The position numbers and the translations under genes were made by a program. Of a DNA stretch of 64,000 nucleotides, positions 1-64,000 are shown piece after piece; positions within the stretch are counted from its first letter, which is position 1; each line of letters begins with the position of its first letter. Under the pieces are notes generated by a model. That model ran no database searches. It had not been told where the DNA came from and was given only the letters and a program-made list of their open reading frames with translations. Source of the DNA: Terriglobia bacterium (GTDB taxonomy: Bacteria > Acidobacteriota > Terriglobia > Terriglobales > Acidobacteriaceae); the NCBI GenBank assembly GCA_020073665.1, contig JAIQEU010000019.1, forward strand, positions 1 through 64,000, read 5' to 3'.

Positions 1-1307
1 TATTTTTCCTTGGTCCCGAAAGGAAGATGAAGTTCGAAGGCCTGGTCCTTGGGCGTGGTCAGGCGCAGCAGGCTGGGATTCAAATCCTGCAAGTCCGATG
101 CTGATGCGTCCACGCACTCCGCCACCAACCGCAGGTCCACCGGGTAATCGATTTTGACGGTGTCGTACAGCGACGGCTTTTCCACCGCCAGGCCTTCCAG
201 GCCGTATTGGGTTGGGTTCTTGGCCATGATGGTCACAGCCACAATGATCGGAACGTAGTTGCGGGTTTCTTTGGGAAGCACGTTGCGCTGGTAGAGTTGC
301 CAGAAATCGGCGTAGCCGGTGCGCTTGACCGCATGCTGCACCGTGCCCGGACCGGAATTGTAGGCCGCCATCGCCAGGTACCAGTCACCGAACTGGTTGT
401 AGAGATCTTTCAAGTGGCGGGCCGCGGCGCGCGTGGCTTTTTCGGGATCCTGGCGCTCGTCTACCCACCAGTTGCGTTCCAGCCCGTAGGCTCGGGCCCG
501 GCTCGACATGAACTGCCACATGCCGCGCGCTCCCGCCCGTGACAGCGCTTGCGGATGGAAACCCGACTCGGCCTGCGCCAGGTAGATCAAGTCCTGGGGA
601 ACGCCTTCGTCTTTCAGGATGTGCCGGATCATGTCCTGATAACGCCCGCTGCGGATCAGCGCATGCTCCAGCGTGCCGCGTCCGCGGGTCGAGAAATAGT
701 TGATGTAGCTGGCCACCTGGTCGGTCATCATCAGCGGCAGGTCAGAGTGAGTGGCTTTCACTTCCAATTCTGCTTTCGCCTTGATGTTGGGATCGACCGG
801 GAAAGTCACTTCGTTGGCTTCGTCGATCGGCGCGGGCTCGGACTTCTGCTCGGTGAAGCCGTCGCCTTGCTGCAAGGCCTGAAGTTCCAAGCCGTTGACG
901 CCGTCCAGCAGGCGGTCGAACTCGCGTTGCAGGCGCTCATCCGAGCGCACCGCGAACGGGCCGCCCAACAGCAGGTTGAATGCGCGATCAAAATTCTGCT
1001 TGGCAGCTTCCAGATGTCCGGCTTTGTAGTTGTCCTGCCCAGCCTGGTATTCGGTTTCGACCTTGGCAATCAGCTCGACGACCGGGTCGGGCTTGGGTGC
1101 AGGCTGAACTTGTGGGACGGCGGCAGGCTTGGTTTCGGCCGGAGTTTGTGTCTGCGGGACTGGGGCCGCTGCGGCAGTCAGCGCAGGCGCGTTGGCCTGG
1201 GCGGCAGGCAGAAGCGCAGCTGACCGCTGCGCCGTCTGGCAGGCAGTACTCGCCAAAGCCAGGGCGATGATTGGCGCGACCAGAGGATAGAGTTTTGCAA
1301 TCCGCAT
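1..1307 (-). CDS. MltD-like membrane-bound lytic murein transglycosylase (3' end off the left edge)
   Basis: Cleaves the glycan strand of peptidoglycan in the periplasm, forming anhydromuramyl ends. My reverse-strand translation starts MRIAKLYPLVAPIIALALAS and reaches an imperfect lipobox (STAC, Cys23), so it is probably a lipoprotein. A Pro/Ala-rich linker and a helical region follow. The SLT domain (about residues 235-345) shows the catalytic Glu in AESGFHPQA, the GARGMWQFM motif and AAYNSGPGTV. The last visible part (DASASDLQDLNPSLLR) matches the region before LysM repeats in MltD proteins; any LysM repeats lie beyond base 1. The ATG at 1305-1307 is the only start that yields a signal peptide. 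Family assignment is firm; substrate detail is inferred. Confidence 0.9.
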   Translation of the reverse strand, partial: MRIAKLYPLVAPIIALALASTACQTAQRSAALLPAAQANAPALTAAAAPVPQTQTPAETKPAAVPQVQPAPKPDPVVELIAKVETEYQAGQDNYKAGHLEAAKQNFDRAFNLLLGGPFAVRSDERLQREFDRLLDGVNGLELQALQQGDGFTEQKSEPAPIDEANEVTFPVDPNIKAKAELEVKATHSDLPLMMTDQVASYINYFSTRGRGTLEHALIRSGRYQDMIRHILKDEGVPQDLIYLAQAESGFHPQALSRAGARGMWQFMSSRARAYGLERNWWVDERQDPEKATRAAARHLKDLYNQFGDWYLAMAAYNSGPGTVQHAVKRTGYADFWQLYQRNVLPKETRNYVPIIVAVTIMAKNPTQYGLEGLAVEKPSLYDTVKIDYPVDLRLVAECVDASASDLQDLNPSLLRLTTPKDQAFELHLPFGTKEK

Positions 1308-1673
1308 ATTTCTCTATGACTTACCGCCGCCAACTCCCAACTCTCCTGCACCGATAGATGCCCAAATCGTACTATTCCTGGATTTGATGGGTCAATCGGC
1401 AATCGGGTGGCCCGGGTTACTTTGGGAACAGGGTGGGCATATTACTCGCGGGAGGGTAGTTTGGCAATCGACTTCGTGGCCAGGTCCCTCTACTTGAATC
1501 GGTGGTTGGTGGAACGAAGTTCCACCGCAGCGTGATTCAGGTCTACCGGTCCTATCCCTCGGAGGATTTTCTTTCTTAATTCTTTGAGAGCTTGTGAGCC
1601 GAGGCGTCGAGAGACGGTCGTCCCGGCATCCACCGTTTCGCAAGAAGCGCGGAGGATGGGGCCCCCCCGGCTT
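1308..1673. other. Intergenic region with a REP-like hairpin
   Basis: No convincing gene. A short perfect hairpin lies at 1508-1526 (GGTGGAAC, loop GAA, GTTCCACC). It resembles the small palindromes also seen at 36406-36423 and 41063-41116. The reverse-strand open frame at 1392-1643 has Arg/Pro-rich, non-protein-like composition and was not accepted. A promoter for the lytic transglycosylase should lie near 1310-1400 but I cannot pick one out. Confidence 0.5.
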
Positions 1674-1844
1674 CTATTTCAGTTTCACGAACAGCAGGAC
1701 GAAGATCGCCCACACGCCAACCGTCACCGGAAACTGAACCAATTGTGCGTCGCGCAGCGAGCCTCCTCTGGGAATCGCGTAGGTAAGGGCAAACATAGCC
1801 AAAGCCGTGAGTATCCCGAGGGCCAGCTTAGTTTTGGAGTTCAT
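1674..1844 (-). CDS. Small two-helix membrane protein
   Basis: A 56-residue hypothetical protein starting MNSKTKLALGILTALAMFAL. Two hydrophobic segments (about residues 6-21 and 38-54) are joined by a short polar loop (PRGGSLRDAQ). It ends in LLFVKLK, a plausible cytoplasmic tail. An upstream in-frame ATG at 1877 would add 11 polar residues; neither start has a clear Shine-Dalgarno sequence, and I chose the one that puts the first helix at the N terminus. I recognise no family. It is a real but tentative call based on protein-like composition and location between two same-strand genes. Confidence 0.5.
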   Translation of the reverse strand: MNSKTKLALGILTALAMFALTYAIPRGGSLRDAQLVQFPVTVGVWAIFVLLFVKLK

Positions 1845-2016
1845 GGTGGGTTTTGTCTCGCTTTCAGCCTTGCCCATTCTGCAAGCTGGGCGGCAGCAGT
1901 CTTGCGACCAGCATCATCCTCGCAAAACCGGAAGAGTGCAACTCCTCAAATGCTACGGGATCATCAACAGGGCAGGGCGCCGGGCGAGAATCTGGGTTAT
2001 TACCGCCGGGGCGGCG

Positions 2017-2808
2017 TTAATCCCGGACTGTGGCGCCTTCCTGTAAGGAGAGCGGGACAGTAACCACGAATTCCGAGTGCGCGGAGTGGCTGCCCTTGCC
2101 GGTTCCGCGGTGGAAGTAGAACGCTCCGGCTTCTGACGATTGGCTGCCGGCCTGGGACTGGCGGCGATCCGATATCTCCGATTCTCTCTGGGCAAGGAAA
2201 TCCTGCAACTGCTGGCGGTCCTGGCGCGACATGCTGGTGAAGCGGATGCCGGTGCCGAAACCGTAGAGGCTGTTCACGACCACTCCCTGGGCCCAGATTT
2301 TTACCTCCCCCAGCCAGAGCGCGATGTTGAGTTCGGTCGAGCGCGGTACGGCCTCGGTGGTCTGCACCGAGCAACCCTCTTCACTGAGGTTGCGGCTGGT
2401 GACCCACATGGGAGTCTGCATGTTCTGCAACCGCAGCTCGGCAGCAACCTCGCACTTGTGGCGCGGGTGTTGGCGGCGGGCGTGGAGTCGCGGGCGCAAG
2501 TAATCGTCGGGCTCGGACGCGGGCAGTTCCGCATCTTCGGAGCGGCTGCCGGTGGGGATACGGGCAAGGCCGAGTCGGTTGCTGTCGTCCTGTCGCCAGA
2601 TCACGCGGAAGCGGCCGGTGTTGCCCTCGCAGCGGATCACCACCACGTCGCCGGGGACGAGGCGGTTGCGCACGCCTTCGAGTAGCGCTCCGTCGCGGCT
2701 GATATTGGCGGTCTGGACGCGTTCAATAAACGCGCAACCCTTGGAATCGGTGCCACAAAGATTGACGATGAGAGGAGTTGCTTCGCGTGATTGCCGGCGG
2801 CTTCCCAT
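2017..2808 (-). CDS. Protein with two PilZ domains (putative c-di-GMP receptor)
   Basis: A 263-residue cytoplasmic protein built of two PilZ-like barrels, a fold that binds cyclic di-GMP. The second domain (about residues 111-205) has the paired signature: an RRQHPRH arginine stretch at 111-117 and RNLSEEG (the D/N-x-S-x-x-G motif) near 139-145. The first domain (about 1-95) has RRQSR at 4-8 and NISRDG at 35-40, an apparent tandem duplication. The C-terminal 55 residues are Ser/Gln-rich and probably disordered. No output domain is fused, so it likely acts by protein contact. A GGGATT stretch upstream of the ATG at 2808 may be the ribosome site. The target is unknown. Confidence 0.8.
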   Translation of the reverse strand: MGSRRQSREATPLIVNLCGTDSKGCAFIERVQTANISRDGALLEGVRNRLVPGDVVVIRCEGNTGRFRVIWRQDDSNRLGLARIPTGSRSEDAELPASEPDDYLRPRLHARRQHPRHKCEVAAELRLQNMQTPMWVTSRNLSEEGCSVQTTEAVPRSTELNIALWLGEVKIWAQGVVVNSLYGFGTGIRFTSMSRQDRQQLQDFLAQRESEISDRRQSQAGSQSSEAGAFYFHRGTGKGSHSAHSEFVVTVPLSLQEGATVRD

Positions 2809-3203
2809 ACTCGGTGAATCCCTCCACGTCGTAGAGCGCGGTCATGCAGCCTTAGCTGGCCGAGGCGCACAGGGCAATTGCTCACCCGGAGGACTTGTGC
2901 CGTCTCGATTACGAAAGTAACCAACGCTGAACGGCTCGAGTTCAACGAACATCTTGTTAGTGCACGTTCGCGACCAAGGCGGCTACATGAGCGCAAGGAC
3001 TTAGCGGGAGAGCGGTGGGAAAATAAGGTGCAACTCGATGCACCGAGGGAAAATTTCTGGCGAGCGGCTGTAGTCTCCGGGTGGTGCGGTGGTTACCTTG
3101 CCCTAAAAACTCGGCCGCGCCGTTTCCGGTGCTTCGGCTCGGTTCAGCCTAGGATCCGGATGCGGCGCGGCCGCAGGCGAGTGCCTTCTCGGCGGCGAAT
3201 CGG
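2809..3203. other. Intergenic region with a long-range inverted repeat
   Basis: No gene supported. An exact 11-base inverted repeat (CGGCCGCGCCG at 3112-3122 and its complement at 3163-3173, 40-base loop) lies just beyond the stop codon of the GcvH-like gene and could act as a weak terminator or RNA 3' structure. The overlapping open frames at 2878-3246 (+) and 2637-2996 (-) are Arg-rich and intrude on neighbouring genes. Confidence 0.4.
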
Positions 3204-3890
3204 CTATGACAGGAAGAATTCCTTCGCCAGCGCGACCCAGTCCTGATCGGGAATCTGCGAGGCGACGTTCTCTACGGCGGCTCCGCCATCCTGCGCCAGC
3301 GCGCCCAACGGCATGGCGCCGGCGAACACCGGCATCTTTCTCTGCAGGCGACTGGCGGACTCCTCCGTCCACCAGCGGGCCAGCGCGCCACCCAGCAGGT
3401 TGCGGAAGTTGGTCTTGGCATCGGGCGACTGCACCGTCAGCAGCCAGCCTTCGCCGTACGGATCTTTCCGCGCCAGCTGAGGATCGCGGACCAGAGCCTC
3501 GTTGATATCGGCAACACTGCCTTCGATCGGCGACACCATGTCAACCGCGACGCCGTCGCGATGAATGGTGCAGACCTTCTGTCCCTGGCGAATCCACTGC
3601 CCGCGTTGCGGCAGGGTGATGCTCTCGAACTTGCCGGCCAGCTTGGCGGCGAAGTCGTCCATGCCCACCCGCACCAGGCTGGGGCTCTCGTTCAATGCCC
3701 AGGTATGGCCGGGATGATAGCGGAGATTCTCCGGTACCCGGAACCCGCCCACCAGACCCGGCGCCAGCCGCGGTGAGCCTTCGCGCTTGGCCACTTGCAG
3801 CGCGGGTTGCAGCACCACTTGCTTGCGACTGTGAAAATGATCGATCAGCAGGAAAGTCACGAAAGTGAAGAGAACCAGTAGGACCGTCAT
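3204..3890 (-). CDS. Membrane-anchored GcvH-like protein lacking the lipoyl lysine
   Basis: A 228-residue protein. Residues 1-16 form an N-terminal membrane helix (MTVLLVLFTFVTFLLID). A glycine-cleavage H-protein fold follows (about 50-155) with recognisable blocks: HPGHTW (59-64), VGMDDFA, LPQRGQ, SPIEGSVADINEAL (120-133) and DPYGEGWL. In genuine H proteins the lipoylated lysine lies seven residues before the SP of the SP-x-x-G block; here that position is Gly113 and no lysine is close. A C-terminal extension of about 65 residues has no match I know. It is therefore probably not a lipoate carrier but a structural or binding derivative at the membrane. No glycine-cleavage genes are nearby. 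Fold call is good; function is unknown. Confidence 0.75.
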   Translation of the reverse strand: MTVLLVLFTFVTFLLIDHFHSRKQVVLQPALQVAKREGSPRLAPGLVGGFRVPENLRYHPGHTWALNESPSLVRVGMDDFAAKLAGKFESITLPQRGQWIRQGQKVCTIHRDGVAVDMVSPIEGSVADINEALVRDPQLARKDPYGEGWLLTVQSPDAKTNFRNLLGGALARWWTEESASRLQRKMPVFAGAMPLGALAQDGGAAVENVASQIPDQDWVALAKEFFLS

Positions 3891-4079
3891 AAGGCACCTC
3901 GTTCGGAGAGCCGTTTACTTCAAGGCCACTCGCCATCTTTAGTAAAGGCAATCGCCGTGCCGAACTCGCGCGATCCCGGGAATTTCTCTCTGGGCGGCGC
4001 GATGTGGTTATTGAATCAGCGAGATGGAGTCGGAGGGACAATCGCGGGCGGAGATTTTCGCTGAAATTCGCAACGCGAT

Positions 4080-4095
4080 TTTGATGCAGATCACA
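4080..4095. promoter_or_regulatory. CRP/FNR-family operator candidate
   Basis: TTTGA-N6-TCACA differs from the CRP consensus TGTGA-N6-TCACA by one base. It also contains TTGAT-N4-ATCAC, one base from an FNR box. It is one of four such sites in non-coding DNA of this window. It lies over 300 bases upstream of the 4406-4434 promoter, so a role there is uncertain; a role for the divergent gene at 3890 is equally possible. Confidence 0.4.
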
Positions 4096-4405
4096 ACAGT
4101 CTCTTGCTCGTGTTTTCAGCGCATCGCGAAAGACAAGACGATTGAACGCTTGATATCAATGGCTTACGAATTTGCTGATGAGTGTTGCAGGTTGCAACAG
4201 GGAATGATGAAGAAGGCAACGGGTCTCGGCGTCTGGACTGCGAAGATCCTGCGTACCGCCTCGCATCTCATCGGTCCTTGGCTTGAAGCGCAGTCCGTAG
4301 GGAGCTGCGTCTCCCAGACTGTCCTACGGCCTGCCATAGTACTAGTGCTCTGATGATCGAGCGGAAGCTGGGAGCCTCGCATTACTTTTGCGTCGGCAGT
4401 TCTGA

Positions 4406-4434
4406 TTGAAACCTGCGAAAAAGACAAGTAAAGT
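4406..4434 (+). promoter_or_regulatory. Sigma-70-like promoter candidate
   Basis: TTGAAA and TAAAGT hexamers are separated by 17 bases. They lie about 55 bases upstream of the ATG at 4489 that begins the exported protein, in the right orientation. Confidence 0.45.
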
Positions 4435-4488
4435 CTTACGAGGTTGCTTCTCCACGGGCTCACCGGCTGGGACAGCATCATCACAACT

Positions 4489-5736
4489 ATGCCAAACAGG
4501 ATACTCCCGATTCTGCTGCTGTTTGCCTCCCTGGGCTACGCCCAGGTTTCGCCATCTCCAGAGGCGTCCTCGCCGTCGCGGGTCTCGGGCGTGGGCTCTT
4601 CGATGCCGGGGGCTGCTTTTGGCAACGGCGTGGGCGTTTACGTTAAGGTCCGGCTCGACGGCAAGGTAAAGGTATCCGCTTTGAAACCGGGCGACGTGGT
4701 CGAAGGCAAGCTGTCACGAACGGTCTATTCGGGCGAACGCGAACTGTTCCCGCAGGGCAGCAGTGTCCGGCTCACGGTGGATAAGCTGGGGCGGCGGCGC
4801 AGGGCACCGAATGATCACTGGCCCTGGGTGGTCAAGCTGTTCACTCCACGGTACGAAACCTATCCGGATTTTCAAGCGGCGACCATCACTCCGCCGACCG
4901 GCGGCGAGACAACCCTGCCAGTGTCCCTGCTCTCCATCGGCGAAGACGTAAAGGTGCAGGCGCAGGCGAAAACCAGGAAGCCGGCGGGGGATGCAGAAGC
5001 AGAGTCGAGCAGCAAGCAAGCCACCGGAACAACTCTGAGGCTGGAAGCCACCGATGCCGGGCCCAGGACTGTGCCTGGCGAAGGCGCTGCTTCTTTCGCG
5101 CCGGACGCGGCAACGCTTGCGGCCGGAACCCAGGCCAAGATCATCCTTCTGGGCGGAGTCAGCGCTTCCAAGAGCCGTCCGGGGGATTCGTTCCAGGCCC
5201 GGTTGGCGGAGCCAGTGCGCCTGGATTCCCGGGTGGTGCTGCCGGAAGGGACCATGTTCGACGGCAATGTGGTGAGCAACACCCGTCCCCGCTGGCTGAG
5301 CCGTTCCGGCTCGTTGCTGCTCCGGTTCACGCAGGTGACGCTGCCGGGCGGAGCGGCCAAGCCGGTGGTGGCCTCGGTCAGTGGCGCCGAGTTGGACCAG
5401 AGATCGCGCACCCGAATTGATCTCGAGGGAAATATGCACGGAGACGGGCCGGGCAAAATCTGGATGCTCATCCACGCCGGGGTGGCGACCGGGATGGCGA
5501 AAGCCATGGATGACGGCACCCAGTTGCTGATCGAAGCGATTGCGTCGTCGGCGACGGACGCCTCCACCGCCGGGACCGCCCGGATCGCCGCCCTCTGCGT
5601 CTCGGGCGTTTTCATGGTGACCCGACACGGAAGGGACGTTGTGTTGCCGCGGTTCACGGAGATGGATATCACCTTTGACCGGCCCTTTTCGTTGTCGGCC
5701 AAGCCGCTGCCGGGCGAAAAAGACTCCACCCGGTGA
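4489..5736 (+). CDS. Exported protein of unknown function with VirB10-like beta segments
   Basis: A 415-residue hypothetical protein. The ATG at 4489 gives a clean signal peptide (MPNRILPILLLFASLGYAQ), so an upstream in-frame start at 4444 is rejected. The body alternates Gly/Pro-rich linkers with beta-rich stretches. Residues near 225-300 (AKIILLGGVSASKSRPGDSF, then LPEGTMFDGNVVS) resemble the barrel part of TrbI/VirB10-like proteins, which set a low-solubility switch such as LARLAEPV and LPEGT. No transmembrane helix follows. It is probably periplasmic or outer-membrane associated. It lies 184 bases before the TonB-dependent receptor, in the same direction, so the two may be co-transcribed. 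Family assignment is tentative. Confidence 0.75.
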   Translation: MPNRILPILLLFASLGYAQVSPSPEASSPSRVSGVGSSMPGAAFGNGVGVYVKVRLDGKVKVSALKPGDVVEGKLSRTVYSGERELFPQGSSVRLTVDKLGRRRRAPNDHWPWVVKLFTPRYETYPDFQAATITPPTGGETTLPVSLLSIGEDVKVQAQAKTRKPAGDAEAESSSKQATGTTLRLEATDAGPRTVPGEGAASFAPDAATLAAGTQAKIILLGGVSASKSRPGDSFQARLAEPVRLDSRVVLPEGTMFDGNVVSNTRPRWLSRSGSLLLRFTQVTLPGGAAKPVVASVSGAELDQRSRTRIDLEGNMHGDGPGKIWMLIHAGVATGMAKAMDDGTQLLIEAIASSATDASTAGTARIAALCVSGVFMVTRHGRDVVLPRFTEMDITFDRPFSLSAKPLPGEKDSTR

Positions 5737-5920
5737 CCCACAATGGGATTCTCCCCATCCCGTACCTATCATGCAGCTTGCTTTCCCCTGCCTCCTGATG
5801 TAAACCAGCGGGATATTCTGGCTCAGCGCGTGCGCACTGGTTGGAAGCTCGCCCACAGGAGGGCTGCTCATTGTGCCGTCTGCCCGCAAAACCTCGCGCG
5901 GGGATCCATTGGGAGAATTT

Positions 5921-8900
5921 ATGACATCGCTGCGGAAGCTCGTCTCACTTGCGTTCATGGTGTTGCTGCTCGCCACTCTCGGCTTCGCCCAGGGTTCGGC
6001 CACGGGCGATTTACGGGTTACGGTGAAAGACCAAAAGGGAAACCTGGTGACCAATGCCACGGTCACGGCGCGTGCCCAGGCCAAGGGCCTGGAGCGGAGC
6101 GTCTCTCAAAACGCGACCGGCGAATACCGGCTGGTCGCGCTGCCGCCGGGCGTTTACACCGTCATGGTCACCGGGCCAGGGTTCGCGAAGTTGGAGGCCC
6201 CGGACCAGATTGTGACGGTCGGCCAGATGAAGGACCTGCCCATGGTTCTTTCGGTGGCGGGCGCGCAGGAGGTTGTCACCGTCAGTTCCGAAGCGGAATT
6301 GGTGGAAACCACGCGCAGTTCCACCACCAACACCATCGAGCAGCGGCGGATTGACAACCTGCCCACCAACGGCCGCAACTACATCAACTTCACGCTTACC
6401 GACTCGCAAGTGTTGCGCGACAACGCGCCCAACATCGGGGCTGCCCCCACGTCGGGGTTGAACTTTGGCGGGCAGCGCGCGCGGGCCAACCTGGTGAACG
6501 TGGATGGTGCGGACGCGGTCGACAACTCGACCAACGGAATCCGCGCGACGGTGTCGCAGGAAGCGGTGCAGGAGTTCCAGATCCAAACCAACGGCTATGC
6601 CGCGGAATACGGCCGCGCCTCCGGGGGAGTGGTAAATATCGTCACCCGCTCCGGGTCCAACGACTTCCATGGCAGTGTGTACGGCTACCTGCGCAACCGC
6701 AACTTTCAAGCCGTGAACCCGTTCAGTACCACGTCGAATCCGGCATACACCCGGGTGCAGGCCGGCGCCGCCTTCGGCGGAGCCATCAAGAAAGACAAGA
6801 CCTTCTACTATTTCTCCTACGAAATTACCCGACGACATGAGACCGGGTTTGCCTCGATCGGTGCTCCTGGCGGAAATTTCGGGCTGGTGCCATTCGACGC
6901 CACCAACATTTTTGCGCCCGGACTAGCGCCTCCGGGAACCTTTACCATCCAAGTCACGCCCACCCAAGCTGCCTTCCTGAGCAACCCACCGCCCCTACCA
7001 CCGGGTGTCTTGCAACAGTACGCATTTGTGGTTGGCGGTTCCTCGGCCATTGCTTTGCGCGGGAGCTATCCAGCCGCCTTCGGTCTTTTGGTCGGGGCTC
7101 CGGGAGGACTTCCGATCCCGGCGAATGGAAGTGATCCCCTGGCACAGTTTCCCAGTTCCTGCAATCCCTTAAACACGACCTGCAACGGCCTGCCCGGATC
7201 TTTCCTAACTCTGGATTCGCAGAAAGGAAACTTTCCCGTATTCGAAGGGACCAGTCTTTATTCCTTGCGCCTGGATCACAATATCAGCAACGACAACCAC
7301 ATCATGCTGCGCGGCAATGTGAGCCCAAGCACGGTCACGGGCATCGAGGTGAACGGCCAAAACCAGACCTTCGGGCAGAACGCCTACTCGCGAACTTCGC
7401 AGCAGACCTATCGCGATTTCGCTATCGTGGGTCAGGACACCTGGACGATCGGCAACAACAAGGTCAACGAATTACGCTTCCAGTACGCCCGTCGAGGGCT
7501 GTCGTACTTTTACTCCAACGCGCCGGGTGGGGGCGACATCTCCGTCAACATCCCGGGATTTGCTTTCTTCGGCCGCGAACCCTACTCCTACATTCGTCGC
7601 ACCGAGGAGCGCTACCAGTTCAGCGACAACTTCTCCTTTACCGCGGGACGCCACGGTATCAAGTTCGGCGGTGACTTCAACTACATCCCGTTGAGCGCCA
7701 TATTCACGGTGAATTACAGCGGCGTGTATGGCTTTGGAGCAGTGGCTCCGATCCCGGGGCTCCCCGAACTCTCGCCGGTTCAGACCTATGGATTCGGTAC
7801 TCCTAGCACGTTGGTGCAGGGAATCGGCAACCCGAACGATTCCTTCACCAATAAACCGCTGGGATTCTATTTGCAGGATGCGTGGCGGGTGCGACCCAAC
7901 CTCACTCTGAATCTGGGCGTGCGCTACGATGTGGAATTTCCGCCCAACCTGGCGGCCCCGACCGGCCTTGCGCTTTCGGCCTATAACCAGCTGGGCCTGC
8001 AAAAAGGTATTCAGACCGACACCAACAATGTTCAACCTCGAGTCGGTATCGCGTGGGATCCCAAGGGTGACGGCAAGTCGGTCTTCCGCGCCTCCTACGG
8101 GATCTTCTATGATCACCCGCTGCTCGGTCTCTACTTCCTGGGGGATGCTTCTGACGGCTCCAAGAGCGGGCAACTGCTGTTTGCCGGAGCCGCGCCGTGT
8201 GATGGTTCGGCGGTGGGCAGCCCTGGGAACCTGAACGCGACCAACATCTTTCAAGGGATCCTGGGTACGGCTGGCTGTCTGCCGGGCATCGAGGCGATCA
8301 CCGGCTACCAGCAGACGTCCGCCGATGGCACGCCGAACCCGCAGCGTTTCGATCCTTTCTTCCCCAACTCGGTGTTCAACAACCAGAATTACCTGAACCC
8401 GGCTACGTTCTTCCCGCTGGCGTTCCAACCGTTCGGGTATCCGCAGTCGAAAAACTTTGTTTACGCGTACTCGCAACAAATAAATTTTGCGTTTGAACAC
8501 GATCTGGGCAACGGGCTCTCGATAAGCCTGGCCTACAACTTCAACGGCGGTCGCCACATCAACCGCCCGATCAATGCCAACACCACCCGCGGAGACTTCC
8601 TGCTCAACAACTGGCGGGCAGCGTTCACTGACCCCAGTTCAAATGCCTCCGCCGGACCTCTGCAAGTGGGCGCGGTCATCGACGCCACGCATTTCCCCTG
8701 CAATCCCACGCCGCCTTCGGGCACGCCCTGGGTGTCCGCGGCCCTGATGAATTTCTTCCGGCCTTCGGGGCTCAATCCGGCTATCGCGCTGGCGCTTTTG
8801 AGCAACCCCCTCACCGCTCCCTGCGTGGGTTTGGCCCAGAACATTCTTCACACCCTGCCGGGCTTCAATGCGGCCTGTGATCCAACTTCGCCGACGCTGG

Positions 8901-9694
8901 ATCACTGCGTCCCGTTCAGTGACATGGACGCCAACTACTCCAACGGCAGCTCCGTCTATCACGGATTGACCGCCAATTTGCGCAAGCGCTTCGGCGGGCA
9001 CTACGAGTTCCTGGCGTCATACACCTGGTCGCATGCCATCGATGACTCGACCGATTTGCAATCTCCACTGTCGCCGCAGAACAGCTACTTCCCCAGCCTC
9101 GAACGCTCCAACTCGCTGTTCGACCAGCGCCACCGGTTGGTGTTCAGCGGGGTTTACCAGACCGGACACGTATCGGGCGAGGGTTGGTGGAACAAGTTCG
9201 CCAGCAACTGGACATTCGCGCCGATCATCGAAGTCTCTTCGGGGCGGCCGTTCAACATCATCACCGGCAACCCCGACAACTTCCAGTTCTCGCCCTACAA
9301 CGGGCGGCCCCTGGTGGTGCCCGCAAATACACCGACCTCAGCGTGCCAGACCCCGACGGTGGCTTCCCGGTTCTCACCCAGCGGATTCCTCCAGGAGCCC
9401 TGCTTCATCGATGCCCTCTCGTTGCCGGGTCCGGTGACGCTGCAGTCCACAGTGCTCGATGGCAACCTCGGCCGCAATGCCGGATTGAAACCGTGGACCG
9501 TGTTCAACGATCTGCGGGTCTCGCGCCGTTTCAACCTGGGAGAACGCGTCAGCCTGGATGCCAGCGCCGACATTTTCAACATTGCCAACCGCTTCAACGT
9601 GGCCGACGTGAACCAGTTGTGGACCGGCGCTGGCCAAGCCACTTCCTCATACGACCCGCGACAGTTCCAATTTGGCTTGAAAGTGTCGTGGTAA
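5921..9694 (+). CDS. Oar-like TonB-dependent receptor 1
   Basis: A 1257-residue outer-membrane receptor. The ATG at 5921 follows GGGAGAA and begins a signal peptide ending at LGFAQG. Residues about 25-105 form a carboxypeptidase-regulatory-like beta-sandwich (GDLRVTVKDQKGNLVTNATV, then GEYRLVALPPGVYTV). A plug domain follows (VETTRSSTTNTIEQRRIDNLPTNGR region, then FGGQRAR and VNVDGADAVDN). The rest is a long barrel with many Asn/Tyr/Gly strands, ending in the aromatic FQFGLKVSW typical of outer-membrane barrels. The plug motif AAEYGRASGGVVNIVTRSGSNDFHG is typical of the Oar/SusC-like acidobacterial family. Such receptors import large substrates using ExbBD-TonB energy; the substrate here is not readable. 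The gene is followed by a strong terminator. Confidence 0.9.
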   Translation: MTSLRKLVSLAFMVLLLATLGFAQGSATGDLRVTVKDQKGNLVTNATVTARAQAKGLERSVSQNATGEYRLVALPPGVYTVMVTGPGFAKLEAPDQIVTVGQMKDLPMVLSVAGAQEVVTVSSEAELVETTRSSTTNTIEQRRIDNLPTNGRNYINFTLTDSQVLRDNAPNIGAAPTSGLNFGGQRARANLVNVDGADAVDNSTNGIRATVSQEAVQEFQIQTNGYAAEYGRASGGVVNIVTRSGSNDFHGSVYGYLRNRNFQAVNPFSTTSNPAYTRVQAGAAFGGAIKKDKTFYYFSYEITRRHETGFASIGAPGGNFGLVPFDATNIFAPGLAPPGTFTIQVTPTQAAFLSNPPPLPPGVLQQYAFVVGGSSAIALRGSYPAAFGLLVGAPGGLPIPANGSDPLAQFPSSCNPLNTTCNGLPGSFLTLDSQKGNFPVFEGTSLYSLRLDHNISNDNHIMLRGNVSPSTVTGIEVNGQNQTFGQNAYSRTSQQTYRDFAIVGQDTWTIGNNKVNELRFQYARRGLSYFYSNAPGGGDISVNIPGFAFFGREPYSYIRRTEERYQFSDNFSFTAGRHGIKFGGDFNYIPLSAIFTVNYSGVYGFGAVAPIPGLPELSPVQTYGFGTPSTLVQGIGNPNDSFTNKPLGFYLQDAWRVRPNLTLNLGVRYDVEFPPNLAAPTGLALSAYNQLGLQKGIQTDTNNVQPRVGIAWDPKGDGKSVFRASYGIFYDHPLLGLYFLGDASDGSKSGQLLFAGAAPCDGSAVGSPGNLNATNIFQGILGTAGCLPGIEAITGYQQTSADGTPNPQRFDPFFPNSVFNNQNYLNPATFFPLAFQPFGYPQSKNFVYAYSQQINFAFEHDLGNGLSISLAYNFNGGRHINRPINANTTRGDFLLNNWRAAFTDPSSNASAGPLQVGAVIDATHFPCNPTPPSGTPWVSAALMNFFRPSGLNPAIALALLSNPLTAPCVGLAQNILHTLPGFNAACDPTSPTLDHCVPFSDMDANYSNGSSVYHGLTANLRKRFGGHYEFLASYTWSHAIDDSTDLQSPLSPQNSYFPSLERSNSLFDQRHRLVFSGVYQTGHVSGEGWWNKFASNWTFAPIIEVSSGRPFNIITGNPDNFQFSPYNGRPLVVPANTPTSACQTPTVASRFSPSGFLQEPCFIDALSLPGPVTLQSTVLDGNLGRNAGLKPWTVFNDLRVSRRFNLGERVSLDASADIFNIANRFNVADVNQLWTGAGQATSSYDPRQFQFGLKVSW

Positions 9695-9725
9695 CCGCAA
9701 CGCATGTACGCTGAGACGGGAAGAC

Positions 9726-9760
9726 AAGGGGACTGCCACAGAGCAGTCCCCTTGAATTTT
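9726..9760 (+). terminator. Rho-independent terminator after receptor 1
   Basis: A perfect 11-base-pair stem (AAGGGGACTGC / GCAGTCCCCTT, 6-base loop) is followed by GAATTTT. It lies 32 bases beyond the receptor stop codon. Confidence 0.8.
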
Positions 9761-9828
9761 CTGCGGCCCGCTACCGCTTGACAGCGGGAGTACACTTGTA
9801 GCCGCTTCCCCCCAAGGAGCAAAGGCCT

Positions 9829-10206
9829 GTGCCAACTCTGGCCAGACTTGCGTACTGGGAGCTACTCATCTTATTGGGCAGCTTCTTCGGGGTGGTGTTT
9901 TGGCAACTCCTCACCCGCCCGGATGCTTTCAGTGGCCTGCTGCAGGGTGACCGCTACGACGGACCCGACCGCGATCTCGCCACCGTTGACTTCACTGCTG
10001 GCCGCGCCCAGTCACTGGTGTTTACCCTCTCCTTCGCCGTTTATTACCTGATTCAGATTCTGCACAGCTCTTCCGGATTTCCACCCGTTCCCGACGCCAT
10101 GTTGTACGTGCTGGGCGGCAGCCAAGCCACCTACCTGGGCGGCAAGTCGTACGACATCGTCTTGCGGCGGATGCTGGACGATTCCAAGAAAGGACTAGTT
10201 CCATGA
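9829..10206 (+). CDS. Small membrane protein, first of a paralogous tandem pair
   Basis: A 125-residue protein with a GTG start at 9829 preceded by AAGGAGC (9814-9820). A hydrophobic helix spans about residues 8-26; two more lie near 61-77 and 88-105. The C-terminal half reads R-x-Q-S-L-V-F-T, then YYLIQIL, FPPVPDAMLYVLGGS, then TYLGGK. The next gene carries the same spaced pattern (R-x-Q-L-L-I-F-T, FPDLNANILALVGIS, TYAVSK), which suggests duplication of a two-helix module. Its stop overlaps the next gene's ATG (ATGA), so translation is probably coupled. I do not recognise a named family; a membrane location is likely. Confidence 0.8.
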   Translation: MPTLARLAYWELLILLGSFFGVVFWQLLTRPDAFSGLLQGDRYDGPDRDLATVDFTAGRAQSLVFTLSFAVYYLIQILHSSSGFPPVPDAMLYVLGGSQATYLGGKSYDIVLRRMLDDSKKGLVP

Positions 10207-10733
10207 GCAACAACGACAACCACAACGGTCGAGCCAGACTTGGGGGCATCGGGCTATGGTTCCTGGGCGCCTTAGTGGTGCTGGGCGTCTTGATCTACTT
10301 CACCCGCGATTCCGCCGACGCTGCCGAGCGTTACCTGAAGATTGCCGCGGGCTACACTGCGCTGCTGCTGGTGTTTCTCTACGGCGTAATCGTGCTGTAC
10401 GAAATGGTCACGGGAAGCGTGGACGTGGCCGAGTTGATCGGGGAGAGCGGTGGCGGAGCCAGCATGTCGCGCTTCCAGTTGCTGATCTTCACCTTCGTCA
10501 TTGCGCTGGGGATCATCTTCCTGCTGGCCAAAGACGGCAAGTTCCCAGATCTCAATGCCAATATTCTGGCCCTGGTAGGCATCAGCGCGTCGACTTATGC
10601 GGTGAGCAAAGGCATCCAGGCCAGCAACCCGCGTATGCCGCCGAAAGGACACAACGGAGGCGGTGGAGCAAATCCGCCGGCGCCGGCGCCGCAGCCTGGG
10701 CCCCCGGCCGCTCCCGCTGGACCCAACCGCTAG
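10203..10733 (+). CDS. Membrane protein, second of the paralogous pair, with Pro/Gly-rich tail
   Basis: A 176-residue protein translated in ATGA overlap with the gene before. Helices lie at about residues 14-33, 46-66, 97-113 and 120-135. The segment SRFQLLIFTFVIALGIIFLL followed by FPDLNANILALVGISAST and YAVSKG shares its motif order with the preceding protein. The C-terminal 35 residues are Gly/Pro/Ala-rich (PAPAPQPGPPAAPAG) and probably a flexible tail outside the membrane or a docking segment. The third gene (10808) follows after 74 bases on the same strand. The function is not known; the shared module and coupling suggest a hetero-oligomeric membrane unit. Confidence 0.8.
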   Translation: MSNNDNHNGRARLGGIGLWFLGALVVLGVLIYFTRDSADAAERYLKIAAGYTALLLVFLYGVIVLYEMVTGSVDVAELIGESGGGASMSRFQLLIFTFVIALGIIFLLAKDGKFPDLNANILALVGISASTYAVSKGIQASNPRMPPKGHNGGGGANPPAPAPQPGPPAAPAGPNR

Positions 10734-10807
10734 GCCATGCCGAGCCCGGTACTCCGAGTTTGACGGCGCGCTGCTTTCCAGCCTAAGGCGCGCAGGAGGT
10801 TTCGCTT

Positions 10808-11800
10808 ATGACACGGCGCACTCGCCCCACTTCGCCAGCATCTACTAACAATCACGCGTTCGCCCGTCGGGTCGCACCGCTTGCGCCCCTGGCACTTTCG
10901 CTGATCATGCAACCAGGAATCACCGGCAGCACTGCGGCCAAGAAGAACGTGCCTGTAACCGGCGACCTGCAGGTGGCGATCTGCGATCGCGTCGAGGGCT
11001 CGGACGATTGCCACACTCGCTTCCCCACCGGTTGTACCAGTCCGGGCAGCACCTATGACCCGTTCCTGAATCTGCTGAAGAATAAGACGGATTTTCCGGC
11101 CGCGGTAGCGGTGAACTTCGCCACCTCGCTCGATACCTTTACCCAACTGGACCAGCAGTTCCAGAGCAAAGAGAAGCAGATGGGTGAGACGCTCAACGAT
11201 CATAACCACCGCGATTTCGAGACGGTCTTCGGGCAGTTGGGAGAGGGCTCTCTGCAAGGGGCCATCGGTTATCTGGAATACCTGGTGGTGCAGAAAAAGG
11301 CTCCGGGCGACGGCGAGACCTGCAACTGCAAGCTGGGCAACGAAGATGAAGTAGATTTTCACATTGGAATTGGCTTCGATCCGAAGGTTGCTGCTAACGT
11401 GCGAAGCGATCCCAACAGCATCACCCACGCCGACAAGCAGAAGAGCATCATTGTCGAGATGACGCCACACTTCCGCGCCAACTTTCAGCCCGGCTGGACG
11501 CCGGACGCGCTCAACCAAGTCATGGGCCGCAAGGTCAAAGTCGTGGGTCAACTCATGGCGGACAATGACCACAACCTCAAGTCGCAAAATTGCGCGCTGC
11601 CGAATGCCACCAACCTCTGCTGGCGTGCCACCATCTGGGAACTTCACCCGGTGACCAAGTTCCAGGTTTGCATGGCTACGAACAATGACTGCGATGTGAA
11701 CTCTCCGGACTGGGTGGACCTGGGCGGCGCCTCCGACGAAAGCGGCGCCACCACGCCGGTAGCGCCCAAAGCCAAGAAGAAGAAGGCAGCCAACACGTAG
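10808..11800 (+). CDS. Exported protein with a WELHPVT (OB-fold-like) domain
   Basis: A 330-residue protein. The ATG at 10808 follows AGGAGG at 10795-10800. A hydrophobic stretch near residues 24-39 after basic residues suggests an export signal or anchor. The central and C-terminal part contains KVKVVGQLMADNDHNL and WRATIWELHPVTKFQVC; a barrel-like strand pair with this WE-[IL]-HPVT ending recurs in exported bacterial proteins of unknown function. Eight cysteines include CNCKLGNEDE and several in the C-terminal half, consistent with disulfides outside the cytoplasm. The tail is Lys-rich (KAKKKKAANT). It is probably the third gene of the 9829-11800 unit. Domain naming is tentative. Confidence 0.75.
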   Translation: MTRRTRPTSPASTNNHAFARRVAPLAPLALSLIMQPGITGSTAAKKNVPVTGDLQVAICDRVEGSDDCHTRFPTGCTSPGSTYDPFLNLLKNKTDFPAAVAVNFATSLDTFTQLDQQFQSKEKQMGETLNDHNHRDFETVFGQLGEGSLQGAIGYLEYLVVQKKAPGDGETCNCKLGNEDEVDFHIGIGFDPKVAANVRSDPNSITHADKQKSIIVEMTPHFRANFQPGWTPDALNQVMGRKVKVVGQLMADNDHNLKSQNCALPNATNLCWRATIWELHPVTKFQVCMATNNDCDVNSPDWVDLGGASDESGATTPVAPKAKKKKAANT

Positions 11801-11916
11801 AGGTGGTCGCAAGACACAACAGTCAGGCGCTGTCTGGAGCCAATGCATCCTGCTCCTGACTCTCCTGTTACACTTTCTTTTTCCATCCTTGGCGCTTGCC
11901 GGAGTCTGTTCCCGAA

Positions 11917-12585
11917 ATGTCCGAAACTCAGAGCCCCACTCCACGCACCCGCCTGGTGCGCGAACCGCAGCGTGCCGTGTATGACCGGGCGGCGGCTTAC
12001 GAAATTCTCGACGAAGGCTTCATTTGCCACGTGGGCTTTGTTGTAGATGGCCAGCCGTTCGTGATTCCGACTGGGTATGGCCGCGTCGGCGACAATCTCT
12101 ACGTTCACGGCTCCGCCGCCAGCCGCATGCTGCGCAACTTGGATGAAGGCGTCCCGGTCTGCGTGACCGTCACTCTGCTCGATGGTTTGGTGCTGGCGCG
12201 TTCCATCTTTAATCACTCCATGAACTACCGTTCAGTGGTGGTGCTGGGAACAGCCGCGGCGGTGCAAGATCCGGAGGAGAAACTGGCCGCCCTGCGCCAG
12301 CTTTCCGAACACATCCTGCCCGGACGCTGGGTGGAGTCACGCCAACCCAACGAAAAAGAGATCAAGGCTACGCTGGTGATGCGGTTGCCCATTACCGAAT
12401 TCTCGGCGAAGGTTCGTCAAGGCGATCCCATCGACGACGAAGAGGACTACGCGTTTCAGACCTGGGCGGGAGTGATTCCGCTGGAGATGGTGGCGGGGAC
12501 GCCGATCAACGATCCGCGACTGGATCCCAAGACGCCGGTGCCGGGTTACGCGCGGGCTTACTCGCGGAAGAGAGCCCGCAAGTAG
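11917..12585 (+). CDS. Pyridoxamine 5'-phosphate oxidase-family FMN-binding protein
   Basis: A 222-residue cytoplasmic protein with the FMN-binding split-barrel fold. Visible blocks include an N-terminal RGVYD-like stretch (RAVYDRAAAYEILDE), GFICHVGFVVDGQPFVIP, YGRVGDNLYVHGSAASRMLRN and NYRSVVVLGTA. These fit the broad group that includes nimA-type nitroimidazole reductases and heme-utilisation homologues, rather than PdxH, which has a different C-terminal signature. The ATG at 11917 follows GGAG (11901-11904); an in-frame TTG at 11896 would add seven residues. It stands alone, convergent with the GGDEF gene. Substrate is not predictable from sequence. Confidence 0.85.
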   Translation: MSETQSPTPRTRLVREPQRAVYDRAAAYEILDEGFICHVGFVVDGQPFVIPTGYGRVGDNLYVHGSAASRMLRNLDEGVPVCVTVTLLDGLVLARSIFNHSMNYRSVVVLGTAAAVQDPEEKLAALRQLSEHILPGRWVESRQPNEKEIKATLVMRLPITEFSAKVRQGDPIDDEEDYAFQTWAGVIPLEMVAGTPINDPRLDPKTPVPGYARAYSRKRARK

Positions 12586-12666
12586 GATTGCGCTAAAGGC
12601 CGGTTTCGAGTTAAGAAAGGTGAATTGACCGGTTGCTGGCGGGACGCTGGCGCTACGAAAGGCGCA

Positions 12667-13698
12667 CTACACCGACGCTGCCGGGGTTACCGGCCCCGGG
12701 GTCCGCACTTCCTGCAGAAGGCCGCTTTCTGCCAGCGCTTCCAGGCGGAGGTGCTTGGAACTGTTGACGGGTAATTCTCCGTCTCCGGGCAGGATTCCGA
12801 TCGCTTGGTTTCTGCCGCCCTGCTTGGCCAGGTACAAACCGCGGCTGGCCAGCCCCAGGATTTCTTCCACCGACGCTTCAGCCACGAACGGCGGCACCCA
12901 GGGGTACGGCGCCCAGCCCACGGAACAAGTGCAGTGGATGGTGCGGCCTTCACCCATATCGAACGGGGTCTTGCCAACCGCCGCAAGAAGTTTCTCAGCC
13001 ATGCGGGGAGCCTCTGCCCGCTCGGCGGAACGGCAAACGACCAGGAATGCCTCGCCACTCCAACGAATCAGGAAATCAGATTTTCTCACCACCCCGTCCA
13101 GGCGCTGGGCGACCGCGATCAGCAGCTGATCTCCGGCCTTGGGGCCGTACTCGTCGTTGACTTGCTTGAAGCGGTCCATATCGATGAGATAGAAAATCAG
13201 GTCGCGATGATCGCGGCTGTAGTTCTTGGAAGCCACGCTGTAGGCGCGGATGGCCTGGCTGGCGTCGGCAGGAATCGTGGTGTGGAAGAACTGGCGGCTG
13301 CGCACCCCAGTCAGCGGATCGGTGAGCGAGACTTCCTGCAGTTCGAGATTCGCCTGCGCCAGTTCGGTGCTGCGAGCCGCTACCGCCGCCTCCAGTCGCT
13401 CCCGCTCTTTCCGGGCGCGAAACCGCATTACTCCCCACACCAGCAGCAGAAGCAGGCAGCCGCCGACAATCTCTACCCAGCGGTGTTCCCCCCAGGGGGC
13501 CTCGGGCAGCGACACCGGGACTGCACCCGCTCCGAAGCGTTGGCCGAAGTGTTCAATGGCGTACCGAGGATGAAAGGGCGAAGCCAGGTTCTGGGCCAAG
13601 CCCGGCAGGGCCACGCTAACTAGAAGGAAGGCAACGCCGGCACTCCACACCGCAAGATCAATGCACGAGAGGAGTCTGCGTAATAAAAGACGAAGCAC
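12667..13698 (-). CDS. Membrane GGDEF-domain protein with degenerate catalytic site
   Basis: A 343-residue inner-membrane protein. Two helices (about residues 10-35 and 76-92) enclose a short periplasmic segment, and a coiled coil (ERLEAAVAARSTELAQANLEL) links to the GGDEF domain (about 124-300; SLTDPLTGVRSR start). The active-site loop reads S-G-E-A-F instead of G-G-D/E-E-F, so the catalytic glutamate is replaced by alanine. The RxxD inhibitory site (RKSD, five residues before the loop) is kept. It is thus more likely a c-di-GMP-binding receptor than a cyclase; this is inference. A C-terminal 35-residue tail has no known motif. Confidence 0.85.
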   Translation of the reverse strand: MLRLLLRRLLSCIDLAVWSAGVAFLLVSVALPGLAQNLASPFHPRYAIEHFGQRFGAGAVPVSLPEAPWGEHRWVEIVGGCLLLLLVWGVMRFRARKERERLEAAVAARSTELAQANLELQEVSLTDPLTGVRSRQFFHTTIPADASQAIRAYSVASKNYSRDHRDLIFYLIDMDRFKQVNDEYGPKAGDQLLIAVAQRLDGVVRKSDFLIRWSGEAFLVVCRSAERAEAPRMAEKLLAAVGKTPFDMGEGRTIHCTCSVGWAPYPWVPPFVAEASVEEILGLASRGLYLAKQGGRNQAIGILPGDGELPVNSSKHLRLEALAESGLLQEVRTPGPVTPAASV

Positions 13699-14127
13699 GG
13701 TGCCATTTTATCTGTACAGGTGAGTTGTGTCTGTGTGGTCAGAACACGGGTTGGTAACAATTCGCCAGTTGACCGGCCGGCATCCCCTTCATGGCGCTAC
13801 CGCAACTTGCTTGTTTAGTGAGGCCTTGAGTAATCGAGGGCAAACAAATCAGTGGAGAGCGGGAAGTGCAGGCCTTCCGCCCGGAGCGTCGAACCGGTCA
13901 GCGGCAGTTTCGGAGACTGCCAAATTCTTTACCCTCGTGGGGCCGTGCCAAGCTCGTTTGGCGAATCGATTTTGGGGCCGCATACCTCCCTGGGCTCGGT
14001 GTGCAAATCCTTGCGCAGCCATAGTTTACCCATGTGACGGCCATCACACCCGGAGGTGCTAGTGGTCACCGCTGGAACCCCTTGGGAGGCCGACACTGGG
14101 AGTAGAGGAAATGCTGGAGGTGCGGTC
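13699..14127. other. Leader region of the 2-oxoacid oxidoreductase operon
   Basis: 429 bases without an accepted gene. It holds two consecutive hairpins, 13862-13878 (GGAAG / CTTCC) and 13903-13921 (GGCAGT, loop TTCGGAG, ACTGCC), and a perfect CRP-type palindrome at 14033-14048. The GGAGG at 14116-14120 serves the gene at 14128. The open frame over 13727-14062 shows no protein-like pattern. A weak resemblance of 13843-13920 to a GEMM (c-di-GMP) riboswitch is not good enough to call. Confidence 0.5.
14033..14048. promoter_or_regulatory. Perfect CRP-type operator TGTGA-N6-TCACA
   Basis: The 16 bases TGTGACGGCCATCACA match the CRP consensus in all ten defined positions. They lie 80 bases upstream of the first gene (14128) of the RsbRD/CoA-transferase/2-oxoacid oxidoreductase cluster. 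The neighbouring divergent GGDEF gene starts 335 bases away, so the cluster is the likelier target. About 0.06 exact matches are expected in 64 kb of uniform random sequence. Confidence 0.65.
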
Positions 14128-14604
14128 ATGATGCTGGCCTATCGACTCGTCCGCCTAATCGAGACCCACTCCGACGCTTTGGCCAGCGGCCTCCTCGCCA
14201 AGGTGCAGAGTTCGGAGTGCACTCTGGGCTACCACAACGTCCCCCCCGAAGAGCTGAAGCAGCGGGTGTACGAAATTTATCGCCACCTGGGGGATTGGCT
14301 TTTAGGCAAGAGCGAGTTTGATATAGAGACCCGCTACCTGGAGATCGGGGCACGCCGGGCGCAGCAGCAGGTACCGCTCAGCCAACTCGCCATGACCATC
14401 ATCTTCACCAAAGAAAACCTGTGGGAGTTCCTGAAGAAAGAGTCGGTGCTCGATCGCCCGGTGGAAGTGTTTGGCGAACTGGAGATGCTGCAGCTGCTGG
14501 ACAAGTTTTTTGACTCCGCCATTTATTATGCGGCGGTGGGTTACGAGCGCGCTGCTTGCGTGCTCAGCGCGCCGCAAGCCAGCGGAGCCGCCACCACGAA
14601 ATAA
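14128..14604 (+). CDS. RsbRD-like N-terminal domain protein
   Basis: A 158-residue all-helical protein resembling the RsbRD N-terminal sensor domain (LVRLIETHSDALASGLLAKVQ, later VPLSQLAMTIIFTKENLWEFLKKE). In RsbR-type proteins this domain precedes a STAS domain in stressosomes; here the STAS part is absent, so it is a stand-alone sensor domain. The ATG at 14128 (followed by a second ATG at 14131) has GGAGG eight bases upstream. It lies 18 bases before the CoA transferase and is almost certainly the first gene of that operon. A regulatory role for 2-oxoacid metabolism is inferred from position only. Confidence 0.75.
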   Translation: MMLAYRLVRLIETHSDALASGLLAKVQSSECTLGYHNVPPEELKQRVYEIYRHLGDWLLGKSEFDIETRYLEIGARRAQQQVPLSQLAMTIIFTKENLWEFLKKESVLDRPVEVFGELEMLQLLDKFFDSAIYYAAVGYERAACVLSAPQASGAATTK

Positions 14605-14622
14605 GGAAAGAGGGAGCTCGCG

Positions 14623-15954
14623 ATGTCGTGGGAAATTGAGTACAAGAAAAAACTGAGAACCCCGGATGAAGCCTTGCGCAGCGTGCAGTCGGGCATGCGG
14701 GTATACATCCAGCCGGGCTGCGCCGAGCCAGAGACCCTGGTGGAAGCGCTGATGCGGCGCGGTCCGGCGGTCCAGGACGTGGAAATCGTCCACATGATGA
14801 CGTTCGGCGCCGCGCCCTACGTGTCCCCGGAGATGGCGGGACACTTCCGCCACAACGCGGTATTCATCGGCGCCAACGTCCGCGACGCCATCAACGACGG
14901 CCGCGCGGATTACACCCCGATCTACCTCAGTGAGATCGAGGGGCTGTTTGAAAGTGGGGCGATGCCGATTGACGTCGCGCTGATCGAAGTATCTCCGCCC
15001 GACTCGCACGGCTACTGCAGCTTCGGCGTAGGCGTGGATACCACGTTGACCGCGGCCAAGTGCGCGCACTTCGTGGTGGCGCAAGTGAATGACCAGATGC
15101 CGCGGACTTATGGCGACAGCTTCATTCATGTGAACGACATCGATGCCGTGGTCGAGTCTTCACGGCCGCTGTGCGCGATGAAGCGGCCGGCCATCACCGA
15201 TTTGCATGTGGCCATCGCGCGCAATGTGGCCAGCTTGATCGAGGACGGGAGCGTGCTGCAAACCGGCATCGGCGGCATCCCGGACGCAGTATTGCCGTTT
15301 CTCATGGACCGCAAGGACCTGGGCATTCACAGCGAGTTGGTTTCCGATGGAGCCATCTCATTAATTGAAGCCGGGGTGGTAACCGGCGCGCGTAAGAATT
15401 TCAAGCCGCGCAAGATCATCCTGGGCTTCGCCCTGGGCAGCAAGCGGCTGTTCGAGTTCGTGGACAACAATCCGATCTTCGAATTCCACCCCACTTCCTA
15501 CACCAACGATCCCGCATTGATCGCCCGCAACGACAAGATGGTGGCCATCAACTCGGCCTTGCAGATCGACTTGACCGGGCAGGTCTGCTCGGACTCGATC
15601 GGCAACCAGTTCTACAGCGGCATCGGCGGCCAGGTGGACTTCCTGCGCGGAGCCTCGCGCTCGAAGGGCGGGAAGCCCATCATCGCGATTTCCTCGACCG
15701 CCAAAGACGGCGCCATCTCGCGCATCGTTCCCATGCTCAGTCCAGGGGCTGGGGTGGTGACGTCGCGCGGGCTGATCCGCTACGTAGTGACCGAGTATGG
15801 CGTGGCCTACCTGTTCGGCAAGTCCATTCGGGAGCGGGCCAAGGCCTTGATCGAGATTGCACACCCTAAGTTCAAAGACGAACTCTACGCATACTGCGAA
15901 GAGACCAAGTGGCTGCAGCGTCCGCTCGCCGCACAGACGGCGGTAACGAGGTGA
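14623..15954 (+). CDS. Acetyl-CoA hydrolase/4-hydroxybutyrate-type CoA transferase
   Basis: A 443-residue class I CoA transferase. It moves CoA between an acyl-CoA and acetate or another acid through a glutamyl-CoA intermediate. The catalytic glutamate is Glu238 in [10 protein letters not shown], as in butyrate/4-hydroxybutyrate CoA transferases; the glycine-rich GIGGIPDAV loop and [13 protein letters not shown] block are both present. AAGGA lies upstream of the ATG at 14623. It is followed within two bases by the ferredoxin gene. With the oxidoreductase downstream it could convert acyl-CoA from 2-oxoacid oxidation to free acid while saving the thioester energy. Exact substrate pair is not decidable from sequence. 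Confidence 0.9.
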
Positions 15955-15956
15955 TT

Positions 15957-16238
15957 ATGGCAGGCCAAGCACGCGGTAAGGTGACCATCGATGTGGAAGA
16001 GTGCAAGGGATGCGGGCTGTGCGTGGAATCCTGCCCGCCCAAATGCCTGGAGCTGGCGGAGGAGTTGAGCGCCTACGGCGTACACCCGGCGCGTTATACC
16101 GGACACGACTGCACCGGCTGCGGCATCTGCTTCTACTGCTGTCCCGAGCCCGGCGCTATCACCGTGTACCGGCGGATCGCGCCGCCGAAAGCGGCAGTGG
16201 CCGCGCCCCAAGGAGACGAACATGCGGCAACTCTGTAA
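15957..16238 (+). CDS. 2[4Fe-4S] ferredoxin, delta subunit of 2-oxoacid:ferredoxin oxidoreductase
   Basis: A 93-residue ferredoxin with two CxxCxxCxxxC-type clusters: [15 protein letters not shown] near residues 14-28 and [15 protein letters not shown] near 45-60. It passes electrons from the thiamine-diphosphate site to the external acceptor. The ATG at 15957 is two bases after the CoA transferase stop; the upstream in-frame start at 15909 lies inside that gene and is rejected. Its 3' end overlaps the alpha subunit by 17 bases. Its place just before the alpha and beta genes fits the delta subunit of KorDABC/VorDABC-type enzymes. Confidence 0.9.
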
Positions 16239-17271
16239 AGGCAACGTCGCGGTGGTGAAAGGTGCGATTCTGGCCGGCTGCCGCGCCTACTACGGATATC
16301 CGATTACTCCTGCCAGCGAAATCGCCGAGTCTGCGGCGCTCTACATACCGCAGGTCGGGGGGACGTTTCTGCAGGCGGAGAGCGAAGTCGCCGCCATCAA
16401 CATGGTGTACGGCGCAGCTGCGGCCGGGGTCCGCGTCATGACCGCTTCCTCTGGCCCCGGTCTCAGCTTGATGCAAGAGGGCATGTCGTACCTGGCCGGC
16501 GCCGAACTGCCCTGCGTGGTAGTCGACGTAGTGCGCGGCGGCCCGGGGTTGGGGAACATTGCGCCCGAGCAGAGCGACTACTTTGCCATGGTGAAAGGTG
16601 GCGGGCACGGGAACTATCGCAACATCGTGCTGGCTCCGGCGTCGGTGCAGGAGATGGCCGACCTCACGGTGCTGGCCTTCGAACTGGCGGACAAGTATCG
16701 CAATCCCGCAGTGGTTCTGGCGGATGGGTTCACCGGCCAAATGATGGAGCCGTTGGATTTGGAGTATCGCGAGATCGTCGCGCCGGAAAAGCTGTGGGCG
16801 GTGAAGGGCACGCCGGAAACGCGAGCAAACCTGATCAGTTCCATCTACCTGGAGCCGGATCAACTGGAAGAGCACCAGCGCCGGCTGGAAGCCAAGTACA
16901 TCCGGGCGCACGTCGAGGCGCGGCATGAGGTGTACCAGACCGAAGACGCCGAGATTCTCCTGGTTGGGTACGGCATTGTGTCGCGGGTGTTGCGGTCCAC
17001 GGTCGAGGTGGCGCGCAAGCAGGGTTTGAAAGCCGGGCTGTTACGCCCCATCACGTTGTGGCCGTTCCCGACGGAAGCTCTGGTGGAAGCCGCATCCAGG
17101 GTACAGAAAATCCTGGTGGTGGAGTTGAGCAACGGGCAGATGGTGGAAGACGTCCGCCTGGCGGTCAACGGCAAGGTGCCGGTGGAATTCTACGGACGAG
17201 TAGGCGGCAATGTGCCGTCGGTGGAAGAACTTCACGCGCAGGTGCTGGAGCGCGCGGCGGCGCTGGTCTGA
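16222..17271 (+). CDS. 2-oxoacid:ferredoxin oxidoreductase, alpha subunit
   Basis: A 349-residue KorA/VorB-type alpha subunit. It carries the pyrimidine-binding (domain I) fold: [28 protein letters not shown], with YPITPAS the family signature. [21 protein letters not shown] and [16 protein letters not shown] follow. The domain II block ([26 protein letters not shown]) is complete. It oxidises a 2-oxoacid with CoA to acyl-CoA, CO2 and reduced ferredoxin. KorA (2-oxoglutarate) and VorB (branched-chain 2-oxoacids) cannot be separated by eye; the adjacent CoA transferase favours a catabolic enzyme of the VOR type. It overlaps the ferredoxin gene, and a GGAGAC lies upstream of its ATG. Confidence 0.93.
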
Positions 17272-17285
17272 AAAGGACAACGACT

Positions 17286-18797
17286 ATGGCAGACGAGAGC
17301 AAGGTTGGGTTGAAAGAGCTGGAAGTCAGCAACAACGGCTTCGAAGTCATTCACACCAAGTCAGACCTGTTTTATGACTTGTACGAACGCAAATCAGAGC
17401 TGCAGCACCAGACCCACTATTGCCCCGGATGCGGTCACGGCGTGGCCCACAAGCTGATCGCCGAGGCCTTGCAGGAACTCGGGCTGCAGGACAAAACCGT
17501 GTTCGTCAGTCCCGTGGGCTGCTCGGTGTTTGCGTATTACTACTTTGATGTGGGCAACGTGCAGGTGGCCCACGGACGCGCGCCGGCTTCGGCGACGGCA
17601 ATCAAGCGGGCGTGTCCGGACAAGATCGTCATCTCCTACCAGGGCGACGGAGACCTCGCGGCGATTGGCACGGCTGAGATTGTGCATGCCGCCAACCGCG
17701 GTGAAAAGATCAGCGTGTTCTTCGTGAACAACGGCATCTACGGCATGACCGGCGGGCAGATGGCGCCGACCACGCTGGTGGGAGAAAAGAGCACGACCTC
17801 GCCGTGGGGACGCCGGCCGGCGAATGAAGGCTTCCCGCTGCACATGTCCGAACTGCTGGCTACGCTGGAGGCGCCGGTGTACATCGAGCGGGTGGCGCTG
17901 TCCGACAACAAGAACATCATGAAAGCGCGGCGGGCAATCAAGAAGGCTTTGGAGATCCAGCGCGATGGCGCCGGTTTCACCTTCGTGGAGATCCTGTCGC
18001 CTTGTCCGACGATCTGGGGCAAAGACCCGGTGGAGGCGCGGCGCTGGGTGCTGGACAGGATGGTGCCGGTCTTCCCCTTGAACGTCTTCCGCGACCGCAA
18101 GCCGGAGATGCCGGTCAACAACGCGCCGCCCCAGCGGCCAGTGCCGGACGTGCTTGAGATCACCCCGAAGGAAGGCGGATACGAGGGCGGGGTTGCCAGC
18201 CACGCGCATCGTTTCAAGAACTTCACGATCAAGGTCGCGGGCTTTGGCGGGCAGGGCGTGTTGCTGTTGGGACAGTTGCTCACGGAAATGGGAATGCGGG
18301 AGGGCCTGGAAGTCAGCTGGCTGCCGTCCTACGGACCCGAGATGCGGTCGGGCAGCGCCCACTGCCATGTCTGCCTGTCGAAAAATCGCATCGGCTCGCC
18401 GCTGATCTCGCACCCCAATGTGCTGGTAGCGATGAACGAGATATCTTTGCGCAAGTTCGCATCGCAGGTCGGCCCTGGAGGCCTGATCCTGTACAACCGG
18501 GACGCCCTCCCCGCGGATTTTGAAGCGCCACCCAAGGTGCGGGTAATCTGCATCCCCGCGTCGGAGATGGCCGACAAACTGGGGTCCACCAAGACCACCA
18601 ACATCGTGCTCATGGGCGCGCTGCTGGAAGAGACCGAATGCCTGTCACCGGGCACGGCCATGGGTGTGATCGAAGACAAGGTGAAGAAGGTGGAACTGCT
18701 GGAGACCAACCGCAAGGCGCTGGCCGCAGGACGCCACTTCATCGACGAGCATGCCCACCTGGAGGCGCTGAGCCAGCCGGACGGGTACGCGGAATAG
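17286..18797 (+). CDS. 2-oxoacid:ferredoxin oxidoreductase, beta-gamma fusion
   Basis: A 503-residue protein joining two subunits that are usually separate. Residues about 30-285 are the thiamine-diphosphate-binding beta part: HYCPGCGHG, QGDGDLAAIGTAE (the GDG metal-TPP motif), NNGIYGMTGGQMAPTT. Residues about 315-495 are the gamma part: KVAGFGGQGVLLLGQLLTEMG and SYGPEMRSGSAHCHV. The two are joined by a linker near 285-312. The ATG at 17286 lies 14 bases after the alpha stop behind an AAAAGGACAA site; longer in-frame starts lie inside the alpha gene. Fused beta-gamma subunits are uncommon but known. It completes a delta-alpha-beta/gamma enzyme and ends the operon. Confidence 0.93.
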   Translation: MADESKVGLKELEVSNNGFEVIHTKSDLFYDLYERKSELQHQTHYCPGCGHGVAHKLIAEALQELGLQDKTVFVSPVGCSVFAYYYFDVGNVQVAHGRAPASATAIKRACPDKIVISYQGDGDLAAIGTAEIVHAANRGEKISVFFVNNGIYGMTGGQMAPTTLVGEKSTTSPWGRRPANEGFPLHMSELLATLEAPVYIERVALSDNKNIMKARRAIKKALEIQRDGAGFTFVEILSPCPTIWGKDPVEARRWVLDRMVPVFPLNVFRDRKPEMPVNNAPPQRPVPDVLEITPKEGGYEGGVASHAHRFKNFTIKVAGFGGQGVLLLGQLLTEMGMREGLEVSWLPSYGPEMRSGSAHCHVCLSKNRIGSPLISHPNVLVAMNEISLRKFASQVGPGGLILYNRDALPADFEAPPKVRVICIPASEMADKLGSTKTTNIVLMGALLEETECLSPGTAMGVIEDKVKKVELLETNRKALAAGRHFIDEHAHLEALSQPDGYAE

Positions 18798-18853
18798 TTT
18801 CAGTGGGTGGGCGGAGGTTTGATCCGGAGTATCCAGTTTTCGGATCGCCAGCT

Positions 18854-20758
18854 TCAATTCACGCCAGAGTTCGGCAGCCTCATCATCAAAACCTCTAGCC
18901 AGGCTCTCATGCGGAGGGTGTTGGGATGATTCTCTCCCAAAGTCTGGGCCAAAATATTGCAGGCGCGGCCCAGCATCAGCCGCGCACCGGTAATATCCCC
19001 GGTGCTCTCCAGCGCCTGGGCCAGCATCCTCAGGATTTCTCCGGTCTTCGGATGCGCAGGTCCCCAGACTTTTTCGAAGAGCACTAGGGCGCGCCGGTAG
19101 AAAGATTCGGCTTCCCGATACCTGCCCTTCTTGTGGAGCAGCATAGCCAGGTGGTGCAGGGTTGAGCTCAGCGATTGTTCGTGCGGGCCGGGAGCGTTTT
19201 CGTAGATGAAGATGGCGCGCCGCAGCAGCGGCTCGGCCTCATCGGACACGCCTTGCTGTTGCAGCGTGATGGCAAGATTCGCCAGGGTGACGGCGAGTTC
19301 GGGCTGGTCGGGCTTGTAGTTCTCTTGCTTTATGGCCAAAGCCTGTCGCAGCAGGGGTTCGGCACCCTTGTGATCGCCTTGGGCCGCACGCAGAGTCGCG
19401 AGCTCCTCTAGCATGGATGCATATTCAAGATGATTGTGCCCGTGCACCTTCCCCTCCAGCCCCAAGGCCCGCCAGAGCAGTGGCTCAGCGCCGGTGTAGT
19501 CGAGTCTTTGGCGCAGCAGTAACCCCAGCTTGCGCAGAACAGTTGCCAGAAATTCGTTGCTTTCTTCGCCGGCGTGCTCGGCAATCGCCATTGCGCGACG
19601 CAGGTCAACCTCGGCTTCGGCGTAGTTGTTCTGCTGTCCCAGAAGCCAGCCAAGGTTAGCGAGAGGGATGGCCATGGCGGGATGGTCCGGTCCCAATTCT
19701 TTCTCCTTAATCTCCAGTACGCGCCGGTACAGGGCTACGGATTCGCCAATGTCGCCCCTGAGCCGCAGCAGGGTTGCGATGTCCTCGAGCGCGCTGGCAA
19801 GCTGCAGCGGTGCACCTCCGGAGGATTTCTCCTGCAACGCAAGCACGCGCCGGAGCAGAGGCTCGGCCGAGCCGTAATCCCCCTTCTGCATCAGCAGCCT
19901 GCCAAGTGGGGTGATCGTGTCCATGACCTGGGGACTATCCGGGCCATACGCTTTTTCCAGTATTGCGATCGCCCGCCGATAAAGCGGTTCCGCGGCAACG
20001 TAGTCCTGCTTCTGCCAGAGGAGTTCGCCGAGGCCGGTCAGGTTGAAGGCCAGCTCGATGGTCTCCGGTTCCGGGAGCTTCTCCCGGATCGACAGTGCCT
20101 GCCGGTACAGCGTTTCGGCCTCCTCGAATTGACGATCCTCCGCCAGAACCACTGCGAGGTTACAAAGGCTCAGCGCCAGATGCGCTTCATCGCCTCGGGA
20201 ATGTTTCTGCCTGATCTCCAGGGCGCGGCGCAATGCCCAAAGCACCCTTGCGCGCTCGCCCTTCTCGCGCAGCAACAGGCCAAGAGTGTTGTAGACCCCA
20301 GCTGCTTCCGGATCATCCTCCCCGAACGCCGCGGCACGGATCGCAAGCACCCTTTGCGCCAGCGTCTCGGCGGTGTCGAGGTCGCCTCGGGCCCTTGAGA
20401 AATGCAGCAGCCACTCCAGGGTCGAGATGAGGTCGGGAGAGTGTGGGCCAAGTTGGTTTTCCTGGATGGCGAGCACTCGCCGGTGCAGGGACTCGGCTGC
20501 CGCGCTGTCACCCTGCTCGACTTTGAGCAGGGCCAGCTTGCGGAGGTAAACGGCCGCTGCGATGTCATCTCGTCCATATTGTTTCTCGACCGATCGCAGC
20601 CGGTCCTGCAGGGTCTTTTCCGCCATGGGATAGTTGTGCTGGGCGGCGAACTGCTCGGCTTGACGGTCAATCGCTGAGGAGTAGTCGGCAGGATTCTGCG
20701 AGTCAGCAAAAAGCTGGCGCAGGATGAAAATGAGCAAGAAAAGGAACAGCCCTTCCAT
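18854..20758 (-). CDS. Kinesin-light-chain-like TPR protein
   Basis: A 634-residue protein consisting largely of about twelve TPR repeats of 42 residues, of the TPR_12/kinesin-light-chain type (repeats such as AEPLYRRAIAILEKAYGPDSPQV and A-E-x-L-x-R-R-A-L-x-I). A hydrophobic N terminus (MEGLFLFLLIFILRQLFA, residues 1-18) suggests a signal anchor or signal peptide. AGGGGA lies upstream of the ATG at 20758. The array should form a protein-binding superhelix; the partner is unknown. It converges with the oxidoreductase operon and is not clearly part of another operon. Confidence 0.85.
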   Translation of the reverse strand: MEGLFLFLLIFILRQLFADSQNPADYSSAIDRQAEQFAAQHNYPMAEKTLQDRLRSVEKQYGRDDIAAAVYLRKLALLKVEQGDSAAAESLHRRVLAIQENQLGPHSPDLISTLEWLLHFSRARGDLDTAETLAQRVLAIRAAAFGEDDPEAAGVYNTLGLLLREKGERARVLWALRRALEIRQKHSRGDEAHLALSLCNLAVVLAEDRQFEEAETLYRQALSIREKLPEPETIELAFNLTGLGELLWQKQDYVAAEPLYRRAIAILEKAYGPDSPQVMDTITPLGRLLMQKGDYGSAEPLLRRVLALQEKSSGGAPLQLASALEDIATLLRLRGDIGESVALYRRVLEIKEKELGPDHPAMAIPLANLGWLLGQQNNYAEAEVDLRRAMAIAEHAGEESNEFLATVLRKLGLLLRQRLDYTGAEPLLWRALGLEGKVHGHNHLEYASMLEELATLRAAQGDHKGAEPLLRQALAIKQENYKPDQPELAVTLANLAITLQQQGVSDEAEPLLRRAIFIYENAPGPHEQSLSSTLHHLAMLLHKKGRYREAESFYRRALVLFEKVWGPAHPKTGEILRMLAQALESTGDITGARLMLGRACNILAQTLGENHPNTLRMRAWLEVLMMRLPNSGVN

Positions 20759-21001
20759 ACGAAGGTCCCCTCTTGTCCGCTTGCAACAATGCTACTACGG
20801 TCGGGTGATGCGGTCGAGGTAGCCCGGAAGCCATTGAAAGTATGGATTGGTGTTCCGGCGAACTGGCTTGCCTAGGGCGGTCGGGTGCGCATTTAACATT
20901 CAGGTCAATTGAAAGGACAAGGTGGCACCGCCTCCCTGGGAACCAATCCTCATGCCGCTTCAGGGGATCAGCCTCTGGTGGCGGAGTCGGCAGAGTCGAA
21001 G

Positions 21002-22138
21002 CTATGGCGTGGATTTCTGCGCCAGCTCCTTCTGCTGGTACATGGCGGCGTCAGCGCGTTCCATCACTTCCTGAATGGTTTCGTTCGGCTGCCATTGGGC
21101 CAGACCGATGGCAGCGTCCACATGGACTTTTGCTTCACCCTTGGCAGCACCAAGCGGGATGGTGTATTCCCCGAACACCCATTTCTGGAGGCGCTCGACC
21201 TGGATCTGCGCTCCGGGAAGGTCGCAATCCATGACCAGGATGAACTCATCTCCACCCCAGCGCCCGACCAAGTCAGTGGAACGCAGATTCGCCCGCAACT
21301 CCTGGGCAAAGTGCTTGAGCAGGCTGTCGCCGGCGAGGTGTCCGTGGCGATCGTTGACCTGCTTGAACCGGTTCAGGTCGAGGATGACCAAACAGAACGG
21401 CTGTTTTTGCGCGATGCGTGATTCAATCCGCTCCTCGACGTTCGAGCGATTCGGCAGACCGGTGAGCGCATCCCGTAGCGCGATCTTCTCGACGGCTTTG
21501 AGGCGGGTCTCGTAGGTTGAGACTTCCGCCCGCAGTTGCTTCACCGACTCGTGGCTGTCTCGCTCCATCTGGTCCACGTAGGTCTTCAGTTCGGTCGCTC
21601 GCTTTACCAGGGAGGCGCGGACCTGGGACAAATCGTCCAGGTCGGCAATTTTCTGTAACCGGCCGGTGAACTCGGTGAACTGGTTGGCATAACGCTGATC
21701 GCGCTCGCCCACGGACTCGGCGGTGCGGGCCAACACCATCAAGAGCTCTTTGGCGTCGTGGGCCCGGGCTTTGGAGTATTCGGCAACCTGCCCTCCCCAA
21801 AGTTGCAATTGCTCCTCGACCTGGTTTCCCGTCTCCCGCACCAAGGCGGGTACGCTCGGGTGGGTGAGGCGTTGCTCAAGGCTGGCGAGGGTTTGTTGCA
21901 GATCTGGGCCGAGGGCAGGGCAGGCTCGAGCTCCGCCCTTTCCCATGGCCAGCAGCGTGGAGCGATAGGACTCCAGAGTCGCCGAAAACAGTTCGCTCGA
22001 GTCGGGCTGGCTTGCGCCCGGCCTGTCCGGTTCCATATCCAGATATTTCTTCAGCGAAATCACAATCCGGTTCTCCTGTGCTGGCATCCTGTTTTCGGAG
22101 TGGGAGCGCAAGGCAAAGATCCCATCGACGGGCCCCAT
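21002..22138 (-). CDS. GGDEF-domain diguanylate cyclase with coiled-coil sensor region
   Basis: A 378-residue cytoplasmic protein. Residues about 80-200 are mostly helical with heptads (VGERDQRYANQFTEFTGRLQKIADLDDLSQ). The GGDEF domain (about 218-370) is intact: ALRDALTGLPNRSN start, RxxD inhibitory site (RSTD) and G-G-D-E-F active loop (RWGGDEFILV). It should make c-di-GMP from two GTP. The ATG at 22138 is chosen because GGAG lies six bases upstream; the next ATG at 22087 is an alternative, while longer starts up to 22678 cross the sigma-54-like promoter and the palindromes. It is the sole gene of its transcription unit. Confidence 0.87.
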   Translation of the reverse strand: MGPVDGIFALRSHSENRMPAQENRIVISLKKYLDMEPDRPGASQPDSSELFSATLESYRSTLLAMGKGGARACPALGPDLQQTLASLEQRLTHPSVPALVRETGNQVEEQLQLWGGQVAEYSKARAHDAKELLMVLARTAESVGERDQRYANQFTEFTGRLQKIADLDDLSQVRASLVKRATELKTYVDQMERDSHESVKQLRAEVSTYETRLKAVEKIALRDALTGLPNRSNVEERIESRIAQKQPFCLVILDLNRFKQVNDRHGHLAGDSLLKHFAQELRANLRSTDLVGRWGGDEFILVMDCDLPGAQIQVERLQKWVFGEYTIPLGAAKGEAKVHVDAAIGLAQWQPNETIQEVMERADAAMYQQKELAQKSTP

Positions 22139-22240
22139 CACACACTCCGGCGCAGGATCCTCGGACTCGTTCTGGACGCCTCGTCTCCGGCCAGGGAACG
22201 TCAACCCATGCCGATGCTTCGCGACTAGCAAGGAAAATCG

Positions 22241-22256
22241 GCAAATCTGGTGCCGA
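22241..22256 (-). promoter_or_regulatory. Sigma-54-type promoter candidate for the GGDEF gene
   Basis: On the minus strand GGCAC, five bases, then TTGC gives GG and GC with the ten-base spacing that sigma-54 requires at -24/-12. Transcription would start near 22229, about 90 bases before the ATG at 22138. Confidence 0.45.
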
Positions 22257-22276
22257 GCTTTAGACGGGCTCTGTGA

Positions 22277-22315
22277 TGTTCGATTTCGAACAAGCGGGGT
22301 GTTCGATCTTGAACA
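22277..22315. promoter_or_regulatory. Tandem palindromic operators
   Basis: TGTTCGATTTCGAACA (22277-22292) and TGTTCGATCTTGAACA (22300-22315) are two 16-base inverted repeats with arms TGTTCGA/TCGAACA (one mismatch in the second). Their starts are 23 bases apart, about two helical turns. They lie 20-60 bases upstream of the sigma-54-like promoter, as enhancer sites for an activator could. Confidence 0.55.
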
Positions 22316-22676
22316 AACCGGAAGTAATCTTCCAACTCTGGGAGCTGCACGATTAAGGGCTATGAAAAAGCGGACTGAATATGCCTGGAATCCCACATAA
22401 CGCTCATCTCCAAGTGTCAGTGTCGGGCGTGAATTAACGCGAATTTTACAACCGTATCTCACCTTTTCTGAATCCAATCGTCTAACCGGGCAACAGTTGC
22501 TCCGACGCAGGAAAGTCCTCGCACATGGACGTGGCGGTCCAGAAATTCGCAAAGAGTCTGGGAACGAATCTCTGGGTGCCTGCGTATCAGAGCACAAGGA
22601 TGGTGTGCTCAGGCGGATTTGGGGCAGCGACACGGACGCCGGAAACAAGTAGTGCGATCGGATCCGGAGGATGGTC

Positions 22677-23216
22677 ATGGATAACGGGCGGATAAACGGT
22701 AACGGAAACGGAAACGGAAAGAACCTTCCCGGCAGTGGGGACCCACATGTTCAGGAAGTCGTCAGGGCTGCGCACGAAGAACTCAGGCAGCTCTTGCGCC
22801 AGCGCGCCGATATCATGAAGCGCATCGGCACCGTAAAACAAACGATCGTCGGGCTGGCCAACTTGTTCGGGGACGAGGTGCTGACCGAAGAGTTGCTCGA
22901 ACTGGTGGACCGCAAGAGCGGGGGACGCCAGCCGGGCTTCACCAAAGCTTGCCGCATGGTGTTGATGGAAGCAGCCAAGCCACTGGGCGCGCGCGAAGTA
23001 TGCGAACAGATCCAGCAGCGCATCCCACCGGTGCTGCTGCGTCACAAGGATCCTCTGGCTTCGGTAACCACGGTGCTGAATCGCCTGGTGGAGTATGGCG
23101 AGGCCAAGAGCCTGGTGCGCGACAACGGGCGCCGCGCCTGGCAGTGGGTGGCCGATCCCGCGGAGAGTGGCTACGGACGCGCCCAGGGTAGCGAGAGCGC
23201 GGTTTCTGAGCTTTAG
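22677..23216 (+). CDS. Winged-helix DNA-binding protein (hypothetical)
   Basis: A 179-residue protein. The N-terminal part is Asn/Gly-rich (INGNGNGNGKNLPG). A coiled-coil segment follows (VVRAAHEELRQLLRQRADIMKRIGTVKQTI). The C-terminal half is a winged-helix-like region: FTKACRMVLMEAAKPLGAREVCEQI (helix-turn-helix) and VTTVLNRLVEYGEAKSLV (recognition helix and wing). The ATG at 22677 has GGAGG (22667-22671) five bases upstream, so the earlier ATG at 22671, which abuts the same site, is less likely. It may be a transcription factor; the target is unknown, though the divergent palindromes nearby are candidates. Confidence 0.7.
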   Translation: MDNGRINGNGNGNGKNLPGSGDPHVQEVVRAAHEELRQLLRQRADIMKRIGTVKQTIVGLANLFGDEVLTEELLELVDRKSGGRQPGFTKACRMVLMEAAKPLGAREVCEQIQQRIPPVLLRHKDPLASVTTVLNRLVEYGEAKSLVRDNGRRAWQWVADPAESGYGRAQGSESAVSEL

Positions 23217-23259
23217 CCAGCTTGACCGCGGTGGCGGCGGACGCCATGAGCCAAAATAG

Positions 23260-23284
23260 CAAGGCCGAGCTTTGCTCGGCCTTG
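23260..23284. terminator. Hairpin between convergent genes
   Basis: A 10-base-pair stem (CAAGGCCGAG, loop CTTTG, CTCGGCCTTG) lies between the winged-helix gene and the ABC operon. No T-tract follows on either side, so it is a terminator-like structure rather than a sure terminator. Confidence 0.5.
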
Positions 23285-23338
23285 ACGGACAAGAACGTTT
23301 CATCCCTGCACTCTCAAGAAAAGTCCCTTCACCCTTGC

Positions 23339-24049
23339 TTACGCTGGCAGCAGCATGCCTTTTTCCAGGTGCCGCGTGACGTGCGCATAGGAAGCCGCGT
23401 GAGGATCGTGCGTCACCATCACGACGGTCTTGTGGAAGTCTTCATTCAGACGTTTGAGGATTTCCAGCACCTCGGTGGCGGAGTGGCTATCGAGGTCGCC
23501 GGTGGGCTCGTCGGCGAGCAGCAGCGTAGGGTCGCTGACGATAGCGCGAGCAATGGCAACGCGCTGTTCCTGTCCGCCGGAGAGCTGCTTGGGCAAGTGG
23601 TTCACGCGGTCTTCCAAGCCCACCAGTTTCAGCGCCGTCATCACGTGCTCGCGCCGCTGCTGTGGGTTCAGCTTGGTCAGCAGCAGGGGTAGTTCCACAT
23701 TCTCGAACGCGGTGAGCACCGGAATCAGGTTGAAGGTCTGGAACACGTAGCCGATGTGTTCATTGCGCCAGCGCGCGGACTGGCCATCACTGAAGCGGAA
23801 CACGTTTTCGCCCAGCACCAGCAGTTCGCCCGCCGAGGGACGGTCGATGGCCGCGATCATGTTCAACAAGGTCGTCTTGCCCGAGCCCGATGGGCCCATC
23901 AGCGCCATGAATTCGCCGGAGCCGATCTCGATGGAAACATCTTCCAGGGCCTTCACTTCAAACGCATCGCGCTTGAAGGTTTTGCTCACGTTGCGCGCCT
24001 GGACCACTTTCGTCTGCGTAGCTGTATGCGGAACCGTAGCAGTGCTCAT
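23339..24049 (-). CDS. MacB/LolD-family ABC transporter ATPase
   Basis: A 236-residue ABC ATPase. Walker [10 protein letters not shown], signature [13 protein letters not shown], Walker [14 protein letters not shown] and the H-loop (MVTHD) are all present. This subfamily powers export or lipoprotein-release systems with FtsX-type permeases. It is the last gene of the four-gene minus-strand operon; its ATG overlaps the stop of the adaptor gene (ATGA), so translation is coupled. It should pair with the two permeases at 25456 and 26634 and the periplasmic adaptor at 24046, giving a MacAB-like tripartite pump. Cargo is not predictable. Confidence 0.93.
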
Positions 24050-25416
24050 GACTGTCCTTTGATTCTGATTTTGTCCCCATCTTTCAAATTTGCCGGACCG
24101 GAGATAATGACGTCCTCGCCGCCGGTAAGCCCGTCCACCAGATAACCCTTGCTGCGCGTGGCATTCACCCGGACTTCGCGTGCCAGCGCTTTGCCGTTAA
24201 AGGCAATGAATACGACCTTCTTGCCTTCACGGTCGCGCACGGCAGCGGTCGGAACCATCACTCCCGAAGGCTTCTGTCCCTTGTTGCTGGTGTCCCCACT
24301 CGACAAGAAGTTCACTGTGGCATTCATGTCCGGACGAAGAAAGGAGTCGGGAGTAAGGATCTGCACCTTCACCTGCACGGTAGCCTTCTGGCGGTCGGCT
24401 TCGGGAGAGATTTCGTACAACACGCCGTCGTACTTGCGGTCGGGATAGGCGTCAGTCGTGATCATGGCCTTCTGATGCGGGTTAAGCCGGGCAAAGTCGT
24501 CCTGCGCGATGTCGAGTTCAACCTGCAGATCGTTAAGGTCCGCCAGGGCAACTACCGAACCTTGCGGACCGCCTTCGGCGGCGCTGGCAAACTGCGCGGT
24601 GATGAGTTCGCCCTTCTCGGCTTTACGCTCCAGGATGGTGCCGGTCACCGGAGCCCGGATCACGGTCGCGTCCAGTTGGGACTGGGCATAGGCTAACTGG
24701 CCCTGGGCTTGAAGCAGAGCGCCTTTGGCCCGCAGAATCTCTTCCGGCCGGGGCCCGATCCTGGCCAGTTGGTATCCCTGCTGCAGCGAGTTCACCCGTT
24801 GCTGATCGGCTTCGAACTTGGCGGAGGCGTCATCGAGTGCCTGCCGCGAGAGCACACCCTGGCCAGCAAGATCGCGGGTACGATCGAGCGTGATTTTGTC
24901 ATTGGCCAGGGTGGCGCGAGCTTCGTCCAGGTTGTGCTGCGCCTGCTGGATTTCTTCCGGCCGCGAGCCGTTCTGTAGTTGTTGCAGGTAGGCAGCTGCG
25001 TTGTCCACAGCGCCTCGGGCTTGCGTAACCTGGGCGCGGAACTCATCATCCTCGAGCCGGACTACGACCTGGCCCTCCTTCACCTTGTCGCCCTTTTCCA
25101 CCCCAATCCAGGCGACTCGGCCGGTAACTTTGGAATTCACGTTGATCTTGTGGTGGGCCACAATGTAACCGCTGGCCGTGAGCACGATGCCGGGAAGGTC
25201 GGCACTCTCAACGGCCGCGCGCGCCACTTCCACCTCGGGCGGGTCGGTCGCGAGCAACCGGTACGCCAGCGTGCCCAAGCTCAGCAGCACCACGATCGCG
25301 ATGCCGCCGATGATGTAGCGGCTGGCCCACCGGGACGGTTCGCCCTCACCACTGCCGCGCTGAGTGCGGTCGATGCGCAAGGCTTGCAGCTCTTCGTGTT
25401 TGGAGTCTATGGCCAT
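24046..25416 (-). CDS. HlyD/MacA-family periplasmic adaptor subunit
   Basis: A 456-residue membrane-fusion protein. One N-terminal helix ([22 protein letters not shown], about residues 34-55) anchors it. A split lipoyl (biotinyl-lipoyl-like) domain brackets a long coiled-coil hairpin ([20 protein letters not shown], later [20 protein letters not shown]). Beta-barrel and membrane-proximal domains follow. It bridges the ABC permeases to an outer-membrane channel; no TolC homologue is in the window. The ATG at 25416 is preferred to a longer start at 25443 because homologues begin near the cytoplasmic tail. It is the third gene of the operon and overlaps the ATPase by four bases. Confidence 0.92.
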
Positions 25417-25455
25417 TCCGTCGTCCGTCGTCAGCAAAATCACATCTCGTCCGTG

Positions 25456-26619
25456 CTAGTCGCGCAGCGCGGTCAGGATGTTGCGGCGGGCCGCATGCCA
25501 GGCGGGAGCCAGACCTCCCACCAATCCCATGATCAAGGCGAACATCAGTGCAACCCCGATCACATACGGCGTCATGCGGATGCTGAAAACCGCCTCGCTG
25601 AAGGTGACAGGATTGGATGTGCCCGTCGTCATGCCGTTAAACGGCAGCATCAGCACGATACCCACCACCGCCCCCAGCAGCGACAGCACCAGTGACTCGA
25701 AGACAAACGAAGTCAGGATGCTGGGACGCGAGAACCCGATGACACGCAGCGTGGCGATCTCGCGCGAGCGGTAGGCGACAGCCGCATACATGGTATTCAT
25801 GGCCGCGAAGCAGGAACCGATGCCCATGATCACGGCCACAACCCAGCCCACGATCCGGATGGCCCCGCCGGTACTCTGCTGGCTCGCGTAGTAATCGGTC
25901 TCCAGCATGCCGTTGAGCTTCAGGCGCTGGTCATCGCTCACGCGATTCTTAAGCGCCGTGGCTGTCTCCAGATCAGTTGCCTGCATCAGGACAGACGAAT
26001 ACTGGGTGCGGTCGAGATCGGACGAGAGCTGGTTGATGTCGGCCCAGATCTCGGATTCGTGCGCCGATCCACCGCTGTCGAAGATGCCCACTACCGTCCA
26101 GCTGCCTTTGCCGAAAAACATGGTGTCGCCGATATTCGCCTGGGAGAAGCGCTCGTGGATGGACTTGCTCACCACCACTTCGCGCTGTCCGGGGTTAAAC
26201 CAGCGTCCGGCAATAATCTTGACTTTGGGGCGCATCTCCAAACCCACGGGCAACATGAACCGGATGGTCACGTTGGTTTCGCCGGTGCCGTCTTTGCGGG
26301 GAAGAACGATGACCAGGATGTCTTCGCCGGAGACCAGGTTCTCGCCCTGGGCGTCCTTGGCGATTCCCGGAAGGTCGCGGAGGGTCTGCATGGCATCCCG
26401 TTCTACTCCGCCTGCTGCCAGTTCGGAGTTCGATCCCTTGCGCAGTACCAGCACGTTACGGGGGTCGCCGCTGGTGGCAAAAGCGGCATGCAACCCCGCC
26501 AGCAGGGCCATGATAAAGATGGCGATGGTGACGGTCAGCGCGATGCCCATCGCCGTCATCACCGTGGCGCCTTTGCGCAGCCGGAGGTTCCGGATGTTGT
26601 AACTGATCGGTATGGCCAT
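25456..26619 (-). CDS. MacB-type ABC transporter permease (FtsX domain)
   Basis: A 387-residue permease with the FtsX/MacB topology: an N-terminal helix (TAMGIALTVTIAIFIMALLAG), a large periplasmic domain, and three C-terminal helices. The C-terminal FtsX block contains AMNTMYAAVAYRSREIATLRVIGFSRP, the classic E-x-x-x-L-R-x-x-G-x-x-x coupling segment. The ATG at 26619 follows GGAGAA; an upstream in-frame start at 26670 would overlap the previous gene. It lies 14 bases after the first permease and 39 bases before the adaptor gene. Two different permeases in one operon suggest a heterodimer. Confidence 0.92.
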   Translation of the reverse strand: MAIPISYNIRNLRLRKGATVMTAMGIALTVTIAIFIMALLAGLHAAFATSGDPRNVLVLRKGSNSELAAGGVERDAMQTLRDLPGIAKDAQGENLVSGEDILVIVLPRKDGTGETNVTIRFMLPVGLEMRPKVKIIAGRWFNPGQREVVVSKSIHERFSQANIGDTMFFGKGSWTVVGIFDSGGSAHESEIWADINQLSSDLDRTQYSSVLMQATDLETATALKNRVSDDQRLKLNGMLETDYYASQQSTGGAIRIVGWVVAVIMGIGSCFAAMNTMYAAVAYRSREIATLRVIGFSRPSILTSFVFESLVLSLLGAVVGIVLMLPFNGMTTGTSNPVTFSEAVFSIRMTPYVIGVALMFALIMGLVGGLAPAWHAARRNILTALRD

Positions 26620-26633
26620 GCCAATTCTCCTGC

Positions 26634-27785
26634 TCAGCCGATGTGGCGCAATCCTTCCACGATGTTGCAACGCGAAGCGTGGTATGCGGGTATGAACGCG
26701 CTCACAACGCCGACGGTGGCGGCGACGAGCAGAGCCACCGCCATGGTGGGTCCGGTGACCCTCATGCCGGCGAGGAAAATCTCCAGTCCGGGAGCTCTGG
26801 ACGCCAGCCGGATCAGGCCCGCCGCAACCAGGGTCCCGATCACTCCGCCGGCAAGGGCCACAATCACGGCTTCACTGACAAACAGGCCCAGCACCCGACC
26901 CTGGGTGAAGCCCAAGGTCTTGAGTACCGCGACTTCGCGGGTACGCTCGCGAATCGACATGGCCATGGTGTTCGCCGAAACCAGCAGGATGGCGAAGACG
27001 ACGGCCAGGCAGATGCTCAGGATGAAGGCTTTGACGTTGCCCATCATCGCGATCCAGCCCAACTGGAAGGCGTGCTCACTCTCGGTCTTGGTGGGCCGCT
27101 CCACGTTATGGAATTCCTCGTCGACCGCTTTGGCCACCCTGGGCACATCCTGGGGAGAATCCGCCAGCATCGCAAAGAAACCGGCCCGCCCCTTCACCGG
27201 CGCATATCCCTCGTCCAGGTAGGCGCTGTTGAAGTAAATGGATTCGGTGGGTCGCGGTGCCGTGAAAATGCCCCGGATGGTGAGATCCAGGTTCAACGGG
27301 AAGATGAGGCCCTTGATGTAGACGCGGTCGCCAATTTTCCAGTCGTGTTTCTTGGCCAAATCCGAGTCCACCACGCAACCCGCGCGGTCTTTTTGCCAGG
27401 CTTCCAACTGGTCCGGAGGGATACTGAGTTCCTTGTAAACATCGAAAAATTCCTGGGGATCGGTGGCGAATTGCATGAACATGTTTTCGGGCTTCTGGTC
27501 TTTATACTGGCCGCCGAACCAGGACTCATTCACCACGTGCGTGACTCCGGGAATGGACCGAATCTTCTCCCGGTAGTAGCCCGGCAGGAAAAACACCAGC
27601 GACACCTTGTTGCGCGTGATCAGCCGCTGGGCCGATTGGGCGCTATCCTCCGACATGTAGAAGGCATGCCAGATGGTCATCATGAGCGTCAGCAGCAACA
27701 ACGAGAAGGCGATACTGAGCACGGTCAACGAGGTGCGGCGTTTATTACGGAAGGCGTTCTTTTGGACAAAGCGAGCCAGGGTCAT
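26634..27785 (-). CDS. MacB-type ABC transporter permease (FtsX domain), first gene of operon
   Basis: A 383-residue permease, paralogous to the following gene. An N-terminal helix (TSLTVLSIAFSLLLLTLMMTIWHA) precedes a periplasmic domain, and the C-terminal block has ANTMAMSIRERTREVAVLKTLGFTQ. The ATG at 27785 is the first possible start, followed by basic residues (RFVQKNAFRNKRRT). It heads the operon permease-permease-adaptor-ATPase. A promoter should lie in 27790-27900; I found no clear one. Together the two permeases would form the membrane part of a MacAB-like exporter. Confidence 0.92.
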   Translation of the reverse strand: MTLARFVQKNAFRNKRRTSLTVLSIAFSLLLLTLMMTIWHAFYMSEDSAQSAQRLITRNKVSLVFFLPGYYREKIRSIPGVTHVVNESWFGGQYKDQKPENMFMQFATDPQEFFDVYKELSIPPDQLEAWQKDRAGCVVDSDLAKKHDWKIGDRVYIKGLIFPLNLDLTIRGIFTAPRPTESIYFNSAYLDEGYAPVKGRAGFFAMLADSPQDVPRVAKAVDEEFHNVERPTKTESEHAFQLGWIAMMGNVKAFILSICLAVVFAILLVSANTMAMSIRERTREVAVLKTLGFTQGRVLGLFVSEAVIVALAGGVIGTLVAAGLIRLASRAPGLEIFLAGMRVTGPTMAVALLVAATVGVVSAFIPAYHASRCNIVEGLRHIG

Positions 27786-28276
27786 GGTCGAACTCCAGGA
27801 GACACGAGAACAACGTACGCATGCCGTCGAAGCATGCCCTAGGGATTCCTATCAGGATAGACGATCACACCCGGCGGGACAACCGTTCTGCCACCGATCC
27901 GGGCCCATCTGCCCCGACTTTCCTGCCACGCGATTGCTAAACCATGATGCGATTATCCGGAGTCAGATGCCGCGCCGCCAGTGGGGATCGTCATCGAACG
28001 GCAGTGACAAATGTCATCCGCAGCAAGAACTCATGAATACATAACTGCCTCCCGGGCTAAGAGGTACGACTGCATTTCGCCAGATCGAGGTTGCGAGAGC
28101 AGACGGGGTACGCCCGAAAGCCGCGAGAACGCGCAGCCGGCTTTCGAGTACTTTCGTAACTCACGATCTGCACCCAGCCCGGGCTATCCTAGTGCCATCC
28201 CCTCCCCAAGACACAAGCCTGCGCTGTCCCGTGGGATGGCGTCCGCACGTTTGCCTGGGCGAGGGCGATTAAGACC
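27786..28276. other. Divergent intergenic region and 5' leader of the pseudokinase
   Basis: 491 bases without an accepted gene. Two inverted repeats occur close to the plus-strand gene: GAAAGCCG/CGGCTTTC around 28114-28145, and an exact 8-base pair GCCATCCC (28194-28201) / GGGATGGC (28233-28240) with a 31-base loop. The second lies within the 85 bases before the ATG at 28277 and could be a 5' UTR structure. Confidence 0.45.
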
Positions 28277-30838
28277 ATGTCGACGAAAATCGGGCGGTTC
28301 GAAGTACTTAGCGAAATCACGCACTCTCCGATAGGGGCCATCTACAAGGCTTCCGATCCGGAGAACGGACAAACGGTCGCGCTGAAAACGATCAAGCTGG
28401 AGTTGCTGGGGGAGCAGGGCGCAGCCCTGGTGCAGAGCATCCTGGAGGAAGCGGAGACCACCAAGGTCCTGAACAGCCACAATATCGCCCTGTTGTATGG
28501 CGCCGGCGACATTGATGGGCTTTTCTGCGCCGCGCTGGAATACGTGCAGGGCAACAGCATCAGCACCATGCTGGCGCGCAAGGAAGGTTTCTCCATTTGG
28601 GACCTGCAGGATATTGTGCGGCAGACCTGCCAGGGGCTCGACCATGCCCACTCTCATCACGTGGTGCACTACAGTCTGGAGCCTGCCAAGATCATGGTCA
28701 CCTGGGACGGCACGGTGAAGGTCCTGGGCTTTGGAATCTCGGCCATGGGCGCTCCGGCGTCGCAGGCATCGGGTGCGCCTCCGGAGGTTTTGCATTACAT
28801 GTCGCCCGAACAACTGCGCGGCGACCCGCTGGATGCCCGTTCCAACGTGTTTAGCCTCGGCGCGATTCTGTACGAGATGGTGACTGAGCGCAAGGCGTTC
28901 AGCGGAGAAGATGCCGACCAGGTGCGCCAATCCATCCTGGAGATGACTCCGGTTGCCCCCGATCAGATCAATCGCAAGACTCACCCGGTTCTCAGTCAGG
29001 TGATCATGAAGGCGCTGGCGAAAGCGCCGGATGAGCGTTACCAATCCGGGCAAGACCTGGTGAATGACCTGGAACGATGCAAGGAAAGTGCGACCAAAAC
29101 TGCCGCGAAAAAACCGGCACAGCCGCCGCAGGGATTAATCACCCCGCAGAAGCAGAAGCCGGCGCCTGCAGTCGCGGCTCCGGTCGCGGCGGCACCGCCG
29201 AAGCCGGTGGCAAAGACTCTGCCGCCAAAGGTAGAGGTTGCGTCGGTGATGGCGCCGCCTAAGCCCGCCGCACCGCAGGTTTCCCCGCAGGAATTCGACG
29301 TGCAACCGCCGGCGGAGATTTCGAGCATGACGTCCCCGGAGGAAGAGAAGAAGGCGGCCGCGGCGGCTGCGGGATGGAGCGGCAGCAGCGCCACCTCCGT
29401 CACCGAGGATTTGCCCCGAGTGCCGAAGCTGGATCCGAGCGAGCAATTCATCAGTTCCTGCGTGAAAGCTTCGATGGAAGCTGCGACCCGGGGAAAGGCG
29501 ACCATGTCGTCAGCGACGGTGGAGCCGGAATTTGAGACTGCGGTCGAGACCCCCAAAATCACGATTGATCCGATGATGGCCGAGGTTCCCGCCGATGCCC
29601 CGAAGCACGCGAGTTTTTCTGAAATCGACGAGTTGCCTCCGTTGAAAGAGGTATTCATCGCACCGCCCCCGCCGCCGTCCGTGCCCGAGCCGGTTGACCA
29701 GACCAAGGCCACCCTGTTCATCGCGCCGCGAGAACCGGAAAAACCCAAGATCCAGCCCCGCGAAGTAGCCAAGAAAGCGGTCAAGGAAATCAAGAAGACT
29801 CCGCCAAAACTCTTTGGTTATGCCATCGCCGGGGCGGTTGGCGTCATCCTGCTGGTCATCGTGGTCATCGCCTTCCGTATCCACAACCAGGATTCCGATG
29901 ACGACAGCACTCCGACGCAATCTGCGGCTGCGACCGAATCAGCCCAACCCAGCGCTGCACCCGCGCAGGCCGCGCCCCAAGCTGCCGCCGTGACGCCGGC
30001 TCCAGTGCCGGTGCAGGCCGCGGAACCGATCACTGCGGAGCCGCCGGCGGCGGTATCGGTGAAACCGAAATTCAATCCCAGGAAAAAAGCCGCCAGGACG
30101 TCAGCGCCAGCGCCGCAAACCATCCCCGGCCAGTTGGCAATCAGTTCGACTCCGGAAGGCGCGCAGGTACACATTGACGGCCGCGTGGATCCCAGTTGGG
30201 TCACTCCCTACACCATGCCGGGTCTCACTCCGGGGTCGCACGTGGTTACGGTGAGCAAGGCGGGATACTCCACCGAAACCCGGACCCTCGAAGTGGCTTC
30301 GGGCAGCAAGTCGTTCCTGGTGGTCCAGTTGGCAGGGCTGACTGCGGGAATGTCAGTGGGCAGCGAACCGGCTGGCGCCCTGGTATTCCTGGATGGCAAA
30401 GACACCGGCCGGGTCACTCCGACGCAACTGGCGGTGGACAAGCCCGGCAACCACAGCTTGACCATCAAGAAGCAGGGATACCTGGACGAAACCACCACGG
30501 CCAACCTGCAAGCCGGCCAGACTTTCCATTTTGCCCCGGCGCTGCGCGCCCTGGGCAATACCAACGAGATTAAGACCGCGGGCAAGTTCAAAAAGATGTT
30601 CGGTGGCGGCGGCGACACCACCGGGATGGGTACCGTGAGCGTCAAGACCCAGCCCAAAGGCGCCCAAATCGCGGTCAACAACCGTATGCTCGATAAGAAC
30701 TCGCCGGTCGAGTTCTATCTGAACCCGGGGACTTACATGGTCGACATCACGGCTTCGGGGTTCAAGAGCATTCATCGCGTGGTCAACGTCGACAAGGGCG
30801 GGAAAGTCGCCATCGACGAAGTCATGGAACGCGAATAA
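28277..30838 (+). CDS. Membrane PEGA-domain protein with kinase-like domain lacking catalytic residues (pseudokinase)
   Basis: An 853-residue protein. Residues 1-270 form a serine/threonine-kinase fold: the VALK lysine (Lys37) is kept, and SPEQLRGDPLDARSNVFSLGAILYEM matches subdomains VIII-IX. Catalysis is lost: the HRD motif reads HYS (131-133), the LKPxN motif reads LEPAK (134-138) and DFG reads GFG (151-153). A Pro/Ala-rich linker leads to one helix (AGAVGVILLVIVVIAF, about 518-533). Three PEGA domains follow outside (about 617-680, 686-745, 785-850; e.g. STPEGAQVHIDGR). PEGA repeats often bind surface polymers or proteins. It probably binds ATP or a partner rather than phosphorylating. 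A terminator follows. Confidence 0.9.
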   Translation: MSTKIGRFEVLSEITHSPIGAIYKASDPENGQTVALKTIKLELLGEQGAALVQSILEEAETTKVLNSHNIALLYGAGDIDGLFCAALEYVQGNSISTMLARKEGFSIWDLQDIVRQTCQGLDHAHSHHVVHYSLEPAKIMVTWDGTVKVLGFGISAMGAPASQASGAPPEVLHYMSPEQLRGDPLDARSNVFSLGAILYEMVTERKAFSGEDADQVRQSILEMTPVAPDQINRKTHPVLSQVIMKALAKAPDERYQSGQDLVNDLERCKESATKTAAKKPAQPPQGLITPQKQKPAPAVAAPVAAAPPKPVAKTLPPKVEVASVMAPPKPAAPQVSPQEFDVQPPAEISSMTSPEEEKKAAAAAAGWSGSSATSVTEDLPRVPKLDPSEQFISSCVKASMEAATRGKATMSSATVEPEFETAVETPKITIDPMMAEVPADAPKHASFSEIDELPPLKEVFIAPPPPPSVPEPVDQTKATLFIAPREPEKPKIQPREVAKKAVKEIKKTPPKLFGYAIAGAVGVILLVIVVIAFRIHNQDSDDDSTPTQSAAATESAQPSAAPAQAAPQAAAVTPAPVPVQAAEPITAEPPAAVSVKPKFNPRKKAARTSAPAPQTIPGQLAISSTPEGAQVHIDGRVDPSWVTPYTMPGLTPGSHVVTVSKAGYSTETRTLEVASGSKSFLVVQLAGLTAGMSVGSEPAGALVFLDGKDTGRVTPTQLAVDKPGNHSLTIKKQGYLDETTTANLQAGQTFHFAPALRALGNTNEIKTAGKFKKMFGGGGDTTGMGTVSVKTQPKGAQIAVNNRMLDKNSPVEFYLNPGTYMVDITASGFKSIHRVVNVDKGGKVAIDEVMERE

Positions 30839-30861
30839 GCACAGTGCCACAATTGAATGAG

Positions 30862-30889
30862 GACCCGCCCGCGGGCGGGTCTTTATTTG
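30862..30889 (+). terminator. Rho-independent terminator after the pseudokinase gene
   Basis: A perfect 20-base palindrome (GACCCGCCCG / CGGGCGGGTC) is followed by TTTATTTG, 24 bases after the stop codon. Confidence 0.8.
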
Positions 30890-30942
30890 TTGCCGTCCAC
30901 GGATGCGGCAGGGCGCTCACCCGAAACCGTGTCACGCTTGCC

Positions 30943-30958
30943 AGTGATGACGATCACA
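30943..30958. promoter_or_regulatory. CRP-type operator upstream of the cyclic-nucleotide-binding protein
   Basis: AGTGA-N6-TCACA differs by one base from the CRP consensus. A -10-like TATAGA lies at 30979-30984, which would place the operator centre about 40 bases upstream of the start site, the class II activator position. Confidence 0.5.
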
Positions 30959-31006
30959 TAACGGGCGTTACGGGCTCGTATAGAAAAGGACCACGGAGTG
31001 AGGGCC

Positions 31007-31477
31007 GTGGCCAAGCGTAATCCCGGTAAACCCATTCAACCAAGTCCCGATCTTTGGCAGGAACTGAAAGCGCTCAAGACGGAGCATGCCTATGTCCCGG
31101 GAGCCGCCCTGTTCCGCAGCGGGCAACCTGTCCAGGGTGTCTATCTCGTGGAACGAGGGGAAGTGCGGCTGCTGGTGCCCGCGTCCGCGAAATCCGCCGC
31201 GGTGTTGGGGAAAGCGGGCCCGGGAACTGTGCTGGGCCTGAGCGAAGCCCTGACCGGAGCGCCTTACAAGCTCACGGCGGAGGCGGCAAGCCACGTCCAG
31301 GTGGCCTTCGTGGAACGTGACCGGTTTCTCAATTTTCTGCGGGAACACCACGAGTTCTGCCTGCAAATTGTCCACCTGCTAAGCGAGGAAGTGCACGTGC
31401 TCTATCACCACTTCCGTACCCTGAGCACGGGAGAAAACAAAACCCGCGGGAAGCATGCTCCTCCGCGGGTGAACTGA
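31007..31477 (+). CDS. Stand-alone cyclic-nucleotide-binding-domain protein
   Basis: A 156-residue protein that is essentially one Crp-type cNMP-binding domain: PGAALFRSGQPVQGVYLVERGEVRLLVP, AGPGTVLGLSEALTGAPYKLTAEAAS, then the long helix FLNFLREHHEFCLQIVHLLSEEV. No helix-turn-helix follows, so it is not a CRP regulator by itself. In the binding pocket the usual G-E-x-[AS] plus R-x-[ST]A block reads GLSEALTGAPYKLTAEA, so the phosphate-binding arginine is not obvious and ligand binding is uncertain. The GTG at 31007 has GGAG eight bases upstream; a GTG at 30998 is the alternative. It follows a CRP-type operator. Confidence 0.75.
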   Translation: MAKRNPGKPIQPSPDLWQELKALKTEHAYVPGAALFRSGQPVQGVYLVERGEVRLLVPASAKSAAVLGKAGPGTVLGLSEALTGAPYKLTAEAASHVQVAFVERDRFLNFLREHHEFCLQIVHLLSEEVHVLYHHFRTLSTGENKTRGKHAPPRVN

Positions 31478-31492
31478 AGCCCGCTCACGCAG

Positions 31493-31524
31493 AAAAAAAG
31501 CCGCCGTTACCGGCGGCCTTTTTC
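31493..31524. terminator. Bidirectional terminator
   Basis: GCCGCCG, loop TTAC, CGGCGGC (31500-31517) is flanked by an A-tract on the left and CTTTTTC on the right. It lies between the convergent cyclic-nucleotide-binding and GY-rich genes and can serve both. Confidence 0.85.
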
Positions 31525-31547
31525 GTTGATCCGGGTTGTGACTGGTT

Positions 31548-32189
31548 CTAGTAGCGCCGGAAGGTTGCCTGGTAGCCTGCCCGGTACCCGTTGGCATACC
31601 GCGCCCGGTAGGCGTCCTTGTCGCCGAAGGCGCGGTTGTAGCCGCGATCTTCATCTTCAAATCTGCCACGAGGGTTGGGATTGAAGGGCTTGCGCTCGGA
31701 GAGATCGCCGCGCGCGGCCGTGGCTCCATCCTGATAGCCGAAGTCATAAGCCTGGTTGCCGAACCGGCCATAGTTCGGATAGTTCCCAGCGTCGTAAATC
31801 GGCCTGACGTCATCCCGATCTCTATCTCCCCCGCGGTACGCGCTGTTGAAGCCCTCGCGGAACCCGTTCTGGTAGCCGTTGCGGTAGGCATTCTGATAGG
31901 CCCCGATCGGCCCCATCCATGCCTGGTAGCCGCGGGTGGCCTGCCGCCAGTCGGGAGTGCGGTAGTCGTTAGGATCGTTTTCGCGGCCCTCATGCTGCCC
32001 CTTGTCGAGCCCGTCGCGGTAGCCGCTCTGATAACCGTACTGGCTGGCCGGTCCGGCGCCGCCTTGGCGGTAGTAGCCGTCATCGTCGCGATCTCGGTCG
32101 TCGCCATCGCGGTATTGCGCCAGAGCTAACCCACTCAGCGCCAGTGTGACCGCGACCAGGAATGCTGCCATTCTCATTTGCTTTTTCAT
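31548..32189 (-). CDS. Secreted Gly/Tyr/Arg/Asp-rich repeat protein
   Basis: A 213-residue protein with a signal peptide (AAFLVAVTLALSGLALAQ, cleavage near residue 25). The mature chain is low-complexity and rich in Tyr, Gly, Asp and Arg, with repeats such as GYQSGYRDG, AYRNGYQNGFREGF and YANGYRAGYQATF. These G-Y-x-x-G-Y/F patterns recur about every 8-12 residues. Composition suggests an extended or disordered extracellular protein. No enzyme motif is visible. The gene is alone on the minus strand and shares a bidirectional terminator with the cNMP gene. Upstream lies a set of CCTTAA direct repeats (32293-32320). Confidence 0.75.
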   Translation of the reverse strand: MKKQMRMAAFLVAVTLALSGLALAQYRDGDDRDRDDDGYYRQGGAGPASQYGYQSGYRDGLDKGQHEGRENDPNDYRTPDWRQATRGYQAWMGPIGAYQNAYRNGYQNGFREGFNSAYRGGDRDRDDVRPIYDAGNYPNYGRFGNQAYDFGYQDGATAARGDLSERKPFNPNPRGRFEDEDRGYNRAFGDKDAYRARYANGYRAGYQATFRRY

Positions 32190-32292
32190 GGTTGCCTCCC
32201 ACCGGGTCGTCCAATCCTGACCGCGGTATCTGTGTGCATAGGATGCGGAGGTGTGGTCGGGTGATGCCCCGGAGCAAAGTCATGCAAGATTC

Positions 32293-32320
32293 CCTTAACC
32301 TTAAGAGAACCTTAAACGAA
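32293..32320. repeat. CCTTAA direct repeats (possible response-regulator site)
   Basis: CCTTAA occurs at 32293, 32299 and 32310. The last two lie in adjacent 11-base units (CCTTAAGAGAA and CCTTAAACGAA). Such 11-base phased repeats are typical of OmpR/PhoB-family operators. The site sits 104 bases above the plus-strand gene at 32424 and a similar distance above the minus-strand gene starting at 32189. Confidence 0.4.
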
Positions 32321-32423
32321 TTTGCACCGCAACTCTTCTGCGAACCCCGGGTTTCACGCGCGCCACCCCGATGGTACGCAGGTGTTACACTTGCGAGTTT
32401 TCATACCTTCAGGAGAAGCTCTC

Positions 32424-33272
32424 ATGGAAATTCGGCGAGTGGGAGTCGTGGGTGCCGGGACGATGGGCAACGGTATTGCCCACGTTTTCGCGCGCAATGG
32501 TTACTCGGTGGTGCTGTGCGATGTGGAGCAACGATTTCTCGATCGCGCGCTCGACACTATCGCCAGGAATCTTGAGCGCGAAGTTGCCAAAAACAAGATC
32601 ACGGCGGATCAGAAGTCTGCGACGCTCCAGCGGATCACCACTATCATCGATCGCCAAAAGCTTGCTGACTGCGATTTCGCGGTGGAAGCGGCCACCGAAA
32701 AGTTCGAGATCAAGAAAGAAATTTTTCGCGACCTGGACCGCATCTGTCGCCCGGAAATCATCCTCGCCTCGAATACCTCTTCCATTTCCATCACCAAGCT
32801 GGCCACGCTGACCGGCCGGCCCGAGAAGGTCATTGGGATGCACTTCTTCAATCCCGTGCCGGTGATGAAACTGGTGGAGGTGATTCGCGGGCTGGCCACG
32901 GCCAACGAAACTTTCCAGGCAGTGCGCGACCTCGCCATCAAGTTGCAGAAGACGCCGGTTGACGTGAACGACGCCCCAGGATTCGTTTCCAACCGCGTGC
33001 TGATGCCACTTTTGAACGAAGCAATGTTCGCGGTGATGGAGGGAGTCGCTACCCCCGAAGCCGTGGATGAGGTGTTCATGCTGGGCATGGCGCATCCCAT
33101 GGGCCCGCTGACCCTGGCTGATTTCATCGGGCTCGACGTCTGCCTCGACATCATGCGGGTGCTGCACGACGGCTTGGGCGACCCCAAGTACCGCCCCTGT
33201 CCGCTGCTGATCAAGATGGTGGACGCGGGCTGGCTGGGAAAGAAGAGCGGGCGAGGGTTCTACAAGTATTAG
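32424..33272 (+). CDS. 3-hydroxyacyl-CoA (3-hydroxybutyryl-CoA) dehydrogenase
   Basis: A 282-residue NAD-dependent enzyme that interconverts 3-hydroxyacyl-CoA and 3-oxoacyl-CoA. The Rossmann motif [14 protein letters not shown] starts near residue 6. [13 protein letters not shown] and [17 protein letters not shown] contain the catalytic Ser, His and Asn region of the family; the C-terminal helical domain ([32 protein letters not shown]) is complete. The ATG at 32424 follows AGGAG; a longer start at 32322 has no ribosome site. The short form (about 280 residues, no enoyl-CoA hydratase fusion) matches Hbd/PaaH-type enzymes. It stands alone here. Confidence 0.93.
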
Positions 33273-33317
33273 CTCTCGGTCTGCCGGACAGCCGTCGGGA
33301 CGACGGCGCCTCTAATC

Positions 33318-33668
33318 ATGGTTGATCAAAGCCGCAGCGACGTTGCCATCTACATTCTTGGCGCCGTGCTTGGCCTTGGCGCGGGGTGGCTCAACCTGGT
33401 AATTGACGACCTGCTGCTGGTTGCCCTCCTGGTGCTTGCGTCGACCATGTTGCTGGGTGCGCTCCGGCCCGAACGGCCATGGCGCTGGGTCATCCTGGTG
33501 GGCGCGTGTGTCCCTGCGATGCAATTGCTTGCCTACTTCTTTCTTGCGGCGAAGCCCTACCGGGCCCAGATCTACGAATCCTTCCTGGGATTCCTAACCG
33601 GGACCGCGGGCGGGTACGCAGGATCAGCGGGACGGAAAGCGCTGAGCGAAATTTTTGGAACAAAGTGA
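33318..33668 (+). CDS. Small multi-helix membrane protein
   Basis: A 116-residue hypothetical protein with three likely helices: IYILGAVLGLGAGWLNLVI, LLLVALLVLASTMLLGALR and WVILVGACVPAMQLLAYFFLAA, then a Gly-rich end (FLTGTAGGYAGSAGRKAL). It follows the dehydrogenase by 45 bases on the same strand and could share its transcript. No family recognised. The short distance and clean hydrophobic pattern support a real gene. Confidence 0.7.
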   Translation: MVDQSRSDVAIYILGAVLGLGAGWLNLVIDDLLLVALLVLASTMLLGALRPERPWRWVILVGACVPAMQLLAYFFLAAKPYRAQIYESFLGFLTGTAGGYAGSAGRKALSEIFGTK

Positions 33669-33674
33669 CACTCC

Positions 33675-34919
33675 TTACGGCGTGAACTTGTAGATCGTCC
33701 CATCATCTGTATTCCCGCCGTGCACGGTTGCGCCGTACAGGTTCCCGGCTGCGTCAGCGATCATTCCGTTGTAGACGAAGGCACCGTCTGGAACGCTGGC
33801 GAAGCGATACGCCACCCGCTCGCGCCACTGCCCGCTCCGGTTGCTGAGCTCAACGATAGTGCCACAGCTGCATCCAGCGCCGCCTTCACTGGTGGTGCCC
33901 CACAAGTTGCCGGCGCGGTCAACTACCAGGTTGCTGATGGGACTGCTTCCGTCTTTTCCGCCCTTAAAGCTGTAGAGCACGCTTTCACTCCACGTGCCGT
34001 TGCTGTTCGTCAACTGGTAGACCGAGCCCAGGTCGTTGGCGCCGTCGTAGTAGGTGGTGCCGTAGAGTTTACCCGACTTATCGAAGACCAGAGCGCCGTA
34101 GGGAAATCCCGCGTCAGGGCTACCCTTGAACGCATACAGTGTCTTGAATGTAAAAGTTCCACCCGGAGCGGGTGAAAGTTCGAAAGCGGTGCCCGATTGA
34201 TTCGCGCCACCGGTGGTGGCTACACCATACAGATTCCCCGCCCGGTCCAGAATCAGCCGGCCTGCGGAGGCGCTGGACCCGTCCGTGCCTCCGGTGAAGG
34301 TGTGGATCACCCGCTCTTTCCAGTTGCCATTGGCGTCTGCCGTCATCTGATAAATGGTGCCGAGACCGTTCGCTCCGCCGATCGGAGTCATGCCGTAGAG
34401 GTTGCCGTGCTTGTCGAAGGTGACGCCGGCGCCGGGCCCTTGGCCATCGTTGCCGCCGGTGAAAGTATGAATCACGGTCTGCGTCCAGGTGCCCCCATTG
34501 TTGGTCAGCTTGTAAACGACGCCGCAGCCTGCTTCGACGCATGGCCCGCTAAAGCTTCCGCCCACCACGGTGGCGCCATAGAGATTGCCCGCCGAATCCA
34601 GCGTAACTCCCTTGTAGGGCTGTCCCCCGTCCGCGAGGCCGGTGAAGCTGTAAAGCACGGTGTGAGTCCAGCCGCCGCCGGAAGGTGTCAGCTCAAAAAC
34701 AGTGCCGCTCCCGGAACCGCCTTGCACCGTTGTACCGTAAATATTGCCGGCGCTGTCCATCACCAAATCACTGTCCACGTACTCGCCGTCTGCGTCTCCG
34801 GCGAAACTGTAGATCACCTGTTCCGTGCTGGCCGCTCGGGCCACGTTCCCCAGAATCGCAGCCACTGCGAAAATGACCAGACCCGCAATCATGCCGTGCA
34901 AGAATTGTTTGCTTCTCAT
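33675..34919 (-). CDS. Exported GloVer-type tandem-repeat (beta-propeller) protein
   Basis: A 414-residue protein. The ATG at 34919 follows a strong GGAGGGGAA site; a signal peptide (GMIAGLVIFAVAAILGNVARA) follows. The mature chain has about seven to eight repeats of 45-50 residues, each containing D-x-A-G-N-[LI]-[YW]-G-x-[TA] and ending in VYQLT or YSF (e.g. VLYSFKGGKDGSSPISNLVVDRAGN). This is the GloVer-type repeat common in acidobacteria, with a likely propeller fold. Longer in-frame starts up to 35072 have no ribosome site. No anchor is visible, so secretion or outer-surface location is inferred. Function is unknown. Confidence 0.85.
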   Translation of the reverse strand: MRSKQFLHGMIAGLVIFAVAAILGNVARAASTEQVIYSFAGDADGEYVDSDLVMDSAGNIYGTTVQGGSGSGTVFELTPSGGGWTHTVLYSFTGLADGGQPYKGVTLDSAGNLYGATVVGGSFSGPCVEAGCGVVYKLTNNGGTWTQTVIHTFTGGNDGQGPGAGVTFDKHGNLYGMTPIGGANGLGTIYQMTADANGNWKERVIHTFTGGTDGSSASAGRLILDRAGNLYGVATTGGANQSGTAFELSPAPGGTFTFKTLYAFKGSPDAGFPYGALVFDKSGKLYGTTYYDGANDLGSVYQLTNSNGTWSESVLYSFKGGKDGSSPISNLVVDRAGNLWGTTSEGGAGCSCGTIVELSNRSGQWRERVAYRFASVPDGAFVYNGMIADAAGNLYGATVHGGNTDDGTIYKFTP

Positions 34920-35140
34920 TTCCCCTCCATCCCGAAACCTCGTTGTGCGTACAGAGGCTGCGGCGACCTGTAGCGGCTCGAAACTATAGCACTGAAATTT
35001 CTCGAAAGCACGCGTTTGGTGCGGTCTTTGGTGGGTTTGCGAAGCCGAGCCTAGTGCGGGAATACGCACCAAACCCGAAAGTCTCGGCTAACCAGAAAGT
35101 TACTCCCGTTTCCACAGTAGCAAAGGGTATGCTGCAACCT

Positions 35141-35944
35141 ATGGGAGTTTCGGTCTCGGTGCTGGCCAGTGGCAGCCGGGGAAACAGCGCCATCGTGTCT
35201 AGTTCCAGCACGAGAATCCTCGTCGACGCGGGAATTTCCTGTCGCGAGACTTTCAAGCGCATCAAGGCCGCAGGCGACGACCCTCACTCCCTCTCCGCCA
35301 TCGTCATCACCCACGAGCATTCCGATCACGTGTACGGGCTGGCCACACTGGCCAAGCGCCTCACCGTTCCTATTTTCATGACTGGGGCTACCCATCAGGC
35401 GTGGTCGCGGGCGGTGCGAGACGCTAAAGGGGAGCGTCCCCAAGTTTCCCGGCTGGAGGTCTTTTCGGCGGGACGGAGTTTCCACATTGGGGATATCGCG
35501 GTCATGCCGTTCACCATCCCACACGATGCTGCTGATCCCGTGGGATTTACTTTTCGTGCCGAAGGCGTGAAAGTCGGGGTCGCGACCGATCTCGGATACA
35601 TGCCAGCCAGCGTGCGCGACCACCTGCGGGGCTGCGACTTGCTGGTGGTCGAGTCGAACCACGATGTCGAGATGCTGCGCGTCGGTCCTTACCCGTGGTC
35701 GGTGAAACAGCGGGTCATGAGCCGGGTGGGGCACCTCTCTAATGAGGCGCTCGCAGAATTCTTTACCAGCGACTATGATGGAGGTGCAACATACGTAGTG
35801 CTGGCGCACCTCTCCGAGCAGAATAACCATCCTGAACTTGCCCGGGGAGCGGCGGAGAAAGCCTTGGGCTCCCGCCGGACCCTGCTCCGCAACCGTGTGA
35901 TGCTGGCAGCGCAATCGGAGCCCCTGGCTCCTATTCGCCTGTAA
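35141..35944 (+). CDS. WalJ/YycJ-like metallo-beta-lactamase-fold hydrolase
   Basis: A 267-residue cytoplasmic MBL-fold protein. SVLASGSRGNS at the N terminus and the HxHxDH metal site (THEHSDHVYGL) identify the WalJ/YycJ group; later ligands include H and D in IPHDAADPVGF and VATDLGYM, and LLVVESNHDVEML. Members act as 5'-exonucleases or in cell-wall-linked DNA processing. The ATG at 35141 gives the family-typical beginning; the ATG at 35129 is an alternative, and longer frames up to 34943 overlap the divergent GloVer gene start. It is followed by a small zinc-finger-like membrane protein after four bases. Confidence 0.88.
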   Translation: MGVSVSVLASGSRGNSAIVSSSSTRILVDAGISCRETFKRIKAAGDDPHSLSAIVITHEHSDHVYGLATLAKRLTVPIFMTGATHQAWSRAVRDAKGERPQVSRLEVFSAGRSFHIGDIAVMPFTIPHDAADPVGFTFRAEGVKVGVATDLGYMPASVRDHLRGCDLLVVESNHDVEMLRVGPYPWSVKQRVMSRVGHLSNEALAEFFTSDYDGGATYVVLAHLSEQNNHPELARGAAEKALGSRRTLLRNRVMLAAQSEPLAPIRL

Positions 35945-35948
35945 TTCA

Positions 35949-36392
35949 ATGAGTCAGCAGTGCGTTGACCCTATCGTGGGCAAGATCCTGGCCGGCTGGC
36001 GGTATGACATTTCCGGCATCGTGCCCGAGATGCGCGGCGGCTACGAAGACCACTTTGCCGAGTGCGAACATTGCCGCGGCCGACAACGTCTGCACCGCGC
36101 AATTGACGTGGGACTGATCGCCCTGGCCTCGGTTTCCGCGGGTGTTTTCCTGCTGGCCTTCGGAGTCATCCGCCACTTTGGTCCGCGCCATGCCTTCTGG
36201 CTGGAACTGGCCGCGCTGGCTGGTTTTGCGCTCTCCGCGTTGATCTGGCTGGTGGTGGCTGTGGCAACGCCCGCTCCGATGGCGGTGGTTGACGTGGCTA
36301 AGCTGGGGGCGCGTCACGTGCACGACCGCTTGCCGGCCGAGATTCGCGAGCGGCTGCCCGAGGAGCTGCGAGTAAAGATCACTGGCTCGTAG
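35949..36392 (+). CDS. Membrane protein with H-x3-C-x2-C motif
   Basis: A 147-residue protein. The segment HFAECEHCRGRQRLHR (about residues 35-50) has the H-x3-C-x2-C pattern of zinc-binding anti-sigma-like domains. Two helices follow (VGLIALASVSAGVFLLAFGVI and LAALAGFALSALIWLVVAVA), then a cytoplasmic Arg/Glu-rich tail. No partner sigma factor gene is adjacent. Translation follows the WalJ-like gene by four bases, so they probably share a transcript. A role as an anti-sigma factor is only a possibility, because the domain is short. Confidence 0.7.
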   Translation: MSQQCVDPIVGKILAGWRYDISGIVPEMRGGYEDHFAECEHCRGRQRLHRAIDVGLIALASVSAGVFLLAFGVIRHFGPRHAFWLELAALAGFALSALIWLVVAVATPAPMAVVDVAKLGARHVHDRLPAEIRERLPEELRVKITGS

Positions 36393-36405
36393 GAAGCGAT
36401 GGAGG

Positions 36406-36423
36406 ACGGGCGTCCTCGCCCGT
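36406..36423. repeat. REP-like hairpin
   Basis: ACGGGCG, loop TCCT, CGCCCGT lies 13 bases after the membrane-protein stop. Similar short palindromes occur at 1508-1526 and 41063-41116, though the sequences differ. Confidence 0.4.
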
Positions 36424-36516
36424 TCTGGCGCGCAGCCCCAACTTCAACGGGCGCTGATATTCTGATAAGTGCTCTCCCGAGTAGATCCTTTGCCGCGTCT
36501 TGCATCTAACTTTTGG

Positions 36517-37812
36517 ATGCGAAGTACGATCTTACTTTTCTTGGTAGCAACGATTCTCCTGACGCCTGGTTTGGCACAAGACATTCCTCATCCTCACGAA
36601 GCGGCCGAGCAAACCCCAGACATGGCGGGAATGAACATGTCTGCGCCAACAGAAGCTGCTCTGCCTTCGCCACACGCCGGCTCAGGAACCGGCTGGCAGC
36701 CGGCGTCAGTCCCTTCCCGCTTGTGGATGACCTCACGCGGCGGTTGGGATCTGATGGCGCACGGCGCGGTGTTCCTAACTTATAACCAGCAGGGCGGGCC
36801 GCGCGGAGAAGGCAAAGCGGAGTCGGTGAACTATCTGATGTTCATGGAACAGCACAAGCTGTGGCGGGGGACAATCCTGTTTCGCCAGATGTTTTCAGCC
36901 GAGTCGCTGACCGCGCCGCATCCCGGATTTCCGCTGCTGTTCCAGACCGGAGAGACTTACCACGGCCAGGCCCTGGTCGATCACCAGCATCCCCACAATG
37001 CTTTCGCTGAGCTCTCCGTGCTTTACACCGTTCCCGTGAACAAGAAGATTTCCTGGCTGCTCTACGGCGGACCGTCCGCCGAACCTGCGTTAGGCCCGGT
37101 GACCTACATTCATCGCGAGTCGGCGTCGGAAAATCCTGCCGCGCCACTCAGTCATCATCTGCAGGATTCCACCCACACCAGCTTTGGCGTGGTGACTACG
37201 GGCGTGGTGATTGATCGCTTCAAACTTGAAGCTTCTGCATTCAACGGACGCGAGCCCGACGAGGATCGCTGGGACATTCAGTTCGCCGCGCTGGATTCCT
37301 GGTCGTTGCGAGTAAGCGCCGCGCCCACTCGCAACTGGGCTGCACAGTACAGCTACGGACGCCTTGAACATCCGGAAGCGCTGGAGCCCGGCAGTGAACA
37401 CCGGCAGACAGCGTCGGTCGAATACAACCGTCCATTGAGCGCAGGGAACTGGGCAACAACCCTGGTCTGGGGCCGCAAGAACAAACTGCTCGACAACTCC
37501 GTGCAGAACAGTTACCTGCTGGAATCCACAGTCAACTTCCAGCGCCGCAACTATGCCTACACCCGGCTGGAGTTGGTGGACAAGGACGAACTATTTCCTC
37601 AGGCCGCGACACATCCTTCGTACCGCATTGGCGCCTACACTTTTGGGGGAGTGCGTGACCTGGTGCAGAACCACCACTGGCAGATTGGCTTAGGTGCGGA
37701 CGTGACGTTTTACTCCAAGCCGGCGGCGCTCGACCCGGTGTATGGGAGCGGTCCCATATCGTTCCACGTATTCCTGCGGGTGCGCCCGGGCCTTAGTCAT
37801 CACGGACATTAG
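36517..37812 (+). CDS. Outer-membrane barrel-like protein with His/Met-rich N terminus
   Basis: A 431-residue exported protein. The signal peptide is MRSTILLFLVATILLTPGLAQ (ATG at 36517; the GTG at 36469 would only lengthen the N terminus). The first 35 mature residues contain HPHEAAEQ and DMAGMNMSAP, like metal-binding Met/His stretches of copper-handling proteins. The rest has amphipathic strands with aromatic girdles (NWAAQYSYGRLEHPE, TASVEYNRPL, NYAYTRLELVDK, IGLGADVTFYSK), as in outer-membrane barrels. It is not a clear CopB match. A role in metal binding or export is inferred from the N terminus alone; the gene stands by itself. Confidence 0.75.
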   Translation: MRSTILLFLVATILLTPGLAQDIPHPHEAAEQTPDMAGMNMSAPTEAALPSPHAGSGTGWQPASVPSRLWMTSRGGWDLMAHGAVFLTYNQQGGPRGEGKAESVNYLMFMEQHKLWRGTILFRQMFSAESLTAPHPGFPLLFQTGETYHGQALVDHQHPHNAFAELSVLYTVPVNKKISWLLYGGPSAEPALGPVTYIHRESASENPAAPLSHHLQDSTHTSFGVVTTGVVIDRFKLEASAFNGREPDEDRWDIQFAALDSWSLRVSAAPTRNWAAQYSYGRLEHPEALEPGSEHRQTASVEYNRPLSAGNWATTLVWGRKNKLLDNSVQNSYLLESTVNFQRRNYAYTRLELVDKDELFPQAATHPSYRIGAYTFGGVRDLVQNHHWQIGLGADVTFYSKPAALDPVYGSGPISFHVFLRVRPGLSHHGH

Positions 37813-37895
37813 CCGGCTACTGTATTGTTGCCAATCCCGGCACCACACCCAACTACTTTGTGAATGTTCCTAACGGTTGAGGCACAATTCGCCTT

Positions 37896-38309
37896 ATGGG
37901 CGCTGCACTGAGAATGCTGCAGATCGTTCGCTGGGCGATGCTGGTGAGCATCATTCTCTACTGCTTAGTTGCAGAACAGTTCGCACCGACCGGATCGCCG
38001 AATCCCGTAATTCTGCACGCCTTGACCGGAATGGCCATAACCGTCGTTGCCTTGATGTTCGTCATGCGTCGAATCCTGGTGCTGCGATCGGCGGCAGCGC
38101 TGGCAACCAAGCCTGGCGACACAATTGCCTTAACCCGCTGGCGCACCGGTTATCTGGTGACCTATTGCCTGTGCGAAGCCATCGCACTTTACGGCCTTGT
38201 CCTTCGATTCATCGGTTTTAGTTTCTTTCAGGTCGCGCCTTTCTACCTCGCCGGGTTCATGCTGCTGTTGTTCTACGTTCCCCGCCAGCCGTCCAATACG
38301 ATAGGCTAG
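37896..38309 (+). CDS. Four-helix membrane protein of unknown function
   Basis: A 137-residue hypothetical protein with four helices (about 9-26, 39-57, 83-103, 109-129). The loops are short. No charged motif or known fold is visible. It lies 18 bases before the methionine aminopeptidase gene on the same strand, so the two are probably co-transcribed. The ATG at 37896 is the first plausible start. Confidence 0.7.
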   Translation: MGAALRMLQIVRWAMLVSIILYCLVAEQFAPTGSPNPVILHALTGMAITVVALMFVMRRILVLRSAAALATKPGDTIALTRWRTGYLVTYCLCEAIALYGLVLRFIGFSFFQVAPFYLAGFMLLLFYVPRQPSNTIG

Positions 38310-38327
38310 AAGCAGAACGGAGGCGCC

Positions 38328-39068
38328 GTGTCTATCAATACCCCCGAAGAAATGGAAAAGATGCGGGCTGCCGGCGCAGTGGTGCGCCGGGTGATCGAAG
38401 CAATGAAGCAGCAAGTTCGGCCGGGGGTGACCACTGCCCATCTGGACGAAGTGGGTGCCAGCGTGATGCGCGAGCACGGCGCCCAATCGGCGCCCGCATT
38501 GGTTTACAAATTTCCCGGTGCCAACTGCATCAGCATCAACGACGAAGCCGTCCACGGAATTCCCGGCGCCCGCGAAGTGCAGGAAGGCGACCTGGTGAAA
38601 CTCGACGTCACTATCGAAAAAGATGGATTCATGGCCGACGCCGCCGTGACCGTCGCGGTAGGAGCCATTCCCGACGAAAGCCAGAGACTGCTGGATTGCG
38701 CCGAGCGCGCCTTCGCCAAAGCCATGCTGGTGGCGCGCGCCGGCTTCCGCGTGCTGGAGATTGGACGTGCCGTCGAGAAGGAGGTGCGACATTGCGGTTT
38801 CTCCGTCATCCGCGAACTCGGCGGACACGGCATCGGCCGCACCATTCACGAAGCTCCCCGCGTCCCCAACTACGCCGATCCCGATGCCAGCCAGATTCTG
38901 ACTGAAGGCCTGGTGATCACGGTCGAGCCAATCATCGCCGCCGGATCCGGCCGCGCAGTGCTCGCCAAGGATGGCTGGACGGTGCGCACCGCCGACCGCA
39001 GGCCATCGGCGCACTACGAGCACACGCTGGTGATAACTAAAGGTGAGCCGATTCTGTTGACGGCGTAA
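38328..39068 (+). CDS. map: Type I methionine aminopeptidase
   Basis: A 246-residue enzyme that removes the initiator methionine from nascent proteins. The metal ligands are in place: Asp in LVKLDVTIEKDG and the second Asp in MADAAVTV, His in ELGGHGIGR, Glu in VITVEPI and Glu in HYEHTLVIT. The substrate-binding His in DEAVHGIPG is present. The GTG at 38328 follows GGAGG. Length matches the bacterial type I enzyme. It is commonly next to secY or ribosomal genes in other bacteria; here it follows a small membrane protein, so it may be an additional copy. Confidence 0.95.
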   Translation: MSINTPEEMEKMRAAGAVVRRVIEAMKQQVRPGVTTAHLDEVGASVMREHGAQSAPALVYKFPGANCISINDEAVHGIPGAREVQEGDLVKLDVTIEKDGFMADAAVTVAVGAIPDESQRLLDCAERAFAKAMLVARAGFRVLEIGRAVEKEVRHCGFSVIRELGGHGIGRTIHEAPRVPNYADPDASQILTEGLVITVEPIIAAGSGRAVLAKDGWTVRTADRRPSAHYEHTLVITKGEPILLTA

Positions 39069-39080
39069 TTCAATTCACTG

Positions 39081-39119
39081 CAGAGACACAGAGGAACCTG
39101 GAATTTATTCGTGTCTCTG
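39081..39119. terminator. Hairpin between convergent genes
   Basis: CAGAGACAC (39081-39089) and GTGTCTCTG (39111-39119) form a 9-base-pair stem with a 21-base loop, placed between the convergent map and msrA genes. The loop is long and no clear T-tract follows. Confidence 0.45.
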
Positions 39120-39133
39120 TGGTGATAAAGGGT

Positions 39134-39607
39134 TTACTTGATGTGGCAACTCGCCAGTCCGCGCTTCTCCAGATACTGCTGGTGATAATCCTCCGCCGGA
39201 TAAAACGTCACGGCGGGAACGATTTGGGTCGCGATCGGCTTGCGGAAGCGGCCAGACTTTTCCAGAGTCTCTTTGGAGGCCTTGGCTGCCGCTTCCTGCT
39301 CGGGTGAATGGAAAAAGATGGCGGTGCGGTATTGCGAACCCCAATCCGGACCTTGCCGGTTGACTTGCGTAGGGTCGTGGTTCTCCCAGAAAACGTCCAG
39401 CAGCTTTTCGTACGAAATCGCAGCCGGATCGTATTCCACTTCGACCGCTTCGGCGTGCCCGGTGCGGTCGGTGCAGACGTCTTCGTAGGTCGGGTTCGCG
39501 AGCTGCCCGCCGGTGTAGCCGACGCGCGTGGCTTTCACGCCCGGAAGCGCTCGAAATATCGCCTCCACTCCCCAGAAACAGCCGGCGGCAAAAGTAGCTT
39601 TGGCCAT
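39134..39607 (-). CDS. msrA: Peptide methionine sulfoxide reductase MsrA
   Basis: A 157-residue enzyme that reduces the S form of methionine sulfoxide in proteins. The catalytic site GCFWG (Cys10) begins the protein, followed by [12 protein letters not shown] and the [23 protein letters not shown] block. [21 protein letters not shown] and the [12 protein letters not shown] end are also typical. One C-terminal Cys (Cys154) remains for resolving the disulfide. The ATG at 39607 is preceded by GGGGGAGAT. It is a single-gene unit, convergent with map. Confidence 0.95.
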
Positions 39608-39759
39608 GATTGATCTCCCCCACGGAGTATTTCAGATGACAAAGGTTAGATGTCGCCGCAAGCAGAAAGTAGCGGCCCGACGCCCGCTTCTTGACTGACC
39701 CTATTTTTCGGGATAGAGTCCATCCAGCGCGGCTTCCCCGCCTTTTGGCCGAGGTTTCC

Positions 39760-41046
39760 TTGTTTTCCAGCCTATCCGTTCTTCGCGGCAAGTCTTGGCT
39801 CGTGTGCGCCGTGCTGTTGACGCTGTTGACGTGCGTCGCATTGGCGGCTGACTCGGGATTCTCTCCGCAAGCAAGGGTCGGTTTCACGGTGGGCGACCAG
39901 TGGGAGCCGGCGATTGCCGCCGACGGCTACGGGCACGTGTATGTTCTTTATCCTCAATATGGTACGGTTCCCGATTGCCGTGCCTGCCCGCTGCCTACGC
40001 TGGTTCTGGTCTCGAGCGACGACAACGGTGTGACCTGGCAGGAGCCGCGACAGATTGGGCCTCCGGCGTCGGGCCAGTTCGACGCCCAGATCGTAGTCGA
40101 TCCCGTCGACCACCGGACCGTGTACGCCGCATGGATTCAGAACCACGAAACTGACACCGTGGTCGCCAAGTCGGTAGATTTTGGCCAAAGCTGGTCGCAG
40201 GTAATCGCCGCCCGCAACGCCGATACCGACAAGCCTGTCCTCGCCGTGCATGGCGCCGACGTCTACGTCGCCTTTAATCACGCCCGCCAGATGTGGGTGG
40301 CGGCATCGCACGACGGCGGAATTACTTTCTCTTCGGGCGCAGCCTCGACCGCCAAGCTGAACTGGTCGCTGCCCGGCGGAGGCACCGTCGATCCCGCCGG
40401 CAACGTCTATTTCGCCTGGGCCGGATACACCCGCACCCAGGGCAAACGCACGGTCAACCTCTACACCAGCAAGTCGGCGGATGGCGGCAAGACCTGGAGC
40501 ACCCACCTGATGGACGTCTCCGGCGCGCCTCCGGATTGCTCAGCACAGCACTGCGGATGGTCATACCTGGGCGCGCAGATCACCATGGCCTCCGACGCCG
40601 CCGGAACCCTGTACGCACTGTGGAACGCTGGCCGAGAGGACAAGAGTCCCGAGCGCATTTACTTTGCTTCCTCAACCACCGGCGGCGCCACCTGGTCGCA
40701 GAAGTTGGACGTCTCTTCCGCGGCAGCAGGCGTGGAGCACGCGTTTCCTGCGATCACCGCCGGGTCCGCAGGCGACGTTCGCATCGCCTGGATGGATTCT
40801 CGCGTCAACCCGCTGTGGAACACTTACTACCGCAGTTCCACCAACGGCGGCGCAACCTGGTCGCAGGAGTCTCGCCTGTCGAGCTACGTTCCGGCCTACA
40901 CCTACATCCAGGGCGACGGATTTGTTTTCCCCTTCGGCGACTACTTCGGGATTGCCATCGACAGCCAGGGCCGCACCCACGCGGCGTGGGGCGAAGGCTT
41001 GAATTTCAAGTCCCCGGGATCGATCTGGCACAGCAGCGGACGTTAA
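39760..41046 (+). CDS. Exported sialidase/BNR-type six-blade propeller protein
   Basis: A 428-residue protein. A TTG at 39760 follows GAGG by five bases and starts a signal peptide (LRGKSWLVCAVLLTLLTCVALAA); no ATG exists upstream. The mature protein carries BNR/Asp-box repeats typical of sialidase propellers: SSDDNGVTWQEP, SVDFGQSWSQV, SHDGGITFSSG, SADGGKTWSTH, STTGGATWSQ, STNGGATWSQE (S/T-x-D-x-G-x-T/x-W). The catalytic Arg triad and Glu/Tyr of true sialidases are not evident, so sugar hydrolysis is unproven. It may bind carbohydrate or act as another beta-propeller. It is monocistronic. Confidence 0.8.
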   Translation: MFSSLSVLRGKSWLVCAVLLTLLTCVALAADSGFSPQARVGFTVGDQWEPAIAADGYGHVYVLYPQYGTVPDCRACPLPTLVLVSSDDNGVTWQEPRQIGPPASGQFDAQIVVDPVDHRTVYAAWIQNHETDTVVAKSVDFGQSWSQVIAARNADTDKPVLAVHGADVYVAFNHARQMWVAASHDGGITFSSGAASTAKLNWSLPGGGTVDPAGNVYFAWAGYTRTQGKRTVNLYTSKSADGGKTWSTHLMDVSGAPPDCSAQHCGWSYLGAQITMASDAAGTLYALWNAGREDKSPERIYFASSTTGGATWSQKLDVSSAAAGVEHAFPAITAGSAGDVRIAWMDSRVNPLWNTYYRSSTNGGATWSQESRLSSYVPAYTYIQGDGFVFPFGDYFGIAIDSQGRTHAAWGEGLNFKSPGSIWHSSGR

Positions 41047-41062
41047 CCCAGCGCGTGGAAGA

Positions 41063-41116
41063 GCGGCCCTTCAGGGCCGCGTAAGCAGGATAAAGAATCG
41101 GGGCTTTAGCCCCCCG
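41063..41116. repeat. Two REP-like palindromes
   Basis: GCGGCCCT-TC-AGGGCCGC (41063-41080) and GGGGCTTTAGCCCC (41100-41113), 19 bases apart, lie between the propeller gene and the DUF1761 gene. Both are short perfect palindromes in non-coding DNA, like REP pairs. Confidence 0.5.
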
Positions 41117-41207
41117 GTCGCATCCACGATCTCAGATTTCCCTTTCCTTCAAAATCAACGCGGCTTACCATTGCGGCCCTAACTTCGTTCTAATCGGAGG
41201 CTGACAC

Positions 41208-41636
41208 ATGGAACTGCTAGGGATCAATCTCTGGCCTGTCCTCGTTGCCGCAGTTGCCACCATGGTCGTGGGATTTCTCTGGTACTCGCCGCTGCTGTTC
41301 GCCCGTCCCTGGATGCTGCTGATGGGATACGACCCTGACGACAAGGCCAAAGTCCAGGAGATGCAGAAAAGCGCGGGCAAGAGCTACGCCATCTCGTTTG
41401 TTGCCAGCCTGGTCTCGGCGTTTGTGCTGGCCAAGATCATCGACGTGACCTCGGTGAACACCGTGCTCTATGGAATGAAAGTGGGGTTCGCCGTCTGGGT
41501 GGGATTTGTGGCCACGGTGCAGTTAACCGAAGTGCTGTTCGCTAAGAAGCCAACCAAATTGTATTTCATCAACACGGGCTATCAGTTGGTTTGCTACCTG
41601 GCGATGGGGGCGATCCTGGCGAAGTGGCCGCACTAG
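41208..41636 (+). CDS. DUF1761-family membrane protein
   Basis: A 142-residue membrane protein with four helices, starting MELLGINLWPVLVAAVATMVV. The block GFLWYSPLLFARPWM is the DUF1761 signature, as is the C-terminal INTGYQLVCYLAMGAILAKW. Family function is unknown. GGAGG lies upstream of the ATG at 41208. It is followed after eight bases by another membrane protein and is probably the first gene of a two-gene unit. Confidence 0.85.
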   Translation: MELLGINLWPVLVAAVATMVVGFLWYSPLLFARPWMLLMGYDPDDKAKVQEMQKSAGKSYAISFVASLVSAFVLAKIIDVTSVNTVLYGMKVGFAVWVGFVATVQLTEVLFAKKPTKLYFINTGYQLVCYLAMGAILAKWPH

Positions 41637-41644
41637 GGAGGCCT

Positions 41645-42094
41645 ATGAAAATTTCCCCTAGGGGCGAGCGTTTACGCGAGTGGATCAGCCTCGTTGCGGC
41701 GGTTGCCATTGGACCTGCATCTCTTCTAATCGGCTACAAGATCCCAGGGCTCATATTTGGGGCCGCCGCCGGGGCTGGTATCCTCCTTTACGCGCTCGTT
41801 GTTCCGTTGCTGACACTTGCCGCCGGCCGTTTGAAATTCCTTGCTTGGCAGCTTGCAATCATTTCCGTAGTTTTGGCGGTGATCGGAGACAACCTTCGGC
41901 TGAACGCCATTCATCGTAGTGAAATTCCTTCAGTGGCGTACGTATTCTGGGTTGTCGGCACTCTGCTTTCCTCGCCGCTGCCGATTTATTTCCTGCTAAA
42001 ACCGTTGGTGCCGCGCCAGCGCTACATCGTCGGCATTACTATTGGGGCAGTCGCTTTTGTGCTCTGGTTTGGGCTCAAGCGTATTACTGGCTAA
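41645..42094 (+). CDS. Small membrane protein
   Basis: A 149-residue hypothetical protein with four hydrophobic helices (about 14-31, 33-60, 66-80, 97-112, with another near 125-142). The ATG at 41645 follows GGGAGG, eight bases after the DUF1761 stop, so the pair is likely co-translated. No family recognised. Composition is somewhat less G+C-rich than the neighbours. Confidence 0.65.
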   Translation: MKISPRGERLREWISLVAAVAIGPASLLIGYKIPGLIFGAAAGAGILLYALVVPLLTLAAGRLKFLAWQLAIISVVLAVIGDNLRLNAIHRSEIPSVAYVFWVVGTLLSSPLPIYFLLKPLVPRQRYIVGITIGAVAFVLWFGLKRITG

Positions 42095-42157
42095 TGCGCG
42101 ACCTGAAGACGATTACGTCACATTCGGCCCAGTAACTGAGGCACCACTTTACGTGCG

Positions 42158-42181
42158 CAGGCAAGGGGTCAGAGACATTTT
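42158..42181. repeat. Remnant-like GGGGTCAGAGAC motif (REP/RAYT-type)
   Basis: GGGGTCAGAGACATTTTC at 42165-42182 resembles the motif flanking REP-associated tyrosine transposases in many bacteria. No transposase gene is present, so it would be a solo remnant. Judged from memory of the motif only. Confidence 0.3.
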
Positions 42182-42218
42182 CCTTCGGGACGCCTCAACG
42201 AGTTCGCGGAGCCCGCCC

Positions 42219-43166
42219 CTACTCCATCACCAACCCGCCCGTCATCTCCGCCAGCTTCTCCACGCGGTGCTCCACGCACCAGTTCTCCAGTTCACCCACA
42301 ATCTTCTCCGTGGCCACCGGGTCCCAGTAACTGGCCGTTCCAATCTGCACCGCGGTCGCGCCGGCCAGCATGAACTCGATGACGTCGGCCGCGGTCGAAA
42401 TGCCGCCCATTCCGATGATCGGAATCTTCACCGCCTTGGACGCGTCGTAGACCATGCGCAGCGCAATTGGCTTGATGGCCGGGCCTGAGAGTCCGGCGGT
42501 GACGTTGGCGATGCGCGGCTTGCGGGTTTCGGCGTCGATGGCCATGGCGACGAAGGTGTTGATCAGGGAAATCGCATCGGCGCCGGCTTCCTCGGCTACG
42601 CGCGCCATCTGCGCGATGCTGGTGACATTGGGCGAGAGTTTCACGATCAGCGGGCGCTTCGAGGTTCGCCGCGCCGTGGCCACGACCTCGTCCAGCAATC
42701 GCGGGTCAGCGCCGAACTGTATGCCGCCGGACGCAGTGTTGGGGCAGGAGACGTTCAACTCATATGCCGCGATGCCTTCGCCCTCATTGAGAATCTGAAT
42801 AGTCTGCTCGTAGTCCGCGCGGGTGTAGCCGAAAACGTTGGCGAACACGACCGTGTTCTTGATTTCGCGCAGCTTGGGGAGCTTCTCGTCGATGAACGCC
42901 CGCGCCCCGATGTTCTGCAGCCCGATGGCGTTCAGCATTCCGGCCGGCGTTTCGAAAAGGCGCGGCGGCGGATTGCCTGGCATGGGCTCCTTGGACAATC
43001 CCTTAACCACAAATCCACCCAGCCGGTCGAGATGCACTACGTCTTCGAACTCGAGGCCGTAGGCAAAGGTCCCGCTGGCCGCGATCACCGGGTTCTTGAG
43101 CGAGATTCCCGCGAAGCTGACGCTGAGGTCGGGACCGCGCCCGCCCGTGGCCGCTGGAGGCGTCAT
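42219..43166 (-). CDS. pyrD: Dihydroorotate dehydrogenase, class 1B
   Basis: A 315-residue flavoprotein oxidising dihydroorotate to orotate in pyrimidine synthesis. The catalytic base is Cys141 in NVSCPN, as in class 1 enzymes (class 2 uses Ser). LKNPVIAASGTF, NAIGLQNIG, VKLSPNV and GMGGISTAADVIEFMLAGATAVQIGTA bind FMN and substrate. Class 1B enzymes work with PyrK, which is not in view. The ATG at 43166 overlaps the preceding gene's stop by four bases (ATGA), so translation is coupled to the phosphatase-like gene. Confidence 0.95.
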   Translation of the reverse strand: MTPPAATGGRGPDLSVSFAGISLKNPVIAASGTFAYGLEFEDVVHLDRLGGFVVKGLSKEPMPGNPPPRLFETPAGMLNAIGLQNIGARAFIDEKLPKLREIKNTVVFANVFGYTRADYEQTIQILNEGEGIAAYELNVSCPNTASGGIQFGADPRLLDEVVATARRTSKRPLIVKLSPNVTSIAQMARVAEEAGADAISLINTFVAMAIDAETRKPRIANVTAGLSGPAIKPIALRMVYDASKAVKIPIIGMGGISTAADVIEFMLAGATAVQIGTASYWDPVATEKIVGELENWCVEHRVEKLAEMTGGLVME

Positions 43167-44860
43167 TGCAAGCCTCCGGCGATGACTAGCGCCACCGGCT
43201 TGATGGGTTCGTTTGGGCGCCGCGGTGGGGTCTCTTCCGACGGGTGCGAGTTGTCCGCCCGGTGCGCGGGAGCCAGCGACTCGGTGAGAACTCGTCCGAT
43301 GGCGTGCGTGGGCGCGTTAATCCCCAGCAGGGAAGCCAGCGTTACCGCCAAATCCACCGGCTCCGCGTGCGTGCGGTAAGTTCCGGCCTGGAAGGGGAGG
43401 CCGTAGAATGCCAGCGGCACGTGCGTATCGTAGGTGTACGGCGAGGCGTGATCGGTGCCGCTGGCGACTCCCACGGTATATGGCGCGGGGACGCCCAAAA
43501 CGTACCAGCCGCCTTCCGGCGAATAACTGTGCAGATACTGCAATCCTGCTTCAGTGTTCGGAACCTGCCCTTGAGCCAGCTGGGAGCGAGTGTAGAAACC
43601 ACGCAGGCCGGTCCGCTTCATGGCCTCGCCGACCGCACGCTCTGCATCTTCTTCCTTCATGTGGATGCCGGCGAACACCTCTTCATTGATCCATGCCATG
43701 GGGAAATCGTAACTCTTCACATACTCGGAAGCATGTCCGGGTGAGAGTCTGGACGAAAGCTCGGCGTTGAGCTGGGCGCGCAACTTCTCGTCAGAAACTC
43801 CCGCAGCCGGTATGCGCAGTTTGCTCGCCGCCGCCGGCACCGGCGCGACGCCATGATCGGCAGACAACGCGATCCAGGTGTTGGCCAATCCAACCTGGTG
43901 TCCGAGGAAGGTGAAGAATTCAGCCAACTGCCGGTCTAATGCCAGCGCCATGGCCTGCATCTCCGGCGAATCGGGGCCGACCTGGTGACCAAGAATATCG
44001 TTCGCCGAAAGACTGATAACCAGCAGATCGGTTGCCGGACCGTTGCCCAGCCGCTCATAGGTCAAGAGCTCGCGGGCGAATTCAAACTCGTAGTCGTTGG
44101 CGAAAGGCGTAGAACCAACCAGTTCGTAGAATCCCGGCGGCGTGCCGTTTTTTTCGGAAGCCTGCGGGGCCGTGATGCGCAGCGTACTTCCGCTAGCATC
44201 TCTCCATTCCCGGTTCAGATATTTGTCGGCACGCTTGCCATCGTTGAAATCCTGCGCCCACTTGGGCAGTTCGCTGCGGTAGTAGGTGGAAGTAACCCAT
44301 GCTCCGGTACTGTGGTCGATCCAGTAGGCCGCGTCCGCGGCGAAGCCCCCCGGCAGAATGGCGGCGCGATCCTTCAGCGCGATCGCGAAGACGCGCGATT
44401 TGCCTTGGGTGGCCAGCTTCAGCTCGTCGCCCAGCGTGTCGGCCAGCAAGTTGTGGGGCGAAGCGCCGGGCGCTTTGCTGGCGATCCCGACCAGCGTGGT
44501 TGCGTCATCTTGCACCGAGGTGACCATGCGCTTCTTTTGCGGGTCCCACCATTCGTTGGCGATGATGCCGTGGCCGTTGGAATAAGCGCCGGTGAACAAA
44601 GTCGCGTGCCCGGGGGCAGTGCGGGTGTTGGCGTAGTTGTAGTTGCAGTCGGAGAAGTTGGCGCCGTGATCGAGCAGCAAGCGGAAGCCGCCGTCGCCGA
44701 ACTGGTCGCGGTAGCGCTCCAGGTAGTCGCCGCGAAACTGGTCGATGACGATGACTACAATCAACTTAGGGCGGGCGTTGTAGGCGGAGCCGAAGCTCAT
44801 GCCCGCCAGCAAAAGACACAGCACCAAGCTCGTGGCTGCAGTGCGGAGGGGGAATCTCAT
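43163..44860 (-). CDS. PafA-like alkaline phosphatase/phosphodiesterase
   Basis: A 565-residue exported enzyme of the alkaline-phosphatase superfamily. A signal peptide (SLVLCLLLAGMSFGSA) begins the protein. The metal and nucleophile region reads VIVIDQFRGDYLERY and NTRTAPGHATLFTG, with Thr81 as nucleophile, as in PafA/nucleotide pyrophosphatase enzymes. SADHGVAP and the GTDHASPYTYDTHVPLAFYG end supply further metal ligands. It should hydrolyse phosphomonoesters or phosphodiesters in the periplasm. It is directly upstream of pyrD, a combination that could be linked to nucleotide scavenging. The ATG at 44860 starts the signal peptide. Confidence 0.9.
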   Translation of the reverse strand: MRFPLRTAATSLVLCLLLAGMSFGSAYNARPKLIVVIVIDQFRGDYLERYRDQFGDGGFRLLLDHGANFSDCNYNYANTRTAPGHATLFTGAYSNGHGIIANEWWDPQKKRMVTSVQDDATTLVGIASKAPGASPHNLLADTLGDELKLATQGKSRVFAIALKDRAAILPGGFAADAAYWIDHSTGAWVTSTYYRSELPKWAQDFNDGKRADKYLNREWRDASGSTLRITAPQASEKNGTPPGFYELVGSTPFANDYEFEFARELLTYERLGNGPATDLLVISLSANDILGHQVGPDSPEMQAMALALDRQLAEFFTFLGHQVGLANTWIALSADHGVAPVPAAASKLRIPAAGVSDEKLRAQLNAELSSRLSPGHASEYVKSYDFPMAWINEEVFAGIHMKEEDAERAVGEAMKRTGLRGFYTRSQLAQGQVPNTEAGLQYLHSYSPEGGWYVLGVPAPYTVGVASGTDHASPYTYDTHVPLAFYGLPFQAGTYRTHAEPVDLAVTLASLLGINAPTHAIGRVLTESLAPAHRADNSHPSEETPPRRPNEPIKPVALVIAGGLQ

Positions 44861-44966
44861 CGCGGGGGTAGTTTACAGCCTGCCGTGCGCCAGACCAAAG
44901 CTGCATCGTTCCCCGCGTGCACAAACGTGCACTCCAGCTCCCTTTTCGATACATTAGTGAGTCCCC

Positions 44967-46259
44967 ATGCTTGATCTGAATATGGTCCGCGACAACCTGC
45001 CGCTGGTCGAAGACAAGCTGCGCCAGCGCGGCATGGATCCAGCGGAAGTGCTGAAAGACTTCCGCGAAGTAGATACCCAGCGGCGCAAAGCCATCACCGA
45101 CGCCGAGACCATGAAGGCCCGCCGCAACCGGGCATCCGAAGATATTGCCAAGCTTAAGAAAAGCGGCCAGGATGCCACCGCGCTGATCGCCGAGACCAAG
45201 GATCTTCGCGAACAAATCTCGGCCAGCGAAAAAGTTGCCGGTGAACTGGAGACACGCCTGCAGGACATTCTCACGGGCATTCCCAACCTGCCGAACCAGA
45301 GCGTCCCGGTCGGCAAGAGCGCGGACGATAATGTAGAGGTCCGGCGCTGGGGAACTCCGCCCAAGTTCGACTTCCAGCCCAAGGCGCACTGGGACTTGGG
45401 CGAGCAACTCGGCGTGCTCGATCTAGAGCGTGCGGCCAAGCTTACTGGCGCGCGCTTTGCCGTGTACTGGGACCTGGGGGCGCGACTGGAGCGGGCGCTG
45501 GCCAATTTCATGCTCGACCTGCACACCCGCGAGCATGGCTACACCGAAGTGCTGCCGCCCTACCTGGTGAACTCCGATTCCATGTACGGCACCGGCCAAC
45601 TCCCCAAGTTTGCCGCGGACCTGTTCCGCGTGCCGCATGGCGAGAAAGACCTGTGGCTGATTCCCACTGCCGAAGTTCCAGTGACCAATCTCTATCGCGA
45701 TGAAGTGCTGGAGTCGGCGCGCCTCCCCGTCTCTCTCACCGCCTACACGCCGTGCTTTCGCAGCGAGGCTGGATCCTACGGCAAGGATGTACGCGGCATC
45801 ATCCGACAACACCAGTTTCAGAAAGTGGAACTGGTGAAGTTTGCCCGCCCGGAAGATTCCTACGAGCAACTCGAAAGGCTCACGCACGACGCCGAAGCAG
45901 TGTTGCAGAAACTCGGATTGCACTATCGCGTGGTCGCGCTCTGCACGGCCGACATGGGATTTTCTTCGGCCAAGACTTACGACCTCGAAGTCTGGTTGCC
46001 GGGCCAGCAACTATTCCGCGAGATTTCTTCGTGCTCGAATTTCGAGTCGTTCCAGGCGCGGCGGGCCAACATCCGCTATCGTCCCGAGGGCAAGAGCAAG
46101 ACAGAATTCGTGCACACGCTGAACGGCAGCGCCCTCGCCGTCGGCCGTACCTGGGTGGCGATCGTCGAAAACTACCAGCAAGCCGACGGGAGCGTCGTGA
46201 TTCCCGAGGCCTTGCGTCCCTACATGGGGACGGACAGGATCACGCCAAGAGGGTGGTGA
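44967..46259 (+). CDS. serS: Seryl-tRNA synthetase
   Basis: A 430-residue class II aminoacyl-tRNA synthetase that charges tRNA-Ser. The N-terminal coiled-coil arm (about residues 25-105: [21 protein letters not shown]) contacts the long variable arm of tRNA-Ser. Motif 2 ([22 protein letters not shown]) and motif 3 ([19 protein letters not shown]) are complete. Length and order match the bacterial enzyme. The ATG at 44967 is the first start consistent with homologues beginning [10 protein letters not shown]. It is followed by a small membrane-protein gene. Confidence 0.97.
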
Positions 46260-46410
46260 GTAGGGAGTGGCGAGGCTGGGATTCGGCCCTCGTCCTTACT
46301 GTCGATTCGCAACTCGCTTCTCGTTATCACATTGCCAAGACCGAAGGCAGAAACTAGACTTGGACAGGGTTGAGACAGCCACGCAGGTTACCGGCGCACC
46401 CGTGGTGCGG

Positions 46411-46785
46411 ATGAACGCCATCTTTCGCACAATCCGCGATTTCGTTCTGTGGTCGTACGAACGCGGAACCATCCAGTACGACATCATGGTGACGCTCATC
46501 CTGCTCTTTGTTTTCCTTTCGCCGCTCTGGATCAACTTCAATGACAAACCCGTGCAGCACAACCCGCATCAAACGGAAGTAGTTGTGGCTCCAGACGGCC
46601 AGGGTGGCTTCATTTACAAGGTAGACGCGTCCGCCGTGTTGGGCCATGAGGATGCCCAAGTGCGGGCTGAGTTGCTGCAGATCATCGAGCCGCTTTCGGG
46701 TGAGGTGAGCATCACCAAAGTTGAGCCTATCCGTGATCGCTCGGGACGGGTTTTGACCTACAAAGTCTGGGTGCAGAGAGAGTAG
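46411..46785 (+). CDS. Single-helix membrane protein upstream of the LolA-like gene
   Basis: A 124-residue protein. One helix (MVTLILLFVFLSPLWINF, about residues 26-43) is followed by an extracytoplasmic domain with HNPHQTEVVVAPDGQGGF and a C-terminal beta stretch (GRVLTYKVWVQ). The ATG at 46411 has no strong ribosome site; a GTG nine bases upstream is possible. It lies 31 bases before the LolA-like gene, so co-transcription is likely. No family recognised. Confidence 0.7.
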   Translation: MNAIFRTIRDFVLWSYERGTIQYDIMVTLILLFVFLSPLWINFNDKPVQHNPHQTEVVVAPDGQGGFIYKVDASAVLGHEDAQVRAELLQIIEPLSGEVSITKVEPIRDRSGRVLTYKVWVQRE

Positions 46786-46816
46786 TTAGTGGTTGGCACG
46801 GTGCGGCGCAGAAGCA

Positions 46817-47527
46817 ATGAAACGTAATCAGCTATTTCCGCGGTGGTTTGTCGGCCTGACCCTGGTCTTGGCGGCCGGATCGGCTCAGCCGGCGCACGGC
46901 CAATCCAACGCAGCGCTCGAACATGTTCTCGACCAGATGGATACCACGGCGAAGAACTTTCGCACCACGGAAGCCAGTTTTGTCTGGGACCAGTACCAGA
47001 AAGTCGTGGACGAGACCGACACCCAGAAGGGCAAGGTTTATTTCCGGCGTGCCGGCAATGAGACCCAGATGGTCGCCGACATCGCCGAGCCTGACAAGAA
47101 ATTTGTGCTCTTCGCCGGCGGCAAGGTGCAAGTCTATCAGCCGAAAATTGACCAGGTCACCGCCTACAACGCCGGGAAAAACCGCGGCGACTTTGAGAGT
47201 TTTCTCGTGCTGGGTTTTGGCGGCGGCGGCCATGACATGCTCAAGTCCTTCGATGTGAAATACCTGGGGACGGAGAAGGTCGACGGGGTGGATGCCGCCA
47301 AGCTTGACCTGGTGCCCAAATCGCCGAAAGTACACAACGTTTTTGAGCACATCGTGCTGTGGATAGATCCGGCGCGGGGGATTTCTCTGTGGCAACAGCT
47401 GTTTGAACCCAGCGGCGACTACCGTCTGGCCAAGTACACCGACATCCAACTGAACCAGAGGATTTCCGATGACGTGTTCAAGCTGAAGACCACAAGCAAG
47501 ACCAAGTTCGTCGCGCCACAGGGCTAG
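46817..47527 (+). CDS. LolA-like outer-membrane lipoprotein carrier
   Basis: A 236-residue periplasmic protein with a signal peptide (FVGLTLVLAAGSAQPAHGQ). The mature protein has the LolA-like curved sheet pattern: MDTTAKNFRTTEASFVWDQY, GKVYFRRAGNETQMVADI, KFVLFAGGKVQVYQPK, KLDLVPKSPKVHNVFEHIVLWID. LolA carries lipoproteins from LolCDE to LolB; here no other Lol gene is adjacent, so it may be a LolA-like protein of other function. Its ATG at 46817 follows the small membrane protein gene. Confidence 0.8.
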   Translation: MKRNQLFPRWFVGLTLVLAAGSAQPAHGQSNAALEHVLDQMDTTAKNFRTTEASFVWDQYQKVVDETDTQKGKVYFRRAGNETQMVADIAEPDKKFVLFAGGKVQVYQPKIDQVTAYNAGKNRGDFESFLVLGFGGGGHDMLKSFDVKYLGTEKVDGVDAAKLDLVPKSPKVHNVFEHIVLWIDPARGISLWQQLFEPSGDYRLAKYTDIQLNQRISDDVFKLKTTSKTKFVAPQG

Positions 47528-47645
47528 GCGCATCTGGCTGAAGATAAAAGCTGAAAAAGGCGATGGTCGGCGTTATACTGCGGAAACGCGACTTCCATTG
47601 CGAACCAAATGACGGAAGACTCCACCGCGGCATATTGTGGGTTTC

Positions 47646-47864
47646 ATGGCCAAAGTTTTTACTATTCCGGTTCCTCCTGCGGTTGTAGGCCGTAAGCGAC
47701 GCGAGCGCACCTCCGATCCGCGCTACGTAGATGGCCAGCGCCTGCTGGTCGAGGCCATGAAGTACCTGGCCAAGTCGGATCCAGTCTCAAACCGCTCTGC
47801 CATCGAGCTTATCTCCGAGCATGTGCGGACGCGTTTTCGCATGAGTGACTCGCCGCTGGGGTAG
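47646..47864 (+). CDS. Small hypothetical protein
   Basis: A 72-residue soluble protein starting MAKVFTIPVPPAVVGRKRRE and rich in basic residues. A second half reads LLVEAMKYLAKSDPVSN and IELISEHVRTRFRMSD, likely two helices. A GTG at 47637 is the alternative start (adds three residues). No family recognised and no clear ribosome site. It is accepted with moderate confidence because its composition is protein-like and it lies alone in a spacer after the LolA-like gene. Confidence 0.5.
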   Translation: MAKVFTIPVPPAVVGRKRRERTSDPRYVDGQRLLVEAMKYLAKSDPVSNRSAIELISEHVRTRFRMSDSPLG

Positions 47865-47991
47865 ACGGGCGAGTGCCTTTCGGGAGTCCCCTCACAGCTG
47901 ATCTCGAACAACAGTGTGGAAACAATGTTTCGCCGGAGAATGTGCGGCGCCACGCGCATGACCTGCAGTCAGAATCGGCTACGCATTTTGC

Positions 47992-48019
47992 TTGACTTCG
48001 TAGTGGCTCCCAATAAACT
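47992..48019 (+). promoter_or_regulatory. Sigma-70-like promoter for Oar-like receptor 2
   Basis: TTGACT and TAAACT are separated by 16 bases, about 50 bases before the ATG at 48071. Confidence 0.5.
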
Positions 48020-48070
48020 TCTGGACTAATCACACGTCTAATCGTCTTTGCACAGTTTGAGGGGGGAACC

Positions 48071-51000
48071 ATGATCCGGGTCCATGCCTTGCGCTGCCTG
48101 TCCGTTCTGCTTCTTGCCGGACTTTTCACCAGCCTGCCGGCCTATGCCCAGACCATTACAGGTGACATCGCCGGTGATGTGACCGACAGTACAGGCGCGG
48201 TGGTTCCCAACGCGAGTATTTCCGTTCAAAGTGTCGCCACCGGCCAGACTCGCACGGCGGTCACAAGTGGAAGCGGAAACTACCGAGTCCCGCTGCTTCC
48301 CATTGGCTCTTACAACGTAACGGCAACTGCGTCCGGCTTCAAGACTTTCGTGCAGAAAGTCGAAGTGCTGGCGGGCGGCATTGCTCACGCCGACTTCAAA
48401 CTGCAACTGGGGGCGCGAACCGAGACGGTTGAGGTCGAAGGCACGGCGCCGCTGGTGGATCTTTCGCCGAACAACAACAACTACGTGGACAACGAAAAGA
48501 TCGAAAACGTTCCCATGAACGGGCGCGATTTCAACTCGCTGCTGGCTATTACTCCTGGCGTACAGCGTACGCCAGGAGGCGGATTCCAAGCGGTCAGCAT
48601 TAATGGGAGCAAGGTCGAATCCAACAACTACTTCATTGACGGCCTGTACAACAACGACCGTTACTACGGCGATTCGGCGATTGGCGAGACCGGCATTGTG
48701 GGAATCCCAGCCGTGCTGTTTCCTCCCGAAGCCATTGAGGAATTGAGCGTTCAGGAGACTCCCTCGGCGGAGTTCGGGGTTAAAGGCGGAGCGCCCATCC
48801 TGCTGAACATGAAGAGCGGCACCAACGCCTGGCACGGTTCCGGTACCTGGGTAAATCACAACGGTCTTGGCGACGCCGCCAATTATTTTTCCCAGGGACA
48901 GAAGACTCCCATCCACAACAATCAGTTCAATGCCACCATCGGCGGCCCGATTCTCAAGGACAAGGCCTTCATCTTCGGGTTCTATGAGGGACAGCGGTAC
49001 AAATCCCTGTCCGTCAGTAGCCGGTTTGTTCCCACCCCGGATGAGATCGCAAATGCCAAGAAGGACATCGCCAACAAGGGGTTCATGATCGATACCGCCG
49101 GTCAAAAGCTACTCAATTTTTTCCCTACCGACCCGTCGGGTTTAATCATCGCGGAGACCCCCGCCACGGCCAGCGCGAATACCTTCGGTATCAAGTTTGA
49201 TTACAAACTGAACGACCAGAATTCTATTGCCGTCCGCTACATCCTGGGCGACAGCCTGCAGAGCGCGCCGCCGTTTGCCGGACTCCCTCCCGGCCCGGGC
49301 AACCCGCCGGACTTGTTCAACTCGGTGGCGCCGTCGCGAGCACAGATGGCCGGGGTGAGTCTGACGTCAAACTTCGGAAACAACAAGATTCTGGAAAGCC
49401 GGCTGGGCTTTACCCGTTTCGCACAACTGCTCGGCATCAACAACAGCATTGACCCCAAGAGCCTGGGGGTTGATACCGGCCCGCTCACTCCCGCTGACTT
49501 CGGCGTGCCCTACGTGTATTTGTTGCCGCTGGGCTACGGAGGCTACATCGGCGGTGTACAGGGATACCCGCTGACCACTCGACCTGACCAGACTTGGGAT
49601 TGGTCGGAGCACTTTTCATGGGTGAAGGGCAATCACACGATCAAGCTGGGCGGGAACTTTCAGAGGGCCTATACCAACAGTCTCCGCAACAACGCCCGCA
49701 CCGGCCTGCTGTTGGGCTATTTTACTTACTACGTTGCAATTAGCCCGGACCCGGTCCAGGACTCGGTGGAAGAGTTGCTGCTGGGCAAAGCGGACAACGC
49801 CAACCGGTCCTTTGGCGACACTCATCGACACATCGTCGAGAATTCGGTCGGTTTTTACGGCCAGGACGACTGGAAAATCAAACCCCGGATCACCCTTACC
49901 TTCGGACTGCGCTACGACATTTTTGGAAACGTGCGCGACCGAAACAATTTGGCAGCCAATTTCCTTCCAAATCGCGGCATCGTGCAAGTCGGTCAGGGGA
50001 TTGACCGCCTTTACAATGTGGACTACCACGACTTCGGGCCTCGCCTCGGCTTTGCCTGGGACATTTTCGGCAACGGCAAGACGGCCTTGCGGGCCGGGTA
50101 TTCGCTGGCCTACGATACCCCGAATTTCAGCACTCTTGCCTCTCCCTACTCCCTGGCCGGGGCAAGCGCCGGTGCGTTCACTCAGCCCACTCCCAATCTC
50201 GGCTCGTTTTCCGTCTCACTTACCGGCCAGCAGACGGTGGCTCCCAACGATCCGACTGCCAGCTGTTTTGATCCCGTAAGTCAGACCGGCGATTACGTCT
50301 GCTTCTCGCAAGGAGCGTTTTTCGGCCCAGGACGAACCGGCCAGCCGCCTTATGATGCTTTTTCCATCGTGCAGAACTTCAAGACACCGCGCGCGCATAA
50401 CATGAGCCTGAGCCTGCAGCAGCAGATCGCTCGCAACAACGTCCTGACCATTGGCTACTCCGGGCAGCGGGGCCAAGACTTGGCAGTCAATCGCGATCTC
50501 AACGCCGCGCCGATTGGTAGCCTGACCGACCCCTTGGATCCAACCAGCATTTGCCAAGGCAGCGACTGTCAACAATTCCGCCCCTTCAACACCCAATTCC
50601 CCAATCTCCGTCACATCGTGCAGGTCACCAATCTGGGGGATTCCCAATACGACAGTTTGCAGACCTCCTATAACCAGCGCGACTGGCACGGCTTGGACAC
50701 AGAGTACAACTTCACCTGGAGCAAGTGTTATGACGAGAGCTCCTTCAACCGTGGCGGCACAGGTGATTATCCGCAACTGCAGAGCCCGCTGAGCGTTAGA
50801 GACAATCGCGGCCTCTGCGATCACGATGTGCGGCTGAACTTTAACGTCAGCGGTGTTTACTCTTTGCCCGCCATTCCGCATCTTGGTGAACGCCTTGGCA
50901 AGGGGTGGCAGCTCAGCACGATTTACACTGCCATCAGTGGCCGGCCCTTCAGCGCTCTACTGGGAGGTGGCAACGATCCCTCCGGCCAGGGCCTGTCCGG

Positions 51001-51466
51001 GAGTTCGATTCGCGCCTCCTGGGATGGCACCCCTGTGCATTACAACACGCGTGATCCCCTGCACTATGTCGACGAGCGCTTCACGGTGGGAACTCAGCCT
51101 GACCCGTGCGGCAACGTGGTTCTTGATAGTAATGGGAACCCAGTGCCGCTGCCGCTTTCCCCGTTCTACATCCCGTGCCCCGGGACCGTTGGTAATTCTC
51201 GCCGCAACCAGTTAATTGGCCCGGGCCTGAGCCAGTGGGACATCACCCTGATGAAGAACACCAAAATCACGGAACGCATGAACGTGGAGGTGCGCTGGGA
51301 GATCTATAACGTCTTGAACCGGGGAAATTTCTATTCCTTCCCGGAGAAGACCCTCGGCGGCAGCTTTGGGACTGTCACACAGACCCCCGACGTAGGATCA
51401 GGTAACCCTGTGATTGCCCAAGGTGGACCTAGAAACATGAACTTTTCTTTGAAGATCACCTTTTGA
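48071..51466 (+). CDS. Oar-like TonB-dependent receptor 2
   Basis: A 1131-residue outer-membrane receptor of the same family as that at 5921 but divergent in sequence. GGGGGGAA lies upstream of the ATG at 48071; the signal peptide ends at LPAYAQ. The carboxypeptidase-regulatory domain (about 28-105: GDIAGDVTDSTGAVVPNASI, GNYRVPLLPIGSYNV) precedes a plug (VEVEGTAPLVDLSPNNNNYVD, IENVPMNGRDFN). The barrel ends in PRNMNFSLKITF. It should import a substrate through TonB-ExbBD; neither the substrate nor the energising proteins are in the window. The following sulfatase-like gene starts 54 bases later and may share the transcript. Confidence 0.9.
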   Translation: MIRVHALRCLSVLLLAGLFTSLPAYAQTITGDIAGDVTDSTGAVVPNASISVQSVATGQTRTAVTSGSGNYRVPLLPIGSYNVTATASGFKTFVQKVEVLAGGIAHADFKLQLGARTETVEVEGTAPLVDLSPNNNNYVDNEKIENVPMNGRDFNSLLAITPGVQRTPGGGFQAVSINGSKVESNNYFIDGLYNNDRYYGDSAIGETGIVGIPAVLFPPEAIEELSVQETPSAEFGVKGGAPILLNMKSGTNAWHGSGTWVNHNGLGDAANYFSQGQKTPIHNNQFNATIGGPILKDKAFIFGFYEGQRYKSLSVSSRFVPTPDEIANAKKDIANKGFMIDTAGQKLLNFFPTDPSGLIIAETPATASANTFGIKFDYKLNDQNSIAVRYILGDSLQSAPPFAGLPPGPGNPPDLFNSVAPSRAQMAGVSLTSNFGNNKILESRLGFTRFAQLLGINNSIDPKSLGVDTGPLTPADFGVPYVYLLPLGYGGYIGGVQGYPLTTRPDQTWDWSEHFSWVKGNHTIKLGGNFQRAYTNSLRNNARTGLLLGYFTYYVAISPDPVQDSVEELLLGKADNANRSFGDTHRHIVENSVGFYGQDDWKIKPRITLTFGLRYDIFGNVRDRNNLAANFLPNRGIVQVGQGIDRLYNVDYHDFGPRLGFAWDIFGNGKTALRAGYSLAYDTPNFSTLASPYSLAGASAGAFTQPTPNLGSFSVSLTGQQTVAPNDPTASCFDPVSQTGDYVCFSQGAFFGPGRTGQPPYDAFSIVQNFKTPRAHNMSLSLQQQIARNNVLTIGYSGQRGQDLAVNRDLNAAPIGSLTDPLDPTSICQGSDCQQFRPFNTQFPNLRHIVQVTNLGDSQYDSLQTSYNQRDWHGLDTEYNFTWSKCYDESSFNRGGTGDYPQLQSPLSVRDNRGLCDHDVRLNFNVSGVYSLPAIPHLGERLGKGWQLSTIYTAISGRPFSALLGGGNDPSGQGLSGSSIRASWDGTPVHYNTRDPLHYVDERFTVGTQPDPCGNVVLDSNGNPVPLPLSPFYIPCPGTVGNSRRNQLIGPGLSQWDITLMKNTKITERMNVEVRWEIYNVLNRGNFYSFPEKTLGGSFGTVTQTPDVGSGNPVIAQGGPRNMNFSLKITF

Positions 51467-51520
51467 CGAGCGCAACCGATAAAGTCTGGGAGTCTGCCCT
51501 ATGGTAGACTCCCTTTTTCT

Positions 51521-53485
51521 ATGGCCCTGCGGCGCGGTTGGGTGGCTCTCTTCCTCTACTTGAGTTGTGTGTTGTCCTTTGCTGCTACATCGCATCCCAA
51601 CATTATCCTCATCACGCTCGATACCACTCGCGCCGATCGCATGGGCTTTCTGGGCTCGACCCGCGGGCTGACGCCGAATCTGGACGCGGTGGCCAAGCAG
51701 GGCATCGTGTTTTCCCGGGCTTACTCGCACGTCCCCATCACCACCGCGTCGCACACTACCATCCTCACGGGAACCTATCCCCAGTTCAATCATGTGAACG
51801 ATTTCGGCATCCCGTTGGCCAAGAATCTTCCGTATCTCCCGGACCTGCTGCACCAGCACGGGTATCACACTGGAGCGTTCGTGGGTTCGCTCATACTCGA
51901 TCCGCTCGATGGCACTGCACCGGGCTTTGATCGCGGATTCGACGTATACGACGCCGGCTTTCACCTCCGCCGCCACGGCGCGGACCGTTACAAGACGGTC
52001 GAGCGTCGCGCCGGCGATGTGGTGGATCACGCCCTGGGCTGGCTCAGCCAGCTTCCCAACGGCCCCTTCTTCCTGTGGGTGCACTTGTGGGACGCACACG
52101 ATCCATACGATCCCCCGCCGCCGTTCAAAGAGCGCTATGCTTCGCAACCCTACGATGGAGAGATCGCATACGTGGATTCGGCCCTGGGCAAGCTTTTCGC
52201 CGAACTCCGCAAGCATGGCATCTTCGATGAGACCATGATTGTGGTGATGGCGGACCACGGCGAATCGCTGGGTGCGCACGGAGAAAATACGCATGGAGTC
52301 TTTCTCTACGACGAAACTCTGCACGTGCCATTGCTGGTCAAACTGCCGCTGAACCGCACTGCGGGCAAGCGGGTGGAAACCCGCGTCAGCCTGGTGGATG
52401 TAGCCCCAACAATTCTGGGCGAGGCCAGGGTCCCGGTGCCCGAGCAGATGCAGGGAGAGTCGCTGCTGGATACGTTGAAACCGGCCAAGAGCGGCGCGCC
52501 CGAGGACAGGACGGCCTACGCCGAGACCGATTATCCCCACCGGGCATTCGGCTGGAGTTCGCTGCGTGCGATCCGCAGCGGAAAGTATCTCTACATCCAG
52601 TCGCCGGAGCGGGAACTCTACAACCAGTCGTCCGATCCGGCTGAGGTCCACAATCTGGCACCCGGTGCGACCGCGGTAGCCGATACTCTGGCCTCTCAAC
52701 TCCAGGAGTTTCGACGCAAAACCGCGCAGACTCTGGTTGCACTGGCCAAGCCCGATCCAGAGCAGCTGAAGAAGGCGCAAGCACTGGGCTACGTCACCTC
52801 CGATTCTTCTCCTGAGAGCGATAGCAAGAATCTGACAGGCGTAGATCCCAAGAGCAAGATTGAGATCTCCAATCTGCTTCACGACGCCATGTTTGACGTT
52901 GAGGATGCCCGCTACCAGGAGGCGGTTCCCCTGCTCCAGCGTGTGCTGGCGGAGGCGCCTGACATGCCCGTGGCCAACATGCAGTACGGCATGGCGCAGG
53001 CGCGCCTCAAGAATTACGACAAAGCCCTGGGGCCACTGCAGAAAGCCGTGAAATTGCTCCCCGACAACGGCATGGGCCACTACGAACTGGGGCTGGCGCT
53101 GTTTGAGACCGGAGACTGGAAAGCAGCCGCGCCGCAATTCGAGGCTGCGGTGGAGCGCGCGCCGCGGTGGGCCGACGCGCATTTTTCTCTGGCCGCGGTG
53201 TACGCCCGCATCGATCGCGTCCCCGACGCCATGACCGAGCTCGATACCGCTCTTGGCCTGAGTCCCGATCATTACCGCGCCAACTTGCTGCGCGGCCGTA
53301 TTCTCTCGCTGCAGGGCAATCCCGCAGCAGCGGTTCTCAATCTGGAGAAGGCGGTGCAGGTGCAGCCCGATTCCCGCGAAGCGCACGCATTCCTGGCGGA
53401 CGCCTACAACCAACTCGGCCGCGTACTTGATGCCGAGCGCGAGCGAGCCGCAGCCCGGCAGTTGGGCAGTCCTGAAAGACCCTAG
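51521..53485 (+). CDS. Sulfatase/alkaline-phosphatase-fold hydrolase with C-terminal TPR
   Basis: A 654-residue protein. A signal peptide (VALFLYLSCVLSFAA) leads to an alkaline-phosphatase-superfamily domain (about 25-420): NIILITLDTTRADRMGF (first metal site) and VVMADHGESLGAHGE. At the nucleophile position, the usual sulfatase C/S-x-P-x-R is replaced by T-T-A-S-H (Thr74), so a formylglycine cannot form and sulfate-ester hydrolysis by the standard mechanism is not expected. C-terminal TPR repeats (about 450-640: AVPLLQRVLAEAPDMPVANMQYG and similar) end the protein. Such fusions are common in acidobacteria. It ends in a convergent stop overlap (CTAG) with the next gene. Confidence 0.85.
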   Translation: MALRRGWVALFLYLSCVLSFAATSHPNIILITLDTTRADRMGFLGSTRGLTPNLDAVAKQGIVFSRAYSHVPITTASHTTILTGTYPQFNHVNDFGIPLAKNLPYLPDLLHQHGYHTGAFVGSLILDPLDGTAPGFDRGFDVYDAGFHLRRHGADRYKTVERRAGDVVDHALGWLSQLPNGPFFLWVHLWDAHDPYDPPPPFKERYASQPYDGEIAYVDSALGKLFAELRKHGIFDETMIVVMADHGESLGAHGENTHGVFLYDETLHVPLLVKLPLNRTAGKRVETRVSLVDVAPTILGEARVPVPEQMQGESLLDTLKPAKSGAPEDRTAYAETDYPHRAFGWSSLRAIRSGKYLYIQSPERELYNQSSDPAEVHNLAPGATAVADTLASQLQEFRRKTAQTLVALAKPDPEQLKKAQALGYVTSDSSPESDSKNLTGVDPKSKIEISNLLHDAMFDVEDARYQEAVPLLQRVLAEAPDMPVANMQYGMAQARLKNYDKALGPLQKAVKLLPDNGMGHYELGLALFETGDWKAAAPQFEAAVERAPRWADAHFSLAAVYARIDRVPDAMTELDTALGLSPDHYRANLLRGRILSLQGNPAAAVLNLEKAVQVQPDSREAHAFLADAYNQLGRVLDAERERAAARQLGSPERP

Positions 53486-54873
53486 CCGGTCGGATCATCG
53501 CCTTGCGATCGATCCCTGCCAAACCAGGCCGCCGCCAGCACAATTACCACTGGATAACACTCCAAAGTGTAGCGCGGCTCGGGATTTTCCAGCGTCCCGA
53601 GAAACGCCGTGCGCACGATGACGAAGGTCAGCAGCAGTGACAGTGCGGGGCTAAACCTGCCGCGCGCCAACCCCAGGAATGCAGTCATCACATAGAACAG
53701 ACCAATGACGCCCATGCCGACGGCCAGTGCCGACCACTTCGGGTCATCGTCGAATTCCCACCAGCGGCTGTCGGAGGGCAGCATCTCAGTGCGCGGCCGC
53801 AACCACATGTCGGCGATGCGCAGGGCTGGCAGCCACAGGTAGTAACGCACCGGCGCATGCTGGATGCGTTGCGTCGCCAGCGCGGCGAAGCGGGCATCCA
53901 GTTCCGGAGTCACGTGCTGCACATCGTTGTAGTCAGACAGCAGTTGTTCCGTCGCATCGCGCTGCTCTTCCGAGTCAAATGCCCGCAGAGGCAGTTTGTC
54001 CACATCCACATTGCTTCCCGGAACAGCCCAGTACACTTCCTCGACCGAGGCGTATTCCGCGATCCAGGTTTTGATCCATCGATTGAAGCCGGCAGGAACG
54101 AATTCGTTTTCCTCATTGGCATAGCGCGGCGCCAGCGGCTCGAACCGGTGCAGCGTTGCCAGGTTACGCAATGTCCAGGGAACCAGCGGCGCCAGCGCGA
54201 TGGTCGCGATAATCATTGCGGGCCAAATCACCGGCAGAAGTGGGAGCCGGGCTCGCCATCTCCGAAACAGGATCAGGGCCAGATACACCTCGAACGCGAT
54301 CAGCAGCAGACCGCCATCCGGACGCAGCAGGATGGCACCGGCAATCGCAAGCCCGCATCCGGCCCAGGCGCGCTTTTTCCCAGAGTGGAACGCGGCGAGT
54401 CCGACAATGGCGAGGTCGAGTGCCAGGACGGTGAAGAAAACTTCGAGGGTTTCGGTAAGCGCCGCCGCGACGTAGTTAGCCAGAAACGGGCACAGTGCCG
54501 CCAGCAGGAAAACAGTTCGGGTGGCGCGTTCCGAAACCACGCGTCGCGCCACGTCAGCTACCAGGAAGCAGGTACCCAGGTCGACCAGCAGCTGTACGAA
54601 AAGCACCGCGCGGTAGTGCTCCATGCCGAAAAGGGCAAAGATAGCGGCGAGAAACGCCGGGTAACCGGGCAGGCGGATCCAGGTCGGCACGATCGTTGCC
54701 CCGTCGCTTACCGCGTAAACCCCGTGCAGCAGCCAGTTCTTGGCGATGTCGCCATAGATGAAGGAGTCGGTGGTCACGCTGGGGAATCGAACAATGAACA
54801 GCAGCCGCAGCCCAATGGCGGCGAGAGTGACGAGTAAAAAGAAGCGAGGGTATTTGCGCACAATCTGGCGCAC
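53482..54873 (-). CDS. ArnT/GT39-like membrane glycosyltransferase
   Basis: A 463-residue protein with about ten hydrophobic helices, of the GT-C (mannosyltransferase/ArnT-like) type. The first extracytoplasmic loop contains TTDSFIYGDIAKNWLLHGVYA, in which the Asp is the conserved catalytic residue of this fold. It would transfer a sugar from a polyprenyl-phosphate donor outside the membrane. The start is a GTG at 54873. It is transcribed away from the GH18-NodB-GT2 gene across a 130-base divergent spacer, so the two could share regulation; an envelope-sugar role is inferred from that neighbour. Confidence 0.8.
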   Translation of the reverse strand: MRQIVRKYPRFFLLVTLAAIGLRLLFIVRFPSVTTDSFIYGDIAKNWLLHGVYAVSDGATIVPTWIRLPGYPAFLAAIFALFGMEHYRAVLFVQLLVDLGTCFLVADVARRVVSERATRTVFLLAALCPFLANYVAAALTETLEVFFTVLALDLAIVGLAAFHSGKKRAWAGCGLAIAGAILLRPDGGLLLIAFEVYLALILFRRWRARLPLLPVIWPAMIIATIALAPLVPWTLRNLATLHRFEPLAPRYANEENEFVPAGFNRWIKTWIAEYASVEEVYWAVPGSNVDVDKLPLRAFDSEEQRDATEQLLSDYNDVQHVTPELDARFAALATQRIQHAPVRYYLWLPALRIADMWLRPRTEMLPSDSRWWEFDDDPKWSALAVGMGVIGLFYVMTAFLGLARGRFSPALSLLLTFVIVRTAFLGTLENPEPRYTLECYPVVIVLAAAWFGRDRSQGDDPTG

Positions 54874-55003
54874 CCAGCGAATATAGCGCGTTTTGGTTGA
54901 AACTCAACGCTCTACAACTGAGCTCGGAGCCCGGCATCTAACCTTGGGGTCGCGGATTGACCCTGCCCAGTTGGCAGCTTAGGATGGGAATGACTTTCCC
55001 CCC

Positions 55004-58000
55004 ATGACGCAACCCGTCTTCTACGACCCACGACAAGCCCGCTGGAAGAGGCTCCGGCGCTTGTTCGACATCCTTGGCGTCACTGTCACCCTGCTGATCG
55101 TCTTCTTCGTTTACACCGCTTTGCGAAGCGAGTCGCTGCCCGAGTTGTTGTTGCCGGTAGAAAAGCGTCCCTATCACGCACTCAAGGAAAAAGAGAAGGA
55201 GAAAGCAAAGGAAAAGCGCCGGTCGGCAGCACGCCGGGGCCACCGCAAGTCGAAAGGCGCCCCGTCCCAGGTGCCGCTCAATGCCGAGGAAGGAATCCGC
55301 GCCGCATTCTACGTCCCTTGGGACGCGGCCAGCTTCGCTTCTCTTCGCGAGTACGCCCAACAGATCGATTTGCTGTATCCCGAGTGGCTGCACGTACTGA
55401 CCCCGGACGGCCGGTTGCAGGGCGAAGACCCGGAGACGGTCAAATTCTTCGATGTGATGCAGGGCTCCACCGTCCGGACGGTCGATTTCAAGGTCATGTC
55501 ATTCCTCAAGTCGGAAGACATCGGCATGGAAGTCTTCCCCCTGGTCAACAATTTCGACGGCGCCGACTGGGTTGACGTCAGCGGCTTTCTCAACGACGCG
55601 TCTGCCCGGGAACACTTCCGGCATCAGATGGACGCTTTCCTGGCCAGCGACAAATACCGCGGGCTCATGGTGGATTTCGAAAGTTTTCCCAGGGAAGCCC
55701 AGCCTGGGTACCTGGCCTTGCTGAAGGAACTCTCCGCTGATCTGCATGCCAAAGGTATGAAGCTTTACGTCAGCGTACAAGTCCGCAACGAAGATTTCGA
55801 CTATGCCGCAGTGGCGGCGCCCGCGGACGGCGTTGTGCTGATGAACTATGACGAGCACTATCCCGCGCCGGGTAAGGCCGGCCCGGTGGCCTCGCAGGAC
55901 TGGTTTGTCGGTAACCTGACCGCCGCTAAGCAAAAGATCCCGCAGGACAAGCTGATCTGCGCGATCGGCAACTACGGTTACGACTGGGTGCGCAAGCCCA
56001 AGGGTGGCAAGCTGCCGCCGGATGTGAAAGAGACCATCAACGTTTCGGTGCAGGAAGCGTGGCTGGGAGCGCGCGATTCCGACGAAGACGTGGACTTTGA
56101 TTACGACAGCCTAAACCCGCACTTCAGCTATCTCGATGAGCACAACCTGCAGCACGACGTCTGGTTTCTTGACGCCGTGACCGCGCTTAACCAGATGCGG
56201 GCTGCGCAGGCGGCCGGCATCAATACCTTCGCGCTCTGGCGACTAGGCGCGGAAGACCGCTCGCTGTGGCGGGTGTGGGACCTGCCCAGCGACTCGGAGG
56301 CCCCCGATAAATTGAAGGATGTCCCTCCCGGACAGGATGTCGATATGGAAGGACAGGGTGAGATTCTGAGGATCGAAGCCCGTCCCGCCAATGGACAGCG
56401 GACCCTTACCATTGACCAGGCCAGCGGTCAGATCACGGACCAGACTTTCGAGGAACTGCCGGAACCATACCGCGTCGCCCGCTACGGATACAGCCCCAAC
56501 CAGGTCGCCATTACCTTTGATGATGGCCCCGATCCGGAGTGGACCCCCAAGATCCTCGATGTGCTGAAGCGCGAAAACGCGCCGGCGCTCTTTTTCCTGA
56601 TCGGCATCCAGGCCGACAAGTTCTCCGATGTCACCTCGCGCATTTACCGCGAGGGCCACGAAATCGGGAATCATACCTTTACCCATCCCGATATCAGCAA
56701 CATCTCATCCACGCTGATGAAGCTGGAACTCAATCTCACGGAGCGGTTCTTTGCCAGCCGCCTGGGCATGCGCACCGTCCTGTTCCGCCCGCCATACTCG
56801 ATCGATCAGGAACCGGACACCGCCGACCAGGTGCGCCCCCTGGAATTCACCCAGGACATGGGCTACATCACGGTGGGAGACAAGATTGATCCCAACGACT
56901 GGCGCGAAAACCCGCACCGCACCGCGGAGCACATGGCGGCCGACGTGATCGCGCACTTGCCGCCGTGCGCCCCCAATGACATTGCCTGCGGCAACATCAT
57001 CCTGCTGCACGATGGCGGTGGTGACCGGAGCGAGACCGTGCGCGCTCTGCCCATGATCATCGAAGGTATCCGCGCCAAAGGGTTCCAGATCGTCTCCGTG
57101 TACCAGTTGCTGGGCAAGACCCGCGCCGACGTCATGCCACCGATTCCGGCGAACGAGCGCTGGGCCGCCCGTCTGAACCTGTTTGGCTTTGTCTTGTTCC
57201 CACTGGTGGCCATTGGCATCACCTGGATCTTCTTCGCGGGTGACGTGCTCATGACCGGCCGCCTTCTCTTTGTCGGCGCCTTCGCAATTTTTGATCGCCT
57301 GCGGCAACGACACTTTGGACGGCCAGGAGAGGCCGAGGCCTACCGGCCTGAGGTTGCCGTCCTGGTTCCCGCTTATAACGAAGAGAAGGTGATCGAGCGG
57401 ACGATCCGTGCCGTGCTCGGTTCCAACTATCCCAATCTCCGAGTGATCGTGATTGACGACGGGTCAACCGATCGCACACTGGAAGCGGCACGCCGAGCTT
57501 TTACCCGCGAGCAGGCTTCCGGACAAGTCCTGATCCTGACCAAGCCGAACTCCGGCAAAGCCGACGCTCTTAGTTTTGGCCTGGAGCATCTGCACGACGA
57601 GGAAATCTTCGTCGGCATTGACGCCGACACCATCATCGCTCCCGACGCGATTGCCCGCATGGTGCCCCATTTCCTGAATCCCAAGGTGGGAGCGGTGGCG
57701 GGCAATGCCAAGGTCGGGAACCGGGTGAACCTGTGGACGCGCTGGCAGGCGCTGGAGTACATCACCAGCCAGAACTTCGAACGCCGCGCTCTGAACACGC
57801 TGGGCGCAGTGAGCGTAGTGCCAGGGGCCATCGGCGCCTGGCGCACTGCGGCGGTGCGTGAAGCCGGTGGCTACCACACCGACACTGTTGCCGAGGATGC
57901 TGACCTCACCATGGCCCTGCTACGGCGCGGTTACCGCGTCGAGTATGAAGACCTGGCACTGGCCTTCACCGAGGCCCCAGTCAACGCCAATGGTCTTATG

Positions 58001-58513
58001 CGCCAGAGGTTCCGCTGGTCGTTCGGCATCCTGCAGGCCGTCTGGAAGCATCGCGCGGTGTTTGCCCGCAAGGGCGCGCTGGGATGGGTTGCGCTTCCCA
58101 ACATCGTGATCTTCCAGATCCTGCTGCCGCTGGTGTCACCATTCATCGACTTGGGATTTGTCGTGGGTACACTTCTCTATTACGAGCAGAAGTATTTCCA
58201 TCCCGAATCCACCGATCCGGCCAGTTTCCACAAACTGGTGCTGTTTTTCGCTGCATTCCTGGTCATTGACTTCATCACTTCAGCCATTGCATTCGCCCTG
58301 GAGCGCCGCCTGCCCGAGGCCCGCGAAGATGCCTGGCTACTCAGCCAGGTCTGGCTGCAGCGCTTTGCCTACCGGCAATTGTTCTCGGTGGTGCTGTTCA
58401 AGACTTTGAAACGCGCGATCAAAGGCCAGCGCTTCGCATGGGACAAGCTGGAACGGACGGCGGCGGTAAGCTACCGCCCTGCGGAGAAGGAAGATTCGGT
58501 AAACGTCAGGTAA
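55004..58513 (+). CDS. Three-domain GH18-NodB deacetylase-GT2 glycosyltransferase fusion
   Basis: A 1169-residue membrane protein. One N-terminal helix (LGVTVTLLIVFFVYTAL, about 25-41) is followed by a Lys/Glu-rich linker. Residues about 95-425 are a GH18-like barrel (YRGLMVDFESFP near 217-228 supplies the catalytic D-x-E; GINTFALWRLGAED). Residues about 490-690 are a NodB polysaccharide deacetylase (VAITFDDGPDP, HEIGNHTFTHPDI, RPPYS, ILLHDGG). After a membrane segment (about 725-748), residues about 780-1010 are a GT2 synthase: VLVPAYNEEKV, IDDGSTDRT, GIDADT, AEDADLT and QRFRW. Further helices end it. It looks like PgaB and PgaC combined, suggesting synthesis with modification and trimming of a deacetylated aminoglycan. 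Confidence 0.9.
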   Translation: MTQPVFYDPRQARWKRLRRLFDILGVTVTLLIVFFVYTALRSESLPELLLPVEKRPYHALKEKEKEKAKEKRRSAARRGHRKSKGAPSQVPLNAEEGIRAAFYVPWDAASFASLREYAQQIDLLYPEWLHVLTPDGRLQGEDPETVKFFDVMQGSTVRTVDFKVMSFLKSEDIGMEVFPLVNNFDGADWVDVSGFLNDASAREHFRHQMDAFLASDKYRGLMVDFESFPREAQPGYLALLKELSADLHAKGMKLYVSVQVRNEDFDYAAVAAPADGVVLMNYDEHYPAPGKAGPVASQDWFVGNLTAAKQKIPQDKLICAIGNYGYDWVRKPKGGKLPPDVKETINVSVQEAWLGARDSDEDVDFDYDSLNPHFSYLDEHNLQHDVWFLDAVTALNQMRAAQAAGINTFALWRLGAEDRSLWRVWDLPSDSEAPDKLKDVPPGQDVDMEGQGEILRIEARPANGQRTLTIDQASGQITDQTFEELPEPYRVARYGYSPNQVAITFDDGPDPEWTPKILDVLKRENAPALFFLIGIQADKFSDVTSRIYREGHEIGNHTFTHPDISNISSTLMKLELNLTERFFASRLGMRTVLFRPPYSIDQEPDTADQVRPLEFTQDMGYITVGDKIDPNDWRENPHRTAEHMAADVIAHLPPCAPNDIACGNIILLHDGGGDRSETVRALPMIIEGIRAKGFQIVSVYQLLGKTRADVMPPIPANERWAARLNLFGFVLFPLVAIGITWIFFAGDVLMTGRLLFVGAFAIFDRLRQRHFGRPGEAEAYRPEVAVLVPAYNEEKVIERTIRAVLGSNYPNLRVIVIDDGSTDRTLEAARRAFTREQASGQVLILTKPNSGKADALSFGLEHLHDEEIFVGIDADTIIAPDAIARMVPHFLNPKVGAVAGNAKVGNRVNLWTRWQALEYITSQNFERRALNTLGAVSVVPGAIGAWRTAAVREAGGYHTDTVAEDADLTMALLRRGYRVEYEDLALAFTEAPVNANGLMRQRFRWSFGILQAVWKHRAVFARKGALGWVALPNIVIFQILLPLVSPFIDLGFVVGTLLYYEQKYFHPESTDPASFHKLVLFFAAFLVIDFITSAIAFALERRLPEAREDAWLLSQVWLQRFAYRQLFSVVLFKTLKRAIKGQRFAWDKLERTAAVSYRPAEKEDSVNVR

Positions 58514-58569
58514 CAGGGGACATCTCTCCACTGTCAGCAGCCGGTTTTCCGCCACAACTCACATGTCGT

Positions 58570-58585
58570 TATGACATACGTCACA
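58570..58585. promoter_or_regulatory. CRP-type operator upstream of the tryptophanase
   Basis: TATGA-N6-TCACA differs from the CRP consensus by one base and lies about 48 bases before the tryptophanase start. In E. coli tna expression depends on CRP; here the short distance could also mean repression. Confidence 0.45.
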
Positions 58586-58607
58586 GACAGCTGTGCGCTC
58601 CAGGGGG

Positions 58608-58624
58608 TCTCCTGTAGCAGGAGA
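58608..58624 (+). promoter_or_regulatory. Hairpin burying the tryptophanase ribosome-binding site
   Basis: TCTCCTG, loop TAG, CAGGAGA. The 3' arm contains the AGGAG (58619-58623) that serves the ATG at 58633 (or 58628). The 7-base-pair stem would hide the Shine-Dalgarno sequence in the mRNA. Confidence 0.55.
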
Positions 58625-58632
58625 ACTATGCC

Positions 58633-59997
58633 ATGGCACGAACCGTCATCGAGCCTTTCCGCATCAAGAGCGTCGAACCCATCCGCTGGACTACGCGCGA
58701 ACAACGCGAACAACTGCTGCGAGCCGCGCACTACAACCTGTTTCTGCTACCCGCGGACGACGTTCTGATCGATCTGCTCACCGACTCCGGCACCGGCGCC
58801 ATGTCGACCCACCAGTGGGCGGCGATTATGGAAGGCGACGAGAGTTACGCCGGCAGCAAGAGCTTCACCCGCTTCCGGGACTCCGTCCAGGACATCTTCG
58901 GCTACCGCCACGTGATTCCCACCCACCAGGGCCGCGCCGCCGAACGCATCCTGTTCAGCGTGATGTGCAAGAAGGGCGACATCGTTCCCAACAACACTCA
59001 CTTCGATACCACGCGTGCCAACGTCGAATTCGTCGGCGCCGAGGCCGTAGACCTGGTCATTGAGGAAGGCAAGCATCCCAGCCTGGTACATCCCTTCAAA
59101 GGCAACATGGATGTAGAGGCGCTGGAAACCGTGATCAACCGGGTAGGCCGGGAGCGTATTCCCCTGGTCATGCTCACCGTGACCAACAATTCCGGCGGGG
59201 GCCAGCCGGTTTCCATGGACAACGTTCGTCAGGTCAGCGCAGTCTGCCGGCGCAATCGCATCCCGCTCTACTTTGACGCCTGTCGTTTCGCTGAGAACGC
59301 CTACTTCATCAAGTTGCGAGAGCCAGGGTACGAGTCGAAAACGCCCAAGCAAATCGCGCAGGAGATGTTCAGCTACGGCGAGGGTTGCACCATGTCGGCC
59401 AAGAAAGACGGCATGGCCAACATCGGCGGTTTCCTGTGTACCAACGACGAAATGCTTGCCCAGCAGGAGAAGGATTTGCTAATCCTTACCGAAGGCTATC
59501 CCACCTACGGCGGCCTTGCCGGACGCGACCTCGAGGCCGTCGCCGTTGGGTTGCAGGAAGCGCTGGAAGAAGACTATTTGCGCTACCGGATTGCCTCGAC
59601 CGCTTACCTGGGAAACCACATTGCAGAGCAGGGTGTACCCATCGTGCAGCCGCCGGGCGGACACGCCGTCTACCTTGATGCTCGCGCTTTCCTGCCGCAT
59701 ATCCCGCCGGAGCAATTCCCAGGCGTGGCACTGGCCACGGAACTTTACCTGGAAGGTGGAATTCGTTCGGTTGAGATTGGCGGGCTGATGTTCGGCGCCG
59801 CCGCCAAGATGGATCTGGTGCGCCTGGCCATCCCCCGCCGCGTTTACACCCAGAGCCACATCGATTACGTGGTCGAGGTCATCCTGGAAGTCTGGAAGCG
59901 GCGGGAACAAATTCAAGGATTGCGTCTCACCTACGAAGCCCCATTCCTGCGACACTTTACCGCAAGGTTGGAACCCGTAGAAGTAGGAGTGGTGTAG
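58633..59997 (+). CDS. Tryptophanase-like beta-eliminating lyase (tryptophan indole-lyase)
   Basis: A 454-residue PLP enzyme of the tryptophanase/tyrosine phenol-lyase family. EPFRIKSVEP, IDLLTDSGTGAMS, YAGSKSF, IPTHQGRAAE and SAKKDGMANIGGFL (PLP lysine) are all present. Two specificity positions point to tryptophan: HFDTTRANV has Asp where tyrosine phenol-lyase has Thr124, and GIRSVEIGG has Ile in place of Arg381 of the phenol-lyase. It would split tryptophan to indole, pyruvate and ammonia. It is alone, without tnaC or a tnaB permease. The ATG at 58633 lies nine bases from AGGAG; ATG 58628 is out of frame with it. Confidence 0.9.
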   Translation: MARTVIEPFRIKSVEPIRWTTREQREQLLRAAHYNLFLLPADDVLIDLLTDSGTGAMSTHQWAAIMEGDESYAGSKSFTRFRDSVQDIFGYRHVIPTHQGRAAERILFSVMCKKGDIVPNNTHFDTTRANVEFVGAEAVDLVIEEGKHPSLVHPFKGNMDVEALETVINRVGRERIPLVMLTVTNNSGGGQPVSMDNVRQVSAVCRRNRIPLYFDACRFAENAYFIKLREPGYESKTPKQIAQEMFSYGEGCTMSAKKDGMANIGGFLCTNDEMLAQQEKDLLILTEGYPTYGGLAGRDLEAVAVGLQEALEEDYLRYRIASTAYLGNHIAEQGVPIVQPPGGHAVYLDARAFLPHIPPEQFPGVALATELYLEGGIRSVEIGGLMFGAAAKMDLVRLAIPRRVYTQSHIDYVVEVILEVWKRREQIQGLRLTYEAPFLRHFTARLEPVEVGVV

Positions 59998-60047
59998 CGC
60001 CGCCGTCCGAACGGCCAAGGCTTAGGTGCCCGAGAGAGAAACCGTTC

Positions 60048-61286
60048 TCAGCTCGCCACTGCCGTTTCCACCGCGGCTCGCGTAAGCGGCAGCAGTACCA
60101 CGAAACGGCTGCCTTTGCCCAGCGTACTGCTCACGTCAATGCGCCCGTGATGCTCTTCCACAATCCGGCGGGCGAGCGATAATCCCAGCCCGGTGCCGTT
60201 GCCCTTCGTTGTATAAAACGGCCGGAAAATATTGGGCAGCGTTTCGGCCGGAATGCCGCGGCCGGTATCGGTCACCACGATGGCAGCGGAGTCGCCGTGG
60301 CGCTCGATATCCACCGTGATCTTGCCCGGGCCGTCAATGGCCTGGATGGCGTTGAGCAGCAGGTTGAGCAGCACCTGGTGGACCTGGCCGCTATCGTGTT
60401 CCACTTCGGGCAGCGATGGGTCTTTCTTCAACTCAATCTGGATTGGCTTCGACAGCCCCTGCTGTCGTGCCAGCATGACGGCATGCTCGACCGTGGTGTT
60501 CAGATCGCTACGGCGGATCTCGGGTGGGTGCGGCCGCGCAGTCTGCAGCAAGTCGGTAAGGATGCGGTTGATCTGCGCAATCTCGGCGCGGACTTCTTTC
60601 ACTACCGCCCGGGCGGGGCTGGTCGTCGGCAGGTCGCGTCCGATGATCTCGATGACGCCGGCGATTCCCGCCAGCGGGTTGCGAATCTCGTGCGCCAGGC
60701 CGGTGGCCAGCTCGCCCAAGGTGGCCAGGTGCTCGGCGCGCGACATCTGGGTGCGATGCAGCCGCTCGATCTCCTCGCGGCTCTCACGCAACTGCGTCAC
60801 CATGCGGTTGAAATTGCGTCCCAGGTCGCCAATCTCGTCGTTGCGTCGAGCGAAACTCACCGACGCGTGCAGATCGCCTTCGCCGACGCGGGCGATTTTT
60901 TCCTGCAATTCGACCATGGGCCGCTGGATCACCCAGGTGAGTACGAACAACAGGGCCGCGCACACTGCGACCGCTCCGGCTCCGGCCACGAACAAGACCA
61001 TGTGGCGCTCGGTATCGCGCCACGAGACCGTGGCCAGCATAAACAATAGCAGTCCGTTGAGCAGAACGAACGCGATCGGCAGCACCGTCTTGATCTGCCA
61101 GTTGATGCGCACCAGGGATACTCCGGAATCAGAAGGTGCGGGCTCGACCATCGTCTTCATACTTCCCCCGTGATGCGCGGTAGAAAAAACTGCCGGACCG
61201 GCGGCGGTCTCCGGAACCGTGCTTGCAGTGGCCTCGGATTCCTGTTGCACGACCGAACTGCTTCCTCCCTGGGCGATCTCAGGCAT
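60048..61286 (-). CDS. Sensor histidine kinase (HAMP-HisKA-HATPase), coupled to ccsA
   Basis: A 412-residue membrane kinase. Two helices (about 65-84 and 97-118) flank a very short outside loop, then a HAMP linker (about 118-172), HisKA (phospho-His in [13 protein letters not shown]) and HATPase_c (N box [34 protein letters not shown]). It resembles the NtrB/HydH-type kinases with little sensory domain, so the signal may come from the membrane or from the cytoplasm. The ATG at 61286 overlaps ccsA by eight bases; an ATG at 61160 behind GGGGGAAG is a good alternative. No response regulator is adjacent in the window. Confidence 0.92.
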
Positions 61287-62679
61287 ACGCGTGCATCCCG
61301 GGGAGCAGGTAGGTCACACCGAAGAAGGTGAACATCACCACTCCGAAGCCAAGAATGGCGAAGTAGGCAGCCCGCCGTCCTCGCCAGCCGCGGGTGATGC
61401 GCATGTGCAGATACCCGGCATATACCAGCCAGGTAATTGCTGCCCAGGTTTCCTTCGGATCCCAACTCCAATAAGAACCCCAAGTACGGTTGGCCCAGTA
61501 CGCGCCCGCGGCGATCATCAGGGTGAGCAACGGGAAAGCAATAGCGATCGTCTTGTAAGTGATGCGGTCGAGTTCGTCAGCGTTGGGCAGCATCCGCTGC
61601 AGGTCCTGTCGTCGCCACAGCAGCAGTAGGTAGAGCAGGGAGACAAAGATCCCTCCCACCAGCCCCGAGAGAATGAACGGGCTGGCGGTCAGGCTGGTGG
61701 CGTAGAATCCCTCGGCATCAAGCGATCCATACTGGCCATCCCGCGCCCGCAGCAGGAAGAACGCCAGCGCCAACACCTGCAGCAGGATGCCTACGAACAC
61801 CGCGTTATTGGCGATATTGATCAGGCGTTCGTCATGGTTCCGGCGTGAAATCAGGTAGAGGGCAAACGGAGCTCCCACCGCTACCAACACCAAAACCATG
61901 AGCCAGCCCAGGTCGGGGATGACCACGAACAGCCGCATCCCTTTGGCAATGAAGATCTCGGATTTCTCTTTCGGATCCCACGCCGCCAGGCTCAGACCGC
62001 CCCATTTTTCGAAGCGGGTCAGCACGCCCGCGTACGTCGCAATCCCAAACAGGCTGGTAGCGGCCAGGAACGTCTCCGTCTTCATGCCATCCTGGATCAG
62101 GAACATCATCGCCAGTGCGAAACTCAGCGCACAGGCCGCGTAGGCCAGCATGGCCAGGGTGACGTGTACGTGCAGCCAGGTGGATTGCAGAGCCGGCACC
62201 AGAGGATGCACGTCCGTCCGCAACAACTGCATCAGGACCACGCCGACAATCGCGACCGGCATGGTCACTGTGCCAATCACTTTCACGTTAAAACGCTTTT
62301 CTGCGATCAAAGTGAGCACAGCCAGCGTCCACACAAAGCTGAGCAACATTTCATAGATGCTGGCGAACGGCGGATGCCCGGCTTCGTACCAGCGATGGGC
62401 CACGGCTCCGGTGTTGGCCACCAAACCTACCCATGTCGCCAGCGAGGCGAAGCGCACATACGAAGGCGTGCCGGTCACACCGAATCCCAGGTAGAGAGCG
62501 CCGGCGCCCGCGTAGAAGATCAGCGCGGCGTAAAGCAGGTTGGATTCATTCAGCAGGTTGCCGCTCTTGACCACGTTGAGAAACGCCATGAACAGCAGGA
62601 AAGCAACGCTAAGCCCGACCAGCACCACCAGCGTGGTCCCGGTTGCGGTCGGCTGTTGCTCAGCTCTTGCGCGTGCCAT
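61279..62679 (-). CDS. ccsA: Cytochrome c biogenesis protein CcsA (ResC-type)
   Basis: A 466-residue membrane protein of the System II cytochrome c synthase. Many helices surround the heme-handling motif [14 protein letters not shown] (the WWD domain, about residue 400). It works with ResB (next gene) to export heme and attach it to apocytochrome CxxCH motifs. The ATG at 62679 follows GGAGG; longer frames up to 62961 lie inside resB's C-terminal coding region. It is followed by the histidine kinase with an eight-base overlap and lies 23 bases after resB. Confidence 0.93.
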
Positions 62680-62702
62680 AGGAACATCCTCCGTTGCCGG
62701 AA

Positions 62703-64000
62703 CTAGACTCCGGCCAGTGAAGCGGCATGCGTGGGTGCGCATGGCTCCGGTTTGATCTTGAGTTCCACCTGAATCTCTTCCACCAGTCTCTGGAAACGCT
62801 CTTCGAAAACTTCCCGGTTCTTGTTGGCGGTACCGCCCAGCCACAGAACCAGCTGTCCGCGCGCATTGTGCACTGGCACGATCCAGAAACGCATGTGGAC
62901 GAGATAGAAGACGACGCCGAGACCCAGCCCCATCAGGACTACTCCTGTCCACACCGCCCATTGACCAGGCTCGTGCGAGACCTCCAGACCGGTGAAATAG
63001 CCTGTCTTCAAGTCCTTGGCTTCGAATTGGTACGGCGAAGCTGCGTTTTGCTCGACGCCGGGAATCGCGGGCAACCAGAAATTAAACGTCTTGCCGGTTT
63101 TCCTGGACTCAACAATCAGGTGCACCGCTGGGTTCTCGACTTGCGCCGAACGGGTGTAGACCTGCCCATCGCGGACCACGTAATCGGGAATGAACTCAGC
63201 CATCCGCACCGAAGTGTCGGCATCCAACTGCGCCGGTTCATCGAACGTGAGTGCGATCTGCTTGGCTTCGCCAGTGCCTGATGTGAGACTTGCAGCCAGA
63301 ACCAACTCGTCGAGTTTGCCGGTGGGTCCATAGCTGGCCTGGTAGAAGCGGACGCCGCGGTACACCAAGGGCTCGTTTACCACGATCTCTTTGTGCAGCA
63401 CGTCGCGGCCGTCTTCTAACACTGTGAGCTGCGACCACCATTTCTTGGGACTCCCGTCGGCGTAGTTTTCCTGGCCGGCGCCATCGCAGCGAATCAGAAA
63501 CGGAAGCTGGTGCTTGGTGCCGTTTTGGGCTTCGACTTGGCCTGATTGCTGTCCGCGGGTCAGGGCAACGTATCCGCGCCATCCCCACAATCCGTCCACA
63601 ATGCCACCCAGGAAAATGAGCAGCAGGCTGGCATGCACGATGTAAACCGCCAACTCGGAGATGCGGTTGCGCTCACCAAACAGCGAGAACCGGTTTTCGC
63701 CCACGATCCTTTCCGGGCCCAGCCTCATCCGCCGAAACGCCCGCTCGGCTGCCATCAGCCCCGCTTCCTCATTTTCGATGGGAATCTGCGCCTGGGTAGG
63801 CAGCGCCTTGCGGAAGGTTTCGTCCGGGCTCTTATAGGGACGGGCAAAGTAGCGCCAGGCATTGGGGAACCGCTGAATGGAGGCGGCGATGATGCTCAGG
63901 CTAACCAGGGTCATCAGCAGCAGGAACCACCAGGCATGAAACACATCCGTCAGTCCCAGGGCATCGAGCACACGCAGCATCTGCGGCGAGTACGCCCGTT
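62703..64000 (-). CDS. resB: Cytochrome c biogenesis protein ResB/Ccs1 (5' end off the right edge)
   Basis: The visible 432 codons hold the ResB core: [21 protein letters not shown] helix, a large extracytoplasmic domain ([40 protein letters not shown]) and a C-terminal helix ([26 protein letters not shown]). An in-frame ATG at 63980 exists, but the frame continues without a stop to the edge (codons read RAYSPQ), and the first ResB helix is missing, so the true start is beyond base 64000. It forms the System II complex with CcsA (23 bases downstream). The GVRFYQ motif is typical of the family. Confidence 0.9.

Follow-up and report, generated by a model that had tools for sequence, protein, structure and literature searches.

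A trifunctional GH18–CE4–GT2 protein of a Terriglobia bacterium and its relatives in many phyla

In the Pga system of Escherichia coli, a GT2 synthase, a CE4 deacetylase and a hydrolase act on a GlcNAc polymer as separate proteins, encoded in an operon that also includes PgaA and PgaD; in PgaB, a CE4 domain precedes a GHL13 hydrolase domain. In the Pel system, hydrolase and deacetylase lie in one periplasmic chain, PelA, and synthesis falls to a second protein, PelF, from a different glycosyltransferase family. Domain model CDD cd06549, which we take to describe the GH18 of trifunctional proteins, covers cases in which GH18, GT2 and polysaccharide deacetylase domains form one bacterial protein. 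Contrary to the assumption of a sequence-only reading of the DNA studied here, synthase and deacetylase are not always separate in poly-N-acetylglucosamine (PNAG) systems: they are fused in Streptomyces MatB, where a predicted transmembrane (TM) helix links GT2 inside the cell to CE4 outside it (PMC5972031), and both matA and matB are required for PNAG (PMC5972031, PMC4391728). The three-domain combination is itself in print, listed as GH18–CE4–GT2 for Acetivibrio cellulolyticus (ZP_09465738) in 2012 (PMC3413522) and as CE4–GH18–GT2 for Sphingobacterium multivorum w15 in 2020 (PMC7065263). A literature search found no experimental study of any GH18–CE4–GT2 protein.

Here we analyse such a gene in a 64,000-nucleotide stretch of a Terriglobia genome (the window). 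Its features are as follows.

55004–58513, + strand: trifunctional GH18–CE4–GT2 gene, 1169 amino acids (domain matches; start codon aligned with homologues)
55016–55051, + strand: predicted cytosolic N-terminal motif, residues 5–16, VFYDPRQARWKR (homologue alignment)
55061–55126, + strand: TM helix 1, residues ~20–41, predicted to run in to out (hydropathy; AlphaFold2 helix 12–40)
55289–56296, + strand: GH18 TIM barrel, residues 96–431, with D224, E226, Y282, D283 and W412 (Pfam, homologue alignment, structure comparison)
56336–56488, + strand: linker rich in β-strands between GH18 and CE4, residues 445–495 (AlphaFold2 secondary structure)
56495–57112, + strand: CE4/NodB deacetylase, residues 498–703, with TFDDGPDP, H557xxxH561, RPPY, D629xxDW633 and LHD (Pfam, homologue alignment, structure)
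57149–57313, + strand: long helix 716–770 containing TM helix 2 (~736–764), predicted to run out to in (hydropathy, AlphaFold2)
57347–58027, + strand: GT2 catalytic domain, residues 782–1008, with DDGS, DAD, AED and QRFRW (Pfam, homologue alignment)
58076–58306, + strand: helices 1025–1065 and 1072–1101, TM helices 3 and 4 (hydropathy, AlphaFold2)
58331–58423, + strand: C-terminal helix 1110–1140 with invariant QR at 1119–1120, at the interface or transmembrane (alignment, AlphaFold2)

The reading frame is unbroken from the ATG at 55004 to the stop codon that ends at 58513. Pfam assigns residues 193–416 to GH18, 498–600 to CE4 and 782–1008 to GT2, all above the curated cut-offs, and this order within a single chain is that of the trifunctional GH18–CE4–GT2 proteins. 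The exact frame, the Pfam matches and the full-length homologues described below bear out the proposal that GH18-like, NodB and GT2 domains share one protein here. The Acetivibrio and Sphingobacterium proteins carry the identical three catalytic families, and the Acetivibrio entry also matches in domain order; the likeness is one of listed architecture alone, no function being given for either. An AlphaFold2 model of the whole protein, built from an alignment of 45 sequences, has a mean pLDDT of 87.8 and a pTM of 0.70. The VIA-align rows for this model mostly cover the GH18 domain, such that the lack of other families among them carries no meaning.

The synthase domain matches the Pfam GT2 family with 109 bits. 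Its motifs lie at 818–821 (DDGS), 873–875 (DAD), 963–965 (AED, previously described as TED-like) and 1001–1005 (QRFRW), and residues D819, D873, D875, E964, D965, Q1001, R1004 and W1005 are invariant among 52 full-length homologues from at least six phyla, the set used throughout to assess residue conservation. With its DD, DxD, ED and QxxRW motifs and a modelled GT-A domain held by TM helices, it would belong to the processive membrane GT2 enzymes. The best named profile is that of PgaC/IcaA (NCBIfam TIGR03937), at 178.6 bits against an equivalog cut-off of 422.3, and BLASTP gives 30% identity to E. coli PgaC; the NodC profile scores 95 bits, also below its equivalog cut-off. By structure comparison the nearest folds are hyaluronan and cellulose synthases, and model residues 734–1143 superpose on the membrane GT2 enzyme 6yv7 over 337 of 345 residues (Z 32.2, r.m.s.d. 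3.2). A GT2 tree of PgaC, CE4–GT2 fusions and paralogues from the same genome has long branches and leaves 13 of its 22 inner branches open.

The deacetylase domain (Pfam Polysacc_deac_1, 102 bits) has all five canonical CE4 motifs, including the predicted Asp-His-His metal triad. Ten of its residues (D506, D507, H557, H561, R595, D629, D632, W633, H669 and D670) are invariant in the 52 full-length proteins. It is nearest to peptidoglycan GlcNAc deacetylases (TM-score 0.84 with Bc1960, 4l1g), and the NodB profile scores 104 bits without reaching its equivalog cut-off.

The GH18 match is weaker (36.7 bits against a cut-off of 29.6), and the hallmarks of family 18 are found: a TIM barrel, the catalytic Glu of DxE, and the Tyr-Asp and Trp subsites; the first Asp of the DxxDxDxE motif is not retained. 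The modelled domain superposes on chitinase 5jh8 with Z 34.1 and r.m.s.d. 2.2 over 304 aligned residues. Its nearest folds are chitinases and SleL, and it is also close to the SleL/YaaH/YdhD spore-cortex enzymes. The catalytic residues are kept in about 90% of the 52 homologues (D224 in 51, E226 in 47, Y282 in 47, D283 in 49 and W412 in 51). Among the exceptions, Bryocella, Granulicella paludicola and one acidobacterial bin (L059, L066 and L069) combine Gln in place of the catalytic Glu with D283G, two Mucilaginibacter sequences (L112 and L130) have Asp in place of this Glu and have lost Y282, and three further sequences have Y282F. CE4 and GT2 remain intact wherever the catalytic Glu is replaced by Gln or Asp. 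Its loss in the Granulicella/Bryocella and Mucilaginibacter sequences suggests that hydrolysis is not always needed, and these exceptions, set against the invariant CE4 and GT2 motifs, indicate a stricter constraint on synthase and deacetylase than on hydrolase.

How these domains are placed relative to the membrane depends on the number of helices between NodB and GT2, which the sequence-only reading had left to be checked. Hydropathy and the AlphaFold2 model agree on one. Six Lys or Arg residues lie within residues 1–20, ahead of TM helix 1, and basic residues at 765–773 follow TM helix 2. A cytosolic N terminus and a single crossing between NodB and GT2 put GH18 and CE4 outside and GT2 inside, and the model accordingly has the N terminus in, GH18 and CE4 outside, one helix, and GT2 inside. 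An even helix count, which would leave GT2 outside the membrane and refute the sequence-only reading, is not supported, since AlphaFold2 models one continuous helix at 716–770. The hydrophobic span of ~720–766 is nevertheless long for a single crossing and leaves some doubt on the topology. The predicted arrangement resembles that of MatB, which likewise has GT2 inside, CE4 outside and a TM helix between them, its GT2 nearest PgaC and its CE4 nearest PgdA; MatB differs in having two domains, with no GH18 described, and in working with MatA. Ahead of TM helix 1, the N-terminal motif VF[YF]DP...RW is strongly conserved, with F6 and R13 present in 44 of 45 aligned homologues, the remaining one being gapped. 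A Kocuria CE4–GT2 fusion without GH18 starts with MFYDPSGKRW, the same N-terminal motif as in the trifunctional proteins.

Orthologues of the window protein form a widespread family. Homologues align with it end to end at identities from 76% down to ~34%, well beyond what chance would give, and come from Acidobacteriota, Cyanobacteriota, Pseudomonadota, Gemmatimonadota, Bacillota, Bacteroidota and one Armatimonadota bin; a Prevotella protein is 34% identical across the whole length, and homology thus extends across phyla. In a search of relatives, 36 of 61 genomes (its own counted) had a match at E ≤ 1e-40, mostly full length, and within the phylum 46 of 247 genomes, across many families, had one at E ≤ 1e-100. 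We also scanned 84,980 species genomes and used the best 80 loci; these come from at least six phyla and include Acidobacteriota, the cyanobacterium PCC 7702, Alpha-, Beta- and Gammaproteobacteria, Gemmatimonadota, Aneurinibacillus, Bacillus, Bacteroidota and an Armatimonadota bin (Chthonomonadaceae). Given this range and the 2012 and 2020 listings, the suggestion of a new machine is not supported. As the identical full-length frame recurs in independent genomes, a sequencing or assembly fusion artefact is ruled out.

Copies on plasmids occur in Sphingobium, Sulfitobacter, Deinococcus and Prevotella, mostly annotated just as glycosyltransferase. The Sulfitobacter plasmid copy (L134:2674-6087) is annotated as two genes, and we considered it as a natural split that would speak for modularity. 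This was dropped, because the two pieces share a frame that tblastn follows without a break, and CE4 is cut where the first piece ends, so that the locus looks like one gene with an in-frame stop in CE4. On a Kocuria rosea plasmid (L133:2902-6207), the CE4–GT2 fusion adjoins a convergent gene annotated as chitinase, with a weak GH18 match, a layout that fits three parts belonging to one pathway.

Upstream of the trifunctional gene lies a divergent gene:

53482–54873, − strand: PMT_2-type membrane glycosyltransferase (Pfam, locus clustering)

Among related acidobacterial loci, 24 have a homologue of this gene, and in 22 that homologue directly adjoins the trifunctional gene in divergent orientation; the PMT_2 gene is also kept in Acidobacteriota that are less closely related (L075, L076 and L078). 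It is a possible partner of the trifunctional protein. Genes for LolA and seryl-tRNA synthetase lie near the PMT_2 gene in Acidobacteriaceae and, by clustering, do not recur in those three distant loci. Across the 80 loci, with flanks of up to 8 kb, no export or regulatory partner was widely recurrent outside Acidobacteriota. The window also encodes, around this pair, a sulfatase domain fused to C-terminal TPR repeats (51521–53485, + strand), a member of the tryptophanase/tyrosine phenol-lyase family (58633–59997, + strand) that exceeds the tryptophanase subfamily cut-off and falls below the TnaA and tyrosine phenol-lyase equivalog cut-offs, a HAMP histidine kinase (60048–61286) and a cytochrome c assembly protein (61279–62961, − strand) with a further open reading frame beside it (62703–63980, − strand).

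With synthase, deacetylase and hydrolase in one membrane protein and GT2 modelled in the cytosol, the best reading is that a polymer is made and processed by one chain, as the sequence-only reading had proposed. We think it likely that this one inner-membrane protein synthesises, deacetylates and hydrolyses a GlcNAc-type exopolysaccharide. On the cytosolic side, GT2 would polymerise UDP-GlcNAc and pass the growing chain through the membrane helices. In the periplasm, CE4 would strip some of the N-acetyl groups, as its invariant metal-site and catalytic motifs suggest, and GH18 may cut or trim the chain or clear failed product. GH18 and canonical CE4 enzymes usually act on β-1,4 chains, whereas the GT2 profile leans to a β-1,6 PNAG synthase. 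The evidence on linkage thus conflicts, pointing both to a β-1,4 chitin- or chitosan-like product and to a β-1,6 PNAG-like one. Two further observations speak against this reading: beside the gene no export partner is conserved outside Acidobacteriota, and some homologues have lost the catalytic Glu of GH18.

The affinities of the single domains allow other readings. With a CE4 closest to peptidoglycan GlcNAc deacetylases and a GH18 near the spore-cortex enzymes SleL/YaaH/YdhD, the protein might instead serve the cell wall, CE4 and GH18 acting on peptidoglycan GlcNAc and GT2 adding a sugar or short glycan to a lipid carrier or to the wall. We regard this as unlikely: the GT2 shares QRFRW with processive synthases and has PgaC/IcaA as its nearest profile, and MatB, a CE4–GT2 protein whose CE4 resembles PgdA, is required for PNAG and not for a wall glycan (PMC5972031). 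It is likewise improbable, and distinctly so, that the product is a chitin- or nodulation-factor-like oligosaccharide made by a NodC-like GT2 and a NodB-like CE4, with GH18 setting its length. Both the NodC and the NodB profile find their domains, and GH18 chitinases are the nearest folds; but PgaC/IcaA outscores NodC on the GT2 (179 against 95 bits), no equivalog cut-off is reached, and no further sugar-modifying genes of the nodulation-factor kind are seen beside the gene.

That PgaB and PgaC were literally fused, as the phrase 'PgaB and PgaC merged' in the sequence-only reading implied, is very improbable. The functions do parallel those of PgaB plus PgaC, and the GT2 shares its 30% identity with E. 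coli PgaC, yet the PgaC cut-off is missed, the PgaB hydrolase is GHL13 and not GH18, and the order is reversed, Pfam placing GH18 before CE4 here and no GHL13 C-terminal to CE4. BLASTP gives no significant match to E. coli PgaB, and this, with the family and order of the hydrolase, refutes such a fusion as the ancestry of the hydrolase part. Profile searches of the window's genome found no GHL13 or PgaD and no PgaA or PgaC above the curated cut-offs, and neither a PgaA porin nor PgaD adjoins the trifunctional gene. What stands of the earlier interpretation is synthase, deacetylase and hydrolase in one chain, together with the observation behind it; the Pga merger and the novelty do not.

Returning to the preferred reading, in which one protein does all three tasks, we tentatively raise the possibility, itself doubtful, that the family, spread across many phyla, forms and processes a GlcNAc polymer within a single self-contained chain, needs no dedicated Pga-type partners and is governed by the conserved N-terminal motif F-x-D...R. 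The interest of the locus lies in a widespread enzyme family and not in a new architecture. The bacteria that carry it belong to many phyla and include soil dwellers, plant associates and a Prevotella. One gene with synthase, deacetylase and hydrolase would be handy for work on partly deacetylated GlcNAc polymers or for their production.
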